Shown piece by piece: positions 1-64,000 of a stretch of 64,000 bases of DNA. The notes below the pieces were generated by a model. The model saw only the letters and a list, made by a program, of their open reading frames with translations, had not been told where the DNA came from and did not search any database. Within the stretch, counting starts at the first letter, position 1, and each line of letters starts with the position of its first letter. Source of the DNA: an uncultured Caldilineaceae bacterium (GTDB lineage Bacteria; Chloroflexota; Anaerolineae; Caldilineales; Caldilineaceae); the NCBI GenBank assembly GCA_951813625.1, contig CATOTS010000024.1, positions 124,001-188,000 of the forward strand, given 5' to 3'. The position numbers and the translations under genes are program-made.

Positions 1-546
1 GAGCGCGCTGTCCCCTCCACCGACCACGACCAGCTCTTTGCCGCGGAAAAAGAAGCCGTCACAGGTCGCGCAGTAGCTAACGCCCTTGCCAGTGTACTCC
101 TGCTCTCCAGGTACTTCCAGGAAACGCGGTCGGGCCCCCGTGCAAAGGATCAAGGACTTGGTCTTGTACTCCTTGCCCTGCGCAGTCCGCACGGCAAAGG
201 GATGCTCGTCGACGACGATCTCATTGACGTGATCGTAGGAAACCGTGCATCCGAAACGCTCTGCCTGTGCCTTGAACTTTTCGACCAGGTCCGGGCCGCT
301 CAAGCCTTCGGGAAAGCCGGGATAGTTCTCGACTTCGTAGGTTATGCTGACCTGTCCACCGTAGTCGTCGCCGGTGATCAACAATGGCTCCAGGTTCGCA
401 CGCGCGGCGTACAGCCCCGCGGTCCACCCTGCCGGTCCGCTTCCAATTACAACAACCTCGTGCAGCTTTACTTCAGCTACGGTACCGCCGTTGGGTGCGC
501 TCGCTCCGTTTGGCATCTGTGACCCATTCTGCTGCGCTTCACTCAT
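1..546 (-). CDS. trxB: Thioredoxin reductase, N-terminal 182 residues (runs off the left edge)
   Basis: This is the N-terminal part of an FAD-dependent thioredoxin reductase, the cytosolic enzyme that reduces thioredoxin with NADPH. Seen: an FAD-binding GSGPAG at residues 35-40, the redox-active Cys pair in [11 protein letters not shown] (Cys159 and Cys162), and the beginning of the NADPH-binding GGGDSA motif at the window edge. The reading frame is open to base 1, so the C-terminal half lies outside. The chosen ATG gives about 28 residues of Asn/Gly-rich N-terminal extension before the usual start of the fold, so a later start is possible. Family assignment is secure. The symbol assumes the usual low-molecular-weight type. 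Confidence 0.93.
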
Positions 547-779
547 GATATGACTCCTGACCTTGCTAATTGTCCCTGAAAAGTGCTGTGGAAGACGGAC
601 ACATGTGCCGTTTCAATCTGTGGCGGCGCCAATAGGCACACATCAGCGCCGTTGTCTGGCTCAATGTCGAAGAGCAAGGTCCGCCCAACAGAAAGCCTCC
701 TGAATCTATTATCGCCGTTCTTCCCCCGATGGTAAGAGGTCTGGCATCCAATTGACTCGAAGTGAAGGGATGCTGCACA
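547..779. other. Intergenic region between trxB and the VOC gene
   Basis: About 230 bases with no convincing gene. A 70-codon minus-strand frame (566-778) shows no family resemblance and no ribosome binding site. The region must hold the promoter of trxB, but I could not assign clear -35/-10 boxes. Confidence 0.4.
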
Positions 780-1163
780 CTAATACTGCGCGATCTGGAT
801 CAGGTTTCCGCATGTGTCCTTGAAAACGGCGATGGCGTAAGCTCCATAGTCCGTCGGCTCAACTGTGAACTCAACGCCTAAGCTCGCTAACCGTTCATAT
901 TCCCCTTGAATGTCATCGACGGCAAACATGGTGGCGGGAATCCCCTGCTCGAAGATTGACGCCTGGAACTGCTTAGACGCGGGGTTGGCATTGGGTTCCA
1001 AAAGGAGCTCGGTACCTTCCTGGTCTTCAGGTGATACGACCGTGAGCCATCTATATTCTCCCTGGGGAATATCAGTCTTTTTTGCGAAGCCGAGAGTGTT
1101 GGTGTAGAAGTCCAGTGCTCGCTCTTGGTCTTCAACCAAAACACTCGTCACGAAAATCCTCAT
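780..1163 (-). CDS. VOC (glyoxalase/bleomycin-resistance/dioxygenase) family protein
   Basis: A 127-residue protein of the vicinal-oxygen-chelate fold, which typically holds one metal ion between two beta-alpha-beta-beta-beta units. The N-terminal segment MRIFVTSVLVEDQERALDFY and the closing CGNLIQIAQY are typical of the one-domain glyoxalase-like subgroup with unknown substrate. The frame continues upstream to 1250, but the ATG at 1161-1163 is preceded by AGGAGAG, so I start there. It sits 37 bases after lysJ on the same strand and may be read from the same transcript. Members act as lyases, isomerases, dioxygenases or resistance proteins, so no substrate can be named. Confidence 0.85.
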   Translation of the reverse strand: MRIFVTSVLVEDQERALDFYTNTLGFAKKTDIPQGEYRWLTVVSPEDQEGTELLLEPNANPASKQFQASIFEQGIPATMFAVDDIQGEYERLASLGVEFTVEPTDYGAYAIAVFKDTCGNLIQIAQY

Positions 1164-1200
1164 GCTGCTCTCCTGTTCGTGGCCGTAGAATGCCCGTCCG

Positions 1201-2406
1201 TTAAGCCGACGAGGGCAGGGTTGACGCGATCGCTTCCACTGCAATGGCAATCTCGTCGTCGCCTATAATCAGAGGAGGAAGGAGTCGCAAGACTGTCGAG
1301 CCTGCCGGCAGGGCCAACACGCGGTGCTCTTCCATCAGGGTCTTCAAAAAGGGTACCGCCTTTGTGCGCAAGTCTATGCCGATGATCAACCCGCGACCGC
1401 GAATTTCGCGCACGACTCTGCGTCTGCCAATCGCCGACTCCAGCGCATCTCGCAAACGGCAGCCGGCCCTTTCCGCATGCTCGATCAACCCGTCGCGGTA
1501 CACGCCCAACGCGGCCACGCCGGCTGCGCAGGCCAGGGGATTGCCGCCAAAAGTGCTGCCGTGCGCGCCTGAAAATAGGCTCTCCTGCACTTCACTGGTA
1601 TAGACGACGGCCCCCATGGGGAAGCCTCCCCCGAGCCCCTTGGCAAGTGCGATGATGTCCGGTTCCAGGTTGTAGTGTTCAAAACCAAACCAGCGGCCTG
1701 TGCGTCCGAAGCCGGTCTGGACTTCGTCGATTACCAGCAGCGCGCCCCGCTCGCGGCAGAAGCGCTGGGCCGCAGCGAGAAAGTCAGCGTCGCCTACGTG
1801 GACGCCGCCTTCAGCCTGGATGACCTCAAGCACGACCGCGGCTGTACGGTCGCTGACTGCCGCATCAAGTCTATCTGAGTCGTTGAAATGAACGAACTCT
1901 ACGTCGGGCAGCAGAGGCTGGAATTTCCGCCGGTACTTTGGATTCCACGTAATCGACAGCGCGCCGACCGTTCGCCCATGAAAGCTGTTGCGCGCGGCCA
2001 CAATTTCCGTCCGGCCCGTCGCCAGCCGCGCGAACTTGATCGCTCCGTCAATCGCTTCAGCGCCGCTATTGGCAAGGAATGCCCGCGTCATATGCGGCGG
2101 CGTAACCGCGATCAACGCCTGCAGAAACGCCGCGCGCGTGTCATTGTGAAAGAAGTTCGGGCACGCGTGCAGTCGGCCCGCCTGCTCCTGCAACGCTGTC
2201 GTCAGCGCCGGGTGATTGTAGCCGAGCATTGCCACGCCCTGCGAGGAGGTCATGTCCAGGTAGCGCTGGCCTTCGCTGTCGATCATCCAACAGCCCTCGC
2301 CCGCAACCATAACCGTCTCCCCGCGGCGCGAGACTACGCCGGATTCGTATGACTGCGTATTGCGTACTGCATCTGTTGTGTCTAGCGTCTGCTCGCTCTG
2401 GACCAT
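1201..2406 (-). CDS. lysJ: [LysW]-aminoadipate/glutamate semialdehyde aminotransferase (ArgD/LysJ family)
   Basis: Class III PLP-dependent aminotransferase, 401 residues, the usual length for ArgD/LysJ. Seen: NSGAEA (113-118), SFHGRT (141-146), DEVQ (227-230) and the PLP lysine Lys256 in AKGLGGG. ArgD converts N-acetylglutamate semialdehyde to N-acetylornithine; LysJ does the equivalent step on the amino-group carrier LysW. The gene lies 18 bases downstream of a kinase with strong LysZ character, which favours LysJ. A GGGAG motif precedes the ATG. The N-terminus (residues 11-18) is encoded across a 15-base sequence that recurs between gltB and gltD, so the true N-terminus may start later. A plain argD role cannot be excluded. 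Confidence 0.85.
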
Positions 2407-2424
2407 AGCTCCCGACCAACCTGT

Positions 2425-3214
<790 letters not shown>

Positions 3215-3228
<14 letters not shown>

Positions 3229-4312
3229 TCCCGACAATCTCGCTGATCTTCTCTTCCACCTCGCCCACTTCACCGGGGTCGAGTGTACCCAAATGGTACT
3301 CGCAGCGCCACTCAGCGCCTCCAGCCAGTTCTTTCACATGCCCCAGTTCTCGCTCGGCCACCCTGCCTTCGGCTCCGGCGGTTGCGGGCAGAACCAAACC
3401 CAGCGCGTCCTGGTCCGGCGTCCGGCTTATCCAGCGGACGCCCACGGGTAGCTGCTGGGGGCGGTGCCGCACGTAGTCGGCGCTGCCGTCAGGATGCACC
3501 TGCATGGTGTGGGCCCACCCGTCCGCATCGGCCCTGTAATCTATGTTGAAGACGATTTCAGGGTCGAAGGAGAGAGATTCGTCAAGCAAATGATGTTCCT
3601 CCGGTTCCTCGGCCAACCGTCGGAGAAACTTCACGTAGCCGGGACCCGGGCTGACATGGCTGGGAATGCTCCCCCGCACGCGCACCGTTTCCGGCGAAGC
3701 CTGCGCGCTGTATACGAGCCGGCCGCCGTTGACCGGCCGGTAGTTCGCGTGTCCCATATACATAAACTCCATCGGCGTCGCTTTGCAATTTCGGCAGACC
3801 AGGGAAACGTGAACTTCCTTTGCGCCGGCATAGAGCTTGACCAACGGCCAAGCCGTGTAGTTATACAGGAAAGCAACCGTGTGCTGGTATTGGCCTCCCA
3901 ATCCGATGTACTCTCCACCTTCGTCTTCACCAAGAACGAGCCAGGCCTGTTGAAAAACGGCGTTCGGCAACTCCCCGTGTAGTGGGTGATCGTCCTCTTC
4001 GGTTGGAACGCCCATCGCTGTAAACCCGCAATGCAACAGAAATCCTCCGTACGTCCGCACGTACTCAGTAGTCGGGTACGGCTGGCTGAACATCGATTTC
4101 ATGGTAACGTTTCGCCCGCCAAAAGTAGCCGACCAGATCTGCTGTCCCTGAAAGGGCAGCATCACCAGCTCACTGGCGCCGTTCGTCAGCAGCACTGCCT
4201 CGACGCCGCTATCATAGCGAAATAGTGAAGCGCGCAGGTCCCCGCCTTCAAGGAATGGCCGCCTCTTTTCGGAAAAGAATTGGCGCTGCAAATCCACTCT
4301 AACAGGCTTCAT
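3215..4312 (-). CDS. DUF4432 family, aldose-1-epimerase-like protein
   Basis: About 365 residues with the beta-sandwich sugar-mutarotase style sequence of DUF4432 proteins: GASELVMLPFQGQQIWSATF near the N-terminus, then HCGFTAMGVPTEEDDHPLHG with conserved histidines, and a mid-protein MYMGHANYRPVNGG. Members are thought to bind carbohydrate, and the reaction is unknown. The frame is open to an ATG at 4367-4369, but the ATG at 4310-4312 begins a more family-like N-terminus and has GGGA upstream; the longer form (384 residues) remains possible. It overlaps the start of lysZ by 14 bases although no metabolic link is obvious. Confidence 0.75.
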
Positions 4313-4439
4313 GAAACGTGTCCCGTTTCTGAAAATCCCGGCGCGGCTCGAACTGAATTCGCCGGACATTTACAGTTGTCAATACCGGCGAATGGTATCA
4401 CGATAAGGCAGGTTTGAAAAGGTGAAGACATGCTGGCTA

Positions 4440-4448
4440 TGCTATAAT
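4440..4448 (+). promoter_or_regulatory. Extended -10 promoter element ahead of the TrkA-type gene
   Basis: The sequence TGCTATAAT is a perfect extended -10 box (TGn followed by TATAAT) in the divergent region between the DUF4432 gene and the K+ regulator gene. A TTGAAA lies at 4414-4419 but the spacing (23) is too long for a standard -35, so recognition would rest on the extended -10. Transcription from about 4455 would leave a leader of about 160 bases. Confidence 0.45.
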
Positions 4449-4614
4449 GCAGCCACATTGGGAAGTGACATAAACTTCGCCGTCCGCACTGTTTTCCTAT
4501 GGAAAGATGTAAGGATGGCTGAAGCAGTGGTCAGTATGTGTATTGCAGCAGTTAGGCCCACTGGCCGGACAGGTACTCGATGGCCTCTGAGAATCCACTG
4601 TCAAGGAGCATGTA

Positions 4615-5403
4615 GTGTCGCTGGCCCGCTGGCTCGGCCGTCTGTTCCGGCGCGTCTCTCCGCTGTCAGCGCAAGAAGCCGCGCAGTCCCCTGATTCTGG
4701 CGTAAGCACAGAGGGAAACGGAAGTGCGCCGCCTTCCCCCTTCACCCGTAAGCGCCGCGAATCGGAATTCGTTGTTGTCGGATTGGGGCGCTTTGGGACG
4801 GCAGTGGCGACGACGCTTGTGGAGCACGGCTGCACCGTTCTGGCTATCGACTCGGACCACGAACGCGTACAAGCACTGAGCGGGGAGTTGCCCCACGTGG
4901 TCCAGTTGGACGCAACCAACATTGACGCGCTGCGCCAGGTCGGAGTGGAAACCTTCGATACCGGCCTGGTCTGCATCGGAACCGACTTTGAAAACAATCT
5001 GCTTGCAACAGTGCTCCTGCGCCAATTGGGTGTGCAGCGGGTGATTACGAAGGCGCTAACCGTCACGCAACGCGAGATCCTGCTGAAGGTGGGCGCGCAC
5101 GAAGTAATTCTGCCCGAACACGAGGCCGGCAGAAGGCTTGGCCGTAAGATGGCAATCGATCATCTTGTCGATTACCTTGAAGTGAGCAACGACGTGGGCG
5201 TCGTGGAGCTCCTTGCGCCCCCCAGCACGTGGGAACATTCACTGGAGGAACTCAGCCTGCGCCAACGTTACGAACTTACAGTCATCGCCGTTCGCCGCGG
5301 CGATGACCTGATCGTAAGTCCTAGCGCCGCCTTCCGTATCAAAGAAGAAGATATCATAGTCGTATTAGGCCGAATGGAGGACGCGGAGCGTCTTCGTCAG
5401 TGA
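4615..5403 (+). CDS. TrkA/KtrA-type K+ channel regulatory subunit (RCK domain)
   Basis: A 262-residue cytosolic regulator with an RCK_N Rossmann domain (VVVGLGRFGTAVATTLVEHG, the GxGxxG nucleotide loop) from about residue 50 to 170 and an RCK_C domain at the C-terminus ending in EEDIIVVLGRMEDAERL. Such proteins gate TrkH/KtrB potassium channels in response to nucleotide binding. It carries a 45-residue low-complexity N-terminal extension. The start is GTG at 4615, six bases after AAGGAG, which is convincing. No membrane partner gene lies nearby, so the channel is encoded elsewhere. Only 45 bases separate it from hisD, so the his genes may be co-transcribed. Confidence 0.9.
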   Translation: MSLARWLGRLFRRVSPLSAQEAAQSPDSGVSTEGNGSAPPSPFTRKRRESEFVVVGLGRFGTAVATTLVEHGCTVLAIDSDHERVQALSGELPHVVQLDATNIDALRQVGVETFDTGLVCIGTDFENNLLATVLLRQLGVQRVITKALTVTQREILLKVGAHEVILPEHEAGRRLGRKMAIDHLVDYLEVSNDVGVVELLAPPSTWEHSLEELSLRQRYELTVIAVRRGDDLIVSPSAAFRIKEEDIIVVLGRMEDAERLRQ

Positions 5404-5448
5404 GCAGGCCGCTCAGCTCTCCGACCGCAACCCGCCCCAATCAGATCC

Positions 5449-6810
5449 ATGACACCTGAATTCCCCATCCTCGATCCTGACTCCGCCCGGCGATCGATTC
5501 TTCGGCGACAGCCGTGGGACGCGTTCGAGGTTCCGGAGCAGATGTTGGACGCCAATGAACGCATATTCGGCCAGCGCATCGGTCCGGATGAAGGGGTGCG
5601 CCGCATCCTGGCCGACGTACGCGCACGCGGCGACGCCGCCGTGCACGATTGGACCCTAAAGTTGGACGGCGTACGCCAAGACGATCTGCGCGTCGATCCA
5701 GAGACCGTTCTGCGTTCTTCTGCAGAAGTTGGCCCCGATGTCTACGACGCGCTTGTTCTGGCCGCCGAGCGGATCGAGCGATTTCACAGCAGACAGCCCA
5801 GCCAAAGCTGGATCCAGAACGACGAGGAGGGCACGGTCGGCCAGCTGGTACGCCCAATTGACAGCGTGGGCATCTACGTGCCCGGCGGCACAGCGCCCTT
5901 GCCGAGCACCCTTCTGATGACGGCAATTCCGGCGCGCGTGGCCAACGTGCGCGAGATTATCGTCGTAACGCCGCCCCAGAGAGAGACTGGCATGCCGAGT
6001 AGCGTTACCCTGGCTGCAGCCGCAGTGGCGCGCGTCGACGCAGTCTACACAGCCGGCGGCGCGCAGGCTATCGCTGCGCTCGCCTTCGGCACAGAGACGA
6101 TTCCGGCCGTCGACAAGATCTGCGGTCCTGGAAGCCTGTTCGTCACCTTGGCGAAGCGGCAACTGTATGGCCTTGTCGGTATCGACGGACTGCCCGGTCC
6201 GACCGAGACGGTTATTGTCGCCGACGGCGCCGCCGATCCTGAGCTGGCGGCGTCCGACCTGCTAGCGCAGGCGGAACACGACGTGCTGGCCAGCGCCGTG
6301 CTGCTAACACCCAGTCGGACGCTGGCTCAGAAGGTGCAGGCTGCCGTACATGCCCAGCTGGAGGAGTTGGAACGGGCATCGATTGCCGGTGCTACCTTCG
6401 CCCGCAGCGCCGGCATCGTCGTCACCGAGACGCTGCCGCACGCCCTTTCCCTTGCCAACGAATACGCGCCCGAGCACCTCTGTCTCTTGGTCGAGGACCC
6501 GTGGCGATGGGTCGACCATGTTCAAAACGCCGGCGGGCTTTTCCTGGGCGAACGCAGCTTTGAGGTGTTGGGCGACTATACGGCGGGACCGAGCCACGTG
6601 ATGCCGACAGGCGGTACCGCCCGCTTTGCCAGTCCCGTAAACGTGACCGACTTCGTCAAGCTGATCAGCATTATCGGACTCAATGAGAACGCGTTGGAAG
6701 CAATCGGTCCGGCCGCCGAGACACTTGCCCGCACTGAAGGTCTGGGAGGACACGCCGCGGCCGTGCGCAGGCGCCTCGACAGCCAATCGCAACGAGAGGA
6801 CCAACTCTGA
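5449..6810 (+). CDS. hisD: Histidinol dehydrogenase
   Basis: Catalyses the last two oxidations of histidine synthesis, L-histidinol to L-histidine, with two NAD+ and a catalytic zinc. The 453-residue length is slightly above the usual 430-440. Seen: the catalytic Glu342-His343 pair in EYAPEHLCL, and the expected zinc ligands Gln274 and His277 in AQAEHD, Asp376 in GDYTAGPSH and His435 in GLGGHAAAV. The [13 protein letters not shown] segment is also typical. The ribosome site before the ATG is weak. hisC follows after two bases, forming a hisDC pair. Confidence 0.97.
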
Positions 6811-6812
6811 AG

Positions 6813-8009
6813 ATGGATGCAGCCAAGATGCAATCATTGCTCAACCCGCTACTTGCGGAGTTGGAGGAATATACGCCGATTCAGCCTTTCGAAGTGCTGA
6901 GCCGCAGGCTGGGCATTCCGGCCTCGGAGATTGTCAAGCTCGACGCCAATGAAAACCCCTACGGCCCGCATCCGGCGGTTGCCGAGGCGCTGGCCGAGTA
7001 CGCCTACTACCACATCTACCCGGACCCGCAGCAGACCGAACTGCGCGAAGCGCTCGCCGAGCACTTGGAATCAGAGCAGAGGGATGTCGGCAGCGAACAG
7101 GATGGCACTGGCGGCGCGACGACCGCAAAAGTGCCGGTCGAACAAATCCTGGCAACCCACGGGCTGGATGAGCTCTTAGACAACCTTTGTCGTCTCTTTC
7201 TTGTTCCCGGCGATACCGTCATAAACGTTCCTCCCACCTTCGGGATGTACAGCTTCGACGCCAAGCTGGTAGGCGGAAAAGTGATCGAGGTCTGGCGAGG
7301 TGAGGGATTCCACGCAGACGTCGATGCCATCTGCGGGCTTGTCGACAGTGAGTCGAATGCGGTTGGGCAGTCCCCCCCGAAGCTGCTTTTCCTGACTTCC
7401 CCCAACAATCCGACCGGAACATGGCTGCCGGACGAGGACTTGCTGCGACTGCTCGAGTTGCCGCTGATGGTTGTGCTGGATGAAGCCTATGTGGAATTTG
7501 CCAAGGAGAATAGCCGCGCGCCCTGGGTGACGCAACACGACAATCTGATCGTCCTGCGCACCTTTTCAAAGTCGGCCGGCATCGCCGGACTACGACTGGG
7601 CTATGGGGTTGTCCCCGCGTGGCTGATGCCCTATCTGTGGAGCTTCAAGCAGCCATATAACGTCAATGTCGCCGCCACAGTTGCCGGTCTGGCCAGCCTG
7701 AAGCAGGCAGAAGCGATGAACTCGATAGTGAAGAAAATCAGGTCCGAGAGAGATCGGCTCTTTCAGGCTCTGCTGGCCGTTCCTTACCTCTCTCCCTACC
7801 CCTCGAACGCCAACTTTGTCCTCTGTGCCGTGACAGGCTTCCGCAGCAGTGGCGAAGGCGACGCAGCCGCGCTCAAGCTTGCTCTCGAAGAAAAGGGCAT
7901 CCTCGTCCGCTACTACCAGAAGCCCGGCCTCCAAAACTGCATCCGCATTTCCGTTGGGCGTCCTGAACAGACCGACAGATTGATGGAAGAGCTCCGCGGG
8001 CTTTCCTGA
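6813..8009 (+). CDS. hisC: Histidinol-phosphate aminotransferase
   Basis: Class II PLP aminotransferase of 398 residues that converts imidazole-acetol phosphate and glutamate to histidinol phosphate. Seen: [10 protein letters not shown] near the N-terminus, SPNNPTG (196-202), DEAY (223-226) and the PLP lysine Lys253 in [22 protein letters not shown] precedes the ATG, which lies two bases after the hisD stop. An unusual hydrophilic insertion at about residues 88-107, rich in Gln, Gly and Thr, separates the small domain from the PLP domain and makes the protein longer than most HisC. No further his gene follows, so the pathway is split over the genome. Confidence 0.95.
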
Positions 8010-8356
8010 ACCGTTTCCCACAAGCAGGCCTGACGGAACCGATCCTTCAGCCCGTTCGCCGAACCGCCAACTCCCGGTACACAGAAAGAAAAAACTTTAG
8101 CTGCCTGCGAAACAACATGGCAGCCTGAACTTCGACCCGACAAATGTCAATTGTCAGGTCTCTTGTTGCCCACGGGCCAAAGATGCATTGCGCCTGTGCG
8201 AGGATAGGGGGGCGACGCACAGCCGGCAATCATCCTCACCAGAAGGGCTCACCAACTGAACAGGCCGCCTGGACCACTACTCGGAGCGGCCCCACAGAGC
8301 TGGAATTGCTGTCTTGCTCACAGACGACCGCGGCGTTATGCGGCACCATTGTGGGA
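8010..8356. other. Gene-free region upstream of the LuxR-type regulator
   Basis: About 350 bases. The regulator frame is open back to 8144, but the extra 71 residues are basic and low in family character, so I treat them as leader. I see no clear promoter pair, repeat or RNA gene here. Confidence 0.35.
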
Positions 8357-9007
8357 ATGGAGGACTTTAGAGGCATTCCCCTCAATGTACTCGTCTTAGC
8401 AGCCGATCAGCTAACCCTGGGTGGGTTAACCGCTATCCTAGAGCAAGAGGCGGCTGTATCGGTTGTAGCGTTGGAGTCTTCGGCACAGATGACCCGGGCC
8501 ATGGGTTCCAATGCAGATGTCCTGCTGTGGGTAGCGGACTTGGATGCCTTGGCAAACGGCCGTGCTGACGATGGGGCAGTTGTAAGTGAACTGATCGAGG
8601 AGGGCATGCCGGTCGTCGCCATACTGCCGGACGACGATTTTGAAGGGTACGTTCGTCGGATCGGGGTTGCCGGTATCCTCTCGCGCGCTGTCAAGCCGCG
8701 AACACTGCGCGTCGCCCTTCTTGCCGCGGCAGAAGGTCTGATGGTGACAGACCCAGCCCTGGCGGAGTCGCAGCCAACCCCCTTTTCTCCATCCCAGCAG
8801 CAGGTGCAGGTGCCCCTCACGTCCAGGGAAATGGAGGTCCTGCCCCTTCTTGCCGAAGGGTTGACCAACCGCGCAATAGGCTCTCGTCTGGGGATCAGCG
8901 CCAACACGGCCAAGTTTCACGTGCAGGCGGTCCTTGCAAAACTTGGTGTAAGTAGCCGTACCGAGGCCGTCGTTCAGGCCGCCCGGCTGGGTCTGCTCAC
9001 TCTCTGA
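8357..9007 (+). CDS. NarL/FixJ (LuxR) type regulator with a degenerate receiver domain
   Basis: About 216 residues: a receiver-like N-terminal domain (about 8-125), a Gln/Pro-rich linker, and a C-terminal LuxR helix-turn-helix (about 148-210) with LTSREMEVLPLLAEGLTNRA and GISANTAKFHVQAVLAKLGV. The DNA-binding half is fully conserved. The receiver half lacks the usual acidic pair (AADQ instead of xDDH), has Trp/Val where the phosphorylated Asp normally stands (ADVLLWVAD) and lacks the conserved Lys, so it probably is not controlled by phosphorylation. The start is uncertain: ATG 8357 or the in-frame GTG 8351, neither with a good ribosome site. No histidine kinase is adjacent. Confidence 0.85.
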   Translation: MEDFRGIPLNVLVLAADQLTLGGLTAILEQEAAVSVVALESSAQMTRAMGSNADVLLWVADLDALANGRADDGAVVSELIEEGMPVVAILPDDDFEGYVRRIGVAGILSRAVKPRTLRVALLAAAEGLMVTDPALAESQPTPFSPSQQQVQVPLTSREMEVLPLLAEGLTNRAIGSRLGISANTAKFHVQAVLAKLGVSSRTEAVVQAARLGLLTL

Positions 9008-9206
9008 CCTCCAGGACCACAAGGGCGCGACCCTTACTAGACCACCCTCCGAAACTTCGTCCCATCTACTACCCGATCTGACGGGAGTCAACTATCCGCT
9101 CAGCGGATGCGAGCAAACGCGCGACGCTCTATTCTAAGGGCACGGTTGTCTATTGAGGCTACACTCGTCAGGGTTTCATACGTCTTGCCCAGAAAGGAGC
9201 CAAGCG

Positions 9207-10103
9207 ATGTCAGCAGAGTTGAAAGCGATCAGCGAAGGCATGGCCGCCCTCGTCAATTCAGCCGAAGGGTCCGTCGTCCAGGTGGACGCACGCCGGCGTT
9301 ACCCGGCCAGCGGAATCGTCTGGTCGGAAGAAGGTGTGATCGTTACCGCGAACCACGTTGTAAGAAGAGAAAGCGTTCAGATTGGCCTGTTCAACGGCAA
9401 TAGATTGGAGGCGCAGGTCATCGGACGCGATCCCGGGATAGACATCGCTGTGCTGAGAGCGGATGGGGTAGGACCTTCCGACATCGGCTGGCTGCCGGAA
9501 GCTGAGATGAGAGTCGGTTCGTTCGTATTGGCGCTTGGCCGTCCCGAGCAAACTCTTCAAGCTTCCTTTGGCATTCTCGGCATCATCGGCGGGGCATGGC
9601 GCGTTCCAGGAGGAGGACAGGCCAGCAGCTACGTGCGGCCCGACCTGGTGATGTACCCTGGCTTTTCCGGCGGTCCGATTCTTGGAGTGGATGGCCGGAT
9701 CGTAGGCATGGCGACATCTGCTTTTGGGCGGGAGGGGGGCATCGCCCTCACCAAGTCGACAGTTGGGCCGGTGGTCGCCAATCTGATTCAGCATGGGTCG
9801 ATTCGGAGGGCCTACTTGGGTGTCGGCGCCCAAACCGTGATGCTTCCCGCAAGCACGGTAGAAGAAACAGGCCAAGAATCAGGAGTACTGCTCAACTCGG
9901 TAGAGGCCGAAAGCCCCGCCGAGCGCGGCGGGCTCGTTGTTGGCGACATACTTATCTCTCTTGACGGCGAACCTGTCCGAGATCCCGGCGACCTGGCACT
10001 AGCTCTCCGCGGCAACCATGCGGACAAGGAGGTGCGCCTTCAGATCCTTCGCGGTGGCGCGCCGCATGAGTTATTGGTCGTTCTAGCCACGAGTGAGGAG
10101 TGA
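9207..10103 (+). CDS. Trypsin-like serine protease with PDZ domain (HtrA/S1C-like), no export signal
   Basis: A 298-residue S1C-type protease. The triad is visible: His50 in VTANHVV, Asp79 in PGIDIAVLRAD and Ser154 in PGFSGGPIL (the usual motif is GNSGGP, so Asn is replaced by Phe). A PDZ domain follows (about 205-295), with GVLLNSVEAESPAERGGLVV typical of DegP/DegQ. No signal peptide or membrane segment is present, so it should act in the cytosol. The ATG at 9207 follows AAAGGAG by seven bases. Seven bases after its stop begins an ABC exporter ATPase gene, so the three genes look like one operon. Confidence 0.9.
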   Translation: MSAELKAISEGMAALVNSAEGSVVQVDARRRYPASGIVWSEEGVIVTANHVVRRESVQIGLFNGNRLEAQVIGRDPGIDIAVLRADGVGPSDIGWLPEAEMRVGSFVLALGRPEQTLQASFGILGIIGGAWRVPGGGQASSYVRPDLVMYPGFSGGPILGVDGRIVGMATSAFGREGGIALTKSTVGPVVANLIQHGSIRRAYLGVGAQTVMLPASTVEETGQESGVLLNSVEAESPAERGGLVVGDILISLDGEPVRDPGDLALALRGNHADKEVRLQILRGGAPHELLVVLATSEE

Positions 10104-10110
10104 AAGGGAA

Positions 10111-11091
10111 ATGTCAGGCGAATTCGCTGTAGAGACAAGATCACTTACCCGTAGTTTTGGCGAGGTCAGGGCAGTAGCGGAGGTTGACCTCGCCGTGCCC
10201 AGAGGCGAAATCTATGGCTTCCTTGGCCCGAACGGCGCCGGCAAGACCACTGTCGTAAGAATGTTGACGACGCTGCTGCTGCCGACAAGCGGGTTGGCCC
10301 TGGTTGCTGGGCACGACATATCCGGCGAGCCTAATGCTGTCAGAATGAGCGTGGGGGCTGCGCTCCAGGAAGCAGCCCTCGACAACAAGCAGACAGGGCG
10401 TGAACTACTGGAGCTTCAGGCGCGTCTTTACGGGCTCAAAGGCAAGGCCATCAGGCAACGCATCGAGTACCTGGAAGGTTTGGTTGACATCGGGGAAGCC
10501 CTGGACCGCCGCATCGGTACATATTCCGGCGGCATGAAGAGAAGGCTGGACCTGGCTGCCGCCTTGATTCACGACCCGCAGATCCTGTTCCTGGACGAGC
10601 CCACGACAGGGCTTGACCCCATCAGCCGCGTCAAGGTCTGGGATGAAGTCCGCCGCGTCAACCGCGAAGAAGGGGTCACTATCTTCCTGACAACCCAGTA
10701 CCTGGAGGAAGCTGACCTCCTTGCCGACCGGGTTGGCATTATCGAACAGGGGAAGATCGTGGTCGAAGGCTCTCCCGCCGACTTGAAGCGCTCCGTCGGC
10801 TCTGACGTGGTCGTAGTCAGAATTGCCGGCGAAATGAATGCGACAGCTGAGGCCTGCCGGCAGATCAAGGGCGTCGAGAGCGTTGAGGTCCACGGTCAGG
10901 AGATGACACTGAGCGTTGGCGAGGGTTCTAGAGTAATCGGACCGGTGGCCGTCGCACTGGATCAGTCCGGCACGATCGCCGAGGAAATCATCCTGCGCAC
11001 CGCTACGCTGGACGACGTATTTCTTCACTACACCGGCGCCCGGCTAGAGGTGGACGCAAACGTAACAAAGGAGGACGAAACGTGGCAGTGA
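10111..11091 (+). CDS. ABC transporter ATP-binding protein, DrrA-like
   Basis: A 326-residue ATPase subunit of an ABC-2 exporter. Seen: Walker A GPNGAGKT (39-46), signature YSGGMKRR (138-145), Walker B ILFLDEP (158-164), and a Q in place of the H-loop histidine in TTQYLEEAD, as known for daunorubicin-resistance DrrA proteins. The C-terminal 80 residues are the extra domain typical of this group. The ATG is preceded by AAAGGGAA. Its end overlaps the permease start by ten bases. The pair probably exports a lipophilic compound or lipid; the substrate cannot be read from the sequence. Confidence 0.93.
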   Translation: MSGEFAVETRSLTRSFGEVRAVAEVDLAVPRGEIYGFLGPNGAGKTTVVRMLTTLLLPTSGLALVAGHDISGEPNAVRMSVGAALQEAALDNKQTGRELLELQARLYGLKGKAIRQRIEYLEGLVDIGEALDRRIGTYSGGMKRRLDLAAALIHDPQILFLDEPTTGLDPISRVKVWDEVRRVNREEGVTIFLTTQYLEEADLLADRVGIIEQGKIVVEGSPADLKRSVGSDVVVVRIAGEMNATAEACRQIKGVESVEVHGQEMTLSVGEGSRVIGPVAVALDQSGTIAEEIILRTATLDDVFLHYTGARLEVDANVTKEDETWQ

Positions 11092-11891
11092 CAGCAGTAG
11101 CAGGACTAGCTCAAGTAGAGGGGCGAAGTAGAGGATTCGTTAGCGACGTGTCCGCGGTATCTCATCGAGCCCTGCGCTCGGTCCTACGCGATCCCGAAAC
11201 GGTCTTACCGGGCTTCATAATCCCTCTCTTCTTCTTTGCCGTGAATACTGGTGCGCTTCAAGACTTCGTAGAGGCGGGAGGGGGTATTGACTACAGGGCC
11301 TTTCAACTTCCCGTCGCCATCGTCTTCGCCGTCACCGGCCCACTTTCGAGAGCGGTGACCCTGGTTGAAGACATTCAAAGCGGCTACTTTGATCGTCTGA
11401 TGATGACCCCGGTTCGCCGCCCGGCCCTCCTCACAGGGTTGATGGCTGCAGACATTGTGCTGGTGATCGCTTTGTCGATTCCTGTGCTCATCGGAGGACA
11501 TTTGGTGGGGGTCCGATTCGAGACGGGGTTGCCTGGCGCCGTAGTCTTCGTCGCCTTGGCCGCATTGTGGGGTCTGGGCTACGCCGGTTTCCCTTATGCC
11601 ATCGCCCTTAAGACCGGTAACGCAGCTGCGGTCAATACCAGCTTCATGATCTTTCTTCCATTGATGTTCATTACGCCCATGTTCATCCCCCTCGAAGCGA
11701 TGACAGGCTGGATGGCAACAGTGGCTTCGTACAACCCGGTTACTTATCTCCTCGCATCTCTGCGCTCCATAATCAGCGAAGGTTGGAGTATCGATGTGAT
11801 CCTGAAGGGTCTGCTATCCGCCGCCGCCGTCGCTTCCGTTAGCATGACTCTGGCCCTGCTTGCTCTCAAAGGACGTGTGTCGCGACGATAG
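11082..11891 (+). CDS. ABC-2 type transporter permease, DrrB-like
   Basis: A 269-residue integral membrane protein with about six hydrophobic segments, including VLPGFIIPLFFFAVNTGAL, ALWGLGYAGFPYAIALKTGN and a C-terminal segment ending ALLALKGRV. The segment SFMIFLPLMFITPMFIPLEA is typical of ABC-2 permeases paired with DrrA. The start is GTG at 11082, inside the ATPase gene and preceded by AAGGAGG, so the two subunits are translationally coupled. It would form a homodimeric channel energised by the upstream ATPase. Confidence 0.92.
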   Translation: MAVTAVAGLAQVEGRSRGFVSDVSAVSHRALRSVLRDPETVLPGFIIPLFFFAVNTGALQDFVEAGGGIDYRAFQLPVAIVFAVTGPLSRAVTLVEDIQSGYFDRLMMTPVRRPALLTGLMAADIVLVIALSIPVLIGGHLVGVRFETGLPGAVVFVALAALWGLGYAGFPYAIALKTGNAAAVNTSFMIFLPLMFITPMFIPLEAMTGWMATVASYNPVTYLLASLRSIISEGWSIDVILKGLLSAAAVASVSMTLALLALKGRVSRR

Positions 11892-11902
11892 GCTGACATT
11901 AA

Positions 11903-11979
11903 CCTGCCCCTCTGATCCCGCAGACGCGCCGACCGTAATTGCTCTATCGATACGGGATCAGGGATCGGAGAGGCAGGGG
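11903..11979 (+). terminator. Inverted repeat downstream of the ABC permease (possible terminator)
   Basis: The arm at 11903-11919 (CCTGCCCCTCTGATCCC) is matched by a complementary arm at 11954-11979 that carries a seven-base insertion. The position just after the exporter operon suits a transcription end, but there is no run of T after it, so intrinsic termination is uncertain. Confidence 0.35.
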
Positions 11980-12547
11980 TCGACACAACTGGTTCAATTG
12001 CAGTTTGCTGGCTGGTAGCCGCTAGCCCAGCCACTGCGGTTGTCGCGACGACAATTCGCCGCTTTCCGCCGCCAATGTTCCTGGGTCTCAGCGCCGCAGG
12101 GCGGGTTCAGTCCAACAGAGGGGCCCAAATTTCTATACCCCGGGTAGCAACGGCGTCATGGCGAGTCTACGGTCCATTCTCCGGTAGAGTGGGAGCAATA
12201 ACCTTACCTGATTCCTTTTGGACGGTCGGGCCTTCGGCCCTCCCTTGTGCGGGGGGACTCCCCCCGCAACGCCCCCCTTCAAAACCAGCGCTCACCGACA
12301 GTACGTCGTCATTCCTGCAGTCCGGCTCATCCAACGTGGTGGCGGCCAACCGAATACGCAATCAGATAATCTGAATGGCGGCGGGGATGAAGCACTGGTC
12401 GAGACAGACGCTGTATGTGGCTTAGTAGGTTCTCTCTCCCCCCCAAAGTTCCAAAGTCTCAGCGCCGCATGGCAAATTGAGGGAGTCGTCTCAACAGTTT
12501 GCAGTATCCTGAGAATTCTACCCTGATTCGGTTTCTACCGACCTCTA
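11980..12547. other. Gene-free convergent intergenic region containing repeat copy A
   Basis: No gene-like reading frame between the exporter operon and the convergent NUDIX gene. The main content is copy A of a dispersed repeat (12215-12427). A 14-base direct repeat, GTCTCAGCGCCGCA, occurs at 12085-12098 and again at 12456-12469 and brackets copy A. Confidence 0.55.
12215..12427 (+). repeat. Dispersed ~210 bp repeat, copy A
   Basis: First of three copies in the window (others at 31762-32050 and 36481-36770), all in the same orientation. It starts with a GC hairpin GGGCCTTCGGCCC with a UUCG-type loop, then a perfect 8-bp stem GCGGGGGG/CCCCCCGC with a three-base loop (12249-12267), and continues with a well-conserved ~120-base tail containing CAATCAGATAATCTGAATGG and AAGCACTGGTCGAGACAG. 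No conserved reading frame. Copy A lacks the ~80-base 5' part shared by copies B and C. Confidence 0.85.
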
Positions 12548-13099
12548 TCAGGACTGGTCGACGAGCCTGAGAAGAGCGGTCTCCCCTCCGGAAAGGGACA
12601 ATTGCGCGACCTCGCCGCGCGGGCGGAACTCTGCGTCCAACTCGTTGCCGCCGACTTCCATCGCCTCCGGAATGTGATCGTCGGCCTCCGCCCAATAGAT
12701 AAGTTGCAGAAAGTCAGGATAAGGGTAGCGGTAGCCGGGCGGCCTGGGGGAGTGGATGTGGTAGCGAAAGAGCGCAACGCGGGCAGGCGCCGGACGAATG
12801 CTCCAGCCAGTCTCTTCCAGGAGCTCGCGTTCGAGTGCATCCGGGAGCTCTTCGCCTGATTCGAGGCGACCGCCGGGGAGGATGTGCCGGCCTTCCGGGT
12901 CGCGCACAACCATGATTTCATCGCCGCGAGTCAGAACCGCGCGTACAGAGGTGACCAACTTGAGCGGCGGATTGGCCTCCTCCTCAAGTGCATAGGTATA
13001 TCGAGTCTGAATCAGTCTGAGCCCGCCTCCCGGCCAGACAATCTCCTCTTCAGCCAGAGGGGCGTGTCCCCGCAGGAACTCGGTCAGAAGCACTGCCAT
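12548..13099 (-). CDS. NUDIX hydrolase
   Basis: A 183-residue protein with a complete NUDIX box, GRLESGEELPDALERELLEE followed by TGW, which binds Mg2+ and hydrolyses a nucleoside-diphosphate-linked substrate. The frame is open to 13351, but the upstream part is low-complexity Arg/Pro sequence that overlaps the exonuclease gene; MAVLLTEFLRGHAPL at 13099 is the likely start, though its ribosome site is weak. A Tyr/Pro-rich segment follows the box. The gene lies 35 bases downstream of the exonuclease gene on the same strand, and the two may act together in nucleotide clean-up. Confidence 0.88.
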   Translation of the reverse strand: MAVLLTEFLRGHAPLAEEEIVWPGGGLRLIQTRYTYALEEEANPPLKLVTSVRAVLTRGDEIMVVRDPEGRHILPGGRLESGEELPDALERELLEETGWSIRPAPARVALFRYHIHSPRPPGYRYPYPDFLQLIYWAEADDHIPEAMEVGGNELDAEFRPRGEVAQLSLSGGETALLRLVDQS

Positions 13100-13134
13100 G
13101 CAATCCGCGTCTTTCGGCCACCTGGAACTTGCGG

Positions 13135-13698
13135 TCAGCCAGTCTGCCCTGACTCCGCCATGTGGCGGAAGACCTGGCTGGCAAGGCGGGCGTCGTCTAC
13201 AGCACGATGGGCGTTGCGGCTGGAGATTCCGCACTGCCGCCCTGCCTTCTGCAGCCCCTGCCACCTGGCGTTGCGAATTCCGAGCCGTTCGCCGTAGAAG
13301 CGGGCGTAGAGCTTCATCACGCAGAAGGCGTTCCCTCCCATCGGCTGCCATTCGAGGCCGTGCCGTTCGTGCGACTGGCGCATCATGCGCAGGTCGAAGT
13401 CGGCGTTGAAGATGCCGACAGTTCGGCCGTCGAACAGAGCCTGTACCTCGGGCCAGATTCTCTCCCAGGTTGGAGCGCCGCGCACCATCTCGTTTGTGAT
13501 GCCGTGCACGCCTATGACCTCGTGGGGGATGCGGGAAACAGGACGGACAAGGCTATCCAGCAAGGTATTGCCCTGCGCGTCCACGATGCCGACTTCGACG
13601 ATCTCATCGGCGCTTCCGAGACCGGTCGTCTCTGTGTCGAAGAAGAGTGGGTTGCTCTCCAGTATCTCTCGTGCCCGCTGGGCTGCGCTTTGGCTCAT
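13135..13698 (-). CDS. DEDDh 3'-5' exonuclease (DnaQ/PolC-epsilon-like)
   Basis: A 187-residue exonuclease with all acidic residues of the DEDDh family: FFDTETTG (motif I), NADFDLRMM (motif II) and HRAVDDARL (motif III, His plus Asp). Standalone proteins of this size serve in proofreading, RNA or DNA 3'-end trimming. The frame extends to 13773, but MSQSAAQRAREILESNPLFF at 13698 places the start 10 bases after the upstream Gfo/Idh stop; no clear ribosome site is visible, so coupling is likely. Confidence 0.9.
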   Translation of the reverse strand: MSQSAAQRAREILESNPLFFDTETTGLGSADEIVEVGIVDAQGNTLLDSLVRPVSRIPHEVIGVHGITNEMVRGAPTWERIWPEVQALFDGRTVGIFNADFDLRMMRQSHERHGLEWQPMGGNAFCVMKLYARFYGERLGIRNARWQGLQKAGRQCGISSRNAHRAVDDARLASQVFRHMAESGQTG

Positions 13699-13708
13699 AG
13701 TGGGGGCT

Positions 13709-14767
13709 CTACAGCGGCAGCCGTACCGGCTCGGCACGGCGTGCGGATTCGTAGGCCGCCAGCGCGACCTCAAGCGCGGCCTGTCCGTCTTCGCCGCTGA
13801 TGAAGGGCTCGCGGTCTTCGCGGATCATGGCCACGAAATCGGCCACCAGTCCTTCGTCGCCGTTGCTGCCCCAGTTGACCCAGGAGGTCTTGCCCGCCTC
13901 GTCAGAGCTGACCTGTAGGTTCTGCTCGAAGGCGTCGACGCTGATAAGGCCTTGCTCTCCGAGGACATCAAGCTTTACGTCGCCCCAGGTGGGGTAGCTT
14001 GGTGGGCGCGACCAGCTCGTGTCGAGGGTGCCGAAGACGCCGTTTGCGAGCCGGAAGCTGAGCAGGCCGACGTCGTCGATACCGAGCCCAGGATGGAGGA
14101 GCTCATGGCCGACCTCGGCGTAGATCTCCTCGACTTCGGTATCCCACAGCCAGCGCAACAGGTCGATAACGTGCACGGTATGGTCAAGGACGGCGCCCCC
14201 GCCGGACAGTTCAGGGTCGGCGAACCAGCCGCCCGGCATCGAACCGTGGTTTGTGCACTTGACGCTGTAGATTTCACCCAACAGGCCGGCGTCGATCCGC
14301 TGTTTCAGCTCGATCACGGGCGGCGAATACCGCATGGGAAAGGCGATTTGCAGCTTGGTGCCGGTCTCGCGGCAACGTTCAATCATGGCCAAGCCATCGG
14401 CAGCAGTGGTTGCGATCGGTTTTTCGCATAGGATGGCGCGCACGCGGCCGGCGGCCTGTTGGACGAGAGGAGCATGGGAGGCGTTCTCAGAGCAGATGAC
14501 GACGCCGTCGACCCCTTCATCCAGCAAGCTCCCCGGCTTCTCAAAGTATGGAATGTCGGCTTGGATAGCAAAGCGGCGGCCGCGCTCGGAATTGTCGTCG
14601 TAGATGCCGGCCAGCGTGACGCCCGCCATCGGCTTAAGAAAGTGGAGATAGCTGGCCGCGTGCATGTGCGCGAAGCTGAAGAGGCCAAGCCTGACTTCGG
14701 CGGCGGAGTCGGATACTCTCTTTTCTGTGGCCTTCTGCTCGTGAATTTGATTTGGTCGGTCGGTCAT
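13709..14767 (-). CDS. Gfo/Idh/MocA family oxidoreductase (1)
   Basis: A 352-residue NAD(P)-dependent sugar/polyol dehydrogenase-like protein. The Rossmann half ends with ILCEKPIATT, the conserved EKP motif that contacts cofactor and substrate, and the C-terminal half has GGGAVLDHTVHVIDLLRWLW with the catalytic-region histidine. The N-terminal GxGxxG loop is replaced by LFSFAHMHAASY, which is common in one subgroup. GAGGTAG precedes the ATG by 10 bases. The substrate is unknown; neighbours suggest use of sugars or inositol-like compounds. Confidence 0.9.
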   Translation of the reverse strand: MTDRPNQIHEQKATEKRVSDSAAEVRLGLFSFAHMHAASYLHFLKPMAGVTLAGIYDDNSERGRRFAIQADIPYFEKPGSLLDEGVDGVVICSENASHAPLVQQAAGRVRAILCEKPIATTAADGLAMIERCRETGTKLQIAFPMRYSPPVIELKQRIDAGLLGEIYSVKCTNHGSMPGGWFADPELSGGGAVLDHTVHVIDLLRWLWDTEVEEIYAEVGHELLHPGLGIDDVGLLSFRLANGVFGTLDTSWSRPPSYPTWGDVKLDVLGEQGLISVDAFEQNLQVSSDEAGKTSWVNWGSNGDEGLVADFVAMIREDREPFISGEDGQAALEVALAAYESARRAEPVRLPL

Positions 14768-14857
14768 TCGAATCGCTACCTCAATATTGTGTGTCGCCGG
14801 AGAATACTGTGTTTCGCCGGAGCGTGCTTACGAATAGCCGCGAGGCATCACGGCTGC

Positions 14858-15871
14858 TCATCCTATTGTAACCGGCTTGCCGGTCTCCAGGCTCTCGATG
14901 GCGGCGCGCGAAATCTTGACCGCCATCAGCCCGTCATAGGGAGAGACCAGGAAGGGCTCTCCGGCCTCGACGCAGCTGACGAAGTGGGCAAGCTCGGCGT
15001 AGTAGGGATCGTCCTGGGGGGCGGTGGGCGAGCTGCCGGAAGCGGCCAGCGTTCCGTCCCCATTGGCGAGCGCAAGTTCGACCGGCGCGCGAGCGCGTGA
15101 ATCCCACTCGATGACTCCGCCCGAGCCGGCGATCTCGATGCGCTGGCTGAAGCGGCCGCGCGGATACGCCCAGCTGCCTTCGATGTGGCCTACGGCGCCG
15201 CTGGCGAAGCGCAGGGTGAGCAGGGCGTGGTCCACTGGCTCCTTGCCGGCGAACATCATGCCGCGCGTGAAGACGCGTTCGATCTCGCCGAAGCACCAGC
15301 GCTGATAGTCGATGTCGTGAATGCAGAGGTCGAGCAGCACGCCCCCGCTCTGCGCAAAGTCGGCGTAATAGCTGGTGATGGCGAGGCCCTTGCGCCAAGC
15401 CGAGCCGGCGTCGGGGTAGCTGCCGCTGCGGACGGTTCGGATCACGCCGGGGGCGCCGATTGCCCCGCTGTCCAACACCTCTTTGGCCTTTGCGAATTGG
15501 GGGAAGAAGCGCACGACCATGGCGACAAACAGGGGTGTGCCCGTGCGCTCGGCCGCGTCCACCATCCGTTCGCAGTCGTCAACACTGTTGGCGAGCGGTT
15601 TCTCGCAGACTGTCGGCAGCCCGGCTTCGAGCGCGGCGATGACCGGCTCGGCGTGCGCCGTTCCGGGCGTGCAGACGTCGACATAGTCGACGGCGTCGAA
15701 GAGCTCGTTCAATGTGCCGTAGGCTCTGCCGCCAAATGCTTCGACAGCGCGTTGTGCGGCATCTTCGGCGATGTCAAAGAAGCCGGCCAGTTCGACTCCC
15801 GGCATCTGCAGCCAGCGGTCGGCGTGCGTTCTTGAGATGCCGCCGGCCCCTACGATTCCTACTCGTCGCAT
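14858..15871 (-). CDS. Gfo/Idh/MocA family oxidoreductase (2)
   Basis: A 337-residue dehydrogenase with a complete dinucleotide loop VGIVGAGGISRTHADRW at its start, CEKPLANS in the middle and GGVLLDLCIHDIDYQRWCFG in the C-terminal domain. The ATG at 15869-15871 follows GGAGATAACCTG, a good ribosome site, so the 28 upstream codons of the open frame are excluded. Likely oxidises or reduces a sugar or sugar derivative. It is followed after 90 bases by the related gene (1), and the two probably form one transcript. Confidence 0.92.
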   Translation of the reverse strand: MRRVGIVGAGGISRTHADRWLQMPGVELAGFFDIAEDAAQRAVEAFGGRAYGTLNELFDAVDYVDVCTPGTAHAEPVIAALEAGLPTVCEKPLANSVDDCERMVDAAERTGTPLFVAMVVRFFPQFAKAKEVLDSGAIGAPGVIRTVRSGSYPDAGSAWRKGLAITSYYADFAQSGGVLLDLCIHDIDYQRWCFGEIERVFTRGMMFAGKEPVDHALLTLRFASGAVGHIEGSWAYPRGRFSQRIEIAGSGGVIEWDSRARAPVELALANGDGTLAASGSSPTAPQDDPYYAELAHFVSCVEAGEPFLVSPYDGLMAVKISRAAIESLETGKPVTIG

Positions 15872-15969
15872 CAGGTTATCTCCAGAATTCGGTACATGGC
15901 GTTCCCAAGGTCGGTCCCTTGTGCCGTTACCTGGGCGATCTTTGGCAGCGGACAAATCGGCATGTCACT

Positions 15970-16209
15970 TCAGGCAACTGCCAAAATTTTGCTTGCATTG
16001 TCTCTGCCTGCCGTCGGAATTGGCAGTGGCCGCTCTTCACGCATGTAGAGCGCAACAGTCTCTTCGACAACGCGACAAAGTTCTGAGAAGACCTCTTGGT
16101 CGTCATCTCCGTGGCATCCGCCATAGAAAAGGCCTGGGCAGCTGCCGACGTAGTAATGGTCTTCTTCCGACAATTCCACAATCTTTACGTACCGTTCGCT
16201 ATCTCTCAC
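15970..16209 (-). CDS. HicB-like antitoxin, orphaned
   Basis: A 79-residue protein whose first half matches the short HicB antitoxin family: RYVKIVELSEEDHYYVGSCP, GLFYGGCHGDD and ELCRVVEETVALY, the partial RNase-H-like fold that masks HicA. The start is GTG at 16209, overlapping the TGA of the hicA remnant as GTGA, the usual coupled arrangement. The end, NASKILAVA, is shorter than in many homologues, which carry a C-terminal DNA-binding helix region, so it may be truncated. Because hicA is broken, the protein probably has no partner here. Confidence 0.75.
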   Translation of the reverse strand: MRDSERYVKIVELSEEDHYYVGSCPGLFYGGCHGDDDQEVFSELCRVVEETVALYMREERPLPIPTAGRDNASKILAVA

Positions 16210-16403
16210 TTTCCTGCCTCCTCGATCGCGATTCTGACAGCCTTCTCCTGCTACCGTTTCGCGACGGCCCCGAGTCGGCCGGGCAGGACAATAACTCTGG
16301 AAACGTTAGGATGCGAGAACTTCCTATGACCTCCCTTTCCGCCCTGAAGTTCGAATCTGGCCGACTCAAGGTCCCTGATGAGTTCTCTGATCTTGCGCCG
16401 CGT
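16206..16403 (-). pseudogene. hicA toxin pseudogene (lost start codon and in-frame TAG)
   Basis: Translation gives RELIRDLESARFELQGGKGG, HRKFSHPN and VSRVIVLPGRLGAVAKR, the double-stranded-RNA-binding-like HicA mRNA interferase with its active histidine. Two lesions are visible. The codon where the family starts is ACG (16401-16403), with no usable start before RRKIREL, and a TAG at 16251-16253 replaces the Tyr normally found in KRYQEKAV. After the stop the same frame continues QEKAVRIAIEEAGK to a TGA at 16206-16208. Mild decay of one gene is the simplest reading. Confidence 0.8.
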
Positions 16404-16517
16404 AGTGGGAAGAAAACGATTCGCGTCTTGGTATCTCTGTGAGAGCGTTGTGCCGGCTATTCCCTCCTCCGGGCAGATTCGCTGCCCAGAAGCAGTCGGT
16501 AGGCTCAAACCGCGCAC

Positions 16518-17783
16518 TTAGATCAAGCCGTAGTGGTCGTCTATCTCCTGCTGGTAGCCGCGCACCGCGCCGGAGAGCAACTCATCCATGGTCACGGTGC
16601 GTTGCAGTTGCGATGACTCAATCATGCCGAATGAGGCGGCCAGATCGCGTAGGCCCTCCTCGCCATCGGTCTCGGGCTGACCGCCGCGTTCGATGGCCCG
16701 CAGCCAGTCGTACTGCTGGATGGCGAAGGGGTCGGTCAAACGGGTGGCGGCAGGTCCAACGACGGGGAACAGCTTATCGAGCAGCCCGGGCCCGGCTTCG
16801 GCCCAGAAGGTCTGCAACAAATCGCGGCGGCTGCCGTCGTCGTCGATAATCTCGCCGCCTTTGATGCAACCGCGGCTGCCATAGAAGACAGGCGCGCCGG
16901 GGATCTGCGTCTCCTCGCCGTGAATTGCCCAGGACCACATCAGCTGAGCGATGGCTCCGCCTTCACAGGTGACGGTGGCGAGGTAGGTGTCGTCGACACT
17001 GGCTTCGACCGATGTGCCGCTATCAGGGTCGCCGTAGAGATGCCGGACCGGCTCGAACGTCCGCACAGTCCCGCTGACGGCGGCGATTTCGCCGCAGACG
17101 TAGCGCACCCAGTGCATGACGTGGACGCCGATGTCGATGGCGCCGCCGCCGGCTCCTTCGAGTTTGCGGTGGCGCCACGGCGTCTCGGCCACAATCTTGT
17201 CGGGCGACCAAAGGCCTCCGATGCCGCCAAAAAGCGCGAGCTGGAGTTCGCCGATCAGGCCTTGCTCAACTGCCCAGGCGGCCGCGCGCGTGGCTTGCGC
17301 CTGGCGGACGTTTTCGAAAAGGCCGAGCGTCAGCCCGGCTGACCTAGCTTTGGCGACCAGCAGGCGCGCGGCGGCCACTGAAATTGCCAGTGGCTTCTGT
17401 ACGAGCAGGTGAAGCCCGGCCTCGAATGCGGCGGCGCCGATCTGGTGATGCATCGAGAGGGTTGTGAAATCGTTGACAGCGTCGATTTCGCCGGCCTCGA
17501 TCATCTCGCGGTAGTCGGCGAAAACCGCGACTTCTGTGTCGGGCTGGAAGTCGTCGAGGTAGATATGAGGCGCGGCGAGCGGGTCGCCCGTCTCCGGTGA
17601 CACAACGGCTGCCCGTGCGGGCGGGCCTTCTCCGCGTTTGCGGAACATGAGCGCGTCGTCCCGGTTGCGCGCGCAAAGGGCGGTGATGCGAAAGTCGTCG
17701 CAGCCGGCCTCGCGCATTTTGCGATAGCCCTGCAGATGAGCGTTGAGGATGCGGCCGCAGCCGACGATGCCGATGCGGATCAT
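16518..17783 (-). CDS. Gfo/Idh/MocA family oxidoreductase (3)
   Basis: A 421-residue member, longer than the two neighbours. Seen: IRIGIVGCGRILNAHLQGYR with the dinucleotide loop, LVQKPLAISVAAAR (QKP in place of EKP), and GGGAIDIGVHVMHWVRYVCG. The ATG follows GGGAG by nine bases. The extra length lies in a loop around residues 55-85 and in the C-terminal part. Substrate unknown. Same strand as the other two, but separated from them by the hic remnant. Confidence 0.9.
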   Translation of the reverse strand: MIRIGIVGCGRILNAHLQGYRKMREAGCDDFRITALCARNRDDALMFRKRGEGPPARAAVVSPETGDPLAAPHIYLDDFQPDTEVAVFADYREMIEAGEIDAVNDFTTLSMHHQIGAAAFEAGLHLLVQKPLAISVAAARLLVAKARSAGLTLGLFENVRQAQATRAAAWAVEQGLIGELQLALFGGIGGLWSPDKIVAETPWRHRKLEGAGGGAIDIGVHVMHWVRYVCGEIAAVSGTVRTFEPVRHLYGDPDSGTSVEASVDDTYLATVTCEGGAIAQLMWSWAIHGEETQIPGAPVFYGSRGCIKGGEIIDDDGSRRDLLQTFWAEAGPGLLDKLFPVVGPAATRLTDPFAIQQYDWLRAIERGGQPETDGEEGLRDLAASFGMIESSQLQRTVTMDELLSGAVRGYQQEIDDHYGLI

Positions 17784-17937
17784 TTGGCAAAGCTCCCGCT
17801 CTGACTTTGGTTCGAATGGGTTTGCGACAACGTCAGTACTGGGCGTCCTTCACGCAATCGGTCGCCGGGCGGTGCCCAGGACGCTACGATGCTGACGTGG
17901 GCGCCTGCAATGTCGCGCCGCAACTCCTCGGCAGCTT

Positions 17938-18966
17938 TCAAAGCGATTCCTTTCCTGTTGGCGTCTCGAATGGCAGGGCAAGCCCTACGCGATCCGCGAT
18001 CCGTTTGGCTAGTTCGTAGAAGTCGTTATAGCACCCTTGTACAGACTGCATATGCCCTCCTATCGCGCCGTCCGCCGGCTTGAGAGAGAAGATCGGCTTG
18101 CGCGCTTCCTGCGCAAGGGGCATCAGGCTGTGGTAATGTTTCAGGGTTTTCAGGCAGTTCGGGTCGGTGTCAGTTGTGACCCCTTCCAAAAGTTCTGTTC
18201 GCTCCAGAACGGACCTTCTGTATTCCTGAGGGATGCGCTGCATCCACTTGCCGTAGGCAATGACGGGTCGATCGAGGCGTAAAGCATGTTGCAATACGAC
18301 ATAGCCTGAAGGCTTCATGGCAGCGGGAGGAAGGGGAAGATCGTTCAGAGTCGGGGGCTTCCTGTCCAAACGATCCTGCCAATCCTGGCGCCACTGGACC
18401 AGCTTGGGACCCAGGTTTCTCAGCCCCTGCAGAGAAAACTGATCTGGGGCCATAGGGACAACAACGTCCTCCGCTGCGACCAAGGCTGCTCTATTGAGCG
18501 CACCTAGATTCGGGCCGACGTCGATCAATACTACGCTGGCCTCTGTGTTCTGGCCGGCCTGAACGGCGATTCTCCATAGCGCGCTGATTACGCGAAAAGC
18601 TTTTGCTTCCCCACAAAGGCATGCCGCCCACCGACCGGACAGTTCATCTTCGGCGCTGGATAGTGTCAGGTCGCCCACCAGCAGAGCAAGTCCGGGAGAG
18701 ATCTCTACCGTATGGGGTGGAGCGACATCTCCTGTCCCTTCAAACAGCGGCCGAAGAGCGCCGTAAACTGTGCGGGAATGTTCTCCATCGTCCCACAGCA
18801 TTTCCATCTCAATTTCGTTGAGGAACATTCTTGTGAGGTTGGCCTGGGGATCAAAGTCCGCCGCGACGACCGACAGGCCCAGATCCTTGAACATCCAGGC
18901 GAGATGGTACACCAGGGATGTTTGCCCTACCCCCCCATTGTTATTGAGAAAGGCAATCGTCTTCAC
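17938..18966 (-). CDS. ParA/MinD-like ATPase with degenerate P-loop
   Basis: A 342-residue ParA-superfamily protein. The N-terminus has the deviant Walker A context, but reads NNNGGVGQTSL: the signature Lys (KGG) is Asn and the invariant P-loop Lys (GKT) is Gln, from codons AAT and CAA. The remaining motifs are intact: VVAADFDPQANLT (switch I), VVLIDVGPNLGALNRAAL (Walker B region) and VVVPMAPDQFSLQGLRNLGP. GTG start at 18966, overlapping the stop of the upstream AlbA_2 gene by four bases, with GAGG nine bases before. It has no ParB partner or parS-like sites nearby, so chromosome or plasmid segregation is unlikely. It may bind nucleotide poorly or not hydrolyse it. Confidence 0.85.
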   Translation of the reverse strand: MKTIAFLNNNGGVGQTSLVYHLAWMFKDLGLSVVAADFDPQANLTRMFLNEIEMEMLWDDGEHSRTVYGALRPLFEGTGDVAPPHTVEISPGLALLVGDLTLSSAEDELSGRWAACLCGEAKAFRVISALWRIAVQAGQNTEASVVLIDVGPNLGALNRAALVAAEDVVVPMAPDQFSLQGLRNLGPKLVQWRQDWQDRLDRKPPTLNDLPLPPAAMKPSGYVVLQHALRLDRPVIAYGKWMQRIPQEYRRSVLERTELLEGVTTDTDPNCLKTLKHYHSLMPLAQEARKPIFSLKPADGAIGGHMQSVQGCYNDFYELAKRIADRVGLALPFETPTGKESL

Positions 18967-20153
18967 CGCGCCGGCCTCATTGTAACAGTCGTATGCGTAG
19001 TCGAAAACGCGAACTCAAGTTCCGGATTGCCGTTTTGCCGCAGGCTATCTTTTGCAAGTTGAATCCCTACGCCAAAGCGCTGCGCGAAACCCAGGTTATG
19101 CATAATCTCCGCAATCAATGGGTTTCGGTAATCCGTTGCGCCTTCATGGATATTCTGCGGAGTTACAATTCCGTAGAGACCTCCCGGGCTCTGAATCTCT
19201 ATCCGGTCTGAGAACCAGTAGAGCCTGATCGGCGCATTGGTGCTTTCGTAGTTTCGGTGCATTACGGCGTTGTTGGTAAGTTGCCGCAGCGCCTCCAGAG
19301 GGTAATCCGGTCGGCGAATCTCCCGCGGTCCCGCCGATATGTCGGTGCCAACAGAGATGTTAATCTGGGCCAGGTCGTGTGCGCGGCTCAAGACCTCGAA
19401 AAGTCCTCCGGTAAGCTCCTTTCTGTTCAGAATTGGGTCGGTCATTGAGTTCCCGTCAAAACGGACGAATTGGATGTAAGCCCCGGGCATCCAGGACTGC
19501 GGGTCCTTGCCAAAGGCGATCAAGGAGGCCCACGATGGCGCGTCCTGCGTTACGAGCCGAAGTGAACGAAGCTGCTGGTCCAGCGGGCGCCGGTTCTGCT
19601 CCAGCACTGTGCCTGCAATCGCGGCATGCAGGTAGGATTCCCCGATGTACTCCAGGTTCAGGTCTTCCAACGAAGCGCCAAAGGATGGGCGCATATCGAA
19701 GGCCCGATTGGCTGCCCGGTGGCGTTCGATCAAGCGATGCTCGTCTTCACCCGTCGCCAGCTGAACTGTCGGCCCCACTTTGATCCAGACCCGTCCCTCG
19801 TAGCGCACCGGAGGATTCTCCGCAGGGGTTACCTGGATGACCGCCAACTCGCACCCACCGAGTGTCTTCTTGTCGACCGTCATAGTGGGCAATGGCATGA
19901 TATTTCCATCCCCCCGCATTTGGGCAAGAAGGGTGAGCAGTTCGTCATCAACCGTGATTTTTGCACAGGTACCATCGTCCTCTAACCCAACGAAGATTAC
20001 CCCCGTTCGGCCAGTTGCTGGCAGGTCATTGGCGAATGCGCAAATGTTTCGGCGAATGGCGCTGCGGTTAGCCGCGCTCCTTTTTCTTTCCACAAGGTGG
20101 GACTCGCCATCCGCCAAAAGCGCGGCAAGTTCCCGGTCTGTGTAGAACTTCAT
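18963..20153 (-). CDS. AlbA_2 (Schlafen-type) domain protein with C-terminal GHKL-type ATP-binding domain
   Basis: A 396-residue protein. The N-terminal AlbA_2/Schlafen-like domain shows ESHLVERKRS, RRNICAFANDLP and GVIFVGLEDDG. The C-terminal domain resembles HATPase_c_4 of RecG-like regulators, with LRQLTNNAVMHRNYEST, FSDRIEIQSPGGLYG and YRNPLIAEIMHNLGFAQRFG. Such proteins occur as transcription regulators and in defence modules. The start at 20151-20153 follows a weak ACAAGG; the frame upstream of it overlaps the PhyH gene end and is rejected. Its TGA overlaps the GTG of the ParA-like gene as GTGA, so the two are made together in fixed ratio. Confidence 0.85.
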   Translation of the reverse strand: MKFYTDRELAALLADGESHLVERKRSAANRSAIRRNICAFANDLPATGRTGVIFVGLEDDGTCAKITVDDELLTLLAQMRGDGNIMPLPTMTVDKKTLGGCELAVIQVTPAENPPVRYEGRVWIKVGPTVQLATGEDEHRLIERHRAANRAFDMRPSFGASLEDLNLEYIGESYLHAAIAGTVLEQNRRPLDQQLRSLRLVTQDAPSWASLIAFGKDPQSWMPGAYIQFVRFDGNSMTDPILNRKELTGGLFEVLSRAHDLAQINISVGTDISAGPREIRRPDYPLEALRQLTNNAVMHRNYESTNAPIRLYWFSDRIEIQSPGGLYGIVTPQNIHEGATDYRNPLIAEIMHNLGFAQRFGVGIQLAKDSLRQNGNPELEFAFSTTHTTVTMRPAR

Positions 20154-20202
20154 TGCCTTGTCCGGTTTTGCGGTGCAGTCTTTGCCATGTAGCCGCCCTG
20201 CT

Positions 20203-20985
20203 CTAGGGATAAACCCGCGGGAAGTAGCTGCCGCGCAGCTGTTCGCCATCGGCGACTTCGACGTACTGTTTCATCACATGCTCGCCGCTGGCGACGTAGC
20301 GGGTCTCGCCGGTCATGTAGTGGAGGGCGATGGCCCGCCGCGGCCGGTCGCTTGTGTTGTTGTGCGAGCCGTGCCAGGTCAACGAGTGGTGAAAGTGGAC
20401 CTCGCCCTTCTTTACCGGGCAGCTCGCCACACGCAGCGGACGCCCCTCGTGCTCGGTGGGCATCGCCTTGATCGCCTCCAGCTGCTTCAGATACTCGATG
20501 TTGTTGCCCCACTTGTGCGAGCCGCGCACCATCGACATGCAGCCGTTGGCCTCGTCGGCGTCGTCAAGCGCGACCCAGGCCGTGACCTCGGTCATCGGCC
20601 GGATGATGGGCCAGAGCGGCGCGTCCTGGTGCCAGTGGGTGGTGCCGCCGGTCTGGGGCGGTTTGTACTGGATCTGGTCGTGCCAGATGCGCAGCTCGCC
20701 GGCGCCGGTCAGTTGGGAGATGGCGGTGGTGATGTCGTCGCGGCTGATCAGCTGCCGGAAGGGCTCGCTGGCCTGCCAGATGTTGACGATCTGCCAGACG
20801 GCGAGGCTATCGTCGCGGCTCATGTTGCGCACGTGTACCGGCTGGGGGATGTCGTCGCGCTCGCGCTCGTCAATAACGCGCATGACCTCAGCCCGCAGCG
20901 TTTCGACTTCGTCCGCGGTCAGCACCTGGCCGCCGTTGAGAAAGCCGTTGGCTTGAAACTGCTCTACCTGTGCTGTCGAAAGCAT
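20203..20985 (-). CDS. Phytanoyl-CoA dioxygenase (PhyH) family protein (1)
   Basis: A 260-residue Fe(II)/2-oxoglutarate-dependent oxygenase of the cupin-like double-stranded beta-helix fold. Iron ligands are visible: His119-x-Asp121 in THWHQDAP and His205 in LTWHGSHNN. Bacterial PhyH proteins hydroxylate or halogenate varied small molecules and the substrate here is unknown. The ATG at 20983-20985 follows GTAAGGAGAGCATC, an excellent ribosome site. The downstream AlbA_2 gene starts 49 bases after its stop; the upstream TIM-barrel gene ends 68 bases before it. Confidence 0.93.
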   Translation of the reverse strand: MLSTAQVEQFQANGFLNGGQVLTADEVETLRAEVMRVIDERERDDIPQPVHVRNMSRDDSLAVWQIVNIWQASEPFRQLISRDDITTAISQLTGAGELRIWHDQIQYKPPQTGGTTHWHQDAPLWPIIRPMTEVTAWVALDDADEANGCMSMVRGSHKWGNNIEYLKQLEAIKAMPTEHEGRPLRVASCPVKKGEVHFHHSLTWHGSHNNTSDRPRRAIALHYMTGETRYVASGEHVMKQYVEVADGEQLRGSYFPRVYP

Positions 20986-21053
20986 GATGCTCTCCTTACG
21001 TCCCAGGGACCTGGACACTTACCCGATCAGGGATGCGGAATTGCCGCGGCCGA

Positions 21054-21851
21054 TCAGCGTGCGCCGCAGGCCTGCAGACAGGCCTGCATGTGGCCGCGGC
21101 TCTCGGCTGCAATCGTGCAGCACTGTTCGAGGCTGTATTCCCTGGCGCCGATGACCTCAAGATTCAGGGGTCCGTCGTAGCCGTTCTCGTGCAGGACGCG
21201 GACGTAGCCCACGAGATCGATGTCGCCGCGGCCGTTGGCCTGCAGCTCCGGTTTGCCCGGCCCTTGCTGGCGGCCCTTGCAGTCGCGGATATGGACGTGC
21301 TTGACGCGGCTGATGACGGCAGCGATGGCCTCGACCGGATTCTCATTGGCGCGGTGGATGTGGGAGGGGTCCATGTCGATGCCGAAATTGGGCGAGCTGA
21401 TGGCCTCCATCGCCCGCAGCGTCGTGGGCGTGTCGAAGATGCTGGCGCCGACGTGGGCCTTGACACAAAGCGTGATGCCGTATTTCTCCGCCAACAGTGA
21501 CAGAGCGCCAAGCTCGTCGATAGTCTCGACGAGGCTATCCTCGTTGCCGGATTCGCCGCCAGGACCAACGTTGACGATGGGGATGCCGCATTCAGCCGCG
21601 GCCTGCATGACCGGCTCCATGATTTCCACGTCGCGGCGCGGTTGTTCGATGGCAAGCAGCTCAAGGTCGTGGGCCTGTGCCAGGCGTTTCACCTCAGAAG
21701 CCTGCTCCTGGCAGCGCTCAGGGTCGAGATGGTCGGCCATTTGGGGAATGGCGGCGAGCTCGATGCCGTCGTAGCCCGCAAGTGCGATGTAGCGAAAGGC
21801 GGTCTCCATGTCGTATCCGCCGAAAAGTACAGAGTTTGCGCCAAGTTTCAT
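21054..21851 (-). CDS. Sugar phosphate isomerase/epimerase (xylose-isomerase-like TIM barrel) (1)
   Basis: A 265-residue AP-endonuclease-2/xylose-isomerase-like TIM barrel. Metal-ligand regions are visible: GYDGIELAAIP near strand 2, GIDMDPSHIHRAN in the middle, VKHVHIRDCKGR with the conserved H-x-H, and GPLNLEVIG near the end. These enzymes isomerise or epimerise keto-sugars and inositol derivatives. The ATG follows CGGAGCGATATTC. It stands between a PhyH oxygenase and tandem sulfatase-fold genes and probably belongs to the same carbohydrate-handling transcript. Confidence 0.9.
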   Translation of the reverse strand: MKLGANSVLFGGYDMETAFRYIALAGYDGIELAAIPQMADHLDPERCQEQASEVKRLAQAHDLELLAIEQPRRDVEIMEPVMQAAAECGIPIVNVGPGGESGNEDSLVETIDELGALSLLAEKYGITLCVKAHVGASIFDTPTTLRAMEAISSPNFGIDMDPSHIHRANENPVEAIAAVISRVKHVHIRDCKGRQQGPGKPELQANGRGDIDLVGYVRVLHENGYDGPLNLEVIGAREYSLEQCCTIAAESRGHMQACLQACGAR

Positions 21852-21935
21852 GAATATCGCTCCGTTTTGTGGCGATGGGGCGTACGATGCTTTCGAGTTT
21901 GTATCGGCCCGGCCCCGGGCCGTCCGGTCTGAAAT

Positions 21936-23345
21936 CTAATGTCCATTGTCGTTCGTCAACGCGCGCGTTCGCCGCAGCGCCTCCCGGCTGGGTCGACCGA
22001 TGCGCAGATTGTCGTAGGCCTGCTGAGAGCTGGTGAAGTAGTCGATGCCTTCAATGTCGTGCCACCCGGGCTGGTGGTGGATGGGGTTGGGAAGTCCGGT
22101 CTCAGCCTCGCGCCGACTGGCCCATGCGTCCATGCGAGCAGTGAGGGCGTCCACGACGCCGGGCAGCTCTGCGGCCAGATTGTGTTGCTCACCTGGATCC
22201 TCAACCAGGTTGTAGAGCTCCACCGGCGGCATGAAATGGAAGTCAGGCTCGAGCGCGCGGATCAGTTTCCACTGCGGCGTGCGCCAGCCATGTTTGCGCA
22301 TCCAAGCGCACTCGGTGATATAGATTTCGCTGGCGTGCGAGGGGACTTTGCCCTCGATCATGGGAAGCAGGGAACAGCCGTCGAAGTCGATGCCGGCGTC
22401 GATGCAGGCGAGCTCGAGCAGCGTCGGGACTAGGTCCTTGTGCTGGTTGTAACCGCCGACGCGCTCGCCGGCGGGAAGCTTGGGCGGGTAGCGCAGCATC
22501 AGTGGCACGCGTAGGTTGTTGTCGTAGAGACCGTGGTGGTCGTACCAGAAGCCGTGTTCGTCGAGCTCCTCGCCGTGGTCGCCGTTGACGGCGACGATTG
22601 TCCGGTCTAAGATGCCGTGCTCTTCGAGCGCGGTCAAGATCGACTGGATGGCGGCGTCCATGTAGGCAAGCGCGCCGTCGTACTGGGCGTTGACGTATTT
22701 TCTGTCGCTGATGCCTGGCGGCAGCATGTCGATGAGCGTATCGCTGAAGGGATCGAATGCGAGGACCGGGTCCATCGAGCGGTTGGCAGGATCGCACTCG
22801 TCGCCGTGATAAAACATTCTCTCGAAGGGCTGCGGCGGCAGGTAGGGAGAGTGGGGATCCATGTGACGCAGGAAAAGGAAAAAAGGCCTGTCTTCGGCGA
22901 CGAGGCGGTCGAGCGCGGGCAGAGCGAGCTGGTTCAGCCTCTGCGCCTTGGGCGCGCGGCCCTCGGACCAGCTGCCCATCTGCGGGAAGTTGAGGTATTC
23001 GTCGAATCCCCGGCTGCTGGGCCGGCCGGAGAAGCCGACCGAGACGGTGTGGTAGCCGTGTTCGCGCAGGATCTCGGCCAGCGTTTTCACCTCGGGACGC
23101 AGGGGGCCTTTGGGTCGGTGCGCGACCATCTGGGTGGTGAAGATGTCCATGCCGGTCAGCATCATGGCGTAGGCGCTGGTCGTCGGGATGTGGGGGCTGA
23201 AGGTGTTCTCGAAGAGCACGCCCTGCGATGCAAAGCGGTCGAGACGCGGCGTGGTCAGCCGTCCGTAACCGTAGCAGCTCATACGGCTGGCGCGCAACGA
23301 ATCGATTCCGAGCAGGACGATGTCCGGCCTGTCCTTGCCTGCCAT
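21936..23345 (-). CDS. Sulfatase-fold (alkaline phosphatase superfamily) hydrolase without the formylglycine motif (1)
   Basis: A 469-residue protein. Metal-site motifs are intact: GIDSLRA (Asp15) and VNGDHGEEL. At the nucleophile position the family pattern C/S-x-P-x-R is missing. The local sequence HIPTTSAYAMMLTG places Thr55 where the formylglycine Cys stands, Ser57 at the Pro and Tyr59 at the Arg. Thr nucleophiles are known in phosphodiesterase/phosphotransferase branches of this superfamily, so this may hydrolyse a phosphate ester or act as a transferase rather than a sulfatase. No signal peptide is seen. It lies 14 bases after its paralogue. Confidence 0.88.
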   Translation of the reverse strand: MAGKDRPDIVLLGIDSLRASRMSCYGYGRLTTPRLDRFASQGVLFENTFSPHIPTTSAYAMMLTGMDIFTTQMVAHRPKGPLRPEVKTLAEILREHGYHTVSVGFSGRPSSRGFDEYLNFPQMGSWSEGRAPKAQRLNQLALPALDRLVAEDRPFFLFLRHMDPHSPYLPPQPFERMFYHGDECDPANRSMDPVLAFDPFSDTLIDMLPPGISDRKYVNAQYDGALAYMDAAIQSILTALEEHGILDRTIVAVNGDHGEELDEHGFWYDHHGLYDNNLRVPLMLRYPPKLPAGERVGGYNQHKDLVPTLLELACIDAGIDFDGCSLLPMIEGKVPSHASEIYITECAWMRKHGWRTPQWKLIRALEPDFHFMPPVELYNLVEDPGEQHNLAAELPGVVDALTARMDAWASRREAETGLPNPIHHQPGWHDIEGIDYFTSSQQAYDNLRIGRPSREALRRTRALTNDNGH

Positions 23346-23359
23346 CTGGCGGTTCTCCG

Positions 23360-24769
23360 TTACTCCTCTTCTTCGACCTTGCGCGACTCGGCCTGAAGCC
23401 GACGTGCGGCGCTGGCGTCGCCGATGTGGAGCGAATCGTAGGCCTGCTGCGAGCTCTTAAACGCGCCGACACCCTTGATGCCGTGCCAGTCGCCCTGGTG
23501 GTGGATCGGGTTGGGCAGCCCGGTCTCAGCCTCCCTCTGGCTGATCCAGGCGTCCATGCGGGCCGTGAGGGCCTCGACAACGCCGGGCAGCTCTTCGGCC
23601 AGATTGTTGTTCTCGTCGGGGTCTTCGACGAGGTTGTAGAGCTCGACGGGTGGCTTGAAGTGGAAATCGGGTTCAAGTGCGCGGATCAGCTTCCACTGCG
23701 GCGTGCGCCAGCCGTGCTTGCGCATCCACGTGCACTCTGTAATGTAGATTTCGCTCTCGTGAGACGCGACCTTGCCCTCGATCATGGGCAGAAGCGAGCG
23801 GCCGTCGAAGTCGATACCGGCGTCGATCTCTGCCAGTTCGAGCAGGGTGGGCACGAGGTCCTTGTGCTGGTTGTAGCCTGCCACCCGTCTGCCGGCCGGC
23901 AGCTTCGGCGGGTAGCGCAGCATCAGCGGCACGTGCAGCACGACGTCGTAGATGCCGTGGTGGTCGAACCAGCATTCGTGGTCGTATAGCGTCTCGCCAT
24001 GGTCGCCGTTGATGGCGACGATGGTCTCGTCGAAGACGCCGTGGGCTTCGAGCGCGGTGAAGAGGGACTGGATGGCGGCGTCCATATAGGCGATGGCGCC
24101 GTCGTACTGGGCGATGACGTAGTCTTTGTCGGTGGTGCCCGGCGGCAGCCACGAGACGAGAAAGTCGCTGAACGGCTTGAAGGCGAGGACCGGATCCATC
24201 GACCGGTTGTCCGGGTCGCGCTCGTCACCGTGGTAGAACATGCGCTCGTAGGGCTCCGGCGGCAGATAGGGCGCGTGCGGGTCCATGTGGCGCAGGAAGA
24301 GGAAAAAGGGCTTGTCGGACGCGAGGAGGCGGTCAAGCACCGGAAGGACCTGCTCGTTGAGGAGCTGGGCCTTGGGCTGACGGCCTTCTGCCCAGGAGCC
24401 CCAGGCCGGGTAGCTGAGGTATTCGTCGAAGCCGCGGCTGCTGGGGTTTCCGTCGAAGCCGACGCAGACGGTGTGGTAGCCCTCGTCGCGTAGGATTTCG
24501 GCCAGTGTTTTCACTTCAGGGCGCAGGGGGCCCTGGTGGCGCAGGGCGACGACCTGTGTCGAGAAGACGTCGAGGCCGGTCAGCATCGAGGCATAGGCGC
24601 TGGTGGTCGGGATGTGAGCGCTGTAGGTGTTTTCGAAGAGGACACCCTGGCTGGCGAAGCGGTCGAGGTAGGGGCTCGTGAGCCGGTCATAGCCGTAGCA
24701 GCTCATGTGATCGGCGAGCAGCGAGTCGATGCCGAAAAGGATGATGTTCGGTTTTGCATTCGGTGCCAT
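23360..24769 (-). CDS. Sulfatase-fold hydrolase without the formylglycine motif (2), tandem paralogue
   Basis: Also 469 residues and colinear with gene (1) throughout, with long identical stretches such as MRKHGWRTPQWKLIRALEPD and ELYNLVEDP. The nucleophile region again reads HIPTTSAYASMLTG with Thr55. Metal motifs GIDSLLA and INGDHGETL are present. The C-terminus is charged (SRKVEEEE). This gene comes first in the transcript, after a 1.26 kb gene-free region. The two are the product of a tandem duplication that kept both copies, so either dosage or divergent substrate use is likely. Confidence 0.88.
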   Translation of the reverse strand: MAPNAKPNIILFGIDSLLADHMSCYGYDRLTSPYLDRFASQGVLFENTYSAHIPTTSAYASMLTGLDVFSTQVVALRHQGPLRPEVKTLAEILRDEGYHTVCVGFDGNPSSRGFDEYLSYPAWGSWAEGRQPKAQLLNEQVLPVLDRLLASDKPFFLFLRHMDPHAPYLPPEPYERMFYHGDERDPDNRSMDPVLAFKPFSDFLVSWLPPGTTDKDYVIAQYDGAIAYMDAAIQSLFTALEAHGVFDETIVAINGDHGETLYDHECWFDHHGIYDVVLHVPLMLRYPPKLPAGRRVAGYNQHKDLVPTLLELAEIDAGIDFDGRSLLPMIEGKVASHESEIYITECTWMRKHGWRTPQWKLIRALEPDFHFKPPVELYNLVEDPDENNNLAEELPGVVEALTARMDAWISQREAETGLPNPIHHQGDWHGIKGVGAFKSSQQAYDSLHIGDASAARRLQAESRKVEEEE

Positions 24770-25170
24770 CGTGCTTTCCTTCTATGCTGGTGAACCGGAA
24801 GGGTCTTGCCGGCGTGGTGAGGACTGTGGTGCGCACGCGGTATGCGGGCGGTGCGTGCGGTCCCCTTGCGGCCGCCGGATCGTGCCGAAAATGGCCGTCT
24901 CGGAACTGTTCTTGAAGGTCGCTGAAACGGTAACACATTGAGCGGTACGCGGCAAGAATAGGGCCCAGCAATTCCGTTGCTCTTCCAGTCCGTTTTCGGT
25001 GCCGGATTGCACGGTGCGGTGATGGGAGCTAATGGCCGCCGCGGCCGGTCCGGCGGCCAGGGCAACGGGCCGTTTGAGGGCCGAAATGGGCGACACGGGC
25101 CGTGCCGCTCCGTTTGCCTTCGAAACAGGTCGTATAAGCTCGCGAAGAGTAGTTCTATATCGAATCATGT

Positions 25171-25210
25171 CGGGTCAAGTCCGGTGAAGTCCGGTCAAGT
25201 CCGGTCAAGT
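25171..25210 (+). repeat. Tandem 10-bp repeat array 1 (CCGGTCAAGT x4)
   Basis: Four units of ten bases: CGGGTCAAGT, CCGGTGAAGT, CCGGTCAAGT, CCGGTCAAGT. The ten-base period is close to one helical turn, so every unit faces the same side of the DNA, as in cooperative protein-binding arrays. It lies about 400 bases upstream of the sulfatase-fold gene (2) start on the minus strand. Confidence 0.85.
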
Positions 25211-25560
25211 CGGGCCGGATGAGTTTTTCCCGCAGTAAAGACTGTTCACTGCGCCAGACGCATGGCTGAGAAACGAACGGCATCTGGCTTCTGGAAAAAG
25301 GAACCTTTCGAGACGGGAGGACTAAGAGACAGGGCGCGCCGGTTCGCATTGTGACGTGTCGGGGTCGAACCGAGACGCTGAGTAGGAAGTCGTAAAGATT
25401 CGCTCTGTTGCCTATTGACGCAACTGTGCGAATGCCAGCGCGTCCAGGAAAGGCTGCACGAGGCCGGCGCAAAGTCTCCCTGCGTTGAAAAGCCTGCTAG
25501 TGGGGCAACTGCCTTCGGCGAGATTCGGGTCATTTTGAAAGGCTATGAATGTTTCGTTGA

Positions 25561-25610
25561 AAGTCGACCAATGTCGACCAATGTAGACTGAAGTCCTTCA
25601 ATGTCGACCG
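25561..25610 (+). repeat. Tandem 10-bp repeat array 2 (AATGTCGACC-type x5)
   Basis: Five ten-base units: AAGTCGACCA, ATGTCGACCA, ATGTAGACTG, AAGTCCTTCA, ATGTCGACCG. The period equals that of array 1, and both share AAGTC at the unit start. The two arrays are 350 bases apart. Confidence 0.8.
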
Positions 25611-25916
25611 AAACTTTTTTCCTGAAGGACGGAAAACAGGTGACCAGCATCCTATTCTATGCTATTTCCCCCGGTAAGACTGCGATTCGCGTAGCGGTCC
25701 GGAAGGTTTCATGGCGCCCTCAGTTTCCAAGTGTATTCGAAAAGAAAATCTCTTGCACCGCGGCGACAAAGATGCTCTTGAGCCAATGTCTTTCTGCCCT
25801 GGATACTGCATAAACAATGCTCGCGGCTCTTGCCCGGAAATCGTGAAGATTCACTGTAAGGCTACACCAATGTATGGCATTCTGTTTCTGGACGGCGGCG
25901 TGAATGCAGGTTGATA

Positions 25917-25945
25917 TTGCTCTTTGCCAGCCGACTGTTTACAAT
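25917..25945 (+). promoter_or_regulatory. Likely promoter of the MFS gene
   Basis: TTGCTC (25917-25922) and TACAAT (25940-25945) are separated by 17 bases. The -10 box matches five of six consensus positions, the -35 only three. Transcription would start near 25952, about 80 bases before the MFS start codon. Confidence 0.4.
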
Positions 25946-26031
25946 GGGCACCACGCCACATAATGTAGAGGCCCAGGGAAGCCCTGTCTGCGCATGGCTG
26001 GGCGGTCTTGGCCTGTAAAGGACTCTTTTCG

Positions 26032-27333
26032 ATGCCTGAAATGTCCCGCGTGCAGCTGCGGCTGCTGGTGACGCTGTTTGTGGTAAGTAGCCTGAACAGC
26101 GCGGCGATGATCTCCAGTTTTGTGCTGACCCCGATTATTTCCTATTCGCTGAGCGGGAGTGTGCAGCTGATCGGGCTGCCGAACGCGCTGTCGATGGCGG
26201 GACGGGCGGGCGCGGGTTACCCACTGGGTTGGCTGCTGGACAAGGCGGGGCGGCGGATTGGCCTGGCCGCGGGGCTCTCGTTCGTGATTTTCGGGATGCT
26301 GGTTTCGGCGTCGGCGATTTCGGCGGGGTCGCTTGGCCTTTTCCTGGGAGGCGCGGTGCTGCTGGGAGTGGGCAGGGCAGCCCTGGAGCAGACACGTTTT
26401 GCAGCCGCAGAGATCTTTCCGCTTTCGCAGCGGGCCAAGGTAATCGGCATTGTCGTCTTCGCGGGTACGGTGGGCGCAGTGGGAGGTCCGCTGCTGGTGG
26501 AGCCGGCCGTGAGCACAGCGCGTGAGCGCGGGTTCAACGAGCATATCGGGCCGTTCTGGCTGGGCGCGGCCGTGATGGCGCTGGCCCTGGTCCTGCTGCT
26601 CGTAGCCCTGCGGCCGGACCCAAAGGACCTGGCCGCGCAGCTCGGGCACGGGGCCGAAGACGGCACCGCGCACGGCGATGCCGACAAGAGTTCGAAGGGG
26701 AACCGGGTCGGCGGCGCGCAAAGGAGGGGTTTCAGCCAAGTACTGGAGCTGATGAGGCTGCCTGACGTGCAGCTGGCGATTGCGGCCATGGCGATCGGGC
26801 AGATGGTGATGACGCTGTTGATGGTGGTGACGCCGCTGCACATGAACCGGGCCGACTATGACGCGAGGGCAATCTCTTTTGTCTTGATGGCGCATACCCT
26901 GGGGATGTTTGGTCTTTCGGGTCTGAGCGGGTGGCTGGTGGCGCGCGTTGGCCGCGTGCCGATGATCTTCGCCGGGGCATTAGTCCAGGTGCTGGCGGCG
27001 ATCATGATGCCGCTGTCGACGGAGCTGCCGGTGTTGTATGCTTCGCTGTTTCTGCTGGGCCTGGGTTGGAATTTCAGCTACATTGCGGGTTCGGCGCTGC
27101 TGTCGGCCGCTCTGGCGGGCTCGCGGCAGCGCGGCCGCGTGCAGGGTGTGAGCGAGGTGTGCGTAGCGGTTGCTTCAGCGGTGGGCAGTTTGGGAACGGG
27201 GAATGTGTACTCAATCAGCGGGGTCGTGGCAGTGGCCGTGAGCGGCGTGCTCTTTTCAGGGCTGCTGGCGTGCCTGGCGCTGTGGCTGGGGCGTGCGCAT
27301 CTGTTTCCGGTGGCGGCGGAGCGGCGTCTCTAG
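26032..27333 (+). CDS. Major facilitator superfamily transporter
   Basis: About 433 residues with roughly twelve hydrophobic segments in two halves joined by a hydrophilic loop (about 210-245, rich in Lys/Gly/Asp). The cytoplasmic loop between helices 2 and 3 reads GWLLDKAGRRIGL, a version of the MFS signature GxLaDrxGrkxxl, and its counterpart in the second half reads GWLVARVGRVPMIF. This is a 12-helix efflux- or sugar-type carrier; the substrate is unknown. The ATG at 26032 follows AAAGGA by eight bases; the ATG at 26041 is an alternative. Confidence 0.88.
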   Translation: MPEMSRVQLRLLVTLFVVSSLNSAAMISSFVLTPIISYSLSGSVQLIGLPNALSMAGRAGAGYPLGWLLDKAGRRIGLAAGLSFVIFGMLVSASAISAGSLGLFLGGAVLLGVGRAALEQTRFAAAEIFPLSQRAKVIGIVVFAGTVGAVGGPLLVEPAVSTARERGFNEHIGPFWLGAAVMALALVLLLVALRPDPKDLAAQLGHGAEDGTAHGDADKSSKGNRVGGAQRRGFSQVLELMRLPDVQLAIAAMAIGQMVMTLLMVVTPLHMNRADYDARAISFVLMAHTLGMFGLSGLSGWLVARVGRVPMIFAGALVQVLAAIMMPLSTELPVLYASLFLLGLGWNFSYIAGSALLSAALAGSRQRGRVQGVSEVCVAVASAVGSLGTGNVYSISGVVAVAVSGVLFSGLLACLALWLGRAHLFPVAAERRL

Positions 27334-27411
27334 TTTTGAGTTGCTCGTTTTTGGCGAGACTAAGCGGGCAGGGCGAGTTGGGAGTTTGAGGCGGCGCGGG
27401 ACGGGGTTGGC

Positions 27412-27593
27412 TGTCTGAACTGTGATTTATCTGATTTATCAGATGGGCAGGATTAAGGGCTGCCTTGCGAGATGCTTGATGGAGCGATGAGTAGGACCTC
27501 CTGAACTGTCTTATAGGGATTTCCTTTATCGCCTGAATCTGTGCTTTTGGAATCAAAGTTAATCCTCTAATCAGATGAATCACAGTTCAGACA
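27412..27593 (+). repeat. Imperfect inverted-repeat element beside the GxxExxY gene
   Basis: The left arm (27412-27455) begins TGTCTGAACTGTGATTTATC. The right arm (27559-27593) is its reverse complement with one mismatch over the first 25 bases, and both arms end in AGGATTAA. The right arm overlaps the stop codon of the GxxExxY gene (27587-27589). The inner ~100 bases hold no gene. The shape resembles a miniature inverted-repeat element or a long hairpin RNA. Confidence 0.75.
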
Positions 27594-27985
27594 ACAACGC
27601 CTCTTTCCCCCTCATCCAGGTTTCCTTCTGACGACAGCTTCCTCTGCGACCCGGTCCTGAAGTCTCGATTCAAGACTCTCTTGAATTGAAGGCTTCGCGC
27701 GCCGAAGTTGAGTAGTAGCCCTACTTCGAGGTTGTAAGCTTCCAGGTAGTTAATTGCCTGCGCCAAGTGAACGTTCTCCAGTTGAATGATTGCTTTCAGT
27801 TCGACAGCGACAACATTGCCGACCAGGAAATCGACTCGCCTTGAGCCAACCATGCGGCCTTTGTTGAGTACGGACAATTCCTGCTCGCGACTGAAGGAGA
27901 CGCTTTCATCCGTCATTTCGATTGCAAGCGCCCTCTGATAGATGACCTCCCGAAAATCTTTGGCTAAGACCGAATGCACGCTCAT
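27587..27985 (-). CDS. GxxExxY family protein (PDDEXK-like), N-terminally interrupted
   Basis: A 132-residue protein of the GxxExxY group, related to PD-(D/E)XK nucleases: FREVIYQRALAIEM, RRVDFLVGNVVAVELKAIIQ with the Asp...Glu-x-Lys core, and HLAQAINYLEAYNLEVGLLL. Just upstream, the same frame still encodes the usual family N-terminus (KHS, stop, FTGKVIGCAM), interrupted by a TAG at 28013-28015. The annotated ATG therefore sits inside the ancestral gene and the first ~15-17 residues are lost. The nuclease core is intact, so function may remain. The biological role of the family is not established. Confidence 0.7.
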   Translation of the reverse strand: MSVHSVLAKDFREVIYQRALAIEMTDESVSFSREQELSVLNKGRMVGSRRVDFLVGNVVAVELKAIIQLENVHLAQAINYLEAYNLEVGLLLNFGARSLQFKRVLNRDFRTGSQRKLSSEGNLDEGERGVVV

Positions 27986-28060
27986 CGCACATCCGATGAC
28001 TTTCCCCGTAAACTACGAATGCTTGTACTCCCCTTTGGACACGGTCGGTCGCCTGCGATC

Positions 28061-28118
28061 GTCTGAACTGTTATTTGTCTGATGGGCAGGATGGAGGACT
28101 ACCTTGCGACATGAGTGG
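28061..28118 (+). repeat. Second direct copy of the GxxExxY-associated repeat
   Basis: GTCTGAACTG followed by CTGATGGGCAGGAT and ACCTTGCGA repeats the sequence at 27414-27482 in the same orientation with a short internal deletion. The two copies bracket the GxxExxY gene as direct repeats about 650 bases apart. Confidence 0.75.
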
Positions 28119-28303
28119 TGAACGATCACAGTGCCCCCAAACATCGTCCTTCGAGTCTTAGGCGTCCTTGCAGGTGGTGGCAGCCACCGGATAATTGAGC
28201 AAGGCGGGCATTACCGAGCCATTGGCGCGCTTGATATATACGCCCGCGGAGAGGCCCATGCCTTGTTTTTCATATTCGACTTGCTAGCCAAAGTCTGGGC
28301 GTG

Positions 28304-28594
28304 TCAATCGGGGTGGGCCGGGGGCGTCGACTGCGAGACATGGCCCTGGACGGCAGCCCGCAGGAAGCCTATCGCGCGCGCGAGATCGGATATTTGCTGT
28401 GAATTTCGCTCGATTTGCTGTGAATTTCGCTCGATTTGCTCTGCATTGCGTTTGAGAATCTTTTGGGTGTCTTCAAGCCCGTTTTCGAATCTGTCCAGCC
28501 GGTTGTCGGTGTGAATCTGGCGCTCCATAAGGCGGTCAAGCCATAGTTCGATGCGCTGGACGCGTTCTTCGCTTTCACTTGTTGGTTCGGTCAC
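28304..28594 (-). CDS. Small coiled-coil hypothetical protein
   Basis: A 96-residue acidic/hydrophilic protein with continuous heptads from about residue 10 to 80 (RVQRIELWLDRLMERQIH ... QISDLARAIGF). Two consecutive copies of a seven-residue unit QIERNSQ are encoded by a perfect 21-base tandem DNA repeat. GTG start with GGGGAA upstream. It resembles short coiled-coil proteins common in Cyanobacteria and Chloroflexota whose function is unknown. There is no membrane segment. Confidence 0.55.
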   Translation of the reverse strand: MTEPTSESEERVQRIELWLDRLMERQIHTDNRLDRFENGLEDTQKILKRNAEQIERNSQQIERNSQQISDLARAIGFLRAAVQGHVSQSTPPAHPD

Positions 28595-28840
28595 GGTAGT
28601 TCCCCGTCGACTAAGAGAATGTCAGCAGCAACTCGGACTACTGCCGCTTCAGGCGTGTGCGGTGGGCGCCGGCAGTCGCCAACCTCTCGACTACCGATCT
28701 AGCTCATTTGTGCCATTCTAATGCAAATGGTTGTGACTGTCAATTGCCTTTAGTGGTGAATTTGGTCCCACATCCGCGCGGCGCTCTGAGAAGAATTGAA
28801 TTGACTGCCGACGTCTTGATCTGACTCAATTGGCTGCAGT

Positions 28841-29116
28841 TCAATATTTCAAGGCTTCCCCTTCGGCCAGGTTCAACGCCAGCAGTTCCGCCAGGGCGTC
28901 CTCTTCAGAGATTTCGTTATCCCAGCCGCAGGCGGCGGCCACCGCCGCGTCGAGGGCGCCGTGGGCGTCGGCGAGCCATTGGGGGCGCCTGTTGTAGAGG
29001 TTTGTTAGGGTCCGCATCTTGAGTTGCTTGGCGGCTTCTTCGTCCCTGGGTGCGGGGCGCTTGAGATATCCGGGGACCGGTTCTTCAACCCACTCGACCA
29101 ATTCAGGCGGGTTGAG
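28841..29116 (-). pseudogene. Remnant of an MmeI-like class I DNA methyltransferase (C-terminal ~90 residues only)
   Basis: The translated segment LNPPELVEWVEEPVPGYLKR, LTNLYNRRPQWLADAHGALD and AAVAAACGWDNEISEEDALA matches the extreme C-terminus of large type IIG/BREX-like adenine methyltransferases of about 900-1000 residues. Homology begins at 29116, directly after an in-frame TGA, and nothing of the catalytic domain (NPPF/Y motif) exists upstream. A GTG or TTG inside could start an 86-residue peptide, but this is best read as a relic of a deleted restriction-modification gene. Confidence 0.7.
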
Positions 29117-29164
29117 TCAGCTGTCACTTAGTCGACAGCCCTGTAGCTTCCCCTGTCCCTGTCG

Positions 29165-30133
29165 TTACAGGTCGCTTACTATTTCTTCCAATCGACTGTC
29201 AAAGCATTCTCTGAATCTGATTAGATAGCTGCTCATCCACTTCCTGGTGATGCACTGTTTGTCTTCGGAATCGTCGATCGAGCCTTCGGATTTGATATTG
29301 ACACTAGAAAAAGTGAATTTGGGATGCTTGTTCCAGTGCCAGTCCAGTCGGTCTTCAACACCGATGGCACTTTCTATGTCATCTTTACTGTCGTATAACT
29401 GGTCGAATAACCTGTTGGACAAATCCTTATCTCCAGTTCCGATGTGGAGTGTCACCCAAGCGCTGTTTCCCTCTTCTAGCGACACACCATAGCCAATTCC
29501 TTTGCCGAACCGAGTGCGGAATAGCCTTCCGCTGTGCCCAAAGAGGAGAACAGGTTTCCTAAAGCAGTTCGTTTTGGTCAACTCTCTTTCCAAGGGCAGG
29601 AAAAAGTCGTGAAACTTTTGTTTGGTCGGAGGCATCGATCCTCTCTTCAAGGTAAGGTCCTTGTTCCAGCCACCGGGAAAAACCACCTTGCGAAGACAAG
29701 GCACTAGCAACGAGTCGCTTGCCCTTTTGTAGACCTCAACTTTCACGCCGTAGAACCTCACTCTCGCGCCAGTCCACTGGTTCAGTTTGTGCAATGCGCG
29801 GGCAAACTCAATCCCAAAGTATGGAGCAACCCAGATTGCGACTCCCGCGTCGCAGCCTGTCGCATATGTCAGCAGTTGTCCCAAATGGCCCAAATTAGTC
29901 TCCTCCAACTGATTCTCTATGGCGACTTTCACGCCCGAATCGACCTCGATTGCAAGAATGTCCAGGTAATAGGGCCCAATCTGAAATTCTGTTTGATCAA
30001 TAACGAGGTTGAGGCTAAGTTCCTTTCCCAAGAGATTTAGGTTTTCTGCCAGCCACGGCGTGAAGTGAAGGGCCTCGTGTCCCCACATGTCCCTTACATC
30101 TACGAGATCGAGTTCATTCTGTTGACTTGACAT
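29165..30133 (-). CDS. DUF4268 protein with PD-(D/E)XK-like N-terminal domain
   Basis: A 322-residue protein. The N-terminal half has the layout of a restriction-type nuclease core, YYLDILAIEVDSGVKVAIENQLEETN then LGHLGQLLTYATG, with Asp, Glu and Gln at the expected places. The C-terminal half (about 190-320) matches DUF4268, with LEEIVSDL at the end. Such proteins are frequent near restriction and other defence genes, but their activity is not established. GGAAAGGA precedes the ATG. The DNA is visibly more AT-rich than the neighbours, suggesting transfer. It lies next to a methyltransferase relic, perhaps its former partner. Confidence 0.8.
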   Translation of the reverse strand: MSSQQNELDLVDVRDMWGHEALHFTPWLAENLNLLGKELSLNLVIDQTEFQIGPYYLDILAIEVDSGVKVAIENQLEETNLGHLGQLLTYATGCDAGVAIWVAPYFGIEFARALHKLNQWTGARVRFYGVKVEVYKRASDSLLVPCLRKVVFPGGWNKDLTLKRGSMPPTKQKFHDFFLPLERELTKTNCFRKPVLLFGHSGRLFRTRFGKGIGYGVSLEEGNSAWVTLHIGTGDKDLSNRLFDQLYDSKDDIESAIGVEDRLDWHWNKHPKFTFSSVNIKSEGSIDDSEDKQCITRKWMSSYLIRFRECFDSRLEEIVSDL

Positions 30134-30288
30134 AGCCTGATTCCTTTCCGGAGTCTCAATCGTGAAGAAGACCGGGCTTTAGATTCACTAGGACATAAAT
30201 GGCGACCGAAGGCAATTCTCCAGTCCCCCTATTCTGGGCAGCTCCTTAGTTTGCGCTGCTGACCAAATCCACGGGTGGTTTTCCCACG

Positions 30289-31716
30289 TTAGCCCTTCCA
30301 CGTCCCCGCCGCCGTCGGATGGTCATACGGCTCGTCCCCAACTCGCGCCTGCAGCCGGTGGAGCTCCGCCGTCAGCTCTTCGACGACCGGCGCGTACGCA
30401 GCGTCGCAGTAGACGTTGTTGAGCTCGTAGGGGTCGGCGTCGAGGTCGAACAGCTCCCACTCGGGCTCTTTGCTGTCGTCGATCGTGCCGGGCTGGCCGA
30501 GGGCGTCGGCGTAGTAGTAGATGAGCTTGTAGCGGTGCGTGCGGACGCCGTAATGGGCGTAGACGTGGTGGTGGGCGAGGTGCATCCAGTAGCGGTAGTA
30601 CATCGAGGTCTGCCAGTCGGCGGGCGTCTGGCCGGAGAGGATCGAGCGGAAGCTGCTGCCCTGGAACTGTTCGGGAATCTCGACGCCGGCGTAGTCGAGC
30701 AGAGTGGGCGTGAAATCGACGTTGAGAACCATGTCGTCGTTGACGGTCGCGGGCCGAATGGCGTCGGGGTAGCGGATCAGCAGCGGCATGCGCAGCGATT
30801 CCTCGTACATGAAGCGCTTGTCGTACCAGCCGTGGTCGCCGAGGAAAAAGCCCTGGTCCGATGTGTAGACGACGATAGTGTTTTCAGCCAAGCCCTCCTC
30901 GTCGAGGTAGTCGAGCAGGCGGCCGACGTTGTCGTCGATCGAGGCGACGCAGCGCAGGTAGTCCTTGATGTAGCGCTGGTACTTCCACTTCTTCTCCTCC
31001 TCGGGCGTGAGACCCTCGGGTGTTGGCTGCTTGAGGTCGGTGAGGTTCATATCGCGGTCGATGCGCATTTCGGCTGCGGCGGCCGCAGCCGCGCGGTTGC
31101 TGTAGTCGTCGTCAAAGGTCTCCGGGTAGGGGATCTCCTCGTCCTCGTACATGAGGGCGTGCTTGTCGTCGGGCTCCCAGGGGCGGTGCGGAGCCTTGTG
31201 GTGGCACATGAGGAAGAAGGGGCGCTCCAGGTCGCGGGCCCGCAGCCAGTCGAGCGAAAAGTCGGTGATGAGGTCCGTGGTATAGCCGGGAAAGGTCTTG
31301 CGCTCGCCCATGTCGATCATTTCAGGGTCGTGGTAGAGCCCCTGTCCGGGCAGCACGTTCCAATAGTCGAAGCCGGTTGGGTCGTTGACGCCGCCGTGGC
31401 CGAGGTGCCACTTGCCGATCATGGCGGTCTGGTATCCCGCCGCCTGCAGCAGCTTGGGCATCGTCACCTGGCGGCCGTCGAGCGTGGAGGAAAGCGTGGT
31501 CACGTTGTTGACGTGGTTGTATGTGCCGGTGAGGATCACGGCGCGGCTGGGCGTGCAGATCGAGTTGGTGCAGAAACAGTTGTTAAAGCGCATGCCGCCC
31601 TCGGCGATGCGGTCGAGGTGCGGCGTTTCGTTTATGCGGCTGCCGTAACTGCTGATGGCGTGCGAGGCGTGGTCGTCGGACATGATGAAGAGGATGTTGG
31701 GGCGTGAGTCAGACAT
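30289..31716 (-). CDS. Type I sulfatase (formylglycine-dependent)
   Basis: A 475-residue sulfatase with all marks of the classical family: PNILFIMSDDHA (metal-binding Asp pair), the activation motif Cys54-Thr-Pro-Ser-Arg58 followed by AVILTG, MIGKWHLGHGG, and YTSDQGFFLGDHGW. Cys54 would be converted to formylglycine by an enzyme not present in the window. Likely substrates are sulfated sugars, as the close relatives act on polysaccharide sulfates. No signal peptide is evident. The ATG at 31714-31716 is preceded by GGAAAA; the longer open frame runs into repeat copy B and is rejected. Confidence 0.93.
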   Translation of the reverse strand: MSDSRPNILFIMSDDHASHAISSYGSRINETPHLDRIAEGGMRFNNCFCTNSICTPSRAVILTGTYNHVNNVTTLSSTLDGRQVTMPKLLQAAGYQTAMIGKWHLGHGGVNDPTGFDYWNVLPGQGLYHDPEMIDMGERKTFPGYTTDLITDFSLDWLRARDLERPFFLMCHHKAPHRPWEPDDKHALMYEDEEIPYPETFDDDYSNRAAAAAAAEMRIDRDMNLTDLKQPTPEGLTPEEEKKWKYQRYIKDYLRCVASIDDNVGRLLDYLDEEGLAENTIVVYTSDQGFFLGDHGWYDKRFMYEESLRMPLLIRYPDAIRPATVNDDMVLNVDFTPTLLDYAGVEIPEQFQGSSFRSILSGQTPADWQTSMYYRYWMHLAHHHVYAHYGVRTHRYKLIYYYADALGQPGTIDDSKEPEWELFDLDADPYELNNVYCDAAYAPVVEELTAELHRLQARVGDEPYDHPTAAGTWKG

Positions 31717-31761
31717 AGTGCTTTTCCAGTTATGTGTTTTAGGTTTTTGGGTTACGAATCG

Positions 31762-32050
31762 GCCGCCATCAGTCTGTGACGCCGAACGAGGCCAGCGAAG
31801 GTGTTTTCTCTCTCCTGCCCCCGCTTTAATCTCCTTGCTTTTGGGCGGTCGGGCCTTCGGCCCTCCCTTGTGCGGGGGGACTCCCCCCGCAACGCCCCCC
31901 TCCAAAACCATCGCTCACCGTCGTTTCGGCGTTTTCCCGACAGTGCGGCCCGACCAACGCGGCGTCTGCCAACCGATTACGCAATCAGACAATCTGAATG
32001 GAGGCGGGGATGAAGCACTGGTCGAGACAGTCGCTGAATTTGGCTTAGTA
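31762..32050 (+). repeat. Dispersed repeat, copy B (long form)
   Basis: Contains the ~210 bp core (31836-32050) with the same two GC hairpins as copy A and an extra ~75-base 5' part shared only with copy C. Divergence is greatest in the middle (31921-31950). It stands 45 bases upstream of the sulfatase start in antisense orientation to that gene. Confidence 0.85.
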
Positions 32051-32289
32051 GTTGCGTTCTTCACTTTCCCTTGCTCGGTGGCGATGTTATCGGGTCAGTG
32101 CGCCTATTCTACTGGTTTTGGCGGATGGATTCCAGTTGGGAGTGGGGACGGCAGGCTTGCGGTTGGCGTCGGCTTCCGTTAGTTTGGCGGGGAGCGGTGC
32201 GCCGGCAGGCGACGGCGAAACTGTCTTGGTAGACAAGCCGGTACGAAGCACGAGTATTTGGGAGGGGAGTTCTATCTGAACAACCGCTA
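32051..32289. other. Intergenic sequence between repeat copy B and the Dabb gene
   Basis: About 240 bases with no recognisable gene, RNA or clear promoter. The whole gap from the sulfatase start to the Dabb gene is 573 bases, half of it repeat copy B. Confidence 0.35.
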
Positions 32290-32589
32290 TTGCGTCATGT
32301 CGTCCCGCTCCAGTTCAAGCAGGGGACGTCCGACGACAAGATTCGCGAGATCGAAGAGGGGTTCTTGGCGCCGAAGGGTAAGTTTGAGGAAATCCAGGCG
32401 TTCGAGTGGGGAACGGACGTGAGCGTCGAGGGCCTGTCGCAGGGATTCACGCACTGCTATCTGCTCACCTTTGCAAGCGAAGCCGACCGCGACGCCTATC
32501 TGCCCCACCCTGACCACTTGGCGCTGGCCGACCTGGTGACGCCGCACGTGGAGAAGGTGGTGGTGGTGGACTATTGGAGGAGTCTCTAA
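32290..32589 (+). CDS. Dabb (stress-responsive A/B barrel) domain protein
   Basis: A 99-residue ferredoxin-like dimeric alpha/beta-barrel protein: RHVVPLQFKQGTSDDKIREI, FEWGTDVSVEGLSQGFTHCY and SEADRDAYLPHPDH are classic for the Dabb family, whose bacterial members are mostly uncharacterised. Only a TTG (32290) is available as start where homologues have an ATG one codon earlier (here CTA), and the GGGAGGGGAG upstream is about 18 bases away. Expression may therefore be weak or lost. It is a lone gene on the plus strand. Confidence 0.75.
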   Translation: MRHVVPLQFKQGTSDDKIREIEEGFLAPKGKFEEIQAFEWGTDVSVEGLSQGFTHCYLLTFASEADRDAYLPHPDHLALADLVTPHVEKVVVVDYWRSL

Positions 32590-32770
32590 TTTTCAGTTCT
32601 CCGTTCAATGCAAGTGCCCAGCCGACGGGCGGGAGGCGAAGGGCCGTTGCCTTTTGCCGGCGGCCGGAAGACTATGATTTGGAGTCGCGGCGATCAATGG
32701 GACGAGGGAAGGCACATGGCCTGCCTCTACTGAGGTGCTGGCTGACGTCAGCCATTGGAGGCGTGGAACA

Positions 32771-33238
32771 GTGAATGCCTTGATGAAGCGAACTTTCCAG
32801 CTCGTTGCCCCAGTTGTCGTTCTCACGGTAGCGCTCAGAATCGTCGTTCTGGAATTGGAAAAGATAGATTGCCGTGTTGCGCCGCTCGGAAAGATCCTGT
32901 TCGCCTGCGACATGGGCTTCTTCTTGCTTCCCGTCCTTCTTGTAGCGGCCATGCTGGTTGCGGTCATCCCCTTTATGACCCTCGCCGAGAAGCGGGACCA
33001 GATTGCTCGTGTCTGCCTGTTTTTGCTGATTCCGGCTGCGTTGAATGCATTGCTGCGCGTCGTAGACTATTTCCTCCTGGACTGTGGTGGCGATGGCTAC
33101 GTAAACGATGAATCGACTTGTGTTGTGTTGTTTGCCCGGATTGTCTTCCTTTCACTCCCGACAGTGGCTGCCATAATTTTCGTGGGTACAAAGGGTGTAC
33201 GCCTGCTCGTACAAGAGAAAGAAGGGGCTGTTGTGTAG
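32771..33238 (+). CDS. Hypothetical integral membrane protein
   Basis: About 155 residues with four hydrophobic stretches: LVAPVVVLTVALRIVVL, MGFFLLPVLLVAAMLVAVIP, VCLFLLIPAALNALLRVV and IVFLSLPTVAAIIFVGTKGV. Hydrophilic loops contain Cys residues (EKIDCR, LLDCGGDGYVNDESTC), which could face outside and form disulfides. I do not recognise the family. The GTG at 32771 has GGAGG about ten bases upstream; the ATG at 32783 is an alternative start. It stands alone between the Dabb gene and the convergent glycoside hydrolase. Confidence 0.6.
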   Translation: MNALMKRTFQLVAPVVVLTVALRIVVLELEKIDCRVAPLGKILFACDMGFFLLPVLLVAAMLVAVIPFMTLAEKRDQIARVCLFLLIPAALNALLRVVDYFLLDCGGDGYVNDESTCVVLFARIVFLSLPTVAAIIFVGTKGVRLLVQEKEGAVV

Positions 33239-33388
33239 GCATGGAAAGCCGCGGTTTGCGAAGGGCTAAGGAGGAAGTGAGCGGGTGAAGGGCAGTGGAT
33301 AGTGGAAGTCGGGCGGGGACGCCCCCACAGGCAAGGGTCAGGCGATCGAGGCGATAGACCTGTGGCTGGTTATTGGTGGAAACGACTC

Positions 33389-35419
33389 TTAGGCAAGAGC
33401 GATTTCGACCATCTGGTGGCCCTCTATTGCAGGCACGGTAAAGGCGACGCGCCCATCCTCGGTCGCGTGGGGCAGAGTCTCACCGGCGGGAACACAGCGA
33501 ACTGTTGAAACGGGCGCGGGCAGCCGCAGGCTGAGCTCGACGTTGTAGAGGGGGATCACATCCTCGACGACGTCGAAGTCCTGGCCGCGGCGTTCGGGGA
33601 TGTAATGCAGCAGGTGGAGGACCCAACGATTCTCGCCCGCCTGCCGGTTGATCGCGGTCACCAGGCTGCTGGGGCCGCCGTGCCGCAGCAGCGGGTCGGG
33701 CAGGAGGAGGTCGAGCGCATTGAGAAAGAGCTGCTTGCACCAGCGCGGTGCGTTGCGCTGGTACTGGCGGAAGATGGGGTGGGCGAAGTAGATGACGTCG
33801 CCGGCGCGGCTGATGGCGGGGCCGGCTGGCTGGCCGCCGCTGGGAGTCTGGCGGTGAGAGCAGAACTGCTGCCAGGTGCGGTCGAAGTAGGCCGGGACGA
33901 GGCTGGCGAGGGTCTCGGTGCCGGGGCTGGCGTCGATCTCGATGCCGCGCATGTAGAGCACGTACTCAGTTTCGCGTAATCCTCGATCGAGCGCGTTTTC
34001 GGCGCGCAGGTAGTCGACGTAGTCGCCGCTGCGGAAGTGGCGGCCGCGCACAGGCTGGCCGTGGGCGTCGACGGCGCCGTCGCAGGTCTTGCGGATGCCC
34101 CATTGGGGCAGGGCAAAGTCGCGAAGGTCAGGCGCAAGGCCGGACTCGAACGAGGCAATCAACTTGCCTCCGCCATCGAGGTAGGCGGCAGTCTTGCGCG
34201 CCAGGGCTTCGTCGAGGACGACGGCATCGGGCAGGACGAGGAGGCGGTAGGATGAGAAGTCGCTCTTACTGTCGACGATGTCGAACTGGTGGCCGCTCTC
34301 CTGCAGCATGCGCACACCGGCAATGGTCTCCGGCGTGAGGCGTTCGCCACTGAACTCTTCGAGCGTGAAGAGGCCGATGTCGGTGAGCGGCTGAGCGCCG
34401 CGGCACCAGGGCTCTTTGCTGGCCACCTCGGCGTATACGGGACCGATGAGGTCGTAGGTAGCGCGGTCGAGGCGGGCGGTGGGATGGAGCTGGTCGCCGA
34501 TCGAGCATTTGGCGTTGAGCGCGAGCATCTGGAAGCACTCAAACTGGAGCGCGGCCTCGTTCTTGTAGGAGTGGAAGTCGCCCCAGGCGGTGTGGAACTT
34601 GCCCGTCATGCCAAGGCAGTCGTGGCCGGTTGTGCGCGCGTAGCGCTGGGAGAGCGGGAAGTGCATGTATCCCCAGCCGCCCGAGGGCAGCGACTCGAGC
34701 TCCCAGTGGCTGTAGGCCTCGCCGGTAACAGCCTGGCGCGGGCCGACGTGGCCGGAGTTGTAGAAGATGGTGCAGTCCTGGCCGTGGCCGCGCACATAGG
34801 CGGACATATCCTGCTTGAAGCGGTCGGTGACGGCGCGGCCGAAGGTTTGCCTGTCTTCGTCGCACGACGCGTCGATGCCCTGTGCCAACATGTCGCGGCG
34901 GCAGGCGGGGCAGGAGCAGTCCTGGTCCTGGACGATGTCGAAGAAGAGGCCGTCGACGGCAGGCAGATTCTCAAACATGTCGTCGACGTGGGCCCTGAGG
35001 AGGTCGACGTAGGACGTGTTGAGGCAAAACTTCGCATAGAACCCGGCCTCGTAGGGCTTCTGGCCTTGGGTCGCGCCGTCGGGGGCGAGCTGCAGCCACT
35101 GCGGCTCGCGTTGGGCGGTGTAATAGTCCCACTGCACGGTGGTGTAGACGGGAACGCGGATGTCGCGCGCGTGGGCTGCCTCGATCTGGTCGGCGAGCAG
35201 GTTGCGCGCCAGGTGAGGGTGGCGGCGTTCGGGGTGCGCCTGCGTGTCGTAGTAGATCATGCCGTGGTGGCAGCGGGCGAAGCAGGTGATTGAGTCGACG
35301 TGCGCGTCTATGAGCATTGCAGCCCAGGCGGCCGGGTCGAATTCGGCGCCGATGCCGGTGATCTGTTCGCTGGTGTGGAAGTCGAGATGGACTTGGCGGA
35401 AACGGAGGAAGTCTTGCAT
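33389..35419 (-). CDS. Putative glycoside hydrolase (TIM barrel plus beta-galactosidase-trimerisation-like domain)
   Basis: A 676-residue protein. The N-terminal ~330 residues look like a GH TIM barrel of the type seen with alpha-L-fucosidase/GH42-like proteins: FRQVHLDFHTSEQITGIG, HARDIRVPVYTTVQWDYY and VDGLFFDIVQDQDCSCPACR, with acidic residues at strand ends. The middle (about 390-480) resembles the trimerisation domain with VVLDEALARKTAAYLDGGGK. A C-terminal beta domain ends VAFTVPAIEGHQMVEIAL. No signal peptide, so it would act on imported oligosaccharide. The ATG at 35417-35419 excludes 93 upstream residues that overlap the PhyH gene. Confidence 0.75.
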   Translation of the reverse strand: MQDFLRFRQVHLDFHTSEQITGIGAEFDPAAWAAMLIDAHVDSITCFARCHHGMIYYDTQAHPERRHPHLARNLLADQIEAAHARDIRVPVYTTVQWDYYTAQREPQWLQLAPDGATQGQKPYEAGFYAKFCLNTSYVDLLRAHVDDMFENLPAVDGLFFDIVQDQDCSCPACRRDMLAQGIDASCDEDRQTFGRAVTDRFKQDMSAYVRGHGQDCTIFYNSGHVGPRQAVTGEAYSHWELESLPSGGWGYMHFPLSQRYARTTGHDCLGMTGKFHTAWGDFHSYKNEAALQFECFQMLALNAKCSIGDQLHPTARLDRATYDLIGPVYAEVASKEPWCRGAQPLTDIGLFTLEEFSGERLTPETIAGVRMLQESGHQFDIVDSKSDFSSYRLLVLPDAVVLDEALARKTAAYLDGGGKLIASFESGLAPDLRDFALPQWGIRKTCDGAVDAHGQPVRGRHFRSGDYVDYLRAENALDRGLRETEYVLYMRGIEIDASPGTETLASLVPAYFDRTWQQFCSHRQTPSGGQPAGPAISRAGDVIYFAHPIFRQYQRNAPRWCKQLFLNALDLLLPDPLLRHGGPSSLVTAINRQAGENRWVLHLLHYIPERRGQDFDVVEDVIPLYNVELSLRLPAPVSTVRCVPAGETLPHATEDGRVAFTVPAIEGHQMVEIALA

Positions 35420-35504
35420 TGGGACTGGTATCCTGTGGGTTGGGCTGCGATAGGACAGAAAAAAAGAGGCTCTGCGCCAGGCTACCGGCTTCGCGAGTTT
35501 CTCG

Positions 35505-36338
35505 TCAATGCGGGTCCCAGCAGCCTTCGCTGTAGGCTGCGCGCGTGAACAGTTTCTTGCGGTGCTGACTAGCGCGCGCGGTCCACTCGGGAGGGATCTC
35601 CTGCGTGTAGCGGTGGGGCGGACCGGCCTCTTTGAAGATGTCGATGTTGAAGAAGCGGTAGGGTTGCGGCGAGTCGACAGGCTTGGGCTCGACGGCATGG
35701 AAGATGCGCGCGTTGATGTAGACCATGCTGCCGGGCGGCAGCGCGAGCCGTTTCTCCTTGAGCGGGCGTCCGGCCTCTTCGTCGAACTCGCCCGCGAGCA
35801 TCCTCTCCGGCGCCGCCTCCCGGGTCGGTGCGACCCTGTGGCTGCCGGGAATAACCTTGAGGTTGCGGTCGCCGAGGGTGAAGCCGTTGAGATAGTAGAG
35901 AATCTGGACGTAGTATCGGTCGCGTTCGGCGAGATTGACGGGGTTCTCGTGCCGCCAGTGGTGGTGGTCCTGGTGGTAACCCAAAGGCGGGGCGCCGCGC
36001 GCGGCGATGTTGAGCGCCGAGTGGCAGAAGTGGTAGTCGCTGCCGATGGTGGCCCCCAGCAGCGAGGCGATAAAGGGATCGTCGATCAGCTGGTCGGCGT
36101 AGGGCCCGCGATCGTTCCAGGGGCGGACGAAGTAGGGCCTGGGCTCGACGTCGCCCGACTCCATCTGTTGGATGTAGGCGCGCACGTGGTCGAGGTCACC
36201 GATCTCTTTGATGAGGCTTTCACGGGCTACGTCGGTGAAGACGTTGGGATAGGAGATGAAGCCGTCGGTGTGGAAGGCGTCGATTTCGGCCTGCGTGGGG
36301 CCGTTGACGCGAAAGAGCGAGTGCTTGTCGGTGGTCAT
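35505..36338 (-). CDS. Phytanoyl-CoA dioxygenase (PhyH) family protein (2)
   Basis: A 277-residue Fe(II)/2-oxoglutarate oxygenase with ligands in GYHQDHHHWRH (His-x-Asp) and a distal His in NARIFHAVEP, followed by the PYRFFNIDIF segment. AAGAGAG precedes the ATG. It is distant from PhyH (1) in sequence and so not a recent copy. It is 85 bases upstream of the glycoside hydrolase and likely co-transcribed with it. The substrate is unknown. Confidence 0.92.
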   Translation of the reverse strand: MTTDKHSLFRVNGPTQAEIDAFHTDGFISYPNVFTDVARESLIKEIGDLDHVRAYIQQMESGDVEPRPYFVRPWNDRGPYADQLIDDPFIASLLGATIGSDYHFCHSALNIAARGAPPLGYHQDHHHWRHENPVNLAERDRYYVQILYYLNGFTLGDRNLKVIPGSHRVAPTREAAPERMLAGEFDEEAGRPLKEKRLALPPGSMVYINARIFHAVEPKPVDSPQPYRFFNIDIFKEAGPPHRYTQEIPPEWTARASQHRKKLFTRAAYSEGCWDPH

Positions 36339-36963
36339 GGGCAGCTCTCTTGGTAGTTGAACTGTATCATTGCTTTGAATTGGCACACGGATGGCGTGCT
36401 GAGGGATGGCAAAAAATTGGGGTGCCAGTGTTGCAATAATTGGCAGATGAATTGGGGCGCCCCAATCAGGGAACTACTCAGCCGCAATCAGCCTGCGACC
36501 CTGAATGAGGCGAGCGAAGGCGTTTTCCCTCTCCTCACTCCGCTATACTTTCTCCTTGCTTTTTGGACGGTCGGGCCTGCGGCCCTCCCTTGTGCGGGGG
36601 GACTCCCCCCGCAACGCCCCCCTCCTAAACCATCGCTCACCGACAGTACGTCGTCATTCTTGCAGTGGGGGTCATCCAACGTGGTGGCGGCCAACCGAAT
36701 AAGCGTTCAGATAATCTGAATGGCGGCGGGGATGAAGCACCGGTCGAGACAGACGCTGTATGCGGTTTGGCATTTACAGTTCCCGTTCGAATTCACATTC
36801 TTGCCCATGACAAGCTGGTCCAATTTTAGCATACTTGGAGGCTGTGCGTGTCCCGGGCGTGGGCGCCTCGATTCAACCATTACAAGCATTACTGGAAGTA
36901 GCCATACAGATCGCAAGTGTCATTTCTCGGTAGGTTTGACATATGACGACCGGAGGTTGACTC
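36339..36963. other. Divergent intergenic region holding repeat copy C
   Basis: Separates PhyH (2) from the acyl-CoA dehydrogenase gene. Besides repeat copy C (36481-36770) it has AT-rich stretches at 36360-36440 and 36785-36840 that could hold the two divergent promoters, but I could not fix convincing box pairs. Confidence 0.5.
36481..36770 (+). repeat. Dispersed repeat, copy C (long form)
   Basis: Colinear with copy B over its full length and closest to copy A in the 3' half. The first hairpin here reads GGGCCTGCGGCCC (loop change T to G), the second GCGGGGGGACTCCCCCCGC is identical in all copies, which suggests selection on structure. Followed by the conserved tail with CAGATAATCTGAATGGCGGC. 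Confidence 0.85.
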
Positions 36964-38133
36964 ATGGCACCCACCACCGATCCGTTCGATTTCGACGGCC
37001 TGCTCACGCCAGCACAGCGCGACCTGCGCGACCGGGTGCGTGAATACATGGAGACGGAAGTCAAGCCAAGGATCAACGACTACTGGGAACGGGGCGAGGT
37101 CGCGCTCCCCCTTGCTCTCGGTTTGAGCGAATTGCCGATCGTTGGCGGGACACTGCGGGGATACGACTGCGCCGAGCTCGACAACGTGAGCAACGGGCTC
37201 GTCAAGTATGAGCTGTGTCGCGTTGACGGCTCAGTGGGCACGATCTTCAGCTCGCACTCTGGTCTTGCCATGGGAGCAATTGGCCTGCTGGGGTCGGAGG
37301 AGCAAAAACGTCGCTGGCTTCCTGCGATGGCGAGCATGGAGCGTATGGGCGCATTCTGTATGACCGAGCCGCAACGGGGATCGGACGCTGCCCACATCCA
37401 GACGACAGCTCGCCGCGACGGCGCCGAATACGTGCTAAACGGTCAGAAGCGCTGGCCGGGCAACGGCACGATTGCGGACTTGCTCATTATCTGGGCGCGC
37501 GACGAGGCAGGGCACTTCGGCGGCTTTGTTCTCGAGGACCCGGCCCAGTTCGATGGGTTTACCGCCTCTCCCATCTGCGGCAGAATCGCCAAACGAGCAG
37601 TGCACCTGGCGGAGATTTCGCTTTGGGACGTGCGAGTTCCGGCGGCCAACCGGCTCGCCTACTGCAACAGTTTCAGCGACCTCGACACCGTTTTCGCCCA
37701 GACGCGCGCCGGCGTCGCCTGGGAGGCCGTCGGTCTCGCCGACGGCTGCTACGAAATCGCCCTTCAGTTCGCGTGCCGGCGTGAGCAATTCGGGAGGCCA
37801 ATCGGCGCCTTCCAACTGATCCAGGCCAAGCTGGTTGAGATGGCGGCGGGTCTCTCGCAGGCGCAGCTGCTGGTCTGGCGGCTGGCGCAGCTGATGGAGG
37901 ACGGTGCGGCGACAGCCGGCCAGATTTCGCTGGCCAAGCAATCGTGCGCTGCCACTGCGCGCCGCGCCGCCGCGCTGGCGCGTGAGATTCTGGGCGCCAG
38001 GGGCCTTCTCCTCGACAACCACGTTGCCCGCCTTTTCACAGACGCCGAGGCCACCTACACTTACGAGGGCACAAATGAGATCAATCTCCTGATCGCCGGA
38101 AGGGAGCTGACCGGTATCGGCGCGTTCGAATGA
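36964..38133 (+). CDS. Acyl-CoA dehydrogenase, glutaryl-CoA-dehydrogenase-like (copy 1)
   Basis: A 389-residue FAD flavoprotein that desaturates an acyl-CoA. Seen: FCMTEPQRGSDAAH (FAD/substrate loop), RREQFGRPIGAFQLIQ, and catalytic Glu368 in YEGTNEINLLIAGRELTG, the position used by short/medium-chain and glutaryl-CoA enzymes. GGAGGT precedes the ATG. Compared with its tandem paralogue it has some unusual residues, for example KRWPGNG in place of the conserved KRWIGNG, so it may be losing or changing function. The ligase that once followed it is reduced to a stub. Confidence 0.92.
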   Translation: MAPTTDPFDFDGLLTPAQRDLRDRVREYMETEVKPRINDYWERGEVALPLALGLSELPIVGGTLRGYDCAELDNVSNGLVKYELCRVDGSVGTIFSSHSGLAMGAIGLLGSEEQKRRWLPAMASMERMGAFCMTEPQRGSDAAHIQTTARRDGAEYVLNGQKRWPGNGTIADLLIIWARDEAGHFGGFVLEDPAQFDGFTASPICGRIAKRAVHLAEISLWDVRVPAANRLAYCNSFSDLDTVFAQTRAGVAWEAVGLADGCYEIALQFACRREQFGRPIGAFQLIQAKLVEMAAGLSQAQLLVWRLAQLMEDGAATAGQISLAKQSCAATARRAAALAREILGARGLLLDNHVARLFTDAEATYTYEGTNEINLLIAGRELTGIGAFE

Positions 38134-38259
38134 TCCGGGCCGTGGTTCCCGCGCAAACGATTTCGGTTGACCAACCAGCAAGCTCGCACCACAATCCGGC
38201 CAAGGCTGAGACCCTTAACCCACAGCCCGCCGCGCCGGCGGACGACCGGGAGCCCCCGC

Positions 38260-38450
38260 ATGCTGTCCGGCCTGATGATGGACTATGCGATTACGGTTGA
38301 CCGTACCCTCGAGCATGGCAACCGCCTCTATCCCTGCAAGCAGAACAACACCGAAACGCACGACGGCGCCATGCACGTCTTCACATGCCGCATCCTCTAA
38401 CAGCCGGTGAAGCGGTTGTGCAACGTGCTGGAGGGCCTGGGCATGCAGTG
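38260..38450 (+). pseudogene. 5' stub of a duplicated acyl-CoA ligase gene
   Basis: The reading frame starts [20 protein letters not shown] and is closely similar to the intact ligase at 40257. A TAA at 38398-38400 interrupts it where the intact gene has Tyr-Arg, and similarity resumes after the stop ([13 protein letters not shown]) until about 38450, where it ends abruptly at the PIN gene remnant. The 126 bases before the ATG also match the region before the intact ligase. This is the remains of the second gene of a duplicated unit. Confidence 0.88.
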
Positions 38451-38774
38451 CGTCAGGTGTCTTCAGCCATGTCAGGGCGCGTGAGCCGGCCGGTCCTCCC
38501 ACAACTGGCGAGTCGTTGGGACTAATGTGACTTCCGTGGCATCAAACAGCGAGCGAAATAAGCTTTCGAGAACCGTGTCTCCTTCTCGTAGCGGCTTAAC
38601 CAGTGTTTCCAGTACGACCAGTTCGCTGGAAAGAATGCTGAACTGTCCGGCCTGGGCCTGACGCCACATTTGATCGAGCAACTCGGCAAAGGGCTGGATG
38701 CGCTCCACACTGTAGATGAATCCACTGGCGTCAAGATAGATCGGTCCTTCCTGCGGAAGCGTCAGCGATCCCAT
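38448..38774 (-). pseudogene. PIN-domain (VapC-like) toxin pseudogene, frameshifted and truncated
   Basis: The N-terminal 90 residues are a good PIN domain: IYLDASGFIYSVERIQPFAE (first Asp), SSELVVLETLVKPLREGD (Glu), VTLVPTTRQLWE. The frame then runs into a stop at 38472, but in a neighbouring frame the sequence continues RALTWLKTPDALHAQALQH, the expected third acidic motif. A frameshift near 38480-38500 therefore splits the gene. The end of this second piece coincides with the ligase stub, whose reverse complement reads nearly the same bases (CTGCATGCC), so the junction looks like recombination at microhomology. Confidence 0.75.
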
Positions 38775-38884
38775 GACGACCTTTCGTCCCTGAGGTAGGA
38801 CTCCACTTCCTCGGCAGTGTTAAAGAGACGCTGACCGGGCGCCTCGCCCAGGATATCCACTGCGGACCGCCGTTCAAATTGCAC
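38762..38884 (-). pseudogene. Antitoxin remnant partnered with the PIN toxin
   Basis: The C-terminal ~40 residues, RRSAVDILGEAPGQRLFNTA and EEVESYLRDERSSWDR, match the tail of small antitoxins that precede PIN toxins of this type. The stop overlaps the toxin start by 13 bases, the usual coupled layout. The N-terminal DNA-binding part is missing; homology stops near the 5' flank of the second acyl-CoA dehydrogenase copy. A GTG at 38884 is only a formal start. Confidence 0.6.
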
Positions 38885-38957
38885 GAGTGAGAATTGCGAA
38901 GTGGTAACGCAAGAATTACACTTCCCTGAGGTACTTGCCACCGCGAGGTAACTTCCA

Positions 38958-40130
38958 ATGTCAACGCTCGTAAGTGACCCCTTCAACTTCGACGACCTTC
39001 TCACGCCGGAGCAGCGAGCGCTGCGTGACCGGGTACGCGAGTACATGGAAAGCGTGGTCAAGCCGGCCATCAACGACTACTGGGAGCGGGCCGAGATCGC
39101 GCTCGATCTCGCACTCGGCCTGGGAAAGCTGCCGATCATGGGCGGGACGATGCAGGTCCACGGCTGCGCGGGGCTGGACAACGTCAGCGACGGACTGGTC
39201 AAGTACGAGATCTGTCGCGTCGACGGCTCGATCAGCACGATCTTCGGCGTGCACTCGGGACTGGCGATGGGGTCGATCGGCATGTTGGGCTCGGAGGAGC
39301 AGCAGGAACGCTGGCTGCCGGCGATGGTGCGCATGGAGCGGCTGGGCGCGTTCGCGCTGACCGAGCCGGAACGCGGCTCCGACGCGGCCCATGTTCTGAC
39401 CACAGCCCGCCAGGTTGGTGAGCACTATGTCCTGAACGGGCGCAAGCGCTGGATCGGCAACGGCACGATCGCCGACCTGATCATCGTGTGGGCGCGCGAC
39501 GAGGGCGGGCGCTTCGGCGGCTTCGTGCTGGAAGACCCGTCGCAGCTGCCCGGTTTTGAGGCGACAGCGATGACCGGCAAGATCTCGAAGCGGGCCGTGC
39601 ACCAGGCCGATATCACCCTTGACGAGGTGCATGTGCCGGCGGCAAACCGGCTGGCGCACTGTAACAGCTTCCGCGACCTTGCGCGAGTGCTGGCGCTTGG
39701 GCGCGCAGGCGTGGCTTGGGAGGCGGTCGGGCTGGCCGCGGGCTGTTACGAGATTGCGCTCGACTACGCCTGCCGGCGCGAGCAGTTCGGCAAACCGATC
39801 GCCTCATTCCAGCTGGTGCAGGCCAAGCTGGTCGAGATGGCGGCCGACCTGGCGCAGTCGCAGCTCATGGTTTGGCGCCTGGCCAAGCTGATGGAGGCCG
39901 GGACGGCGACGGCGGGGCAGCTTTCGCTTGCGAAACAGAGCTGCGCGGCGAAAGCGCGGCGGACGGCAGCGATGGCCCGCGAGGTTCTGGGCGCCAATGG
40001 GATACTCCTCGATCACCACGCGGCGCGCCTCTTCACTGACGTCGAAGCCACCTACACCTACGAGGGCACAAACGAGATCAACCTCCTGATCGCCGGCAGG
40101 GAGCTGACCGGCATCGGCGCCTTCGTTTGA
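38958..40130 (+). CDS. Acyl-CoA dehydrogenase, glutaryl-CoA-dehydrogenase-like (copy 2)
   Basis: A 390-residue paralogue, colinear with copy 1. Motifs match the family better: GAFALTEPERGSDAAH, KRWIGNGTIADLI, RREQFGKPIASFQLVQ and catalytic Glu369 in YEGTNEINLLIAGRELTG. GAGGT lies upstream of the ATG. The gene is followed after 126 bases by an intact acyl-CoA ligase, so the pair would activate a fatty or dicarboxylic acid and then desaturate its CoA ester. This copy is likely the functional one. Confidence 0.94.
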   Translation: MSTLVSDPFNFDDLLTPEQRALRDRVREYMESVVKPAINDYWERAEIALDLALGLGKLPIMGGTMQVHGCAGLDNVSDGLVKYEICRVDGSISTIFGVHSGLAMGSIGMLGSEEQQERWLPAMVRMERLGAFALTEPERGSDAAHVLTTARQVGEHYVLNGRKRWIGNGTIADLIIVWARDEGGRFGGFVLEDPSQLPGFEATAMTGKISKRAVHQADITLDEVHVPAANRLAHCNSFRDLARVLALGRAGVAWEAVGLAAGCYEIALDYACRREQFGKPIASFQLVQAKLVEMAADLAQSQLMVWRLAKLMEAGTATAGQLSLAKQSCAAKARRTAAMAREVLGANGILLDHHAARLFTDVEATYTYEGTNEINLLIAGRELTGIGAFV

Positions 40131-40256
40131 ACCGTGCCCTCTTCCCCGCGCAACTGAATTCGGTTGACCAATCGGCAGGCCCGCACTACAATCCAGGCAA
40201 GGCTGAAACCCCGAACCCCCAGCCGAACGAGCCGCCAGACGACAAGGAGCCGCCCC

Positions 40257-41882
40257 ATGCTGTCCGGCCTGATGATGGACTATCCGCTTACGGTTGACCG
40301 CATCCTCGAGCATGGCAACCGCCTCTATCCCTACAAGCAGATCAAGACCAAATCGCCCGACGGCGCCATGCACGTCTACACCTACCACGACCTCTACCGG
40401 CGGGTGAAACGGCTATGCAATGTGCTGGAGTGGCTGGGCGTGCAGCCGGGCGACCGTGTCGGTACCTTCGCGTGGAACAACTTCCAGCATCTGGAACTCT
40501 ACTTCGCCGCGCCGGGCTCAGGCGCGGTCGTGCACACGCTCAACATTCGGCTTTTCCCCGGTCAGCTGGCCTACATCATCAACCATGCCGAGGACAAAGT
40601 AATCTTTGTCGACGCCACGTTGCTTCCGCTCGTCGAGAAGCTGGCCGGCGAAATCAAAGGAGTGGAACACTTTGTGCTCTTCAATGAGCCGTCGCTGGGC
40701 GCGGCGGCAAGGCTGCCGGGAGAGGTCCACAGCTACGAGCAGCTGATGGCCGCCGCCGACGAGTCCTACAGCTGGCGCATCGAGGACGAGAACCAGGCGA
40801 TGGGGCTCTGCTATACAAGCGGCACGACCGGCCACCCGAAGGGCGCGCTCTACAGCCACCGCTCGATGTACCTGCATACCATCGGCTCGTGCCAGGCGGC
40901 GGCGATCGGCCTGACCGAGAATGACGTGACGATGCCGGTCGTGCCCCAGTTTCACGCCATGGCCTGGGGCCTGCCCTATGCGGCGATCAATGTCGGCTCG
41001 GAGTTGGTCATGCCGGGGCCGCACATGCAGCCGGCCGCGCTGGCCGAGCTGATCGAAGAGGAGCGCGTGACCGTCGCCGCCGGCGTGCCCACCATCTGGA
41101 ACGGGCTCTATCACGATCTCAGAAACAATCCGCGCAACATCTCCTGTATTCGCGCCCTGGTAGTGGGCGGTTCAGCGATGCCGCGCAGCCTGATCGAGGC
41201 TTATGAGAGGGAGCTTGGCGTCAACGTTGTGCACGCCTGGGGCATGACCGAAATGTCGCCGTTGGGAACTGTGTCGAAGTTGCTGACGCGCCACCAGCGC
41301 CTGCCGCAGGACCAGCAGTGGGACTTAAAGGCGCGCCAGGGCTATCCGATCTCGGGTGTTGAGATGCGGCTCGTCAACGAGGCCGGCGAGGAGCTGCCCT
41401 GGGATGGAAAGACGATGGGGGAGCTGCAGGTGCGCGGCCCGTGGGTGGCGCGCGACTATTTCAAGCTCGACGGCAGCAGCGACAGTTTTACCGACGACGG
41501 ATGGTTTCGCACTGGCGACGTTGTGACGATTACGCGCGACGGTTTTATGACGATCACCGATCGCACCAAGGACCTGGTGAGGAGCGGCGGCGAGTGGATT
41601 TCGTCGGTCGAGCTGGAGAATCTGCTGATGGCGCATCCCGGCGTGCTGGAAGCGGCCGTGATCGCGCTGCCGCACGAACGCTGGAACGAGCGCCCGCTGG
41701 CGGTCGTTGTGCCGACCGACGCCGAGGACCCGCCGCCGGCGTCAGAGCTGCAGGCGTTCCTCGAACCCCAGATCGCCAAGTGGTGGATGCCCGACGACTT
41801 CGTCCTCATCGAGGAGCTGCCCAAGACCGGAACGGGCAAGTTTGACAAGAAAGTCCTGCGCCAGCAGTTCGCCGCCGGCTGA
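40257..41882 (+). CDS. Long/medium-chain fatty-acid--CoA ligase (AMP-binding)
   Basis: A 541-residue acyl-adenylate-forming enzyme. Seen: P-loop [30 protein letters not shown] (motif A5), [20 protein letters not shown] with the hinge and A8 region, and the catalytic lysine in [14 protein letters not shown]. It resembles the AlkK/FadD3 group acting on medium-chain or unusual acids. The ATG at 40257 follows AAGGAG by seven bases; the open frame before it is the duplicated leader and not coding. Works with the upstream acyl-CoA dehydrogenase. Confidence 0.94.
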
Positions 41883-41914
41883 CCCCAGCGGGCGGGCCGT
41901 CGTGACCGTATAGG

Positions 41915-42775
41915 TCAGGCCGCGCCGTCCCACGCCCGCCGCAGCATATCGATGCTCTTCGGCACCGCGGTTTCGGCTGCCTCCGCCCCTTCCATCTCAA
42001 TAGAGCAGTAGCCGCGCCAGCCTGCTTCCCGCAAAATGCGAAAGATGCGGCCGTAGTCGAGGTCGAGCGTGTACCAACTGCCGCCGCCCGGGTATGTCTT
42101 GGCGTGGGCCAGTTGGACGTATGGCGCAATGCGCGCCATGGCGGCGTACATATCCTCTTCGAAGATGAAGTTGCCCATATCCAGGATCGCCTGCAGCCAG
42201 GGCGAGTCGACCGTCTCGATGATGCGGAGCATGTCCCCGGCAAAAGTGGTCAGCCCCCAGTGGTTCTCCAGCAGCAGCAGCACGCCGCGCTTTTCGGCAT
42301 GCGGCAGACAGCGCTCGATCGCGTCGACGACCCAGCCGAAGGCGTCGTCCATGGTATTGCCTTCCCAGGGCTCAACCCACCCCTTGGCCTTGATCAGGTC
42401 GTCGAAACTGCCCTGCTTGCGAAAGCCGCCCGAGTTGACGCGAATCGAAGGGATTCCCATCTCGTGCGCGAGGTCGATGCAGGCAAGGGTGTGGTCGATG
42501 TGCTGCTGACGTTCGCCCGCGTCGTCGTGGACGAAGTCCTGGTGAATCGACAGGTTGTATAGATCCAGGCCGAGGATGAAGGCCTGCCGCTTGAGTTTCT
42601 GCAGGTAGGCGTTTTCTTCCGACTCCATCTGTCGGTGCAGAATCTCCACCCCGTTTAGCCCCAGCTCCGCGGCTGCGTCGAGGACGCCTTCGATCGGTGT
42701 CTTCTCTGCCGTGAAGTGCCAGTAAGAGTACGTCGAGGTGCCCAGGCGAAGGCCGTTGCTGTGTTCATCTGTCAT
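41915..42775 (-). CDS. Sugar phosphate isomerase/epimerase (xylose-isomerase-like TIM barrel) (2)
   Basis: A 286-residue TIM barrel: LRLGTSTYSYWHFTAEKTPI at the start, GLNGVEILHRQME, VLLLLENHWGLTTFAGD with the conserved Glu-Asn, and LDYGRIFRILREAGWRGYCS then IEMEGAEAAET with the last metal ligand. GCAGGAG precedes the ATG. Probable hydroxypyruvate-isomerase- or inosose-type enzyme with unknown substrate. It is the last gene of the long amino-acid run, 51 bases after ilvD, and convergent with the ligase gene. Confidence 0.88.
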   Translation of the reverse strand: MTDEHSNGLRLGTSTYSYWHFTAEKTPIEGVLDAAAELGLNGVEILHRQMESEENAYLQKLKRQAFILGLDLYNLSIHQDFVHDDAGERQQHIDHTLACIDLAHEMGIPSIRVNSGGFRKQGSFDDLIKAKGWVEPWEGNTMDDAFGWVVDAIERCLPHAEKRGVLLLLENHWGLTTFAGDMLRIIETVDSPWLQAILDMGNFIFEEDMYAAMARIAPYVQLAHAKTYPGGGSWYTLDLDYGRIFRILREAGWRGYCSIEMEGAEAAETAVPKSIDMLRRAWDGAA

Positions 42776-42826
42776 AGGTCTGCTCCTGCGAAGGTTTTTA
42801 TCTGCTAAGGCCGGGTCATTTGGCGA

Positions 42827-44536
42827 TCAGGCGTCGGTGACGCATCCCTCGGAGGCGCTCGACACCGTTCGGATGTATTTCCAGAGGACGCCGCTGTTGG
42901 CCTTGTAATCCGGCGCGGTCCAGGCGACCCGGCGCCGGTCGATCTCCTCTTCCGCCACATCGAGCGTGAGCGTGTTGTTCTCGGCGTCGATCGAGATCGT
43001 ATCGCCGTTCTGCGCCAGGGCGAGCAGGCCGCCCTCCTGCGCCTCGGGCGTGATGTGGCCGACGACAAAGCCGTGGCTGCCGCCGGAGAAGCGCCCGTCG
43101 GTGATCAGGGCGACGTCCTGGCCCAGGCCCTTGCCCATGATCGCCCCGGTGATGCTCAGCATTTCGCGCATCCCCGGCCCGCCCTTGGGCCCCTCGTAAC
43201 GGATGACGACTACGTTGCCCGGCAGCACTTCGTCGCTCTCTATGCCGGCCAGGCAGTCCTCCTCGGAATCGTAGCAGACAGCCGGTCCGCTGAAGCGGAC
43301 GCCTTCTTTGCCGGTGATCTTGGCCACCGCCCCGGTCTCCGCCAGGTTGCCGTAAAGAATCTGCAGGTGCCCCGTCTCCTTGATGGGCTCGTCGACCGGC
43401 ATGATGATTTTCTGTCCGTCGGAGAGATCGGGGACGGTCTCCAGGTTCTCCGCCAGCGTCTTGCCGGTGACGGTCATGCAATCGCCGTGCAGAAAGCCCT
43501 CGCGCAGCAGCATTTTCTGCACCGCCGGAACGCCGCCCACTTCGTACAGGTCCTCCATCACGTACTTTCCGCTGGGCTTGAGGTCTGCCAGCAGCGGCGT
43601 GCGATCGGAAATGGCCTGGAAGTCGTCGATCGAGAGCTGGGCGTCGGTCGATTTGGCGATCGCCACCAGGTGAAGAACCGCATTCGTGGAACCGCCAAGG
43701 ACGACCGTGACGGTGATGGCGTTCTCAAAAGCCTCGCGCGTCAGGATATCGAGCGGTTTTAGGTCCATTTCGAGCAGGTTGCGGATGGCGGCGCCGGCTT
43801 CGACGCACTCCTGCTGTTTTCCTTCGCTGGTGGCCGGGTAGGAGGAGCTGTAGGGCAGGCTCATCCCGAGCGATTCGATGGCCGAAGCCATCGTATTGGC
43901 CGTGTACATGCCGCCGCAGGCGCCCTCGCCGGGACAGGAATTGCGCAGTACCTCGCGCATCTCTTCTTCGTTGATGTCAGCCGCCAGGTAGTGGCCGTAG
44001 GCTTCGAAAGCGGAGATAATGTCCAGTTTCCGGTCCGACTCTTTCTTGGGCACGGGCAGACTGCCCGGGCTGATCGTGCCGCCGTAGACCATCAGGCTGG
44101 GCCGGTTGAGACGCGCCATCGCCATCAGCACGCCGGGCATGTTTTTGTCGCAGCCGGGCAGCGAGATGTTGGCGTCATACCACTGGGCCCGCATGACCGC
44201 CTCGATCGAGTCGGCGATGATGTCCCGGCTCAACAGCGAGAATTTCATGCCCGACGTGCCCATCGACATGCCGTCGCTCACGCCGATTGTGTGAAAGATC
44301 AGGCCGACCTGCCCGGCATCCTGGACGCCCTGTTTCACGCGCCGGGCCAGCGCGTTGAGGTGCATGTTGCACGTGTTGCCCTCCCAGCCCATCGAGGCGA
44401 TGCCAACCTGCGGCTTGCTCATGTCCTCGTCGCTCAGCCCCACGCCATAGAGCATCGCCTGCGAGCCGACCTGCGAAATCGTCTGCGTGAGCATACTGCT
44501 GTACTTGTTGAGTTTGTGGTTTGTCGTCGCTGTCAT
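42827..44536 (-). CDS. ilvD: Dihydroxy-acid dehydratase
   Basis: Converts 2,3-dihydroxy-isovalerate and its methylvalerate homologue to the oxo acids of valine, leucine and isoleucine synthesis. A 569-residue Fe-S enzyme: [20 protein letters not shown] and [20 protein letters not shown] carry the cluster cysteines and metal ligands, and [31 protein letters not shown] are typical of the C-terminal part. GGGGAAGAG precedes the ATG. It follows cimA by 93 bases. ilvBN and ilvC, which make its substrate, are not in the window. Confidence 0.97.
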
Positions 44537-44629
44537 GAGTTTCTCTTCCCCGTGGAAAGTGCGGTAGACCCAAGAGATGAAGCCGCCGTCGAATGGGGGT
44601 CGGACTTGCTGCCCCGTATTCGACCTGGA

Positions 44630-46393
<1,764 letters not shown>

Positions 46394-46474
46394 TCGTCGA
46401 AACTCCCTACATAAGCGATTGCAAGAGAAGTCGCGCCTGCGTCTGCAGCCATGAATGGTCAATGCCCGGTAGCA

Positions 46475-49348
46475 TCAACCCGTCGCCTGCAAACCGGCCG
46501 CGATTCCGTTTATGGAAAGCAAGATCGCATGCCGAAGCCGCCGGTCGTAATCGCCGCCCGCCGTCGCGTCTTGCCGGCGGTATTCCTTCTGCCGTTCGGC
46601 CTCCCGCTGTTTTTTGAGCAATGCGACCTGGATATAGTTGAGCGGATCAACATAGGGGTTGCGCAGTCTGATGCTGCGCTGGAGCCACGGCTCGTTGTCC
46701 AAAAGGGCATCCTGCCCGGTGATGCCCAGAATAGTCCGTTCCGTAAGACGAAACTCCTCGATGATTTCGCCAAAAATCGCCCGGCTCGTCTCCTTCCCGG
46801 CCAGCGAGGCGTACAATGTGGCGATTGTCATATCGGCCCGGCGCATCGAGAGCTGCGACCGGTCGATGACGGTGCGGAAAAGAGGCCAATCTTGATACAT
46901 GTTCTGTAGCAGCGCCATTCGCGACGGAGACTCTGCCCGAAGACCGGTCCCAAGCCCATACCAGCCCGGGAGATTGACGCGGCTCTGCGTCCAGGCAAAG
47001 ACCCAGGGAATGGCGCGCAGGTCGGCTATGTCGGTCGTCTCTCTGCGCTTGGCAGGCCGCGAGCCGATATTCATCTGCCCCAGCTGCTCGATCGGCGTCG
47101 CCTCGTGGAAGTAGCTGAGAAAGTCAGGGTTCTCAACCAGGGACCGGTATTTGCGCTCAGCGCGATCGCTGGCCTCTTCCAGGATATCTACCCAACTCTC
47201 CTCGAAGGGCATGAGGGCGTCTGCCGGCTCACCGCCATCCTCAAGTGGCCCGCCCTTCTCGCAGCTTGCCAGCAGGACTGCATTCACCAGTTGCTCCAGA
47301 TGGCGCTGGGCGACCGCGCGATTGCTGTAGCGGGCGCTGATCACCTCCCCCTGCTCGGTGATTTTGATCCGCCCCTGTACCGATCCCGGCGGCTGCGCCA
47401 GAATCGCCCGATTGGCCGGCCCGCCGCCGCGCCCGATCGAGCCGCCGCGGCCGTGAAAGAGGGTCAACTTTACCCCGTGTGCTCTGCAGGTCTCGGCGAG
47501 CCTCCGCTGCGCCTGGTACAGAATCCAGGTTGAGCGCAGGTAGCCGCCGTCCTTGTTCGAGTCGCTGTACCCGATCATGATCTCCTGGCGGTTGCCGCGC
47601 TGCGCCAGGTGCTGGCGGTAGATCGGGGAGGCGAACAACGCTCGCATGACATCGGGCGCTCCGACCAGGTCCTCGATTGTCTCGAACAAGGGCGCGATGT
47701 CGATCTGCCCGAAGAGACCGGCGTCCTTTGCCAGCAGCAGCACCTCGAGCACGTGGCTGACGGAGGTTGTCATGCTGATGATGTACGCGCCGATTGCATT
47801 GGGCGCGATCCGCTCGTGCGCTTTTCGAATCAGCCGGAAGAGGGCCACAGTCTCGTTGGTCTCGTCGCTGTATTGCAGGCGCGCAGTAAGCGGGCGCGGG
47901 CTCTCGATCTCGTTGACCAGCAGCTGCGTCCTTTCCTGCTCCGTCAGCGCCATATAGTCAGAATTTCCATCAAGATTGTAACTATCCAGCAGCTCGGCTA
48001 CGGCCTGCATGTGGCGCTCGGAGTGCTGTCTCATATCCATCGACGCCAGGTGGAAGCCGAAGATGCGGGCCTGTTGCACCAGGCGGGCGAACCGTCCTTC
48101 AGCCAGCCGGCTGCCCTTGTTTCGACGCAGGCTGCGCTGAATCAACTCCAGGTCGGCAATGAATTCATCGGCGTTGTTGTAGGCCCAGGGATCCGGCCTC
48201 TGTGACGCCCAACTCTCCCGGTTCTGCGCCATCGTTGCGCCGAGGCGCCTGTAGATCAGAATCATCTTCTGGCGGTACGGTTCAAGCGAGAAGCGTTCCA
48301 GCCGGGCTTTGTCGCTCTCCGGCGCCCGCTCCAGATCGCGCGCGAGGCTGCCGAGGAACTCCTGCGCAAACGCGCCGCGTGTGCGCGCAACGCTGAGATG
48401 ACCGTACATGCCGACGACTGTGCGCCGGTACAGTTCGAGCGCCTGCTGTTTCTGCTGGCGCAGGGCGTCTTCGGTTACCTTCAGTGTGACGAACGGATTT
48501 CCGTCGCGGTCGCCGCCAATCCACAAGCCGTAACGCAGGAAAGTAGGCAGATGCGCGGAATTGCCTTCCACTGTCTTGTCCGAGGCCCCGATGGGAAAGG
48601 CCGCCTCCAGCGCCCTCTTGAATTCAGCGTAGATCTCCGGCAAGAGATCGAACAGCGTGGTTTCGAAGAAATAAAGCCCTTCCCGCACCTCGTCCAACAC
48701 GTCCGGCCGCCGTTCCCGGTTCACGTCGCTCTGCCAAAGAGAAACCACGATCTCCCGCACCTGCTCCCAGATCGTCTCCCTTTCACTGGGGAGGAGCACG
48801 CGGAATTCAAGGTCGTGCAGCAATGTCGACAGGTCGAGCAACTTCAGGAGGATGGTGCGGCGCTTGGCCTCGGTCGGGTGGGCCGTGAAGACCGGCTGGA
48901 TCAGCAACTCCTGCAGCAGCTGGGCGATTTCTTCGCGTTCTGTCCCGCCGCCGCGTAGCCGTTCGATCGCGGCCGCGATCGTCTCGGGCATGGGCTGGCC
49001 TTCCTTCTCGGCGCGTGCCGTACGCTGCCGCACCACGCGAATACGCTGTTGCTCTTCGGCCAGGTTGACAAGTTGAAAGTAGGTGGTAAAGGCTTTGAGA
49101 ACGCCCAGCGTCCCATCCAAATCGTTCACCAATTGGGCGGTACATTCTTCGATGCGGGCGCCTGCGCGCGCATCACCCTGGCGTTGGGCGCGGGTGAGGG
49201 AGCGCAGCTCCTCCACGAGGTCGAATATCTCCTGCCCCTCCTGCTCTACGATCGTCTCGCCCAGCAGGTTGCCCAATTGGCGCACGGTCCGGCGCAGTCT
49301 GTCGCCGGCTTCGGAAGGGGCGTTCGTGTTCTCAGCTACGGTTGCCAC
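46475..49348 (-). CDS. ppc: Phosphoenolpyruvate carboxylase
   Basis: Fixes bicarbonate on PEP to give oxaloacetate. About 957 residues, normal for the family. Seen: FTAHPTEAKRRT (catalytic His), GGDRDGNPFVT, GYSDSNKDGG, FHGRGGSIGRGGGP (PEP/bicarbonate loop), QGEVISARYS, and a C-terminal LSINGIAAGLQATG near the allosteric aspartate site. The start is not certain: the frame opens at 49432, and the GTG at 49348 gives VATVAENTNAPSEAG, which looks more natural. It lies 81 bases before cimA and would supply oxaloacetate for aspartate-family synthesis in the same transcript. Confidence 0.96.
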   Translation of the reverse strand: MATVAENTNAPSEAGDRLRRTVRQLGNLLGETIVEQEGQEIFDLVEELRSLTRAQRQGDARAGARIEECTAQLVNDLDGTLGVLKAFTTYFQLVNLAEEQQRIRVVRQRTARAEKEGQPMPETIAAAIERLRGGGTEREEIAQLLQELLIQPVFTAHPTEAKRRTILLKLLDLSTLLHDLEFRVLLPSERETIWEQVREIVVSLWQSDVNRERRPDVLDEVREGLYFFETTLFDLLPEIYAEFKRALEAAFPIGASDKTVEGNSAHLPTFLRYGLWIGGDRDGNPFVTLKVTEDALRQQKQQALELYRRTVVGMYGHLSVARTRGAFAQEFLGSLARDLERAPESDKARLERFSLEPYRQKMILIYRRLGATMAQNRESWASQRPDPWAYNNADEFIADLELIQRSLRRNKGSRLAEGRFARLVQQARIFGFHLASMDMRQHSERHMQAVAELLDSYNLDGNSDYMALTEQERTQLLVNEIESPRPLTARLQYSDETNETVALFRLIRKAHERIAPNAIGAYIISMTTSVSHVLEVLLLAKDAGLFGQIDIAPLFETIEDLVGAPDVMRALFASPIYRQHLAQRGNRQEIMIGYSDSNKDGGYLRSTWILYQAQRRLAETCRAHGVKLTLFHGRGGSIGRGGGPANRAILAQPPGSVQGRIKITEQGEVISARYSNRAVAQRHLEQLVNAVLLASCEKGGPLEDGGEPADALMPFEESWVDILEEASDRAERKYRSLVENPDFLSYFHEATPIEQLGQMNIGSRPAKRRETTDIADLRAIPWVFAWTQSRVNLPGWYGLGTGLRAESPSRMALLQNMYQDWPLFRTVIDRSQLSMRRADMTIATLYASLAGKETSRAIFGEIIEEFRLTERTILGITGQDALLDNEPWLQRSIRLRNPYVDPLNYIQVALLKKQREAERQKEYRRQDATAGGDYDRRLRHAILLSINGIAAGLQATG

Positions 49349-49494
49349 GGTACTGCCACCCCACTCGGAACAACCGCTCACCGGAAGGACGGTGCCCCCA
49401 ACGCCAATGCCTCTCGCTCGGCGGCTTGCCATATCTGAGGGCGAAAAGAAGAGGCAGGATTGTCGAAACTTTGCCTACTGGCCGAGGGTCCGCT

Positions 49495-50583
49495 TCATGC
49501 CTCCCTGAGCGCTTGCACGACAAGATCGCCCATCACCTCGGTGCCGGTAGTCTCGGTGCCCGGTTGGGCGATGTCAGGGGTCCGCACGCCCTCGGCAAGC
49601 ACAGAATCGACCGCTGTCTCGACAGCGACCGCCTCTTCTTCCAGGCCAAGGCTATGTCGCAGGAGCATGGCGCTGCTCAGAATCGCGGCCAGCGGGTTGG
49701 CGATGCCTTTCCCGGCGATGTCCGGCGCGCTGCCGTGAATCGGTTCGTAGAGGCCCAGGGGCAGCTCGTGCCGGTTGCTGATGTCGCCCAGGCTGGCGGA
49801 AGGCAGCATGCCCATCGAACCGGCCAGCATCGACGCCTCGTCGGTGAGGATATCCCCGAACAGGTTGCCCGCTACGATCACGTCGTAATCGGCCGGCCGG
49901 CGAATCAGATGCATGGCCATCGCGTCGACGAGGACGTGCTCGACCTCCAGTTCGGAATAGTCGGCAAGCGTTGCCGTTGCCACGCTGCGCCACAGGCGGG
50001 ATGAAGCGAGCACGTTGGCCTTGTCCACGCTGGTCAGACGCTTGCTTCGCTCCATCGCCGAGTCAGCGGCGAGGCGGACGACCCGTTCGATTTCGGGCCG
50101 AGTGTAGACCATCGTGTCGTATGCCTCGAAGTTGTCGTCGGCCTCCTTGCGTGGGCCGAAATAGATGCCGCCGGTCAGCTCGCGCACAACCAGCAGGTCG
50201 ACGCCTTGCAACGCCTCTTCCTTGATCGTGCTGGCCGACAGGAGTTCGGGCTGGAGCTTTACGGGGCGCAGGTTGGCGAATAGGTCGAGGCTCTTGCGCA
50301 GGGCAAGTACGCCGCGCTCAGGTCTGTCAGGCATGCCTGGATCGTCCCACTTGGGCCCGCCGACCGCGCCGAGCAAAACGGCTTCGGCCTTTGCTGCGGC
50401 CTCCACGGTTTCATCGGGCAGGCTGGTGCCCAGCTGATCGATCGATCGACCTCCGATCATCTGATGATCAAACTCGATGGTGTGCCCAAACCTATCGGCC
50501 ACCGCGGCCAGGATTTTCCTGGCTTCAGTCGTAACTTCAGGGCCGATGCCGTCGCCGTCCAGGATGACAATCGTTGCTTCCAT
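49495..50583 (-). CDS. leuB: 3-isopropylmalate dehydrogenase
   Basis: NAD-dependent oxidative decarboxylase of 362 residues. In leucine synthesis it acts on 3-isopropylmalate and in the citramalate route on 3-methylmalate. Seen: [49 protein letters not shown] (substrate loop), [28 protein letters not shown] (metal Asps) and [19 protein letters not shown] (NAD site). AAGGAAAGG precedes the ATG. Directly upstream is a stable hairpin with a T-rich tail, so expression may be controlled separately from leuCD. Confidence 0.96.
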
Positions 50584-50597
50584 GCGTGCCTTTCCTT

Positions 50598-50646
50598 AAG
50601 AAAACGCCCACTCCCTCAAGGCTGGGCTTGAGGAGTTTGTGGGCGC
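50598..50646 (-). terminator. Terminator- or attenuator-like hairpin in the leuB leader
   Basis: On the minus strand an outer stem CGCCCAC/GTGGGCG and an inner stem CTCCTCAAG/CTTGAGGGAG (one bulged base) with a six-base loop are followed at once by TTTTCTT. The structure lies between the methyltransferase stop (50658) and the leuB start codon (50583), its tail only about ten bases upstream of the leuB ribosome site. Confidence 0.7.
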
Positions 50647-50657
50647 TAATGGGTTGT

Positions 50658-51503
50658 TCAGTCTTCGTCTTCGCCTCTCGGCTGGGGACGTCTTCCCCCG
50701 AATACGGCCAGCTCGAATACCTTGAAGTAGCAGTCTACGTCTTCGAAGCCGATTCGCCGCAACCAGTCGCACTGCAGCTCTACCGGCGCGAGGAGATTGG
50801 CCTTCTTGTCCTCCCGTTTGCGGTAATCCATGGCCACTTGGTCGCGGGTCTGCGCCTCGCTTCCGGTCAGCTGACTTGCCCACAGACTGTCGATGAAGTA
50901 GTCGTCGTAAAGCCCTTCGATGTAGGGCGTGGCCGAGGAGACGTGTTCGACATTGACGAAGACGCCGCCCGGCTCCAACAGGTCGAAGATGTCCAAATAG
51001 ATCTGGCTCTTGACCGGGTCGGGCTGGTGGTGGATGGAGAAACCGGATACGACTACATCGAAGGGAGCGTGGGCGGAAATAATGTCGAACCAGGCGGGGT
51101 CGGAATAGTCAACCGAAGAAATGTGAAGGGACTTGCTGAAGGCCTGCAGGTTGCGAACTGCGGCCTGGATCATCGGCATCGAGAAATCAACCAGCGTCCC
51201 CCTGGCTTGGGGGTACCTATCCAGTACTGTAGCGGCCAGAATGCCATCACCGCAGCCCAGGTCCAGAAAGTTTCGAACCGGCTGTTCGCCCAACTCGGAG
51301 GCGTTCTTGGCCCCGGCAACTACCCGCATCATCACATCCAGCTGGATCTGAGCCAGGGGCAGCCCTTTGCGCGCCTGGAGCAGGTACTGTTTGACCAGGC
51401 CGGGGTCCTTCCACACCGAACTCGTTGACTCCGCCGCCGCGTCTGCCGCCACTTCGCTCAATCCCCTCCGAGTCCCCGGTCTTACGTCACTTGTAACTTG
51501 CAT
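50658..51503 (-). CDS. Class I SAM-dependent methyltransferase
   Basis: A 281-residue methyltransferase with the Rossmann-like core: NFLDLGCGDGILAATVLDRY (motif I), TLVDFSMPMIQAA (motif II acidic residue), FDVVVSGFSIHHQPDPVKSQ (motif IV region) and LLEPGGVFVNVEHV. It belongs to the broad Methyltransf_25/UbiE-like group; the substrate is unknown. The frame extends to 51662, but the ATG at 51501-51503 avoids overlap with leuD. It is inserted between leuD and leuB, 38 bases after leuD, and followed by the leuB leader hairpin. Confidence 0.88.
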   Translation of the reverse strand: MQVTSDVRPGTRRGLSEVAADAAAESTSSVWKDPGLVKQYLLQARKGLPLAQIQLDVMMRVVAGAKNASELGEQPVRNFLDLGCGDGILAATVLDRYPQARGTLVDFSMPMIQAAVRNLQAFSKSLHISSVDYSDPAWFDIISAHAPFDVVVSGFSIHHQPDPVKSQIYLDIFDLLEPGGVFVNVEHVSSATPYIEGLYDDYFIDSLWASQLTGSEAQTRDQVAMDYRKREDKKANLLAPVELQCDWLRRIGFEDVDCYFKVFELAVFGGRRPQPRGEDED

Positions 51504-51541
51504 TTGCTTCTTTGCAATAGGCAACCAGGAACGAACAACCG

Positions 51542-52143
51542 TCAAAACGACGCCGCGGCTTCGAAGGCGCTGATCTGCTCCTCCTTGTCCAAAAGATAGC
51601 CAAGATCGTCGAGTCCGCGTAGCAGACATTGCTTGCGAAACGGATCGATTTCGAATGTCCAACTGTTTTGTGAGCCGCCAATTTGGGGCAATTCGACCGT
51701 CTGGCGCGCCAGGTCGACTGTAATCTCAGTTTGCGGGAGCTCTTCGACCAGGTCGAGAAGGTGCGCTACGCTCTCTTCGGCCAATTGAATCGGCAACAAC
51801 CCGTTCTTGAGGCTGTTGTTGTAGAAGATGTCGGCGAAAGCAGACGATATCACCGCCCGAAAACCGTACTGGGACAGCGCCCAAACGGCATGTTCCCGGC
51901 TCGAGCCGATACCGAAATTTCGGCCTGCCACAAGCACTTCGGCGCCCCCGAATTGGGGCTGGTTCAGGACAAAATCCGGATTGGGGCTGCCGTCGCGATT
52001 GTACCGCCACCAGGAGAAAAGGCCGTCACCCATTCCAGCCTGCGTTACCGCTGTCAGGTAGCGCGCCGGGATGATCTGGTCGGTATCGACGTTTTCCACC
52101 CGCAGGGGCATGGCGGTCGAAGTCAGCTTTGTAAAGGCCTGCA

Positions 52144-52144
<1 letters not shown>
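51542..52144 (-). CDS. leuD: 3-isopropylmalate dehydratase small subunit
   Basis: A 200-residue swivel domain of the aconitase family: NVDTDQIIPARYL, GRNFGIGSSREHAVWALSQY (substrate-binding loop) and FADIFYNNSLKNGLLPI. With LeuC it isomerises 2- to 3-isopropylmalate, and also citramalate to 3-methylmalate. The ATG at 52142-52144 overlaps the leuC TGA by one base; a GTG one codon earlier is possible. Coupled translation with leuC is expected. Confidence 0.96.
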
Positions 52145-53547
<1,403 letters not shown>

Positions 53548-53594
53548 GCACCGATTCCTTTTCTCTCGCGAAGGGACTCAGGTCGCCCGGCGGC

Positions 53595-55094
53595 CTAAGG
53601 CAAGCTTGTTTCCCCCATCAGGTAGCGGTCGCACTCACGCGCCGCTTCGCGCCCTTCGTTGATGGCCCACACGACGAGGCTCTGACCGCGGCGCATGTCG
53701 CCGGCCGCGAAGACGCCGGGCACGTTGGTGGCGTACTTGCCGTACTCGGCCTTGGCATTGGAACGCGCATCCCTTTCCACGCCCAACTGGTCCAAAACAG
53801 GGTTTTCCGGCCCTCTGAAACCCATCGCCAGCAACACGAGCTGGCAGGGCCACACTTTCTCGGTGCCGGGCACCTCGCGCAACTGCGGACGCGCGCCGTT
53901 CTCGCTCGGCAACCACTCGATCATCACCGTGTGCAGTTCCTTCAGCCGCCCCTGTTCATCGCCGACAAAACGCTTGGTACTGATCAGGAACGTACGCGGG
54001 TCGGCGCCGAAGCGTTCGGCAGCCTCGGCATGACCGTAGTCGACGCGGAAGATATTCGGCCATTCCGGCCAGGGGTTGGTTGGCGCCCGCGACGGCGGCG
54101 GCTTGGGCATAATCTCGAACATATTGACGCTATTGCAGCCATGGCGCATCGAAGTGCCGAGGCAGTCGTTACCGGTGTCGCCTCCGCCGATGACGATTAC
54201 GTCCTTGCCTTCGGCTGAGATGTAGGGATAGCCGAAGCCCTCCCCCGGTAATGCGCCATATTTGTCGTCCAGGAGCTGCTTGGTGTTTGCGTGCAGGAAC
54301 TCCATGGCGAAGTGTACGCCATCCAGTTCGCGGCCTTCGATCGGCAGGTTGTTCGGGTTCGTTGCGCCGCCGCACAGAACGACCGCGCTGAACTCGTCCA
54401 AAAGGCTGTCAGCGGCAATGTCCCTGCCAACTTCACAGTTGGTGATGAAGGTAACGCCCTCGGCGCGCATCAGGTCAACACGACGTTCGACCCGCTCCTT
54501 CTCCAACTTCATGTTGGGGATGCCGTACATGAGGAGGCCGCCGATGCGGTCAGCCCGCTCGTATACGGTAACGGTGTGACCCGCCGCGTTGAGCTGCGCG
54601 GCGCAGGCAAGCCCCGCCGGCCCCGAGCCGACTACGGCGACCCGCTCCCCGGTGCGAACAGCGGGGGGATGGGGGACAACCCACCCCTCCTCAAAGCCGC
54701 GATCAATGATGGCGCACTCGATGCTCTTGATCGTAACCGGCGGCTCGATCAGGCCCAATGTGCAGGAGCCTTCACAAGGCGCTGGGCAGACGCGGCCCGT
54801 GAACTCGGGGAAATTGTTTGTGGCGTGTAGGCGGTCCAGCGCCTCGCGCCAGCGATCCAGGTAGACCAGATCGTTCCACTCAGGAATGAGATTGTTGATG
54901 GGACAGCCGCCCTCGGGCATTGTCCCGGTATGGCAGAATGGGATGCCGCAGTCCATGCAGCGCGCGCCCTGATGCTGCAAGTCCTGTATCGTCAGATGCA
55001 GATGAAATTCATCCCAGTCCTGAATTCGTTCAAGCGGCGAGCGCTCCGGAAAGGTTTGCCGGTCGAATTCAAGAAAGCCAGTCGGTTTACCCAT
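53595..55094 (-). CDS. gltD: Glutamate synthase (NADPH) small subunit
   Basis: A 499-residue FAD/Fe-S subunit that passes electrons from NADPH to GltB. Seen: N-terminal cluster cysteines in [12 protein letters not shown] and [18 protein letters not shown] loop [20 protein letters not shown] loop [15 protein letters not shown], and a late FAD motif [31 protein letters not shown] precedes the ATG. It is 78 bases after gltB; that gap contains a near-palindromic repeat. Confidence 0.97.
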
Positions 55095-55106
55095 CGCTCA
55101 TCTCCT

Positions 55107-55175
55107 GACTGCGTATTGCGTTTACACATTGATTCGCAATACCGGTTACTGCAGGGGCCCGATACGCAATACTCA
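55107..55175. repeat. Small palindromic repeat between gltB and gltD
   Basis: GACTGCGTATTGCGT (55107-55121) and the roughly reverse-complementary GATACGCAATACTCAGT (about 55160-55176) can pair across a 38-base loop. The 15-mer recurs exactly at 2351-2365, inside the start of lysJ. It may be a small dispersed hairpin element or a processing site between gltB and gltD. Confidence 0.5.
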
Positions 55176-58100
55176 GTTTCCGCTAACTCGCGCCGCAAGG
55201 TCCTGGCTGTTGCGTTGGAACGCCGCCATCATCGCCTCCGCGCCCTTGAGACCGGTGGCTTCGACTTCGGCCAGGCACTGCTGCATGCGCTTATAGTCCT
55301 TGGGCAAAACTTTGACAAATCTGGGCAAGTATTCGTCCCAATTCGATAGGACGCGTCTGGCAACCTCTGAATTTGTAAAAGCATAGTGGCGCTGGACCAT
55401 TGCGCGCACCTCTTCGCACTCCTCCGGGTCCTGCAGTTCGTCGAGTTCGACCATTTCAAGATTGACACGTTTGTCGAAGCGAACGCCGTCCACCGGCTTC
55501 TCGTCGAGTACGTAGGCGATGCCGCCGGACATGCCCGCGGCAAAGTTGCGTCCTGTGCGCCCCAGCACGACGACGCGTCCCCCCGTCATGTACTCGCATC
55601 CGTGGTCGCCGACGCCCTCGATGACCGCCTGCATGCCCGAGTTGCGCACGCAGAAACGTTCGCCTGCCATGCCGCGGACGTAGGCCTCTCCGCTCGTGGC
55701 GCCGTAGAAGGCGACATTGCCGATGATGATGTTGTCCTCGGCTTTGAAAGTGGAACCGTAGGGGGGATAGGCGATGATCTTGCCGCCGGAAAGCCCCTTG
55801 CCGAAGTAGTCGTTGCCGTCGCCTTCCAGTTCCAGCGTCAGTCCGCTGGGAATAAAGGCGCCGAAACTCTGGCCGGCCGCACCCTGGAAATGCAGCTGGA
55901 TTGTGTCCTCCGGAAGGCCTTCGGGGCCAAAGCGGCGAGTGATCTCGCTGCCGGTGATTGTGCCAACGACGCGGTTGGTGTTGCTGATTGGCAGCGTTGC
56001 GCGTACCTTTCGCAACGCGTCCGCGGCGTCTCCACCCTCCTGCCCTTCGCGCGCCCGTTCTACATCCTCTACGCTGTTTTCGAGGGCCGGCTGGCATAGT
56101 TCGAGCAGTGTCGTATTGTCCAGCGCCAGCTCAAGGCCGTGGTCCTGATCGATCTGACAGTAACGTCCCCAGTCGTCGGGAACGTCGGGCCGGTGCAGAA
56201 TGGCGGTCAGGTCGATTCCCTGCGCCTTCCAGTGGTCGATCGCATGCCGTGCATGCAGCCTGTCGGTACGCCCGATCATCTCATTCACGGTGCGGAAACC
56301 AAGTTTCGCCATGTACTCGCGCAACTCCTGCGCAACGAAGCGCATGAAATTGACCACATGCTCCGGGTCGCCGGTGAACTTCTCCCGCAGCTCGGGATTC
56401 TGTGTTGCGACGCCGACCGGGCAAGTGTCCAGGTGGCAAACACGCATCATGATGCATCCGAGCGCCACAAGCGGGCTGGTGGCGAAACCGAACTCCTCGG
56501 CGCCCAGCAGCGCGGCGATCGCGAGGTCGCGCCCTGTCTTGAGCTGGCCGTCGGTCTCGACAACGACGCGGCTGCGCAGGTTGTTGATAACGAGCGTCTG
56601 GTGCGTCTCAGCGACGCCCAACTCCCACGGCAGGCCGGCATGTTTGATGCTGGTCTGCGGCGAGGCGCCCGTGCCGCCGTCGTGTCCGCTGATAAGGATA
56701 ACGTCGGCGTGACCCTTGGCGACTCCGGCGGCGACCGTTCCCACGCCCACTTCCGATACCAACTTGACGTTGATGCGCGCGTGATGGTTCGCGTTCTTCA
56801 GGTCGTGAATCAACTCGGCCAGGTCTTCGATAGAGTAGATGTCGTGGTGCGGCGGCGGCGAGATTAAGCCCACGCCCGGCGTCGAGTGCCGCACTTCGGC
56901 GATCCACGGGTAAACTTTCTTGCCGGGCAGCTGACCGCCTTCGCCCGGCTTGGCGCCCTGCGCCATCTTGATCTGCAACTCCCTGGCGTTGACCAGGTAG
57001 TTGCTCGTAACGCCGAAACGGGCCGATGCAACCTGCTTAATGGCGCTGTTCTTCGAATCGCCGTTCGGCTCCAGGGTATAGCGGGCCGGGTCTTCGCCGC
57101 CTTCGCCGGTGTTGCTGCGACCGCCAATGCGGTTCATGGCGATGGCGAGCGTTTCATGGGCCTCCTTGCTGATGGAACCGTAGGACATCGCGCCGCTCTT
57201 GAAGCGTCTGCAGATCGATTCGACCGGTTCGACCTCTTCGATCGGGATGCTCGACGCGCTGTCGAAATCGAATTCCAGCAGGCCGCGCAGGTTGCACCAC
57301 TCCTTGTTCATCTCGTCGATATCTTTAGAATAAGCCTTGAAGGAGTCGTAGTCTTCGGTTCGCGTCGCCTGTTGCAGCAGGTGGATGGTACGCGGGTTGA
57401 AAAGGTGAAGCTCGCCGTCGCTGCGCCATTGGTAGTCGCCGCCGGGGGCCAGGAGCTGCCCGCCGCCGCTGCCATTGCCGTTGATGGCCGGTTGCATTGC
57501 GTCGCCAGCGTGGCCGTTTTCATTCAGGTTCGAATAGATTCGGACAGGGTAGGCGCGATCATGCCGCATCTTGACTTCGGCGTAGATCTCCGGCAGGTCG
57601 ATGCCCTCGACGCGGCTTGCAGTCCAGGTGAAGTACTTTTCGACCAGCCGCTGGCTCAACCCCAGGGCTTCAAAAATCTGCGCGCCGCAGTAGCTCTGGA
57701 TCGTCGAAATACCCATCTTCGACAGGACTTTAACAACCCCCTTCATCGCAGCCTTAACGTAATTGTAGACCGCGGTGTCGTGGTCGATATCGACGAGAAG
57801 ACGGCTCTGGATCATCTGGTCGAGAGTTTCCATCGCCAGGTAGGGGTTGACGGCCGTGGCGCCAAAGCCGATCAACAGGGAAAGGTGATGGACTTCGCGC
57901 GGCTCACCCGATTCGACTATGATGGCGGTCTGCGTACGCGTCTCATTGCGGATCAGGTAGTGATGCAGACCCGATGTCGCAAGTAGAGCGGGTATCGGCG
58001 CGATGCCGGGCTCGACGCCGCGGTCAGAGAGGATCAGGATGTTGAAACCCTCTTCGATCGCATCGGTTGCAGACTGGAAGAGGTCCTCGAGCGCCTGTTC

Positions 58101-59987
58101 CAGCGCATCGGGCCCTCCGTTTACGTCAAAGAGGATTGGAAGGGTCTTGGCGCGGAACCCCTTGGCGTCGCTCTCTTCGATGTGCCGAATTTTGGCCAGC
58201 TCGCTGTTGGTGATGATGGGCTGGCGCAGCTTGAGCTGACGGCAGTTTTCGGGCATTGTTTCCAAAAGGTTCAGCTCTGTGCCAAGCATCACCTCGGTGG
58301 CTGTTATCAACTCTTCGCGGATGGCATCGATGGGCGGGTTGGTGACCTGTGCAAAGAGCTGCTTGAAGTAGTTGTATAGGAGCTGCGATTGGTTCGACAA
58401 GGCCGCGGCCGGCGTGTCGTTGCCCATCGCGCCGAGCGCCTCGACGCCGTCGGTGGCCATCGGCGCCAGCAGGATGCGCAACTGCTCGAATGTGTAACCG
58501 AATATCTGCTGGCGCTCGATGAGCGTACTGTGATCGACGCCGGGTACCTCAGTGTCCGGCTGGGGAATCTCATCAAGGCTGACCATGTGCTCGTCGAGCC
58601 ATTCGCGGTAAGGTTGCGCCGTAGCCATCGTCTCCTTCAACTCTTTGTCGGAGATGATGCGGCCCTGGTTGGTGTCGACGAGGAACATCCGTCCCGGCTC
58701 GAGGCGCGACTTCAACAGTATGCGATCCGCTTCCATCGGCAGGACGCCGACCTCGGAGGCCATCACGACCATGCCGTCCTTGGTGACACAGTAGCGCGAG
58801 GGGCGGAGGCCGTTGCGGTCCAGCACGGCGCCGACAACCGCGCCGTCGGTAAAGACGATGGAAGCGGGTCCGTCCCACGGCTCCATCATCGTGCTGTGGT
58901 ACTCGTAGAATGCCTTCTTTTCGTCGCTCATCGTCTCGTGCTGCGACCACGGCTCGGGGATCATCATCATCATTGCGTGCGGCAGCGAACGCCCAGACAG
59001 GTAGAGAAACTCGAGCGTTTCATCGAACTTGGCCGAGTCGCTGCCGTCATCGTGGATGATGGGCAGGATCTTCTTGATGTCTCGGCCGAACAGTTCGCTC
59101 TTGAACTGCGACTGGCGGGCGTGCATCCAGTTCTCATTGCCGCGCAGCGTGTTGATTTCACCGTTGTGGATCATGTAACGATAAGGATGGGCGCGTTCCC
59201 AACTGGGGAACGTATTTGTGCTGAAGCGGGAGTGGACGACGACCAGCGCCGCCTCCACATCTTCGTCGAGCAGGTCGGGATAAAAGCCCTTGACCTGGAT
59301 CGACATAAGCATGCCCTTGTAGACGACAGTACGCGACGAGAGGCTGGCAATATAGAAGGCGTCCCCTTCGCGCACCTGCGAATAGCGGATCCGGTTTTCG
59401 GCCTGCTTACGAATTACGTAGAGTTTGCGCTCGAATGCGAGGTCGTCGCTACCGGTCAGCCGATCCGGGTTCCGCCCAATGAAGATCTGGCGGACGATTG
59501 GTTCACCCAATTTGGCGGTGTGCCCAAGCGCGCTGTTTGCGGTCGGAACGGTGCGCCAGCCGAGGACTGTCTGCCCTTCGGCGCGGATGATCTTTTCGAA
59601 CATCTGCTCGCAGAGGAAGCGGTAGTCTCCTCTCGGCGGCAGGAAGATCATTCCCACAGCGTAGTCGCCGGCCGCGGGCAGATCGATCCCTTCGGCCGCG
59701 GCAACCTTGCGCATGAACTTGTCCGGCATTTGCATGAGCAAGCCGGAGCCGTCGCCAGTGTTCGGCTCGCAGCCGCAAGCGCCGCGGTGCGCCAGGTTGA
59801 GCAGGACCTGCAAGCCCTGGGCGACGATCGCATGCGATTTTCTGCCCTTGATGTCGACGACGAATCCTACGCCGCAGGCGTCGTGTTCGTAACGCGGGTC
59901 ATAGAGACCCTGTTTCTCGGGCAGGCCGTGGTGGGAATGTTGCGTGGGATGAAGGGAACAGGAGGGAGTAAAATCAGACTCTACCAT
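55173..59987 (-). CDS. gltB: Glutamate synthase (NADPH) large subunit
   Basis: A 1604-residue multidomain enzyme making two glutamates from glutamine and 2-oxoglutarate. In order: class-II glutaminase domain with nucleophile Cys38 in HDACGVGFV, which becomes the N-terminus after removal of a 37-residue propeptide; central domain; FMN-binding synthase domain with [20 protein letters not shown] and the [3Fe-4S] cysteines in [19 protein letters not shown]; and a C-terminal beta-helix domain with repeated Gly motifs ([23 protein letters not shown]). GAGGAGATGTCGTT precedes the ATG. It heads the long minus-strand amino-acid run. Confidence 0.97.
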
Positions 59988-60218
59988 AACGACATCTCCT
60001 CATAAAGCTTTAGTTTCGTATCGTTCGCTCTGAGCGGCCAACCACACGTTCTCTTGACCGCAAACGAACGCTCGTAACTAACAACTAATGCGAAGCAAGA
60101 CCAACTGCGCAGACCGGATGACGTCGTTGTCGATACGTGCCTACCTTGCCTACTGGCCTGGTTATGAGAAACCAATCCAATAACATTCCGGCTACTCTAC
60201 ACGAAAATGGCTATATCG
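59988..60218. other. Leader region of gltB
   Basis: 230 bases between the YbjQ-like gene and gltB, without a gene. It must contain the promoter that drives the gltB-ilvD run unless transcription continues from the upstream unit. No box pair is clear enough to annotate. Confidence 0.4.
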
Positions 60219-60548
60219 TCAACTTTCTTTCTCCTGGACGTGCAAGCGATAACCGTTGCCGTAAATGATTACCTCAACGCCGCCATCGACCACGAGCGGA
60301 TGGCTGATTTTCACGCCCAGGACGCCGTCATACCCTTTCGCAGACGCCTTCTCCTCAAGGTCGGCGAGTCCCTGCTCGATCGCCTTGGAAATCAGCGATT
60401 CGTAGTGGGACATGCGCCCCCCAACAAGATTGCGAATGTTCTCACGCACATCCTTCACAATGTTTGCCGCGTACACCACGACCACCACCAGCAGTTCGCC
60501 GACCTCCGCCTCGTGTCTATGCGGCTGATCGAGTGCGACCAGGTCCAC
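60219..60548 (-). CDS. YbjQ-like (DUF74, heavy-metal-binding-domain) small protein
   Basis: A 109-residue protein of the YbjQ/DUF74 family: [20 protein letters not shown], the helix [20 protein letters not shown], then [11 protein letters not shown] and a final beta strand pair. Family members form pentamers of unknown function. The start is GTG at 60548, overlapping the TAG stop of the preceding membrane protein gene by one base (TAGTG), so the two are translationally coupled. In the canonical family the region after the helix is GANAVVG; here GYDGVLG. Confidence 0.8.
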
Positions 60549-62503
60549 TAGTCATCCTCCTCATCGCTTCGAGTTTCGATTCTCCTGATACCGGAGTCGC
60601 TCTCGTTGGTGCCCTGATTGTTGGGCACAATGACGTTCACATTGACGTCCTGCCGGCGCCCGGGAAAGACCCGCCGCCAAACTATGTACAGCGCGATTAG
60701 ACCTGCCAGCACGAAAAGAACATTGAGAAGAATGCGGCCGTCATGACGCCAGAAAAGGGAGAATGGCAGCTCACCCGAAACCGTCGGCCCGATGGCGGCA
60801 AGCATATCGAAGGTATTGCCTATCCAGTTGCCGCGTTCTGTTCTTTGCCCAACGTAGTTAAGCGCCCCTTCAAAATCCTTGCTGGCCAGCAGTGCCCCCC
60901 GCACGATGCCGGCGTTCAGTTCGGCCTTAATCTCCGGCTGGCGCAGGATTCGATCAACCAGAATATTCCTTAAGCGCTCGTCGAGGACCGACAAATAGTC
61001 CTCTGCGAGCCAAGTCAATTCCTCGACGGAAAGAGCATCCAGGATTTGTGTGATGTGAGCCTTTGGCAGTCCCAACACTGCCCCGCGGGCGTCCGCATCG
61101 AGCAACATTAGTTTCTGGATCAGTCCGGCTTCGCCCACTGCAAGTACCCGCTCCAGGTCGGCACGATCTCTGAAGTCGGAGGGAGATGAAACTCGATAGA
61201 GCTCCTTTTCGATTACTTCCACCATCGATTCGCCCGCCAGATCCGCCCAGTCGATTGCTACCTGGGGGTCATCGACAACTGCGAGCATATCAAGTGATTC
61301 CTCTGGAAGACCAAGTAGCCTTTCGAAATGTCCACTGTCGATCAGTTCTCTTAGTCGTTCTAAGCCGAATTTGTCCTCGACCAAAGTAGCGAAATCGGCG
61401 AGCTTCTGCACCTCTTCGACGGCGGTGTTGTCAAGAATGTTCCTGAACCGCACTTGATTCTCTGCAAGCTCAAGCACGCGGGCATACTTCTTGCGGAACT
61501 CCTGCCACTGGCCGTAAACGTCGTTGGAAATCGAGCGCGCCAGTTGAGGAAATTCCCTACGCAGTTCTTCGTCCACAATTTCTGCGACTTGCGCGCGAAT
61601 TTCCTGCTTTACCTCTTCGCCCTGGAGGGCATCGCGAATCAATGGCAGTGATCCTTCCCTGGCGTCCCAAAAGTCCCAAACTATAAGTCCGGCTCCGATA
61701 AGCCAACCGACGACTGGTATCACTACGCCACCAATTCTTCCCAGTACGCGCAATAACACTTTCCCTGCAATCTTTTGGGCAAATTTCTTTCCCAGACTAT
61801 TGGCTAGTTTTGAGGCAACGATAATGCCAACTCCGCCCAGCAACTTCGGCTTTGATTTCGCAATATCCAGAAAATCTAGTTCCTCATTCGTAGAAGGATC
61901 CAGATCTTCCAACCTGGTCTGAAGCTCTTCTTCCAATACGGCCGACATCGTCGGCGAAATCGTATCGCCAATATACGCCTGAACACACAGCAGAGCTGAT
62001 GATGCAGACCTTGCAGTAATCAAATGAACTTTACCCACGACATCGTCGGAGATATTCTGTGACAGTCCGTCGAATGCCTCCCGAAGTTGTTGGGAACCGA
62101 AGGCGTCAAGGGCAACTCTTTCTGTCAGTTCCTTCGCTTTGTCAGGAGACCACGCCGAAATCAATCGCTCCCAGTATCCTGTCTCTTCCATCACCTTCTG
62201 CGTGGCAGCCGCCACCGCGTCATTCACAGCCGCATCCAGGTTCAGAGCCGCCCAATTGCGATCCACTACGGCGGCAATCTCGATTCCACCTTGCTCTTCG
62301 GCAATGACAGCCTGTGTGATGCGGTTCAACTCGTCGCGCAGACCTGTCGAACTAATCTGGTCGCACTCCTCGAATGTGTAGGAAGCAGGGCCAGTTGCTT
62401 GAGCGCGCACTGTTTGTGCCGGCAGGAAGGCGGCGAGCAGAATCGCGATCAAGAGACCAATGCCGAATCGAAAGTTCGAGGAAAGCGAGGGAGCTGGAAG
62501 CAT
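60548..62503 (-). CDS. Membrane-anchored repeat-domain protein of unknown function (B)
   Basis: About 651 residues. N-terminal signal peptide or anchor ([20 protein letters not shown], then AQA), an outside region to about 205, a Gly/Ile-rich hydrophobic stretch around 225-275 ([20 protein letters not shown]), one copy of a ~190-residue repeat (about 370-560; [51 protein letters not shown]), and a C-terminal transmembrane helix ([18 protein letters not shown]) with a short charged tail. The same repeat occurs twice in the upstream protein. I do not recognise the family. The start at 62503 lies 32 bases after the upstream stop and follows GGGA. Confidence 0.8.
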
Positions 62504-62535
62504 GGTTATTCCCAATATAGGCTGCGGTGGCAGAT

Positions 62536-64000
62536 TCAATTCTCCAGGTATTTCGGCCTTCTGAATGCCCATACGCCCGCTAGCGCCAAGGCGACAAGCA
62601 GAACTGCCAAAAGGACGAGCGAGGGTGTCAGAAAATAATGACTGTAGAGCGCCAATGGAATGTCGCCATTAACTAAAGGAACAGCGGCGGTCAGCATTGC
62701 GATCGTTGGCCAAATGGCAACGGGTTTCTCTACCCTCTTGTCTATGAAGACCAGCAAGCGTTCTATTCTACCGTCGCGCAGCAGAGCATCTCGGACCGTC
62801 TCGTTGTCCAGCTCCTGCAACAGACCCGGCCGACCGGCAACTCGTGAAGCCAGCAATTCGCCCTCAACCTTGGGCAAATGTGCAAGGTAGTTCGGGATCA
62901 ACCAGGTAATTTGCTCCATTTCGAGCGAAACAAGCATCTGCTTTGCCGCGCCTGGCGCGAGACCTAGTACGACTTCGCGTTCGCTCCGCTCGAGTTGGAT
63001 GACCACCTCGAAGGCTTTGGTGTCGTCAAGTGCCAAGACGGCATCGAGCTCAACCTTGTCGCGAAACATTTCAGGAGATGCGACGTCGAAGATCTTTGTC
63101 TTGACGACTTGAACGAAAGAATCTCCCGCCAGCTCGGCCCACCCGATGACAAGAGCAGGTTCGGCTTTCCCTCGCAGAATCTCGAAAGCTGCCTTTGGTA
63201 AGTCGAGAATGCTTTCAAACTGACCGGACTCAATCATCTTGACCATCTTTTCCGGCGACAATTCTTCCTCGGCCAAAACCAACAGTTCCGTAAGTTTTTC
63301 GAGTCCATTTACGTTTGTTGATTCGACGATATCCTTGAACAGAGAAACCGTCGATGCCGTCTCAAGCACCCGAACAAACTTCCCTGCTAACTCTTCAGAA
63401 CTCAACAGTCTTTGAACGAGTCCTTTCTTCTCCACCGCCAGTTGCGCCAGTAGCTGCTGCGTTGGGGGACCCAGCCCTTCCAGGTATATGGTCAGCCACT
63501 TGAGCTCTGGTTCAGAAAGATCCGACAGCAAGATTTCCCTGGCTTCCTCGGGTGGAAGTTGCAGCAACCCTTTCCTCTCTTCTTTGTCAAGGCTCATCAA
63601 GGTCTGAATGGCAAGCGGATGTTCGAGATCAAGCACCTGCTCAAGTTCTTCGCGCCCCCTGAAGTCCTCAGGTTGGAATACTCCGTATAGTCCGGTCTCA
63701 GCGACACGAAGAATTGCCTCTCCAGCCAGGTCGGCCCAGGAGACCAATAGAGCAGGATCTCCGGTTGCTCGCAATATCACAAAGGTCGCCTGAGGAAGAG
63801 CAAGAATAGTCTCGAACTGCCCAGAACTGATCATATTTTTCAATTGCCCCGGCTTCAGGACCGCAATTGCTGTCGAAGAAAGCGACGTGAGCTTGTCCAA
63901 GTCTTCAGCGCTTGTTGCACCCAGGATAGTCCGGAAGGTAGGGCTCTCAGCCGAGAGCGCCAGCACCAGCAGAAACTGGCCTTGCAATTCGTCAGAGGAC
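62536..64000 (-). CDS. Membrane-anchored repeat-domain protein of unknown function (A), 5' end outside the window
   Basis: 487 residues are visible; the frame is open to the window edge, reading SSDELQGQF, the start of a repeat unit, so more protein lies outside. Two tandem copies of a ~190-residue unit are present. Key positions: SGQFE followed by IL-LP, WADLAGE or WAELAGD, a DF or MF-R segment before EL-AVL or EL-QVL, then a Leu/Pro segment and WLT-YL or WLIPNYL. A C-terminal transmembrane helix (SLVLLAVLLVALALAGVWAF) precedes RRPKYLEN. The internal spacing is regular and predicted all-helical, like a HEAT-type solenoid. Family unknown to me. Confidence 0.8.
   Translation of the reverse strand, partial: SSDELQGQFLLVLALSAESPTFRTILGATSAEDLDKLTSLSSTAIAVLKPGQLKNMISSGQFETILALPQATFVILRATGDPALLVSWADLAGEAILRVAETGLYGVFQPEDFRGREELEQVLDLEHPLAIQTLMSLDKEERKGLLQLPPEEAREILLSDLSEPELKWLTIYLEGLGPPTQQLLAQLAVEKKGLVQRLLSSEELAGKFVRVLETASTVSLFKDIVESTNVNGLEKLTELLVLAEEELSPEKMVKMIESGQFESILDLPKAAFEILRGKAEPALVIGWAELAGDSFVQVVKTKIFDVASPEMFRDKVELDAVLALDDTKAFEVVIQLERSEREVVLGLAPGAAKQMLVSLEMEQITWLIPNYLAHLPKVEGELLASRVAGRPGLLQELDNETVRDALLRDGRIERLLVFIDKRVEKPVAIWPTIAMLTAAVPLVNGDIPLALYSHYFLTPSLVLLAVLLVALALAGVWAFRRPKYLEN

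Follow-up and report, generated by a model that had tools for sequence, protein, structure and literature searches.

Why should two membrane-anchored proteins of an unnamed family sit together with a small YbjQ-family protein in the middle of a leucine/glutamate operon, and what might the three do together? The question arises at the right end of the window, by which we mean the whole analysed stretch of 64,000 nucleotides from an uncultured Caldilineaceae bacterium (G000:C24:124001-188000), where the genes, here called A, B and ybjQ, lie on the minus strand. The contig extends past the window's right edge, and the full A gene encodes 1026 residues (L002:4536-7616, L002:7616 being window-equivalent 65616), with its signal peptide, N-domain, hydrophobic hairpin and first repeat outside the window. 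The features within the window are these:

62536..64000, minus strand: protein A, C-terminal 487 residues; the open reading frame leaves the window at its right edge
63391..63975, minus strand: A repeat 2, residues 548-742 (profile and model)
62794..63378, minus strand: A repeat 3, residues 747-941 (profile and model)
62563..62628, minus strand: A C-terminal transmembrane helix, about residues 997-1018 (sequence)
60548..62572, minus strand: protein B, 674-residue open reading frame; probable true start TTG at 62539
62402..62479, minus strand: B signal peptide, about residues 32-57, ending in VRAQ (sequence; hydropathy peak at residues 34-55)
61853..62401, minus strand: B N-domain, residues 58-240, modelled as all-helical, with invariant Cys70 and Cys196 (alignment and model)
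61673..61846, minus strand: B hydrophobic hairpin, residues 243-300, with GGVGIIV (alignment; charge pattern)
60902..61486, minus strand: B repeat, residues 363-557, predicted alpha-solenoid (profile; model)
60659..60739, minus strand: B C-terminal transmembrane helix, about residues 612-638 (hydropathy)
60551..60658, minus strand: B tail, probably cytosolic, with the motif V-[NHS]-V-x-[VIL]-x-[VILM]-P
60219..60548, minus strand: YbjQ-family protein, 109 residues, GTG start, PF01906 match, without signal peptide

The three genes are preceded by ilvB, ilvH, ilvC and leuA and followed by gltB, gltD, leuC, leuD and leuB (leuD, ilvB and ilvH being named from sequence and position, without profile search), giving the order ilvBHC-leuA-[A-B-ybjQ]-gltBD-leuCDB. 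The presence of gltB and gltD inside the leucine operon (window 49495-59987; L002:7735-13281) makes a superoperon that is common to much of the genus. A 538-residue open frame runs antisense to gltB (window 58389-60005, plus strand) and most likely arises from codon bias at high G+C. A search for RNA elements adjoining the three genes found none.

Judged from their junctions, A, B and ybjQ form a translationally coupled cassette. The stop codon of B and the start codon of ybjQ overlap by one base in the window (TAGTG), an arrangement that the first-pass annotation had read as a fusion of the third gene in translation; it is a stop/start overlap, that is, coupling, and many relatives have ATGA or GTGA at the same place. 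Between A and B, the relatives have TAGTG, and the window probably has TTGA, where a TTG in the B frame at 62539 overlaps the A stop.

The reading frames of A and B were confirmed to behave as real genes by their dN/dS between close relatives, 0.17-0.32, against which LeuA and GltB stand at about 0.04 and YbjQ at 0.05-0.14. The two proteins are thus under purifying selection, with a rate of change several-fold, about five times, above that of the enzymes encoded next to them. Such fast change fits exposed proteins without proving exposure, and it could also come from relaxed constraint.

A and B share one plan: a signal peptide, an N-domain of about 300 residues, a hydrophobic hairpin, one or more repeats of about 195 residues and a C-terminal transmembrane helix. 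The first reading of the window had recognised a shared module of about 190 residues and, in both proteins, a C-terminal transmembrane helix with a short charged tail; both features are real, and the two proteins have more in common than the module, namely the N-domain and hairpin, which are the best-conserved part and hold most of the invariant columns (in mature-B numbering C13, E24, W50, S82, W84, F101, C139, G190, R218, P229, G232, G236, D243, G250 and P253). B does have its own signal peptide, as was claimed, and it is not the only one, since A has its own as well. Both cysteines are kept in all 27 aligned members, 18 of which have exactly two cysteines and six of which have four, the counts to be expected if the domain is exported and disulfide-bonded. 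The hairpin loop has a mean net charge of +4.1 between flanks of -2.5 and -2.8, and this charge pattern, read by the positive-inside rule, suggests that the loop and the C-terminal tail are cytosolic and that the N-domain and repeats lie outside. Together, the signal peptide, the invariant cysteine pair and the charge pattern argue for export and membrane anchoring, as first proposed. The tail motif is kept in 19 B copies, and its V-N-V-T-V segment is a candidate contact for YbjQ; neither A nor the deep-branching B and B' copies have the motif, which rules it out as the general contact.

The repeat gives these proteins their variable length. With a profile built from B copies, the single repeat of B (residues 363-557) scores 223 bits and three repeats in A (residues 350-543, 548-742 and 747-941) score 155-181 bits each; the two copies counted earlier in A are those visible in the window, and extension to the right brings the total to three. 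Among relatives the number is 1, 3 or 9. Repeat copies in the window's genome are only 33-40% identical and same-position repeats broadly group across genomes, from which we take them to be old, and the nine copies in G004 are 63-94% identical and cluster with one another beside the B repeat of the same genome, which makes that array a recent and private expansion. A half-repeat duplication within the 195-residue unit was considered and is not claimed (hhalign probability 16%). For repeats 2 and 3 of A, AlphaFold confidently predicts an all-helical alpha-solenoid (pLDDT 91.3, pTM 0.74), in line with the helical solenoid suggested from the window alone. The model of full B is weaker (pLDDT 73, pTM 0.51), with low confidence in the hairpin and tail, and the alignments behind the models are shallow, with 13 and 20 rows. 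A fold search against PDB and viral models gave no global match, the best for the tandem-repeat model in PDB having a VIA Z of 7.9 at an rmsd of 11.5, which by itself is no evidence that the fold is new.

By sequence, too, A and B are a family without a convincing profile match. Neither they nor other family members scored over the curated cut-off of any Pfam or NCBIfam profile, and searches of A and B against PHROGs and PDB sequences returned nothing; the view that the family is undescribed and carries no named domain has thus stood, a known-domain match having been sought in all four collections without occurring. Only weak matches to LeoBC, LeoB and PDC-S29/S30 were found among anti-phage defence systems, and we do not assign such an identity. 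Relatives on plasmids or phages numbered zero. A profile search of 396 genomes of the class and 400 of the phylum, partly overlapping, gave nothing convincing outside Caldilineaceae; of the weak phylum-sample matches, the two that were read are low-complexity runs (IAARIAARIA) and were not accepted as relatives.

Within the genomes searched, the family is therefore confined to Caldilineaceae, and there it is inherited with YbjQ. Among 37 Caldilineaceae genomes, mostly metagenome-assembled and with short contigs that hide genes in some, 31 carry both B and YbjQ and five carry neither; YbjQ never occurs without B, and B occurs without YbjQ in a single genome, at a contig end. A hand calculation gives p of about 1e-5 for this table assuming independent genomes; the genomes are related, and the tree weighs more. 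On the LeuA tree, absence of the cassette needs four changes, a basal pair (G031 and G036) and three nested losses of the whole unit (G011, G017 and G032). In G011, sister to the window's genome, gltB comes straight after leuA, and A, B and YbjQ have left no trace; the same holds for G017 and G032. Inheritance of A, B and YbjQ is all-or-none: the genes do stay together in other genomes, a point on which the first-pass annotation had asked for comparison, and homologues in which they are never adjacent were looked for and did not occur. The cassette has three layouts: B-YbjQ, A-B-YbjQ and, on deep branches, B-YbjQ-B', in which YbjQ is flanked by two paralogues of about 620 residues. The clearest split seen is in L057 (G025), where B is separated from the YbjQ-B' pair by seven genes. 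B' paralogues 3' of YbjQ (L053, L055, L058, L060, L061 and L063) have an extra cysteine pair between hairpin and repeat, and several of them a Pro/Thr-rich spacer ahead of the anchor. One member of the family Caldilineaceae (MPML, bin5) is a symbiont of the sponge Aplysina aerophoba (PMC5649159).

The third protein had been called YbjQ-like, and it matches PF01906 (YbjQ_1) at 53.1 bits against a cut-off of 23 (E 5e-14), as do, over the cut-off, all cassette copies found. Metal binding is putative in the YbjQ_1 family itself. The cassette protein aligns to 2gtc, 1vr4 and 1y2i and matches positions 17-98 of the profile only, the first 15 or so diverging, compared to positions 1-103 for canonical Chloroflexota copies; lacking a signal peptide, it is likely cytosolic. 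YbjQ is widespread, being present in 10 of 14 control genomes, and a literature search found no published function for it. Other Chloroflexota loci (L147, L149 and L150) encode a multi-domain YbjQ variant, proteins of about 270-290 residues with repeated YbjQ-like stretches FTSDLSVNEFLLVKxAGFDPxGLVVGSSIY, whose genes stand in tandem in L149.

We propose, tentatively and at somewhat under an even chance, that A and B are exported, membrane-anchored helical rods of variable length with a cytosolic YbjQ partner that helps their assembly or clustering, and that they serve as a surface spacer or recognition arm. The signal peptides of A and B would be cleaved on export, leaving a helical and probably disulfide-bonded N-domain outside the membrane, a hydrophobic hairpin that dips into or crosses the cytoplasmic membrane, an alpha-solenoid rod of at least one unit of about 195 residues standing outside, and a C-terminal transmembrane helix with a short basic tail in the cytosol. 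YbjQ, made from the same message, would be the standing cytosolic partner of A and B, perhaps binding their membrane-proximal cytosolic parts (the hairpin loop or the tail) and thereby helping to assemble or cluster them. The rod, its length set by the number of repeats, would act at the cell surface as a spacer or as an arm for recognition. The earlier picture of a surface or envelope-stress assembly made in fixed ratio with a small oligomeric protein finds partial support here; the fixed ratio, the envelope-stress role and an oligomeric state of the cassette YbjQ would be conjecture. Co-occurrence, joint loss, stop/start overlaps, export features, the solenoid model, the variation in repeat number and the evolutionary rates together led us to this reading; the link between A/B and YbjQ is well supported by inheritance, and the physical contact and the surface role are our inference.

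An unlikely alternative is that the cassette is a sensor or signalling unit, in which the exported N-domain and solenoid would sense an envelope condition, for which metal, redox through the cysteine pair or osmotic load are candidate cues, and the signal would cross the membrane to cytosolic YbjQ. The invariant cysteine pair and the strict pairing with YbjQ are consistent with such a scenario, as is the fold that YbjQ has in common with RcsF and DUF1471 proteins (PMC4092069), an argument, however, of resemblance only. A nine-repeat tandem expansion would be unexpected of a sensor, and the neighbours of the cassette, which are partly annotated, showed no conserved kinase, sigma factor or other output gene.

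We consider a membrane-remodelling role quite improbable, in which the N-domain and hairpin would be an exported, membrane-held relative of a dynamin-like stalk and its membrane paddle, lacking the GTPase. This lead was followed from the match of B residues 131-377 to the PADLOC LeoBC profile (E 4e-5), a profile matched by six of the 27 members, and in structure the B model comes closest to the stalks of SynDLP (Z 8.3, rmsd 8.0, 253 aligned) and DRP1 (Z 7.5); Z values below about 13, however, are common among helical bundles. Profile-profile comparison with 24 dynamin-like proteins from Chloroflexota of the same class gave probabilities of 1-3%, with the hairpin not paired with the paddle, and hmmsearch in both directions stayed near the reversed-decoy level, without clear separation. 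A and B lack a GTPase domain, with no GTPase match in Pfam or NCBIfam, and the LeoBC match covers profile positions 336-567 only. A dynamin-like origin, confirmed by neither hhalign nor hmmsearch, is thus a low-probability lead. The window's genome also has a LeoBC-type dynamin-like match over nearly the full profile elsewhere (G000:C53:33274-34947), as do many genomes of the class. A machine for shaping or tethering membranes, with an exported GTPase-less stalk and paddle on an adjustable solenoid arm controlled by a cytosolic YbjQ ring, seems to us highly improbable; if true, it would provide the first defined partner of YbjQ.

The setting within the leucine/glutamate operon might point to a metabolic role, and it counts against the exported-rod reading. 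The place of the cassette is fixed inside ilvBHC-leuA-...-gltBD-leuCDB in the window's genus and is next to leuA in most others, as might be expected of a membrane platform for, or a regulator of, the branched-chain amino acid and glutamate enzymes, for example. Nevertheless, we regard such a role as very unlikely: G011, G017 and G032 have the enzymes and dispense with the cassette, the main domains of A and B appear to lie outside the cytosol, and the stretch read around the cassette in G022, G034 and G035 showed no gltB. Pore formation or contact-dependent antagonism, with the hairpin between long helices carried on an arm and YbjQ shielding the producer, would draw on the modelled long helix - hydrophobic hairpin - long helix of B, the fast evolution of A and B and the patchy loss of the cassette, but it is made a poor prospect by the C-terminal anchor that holds the protein permanently in the membrane of the producer itself, the slow evolution of YbjQ, the place within a housekeeping operon, the zero plasmid or phage copies and a variable tip that was not seen.

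Lastly, we compare the exported rods that we propose with known systems. LeoBC and SynDLP share with A and B a weak profile match and a weak structural likeness of the N-domain and hairpin to stalk and paddle, but A and B lack the GTPase domain, appear to be exported, and their homology is unconfirmed by profile-profile comparison. The repeat resembles helix-turn-helix solenoids (TAL effectors, MTERF and DHR designs) only locally, in its short paired helices (Foldseek E about 1e-3 for TAL effectors), with TM-scores of 0.13-0.22, VIA Z of 4.7 or lower for TAL effectors and no Z of 8 or more; its unit, moreover, is of 195 residues and apparently exported, so that DNA binding is not expected. The cassette YbjQ is by sequence a member of the YbjQ/UPF0145 family (PF01906), whose solved relatives (1vr4, 2gtc and 1y2i) are pentamers (PMC4092069), a state known from those relatives; it differs in being coupled to putatively exported membrane proteins, and no comparable partner was seen at ten YbjQ loci elsewhere in Chloroflexota. 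With a strict, co-inherited partner, the role of YbjQ becomes testable here. Caldilineaceae carry an unnamed gene set for apparently exported, membrane-anchored, rod-like proteins that is inherited and lost with YbjQ, with a repeat unit confidently predicted as a solenoid and changing in number between relatives. Surface repeat proteins with tandem stalk domains are the general kind that A and B resemble, in their signal peptide, variable tandem repeats, C-terminal anchor and fast evolution, and from which they differ in an unnamed repeat family, a hydrophobic hairpin on the N-terminal side and a partner, YbjQ, that is likely to be cytosolic.
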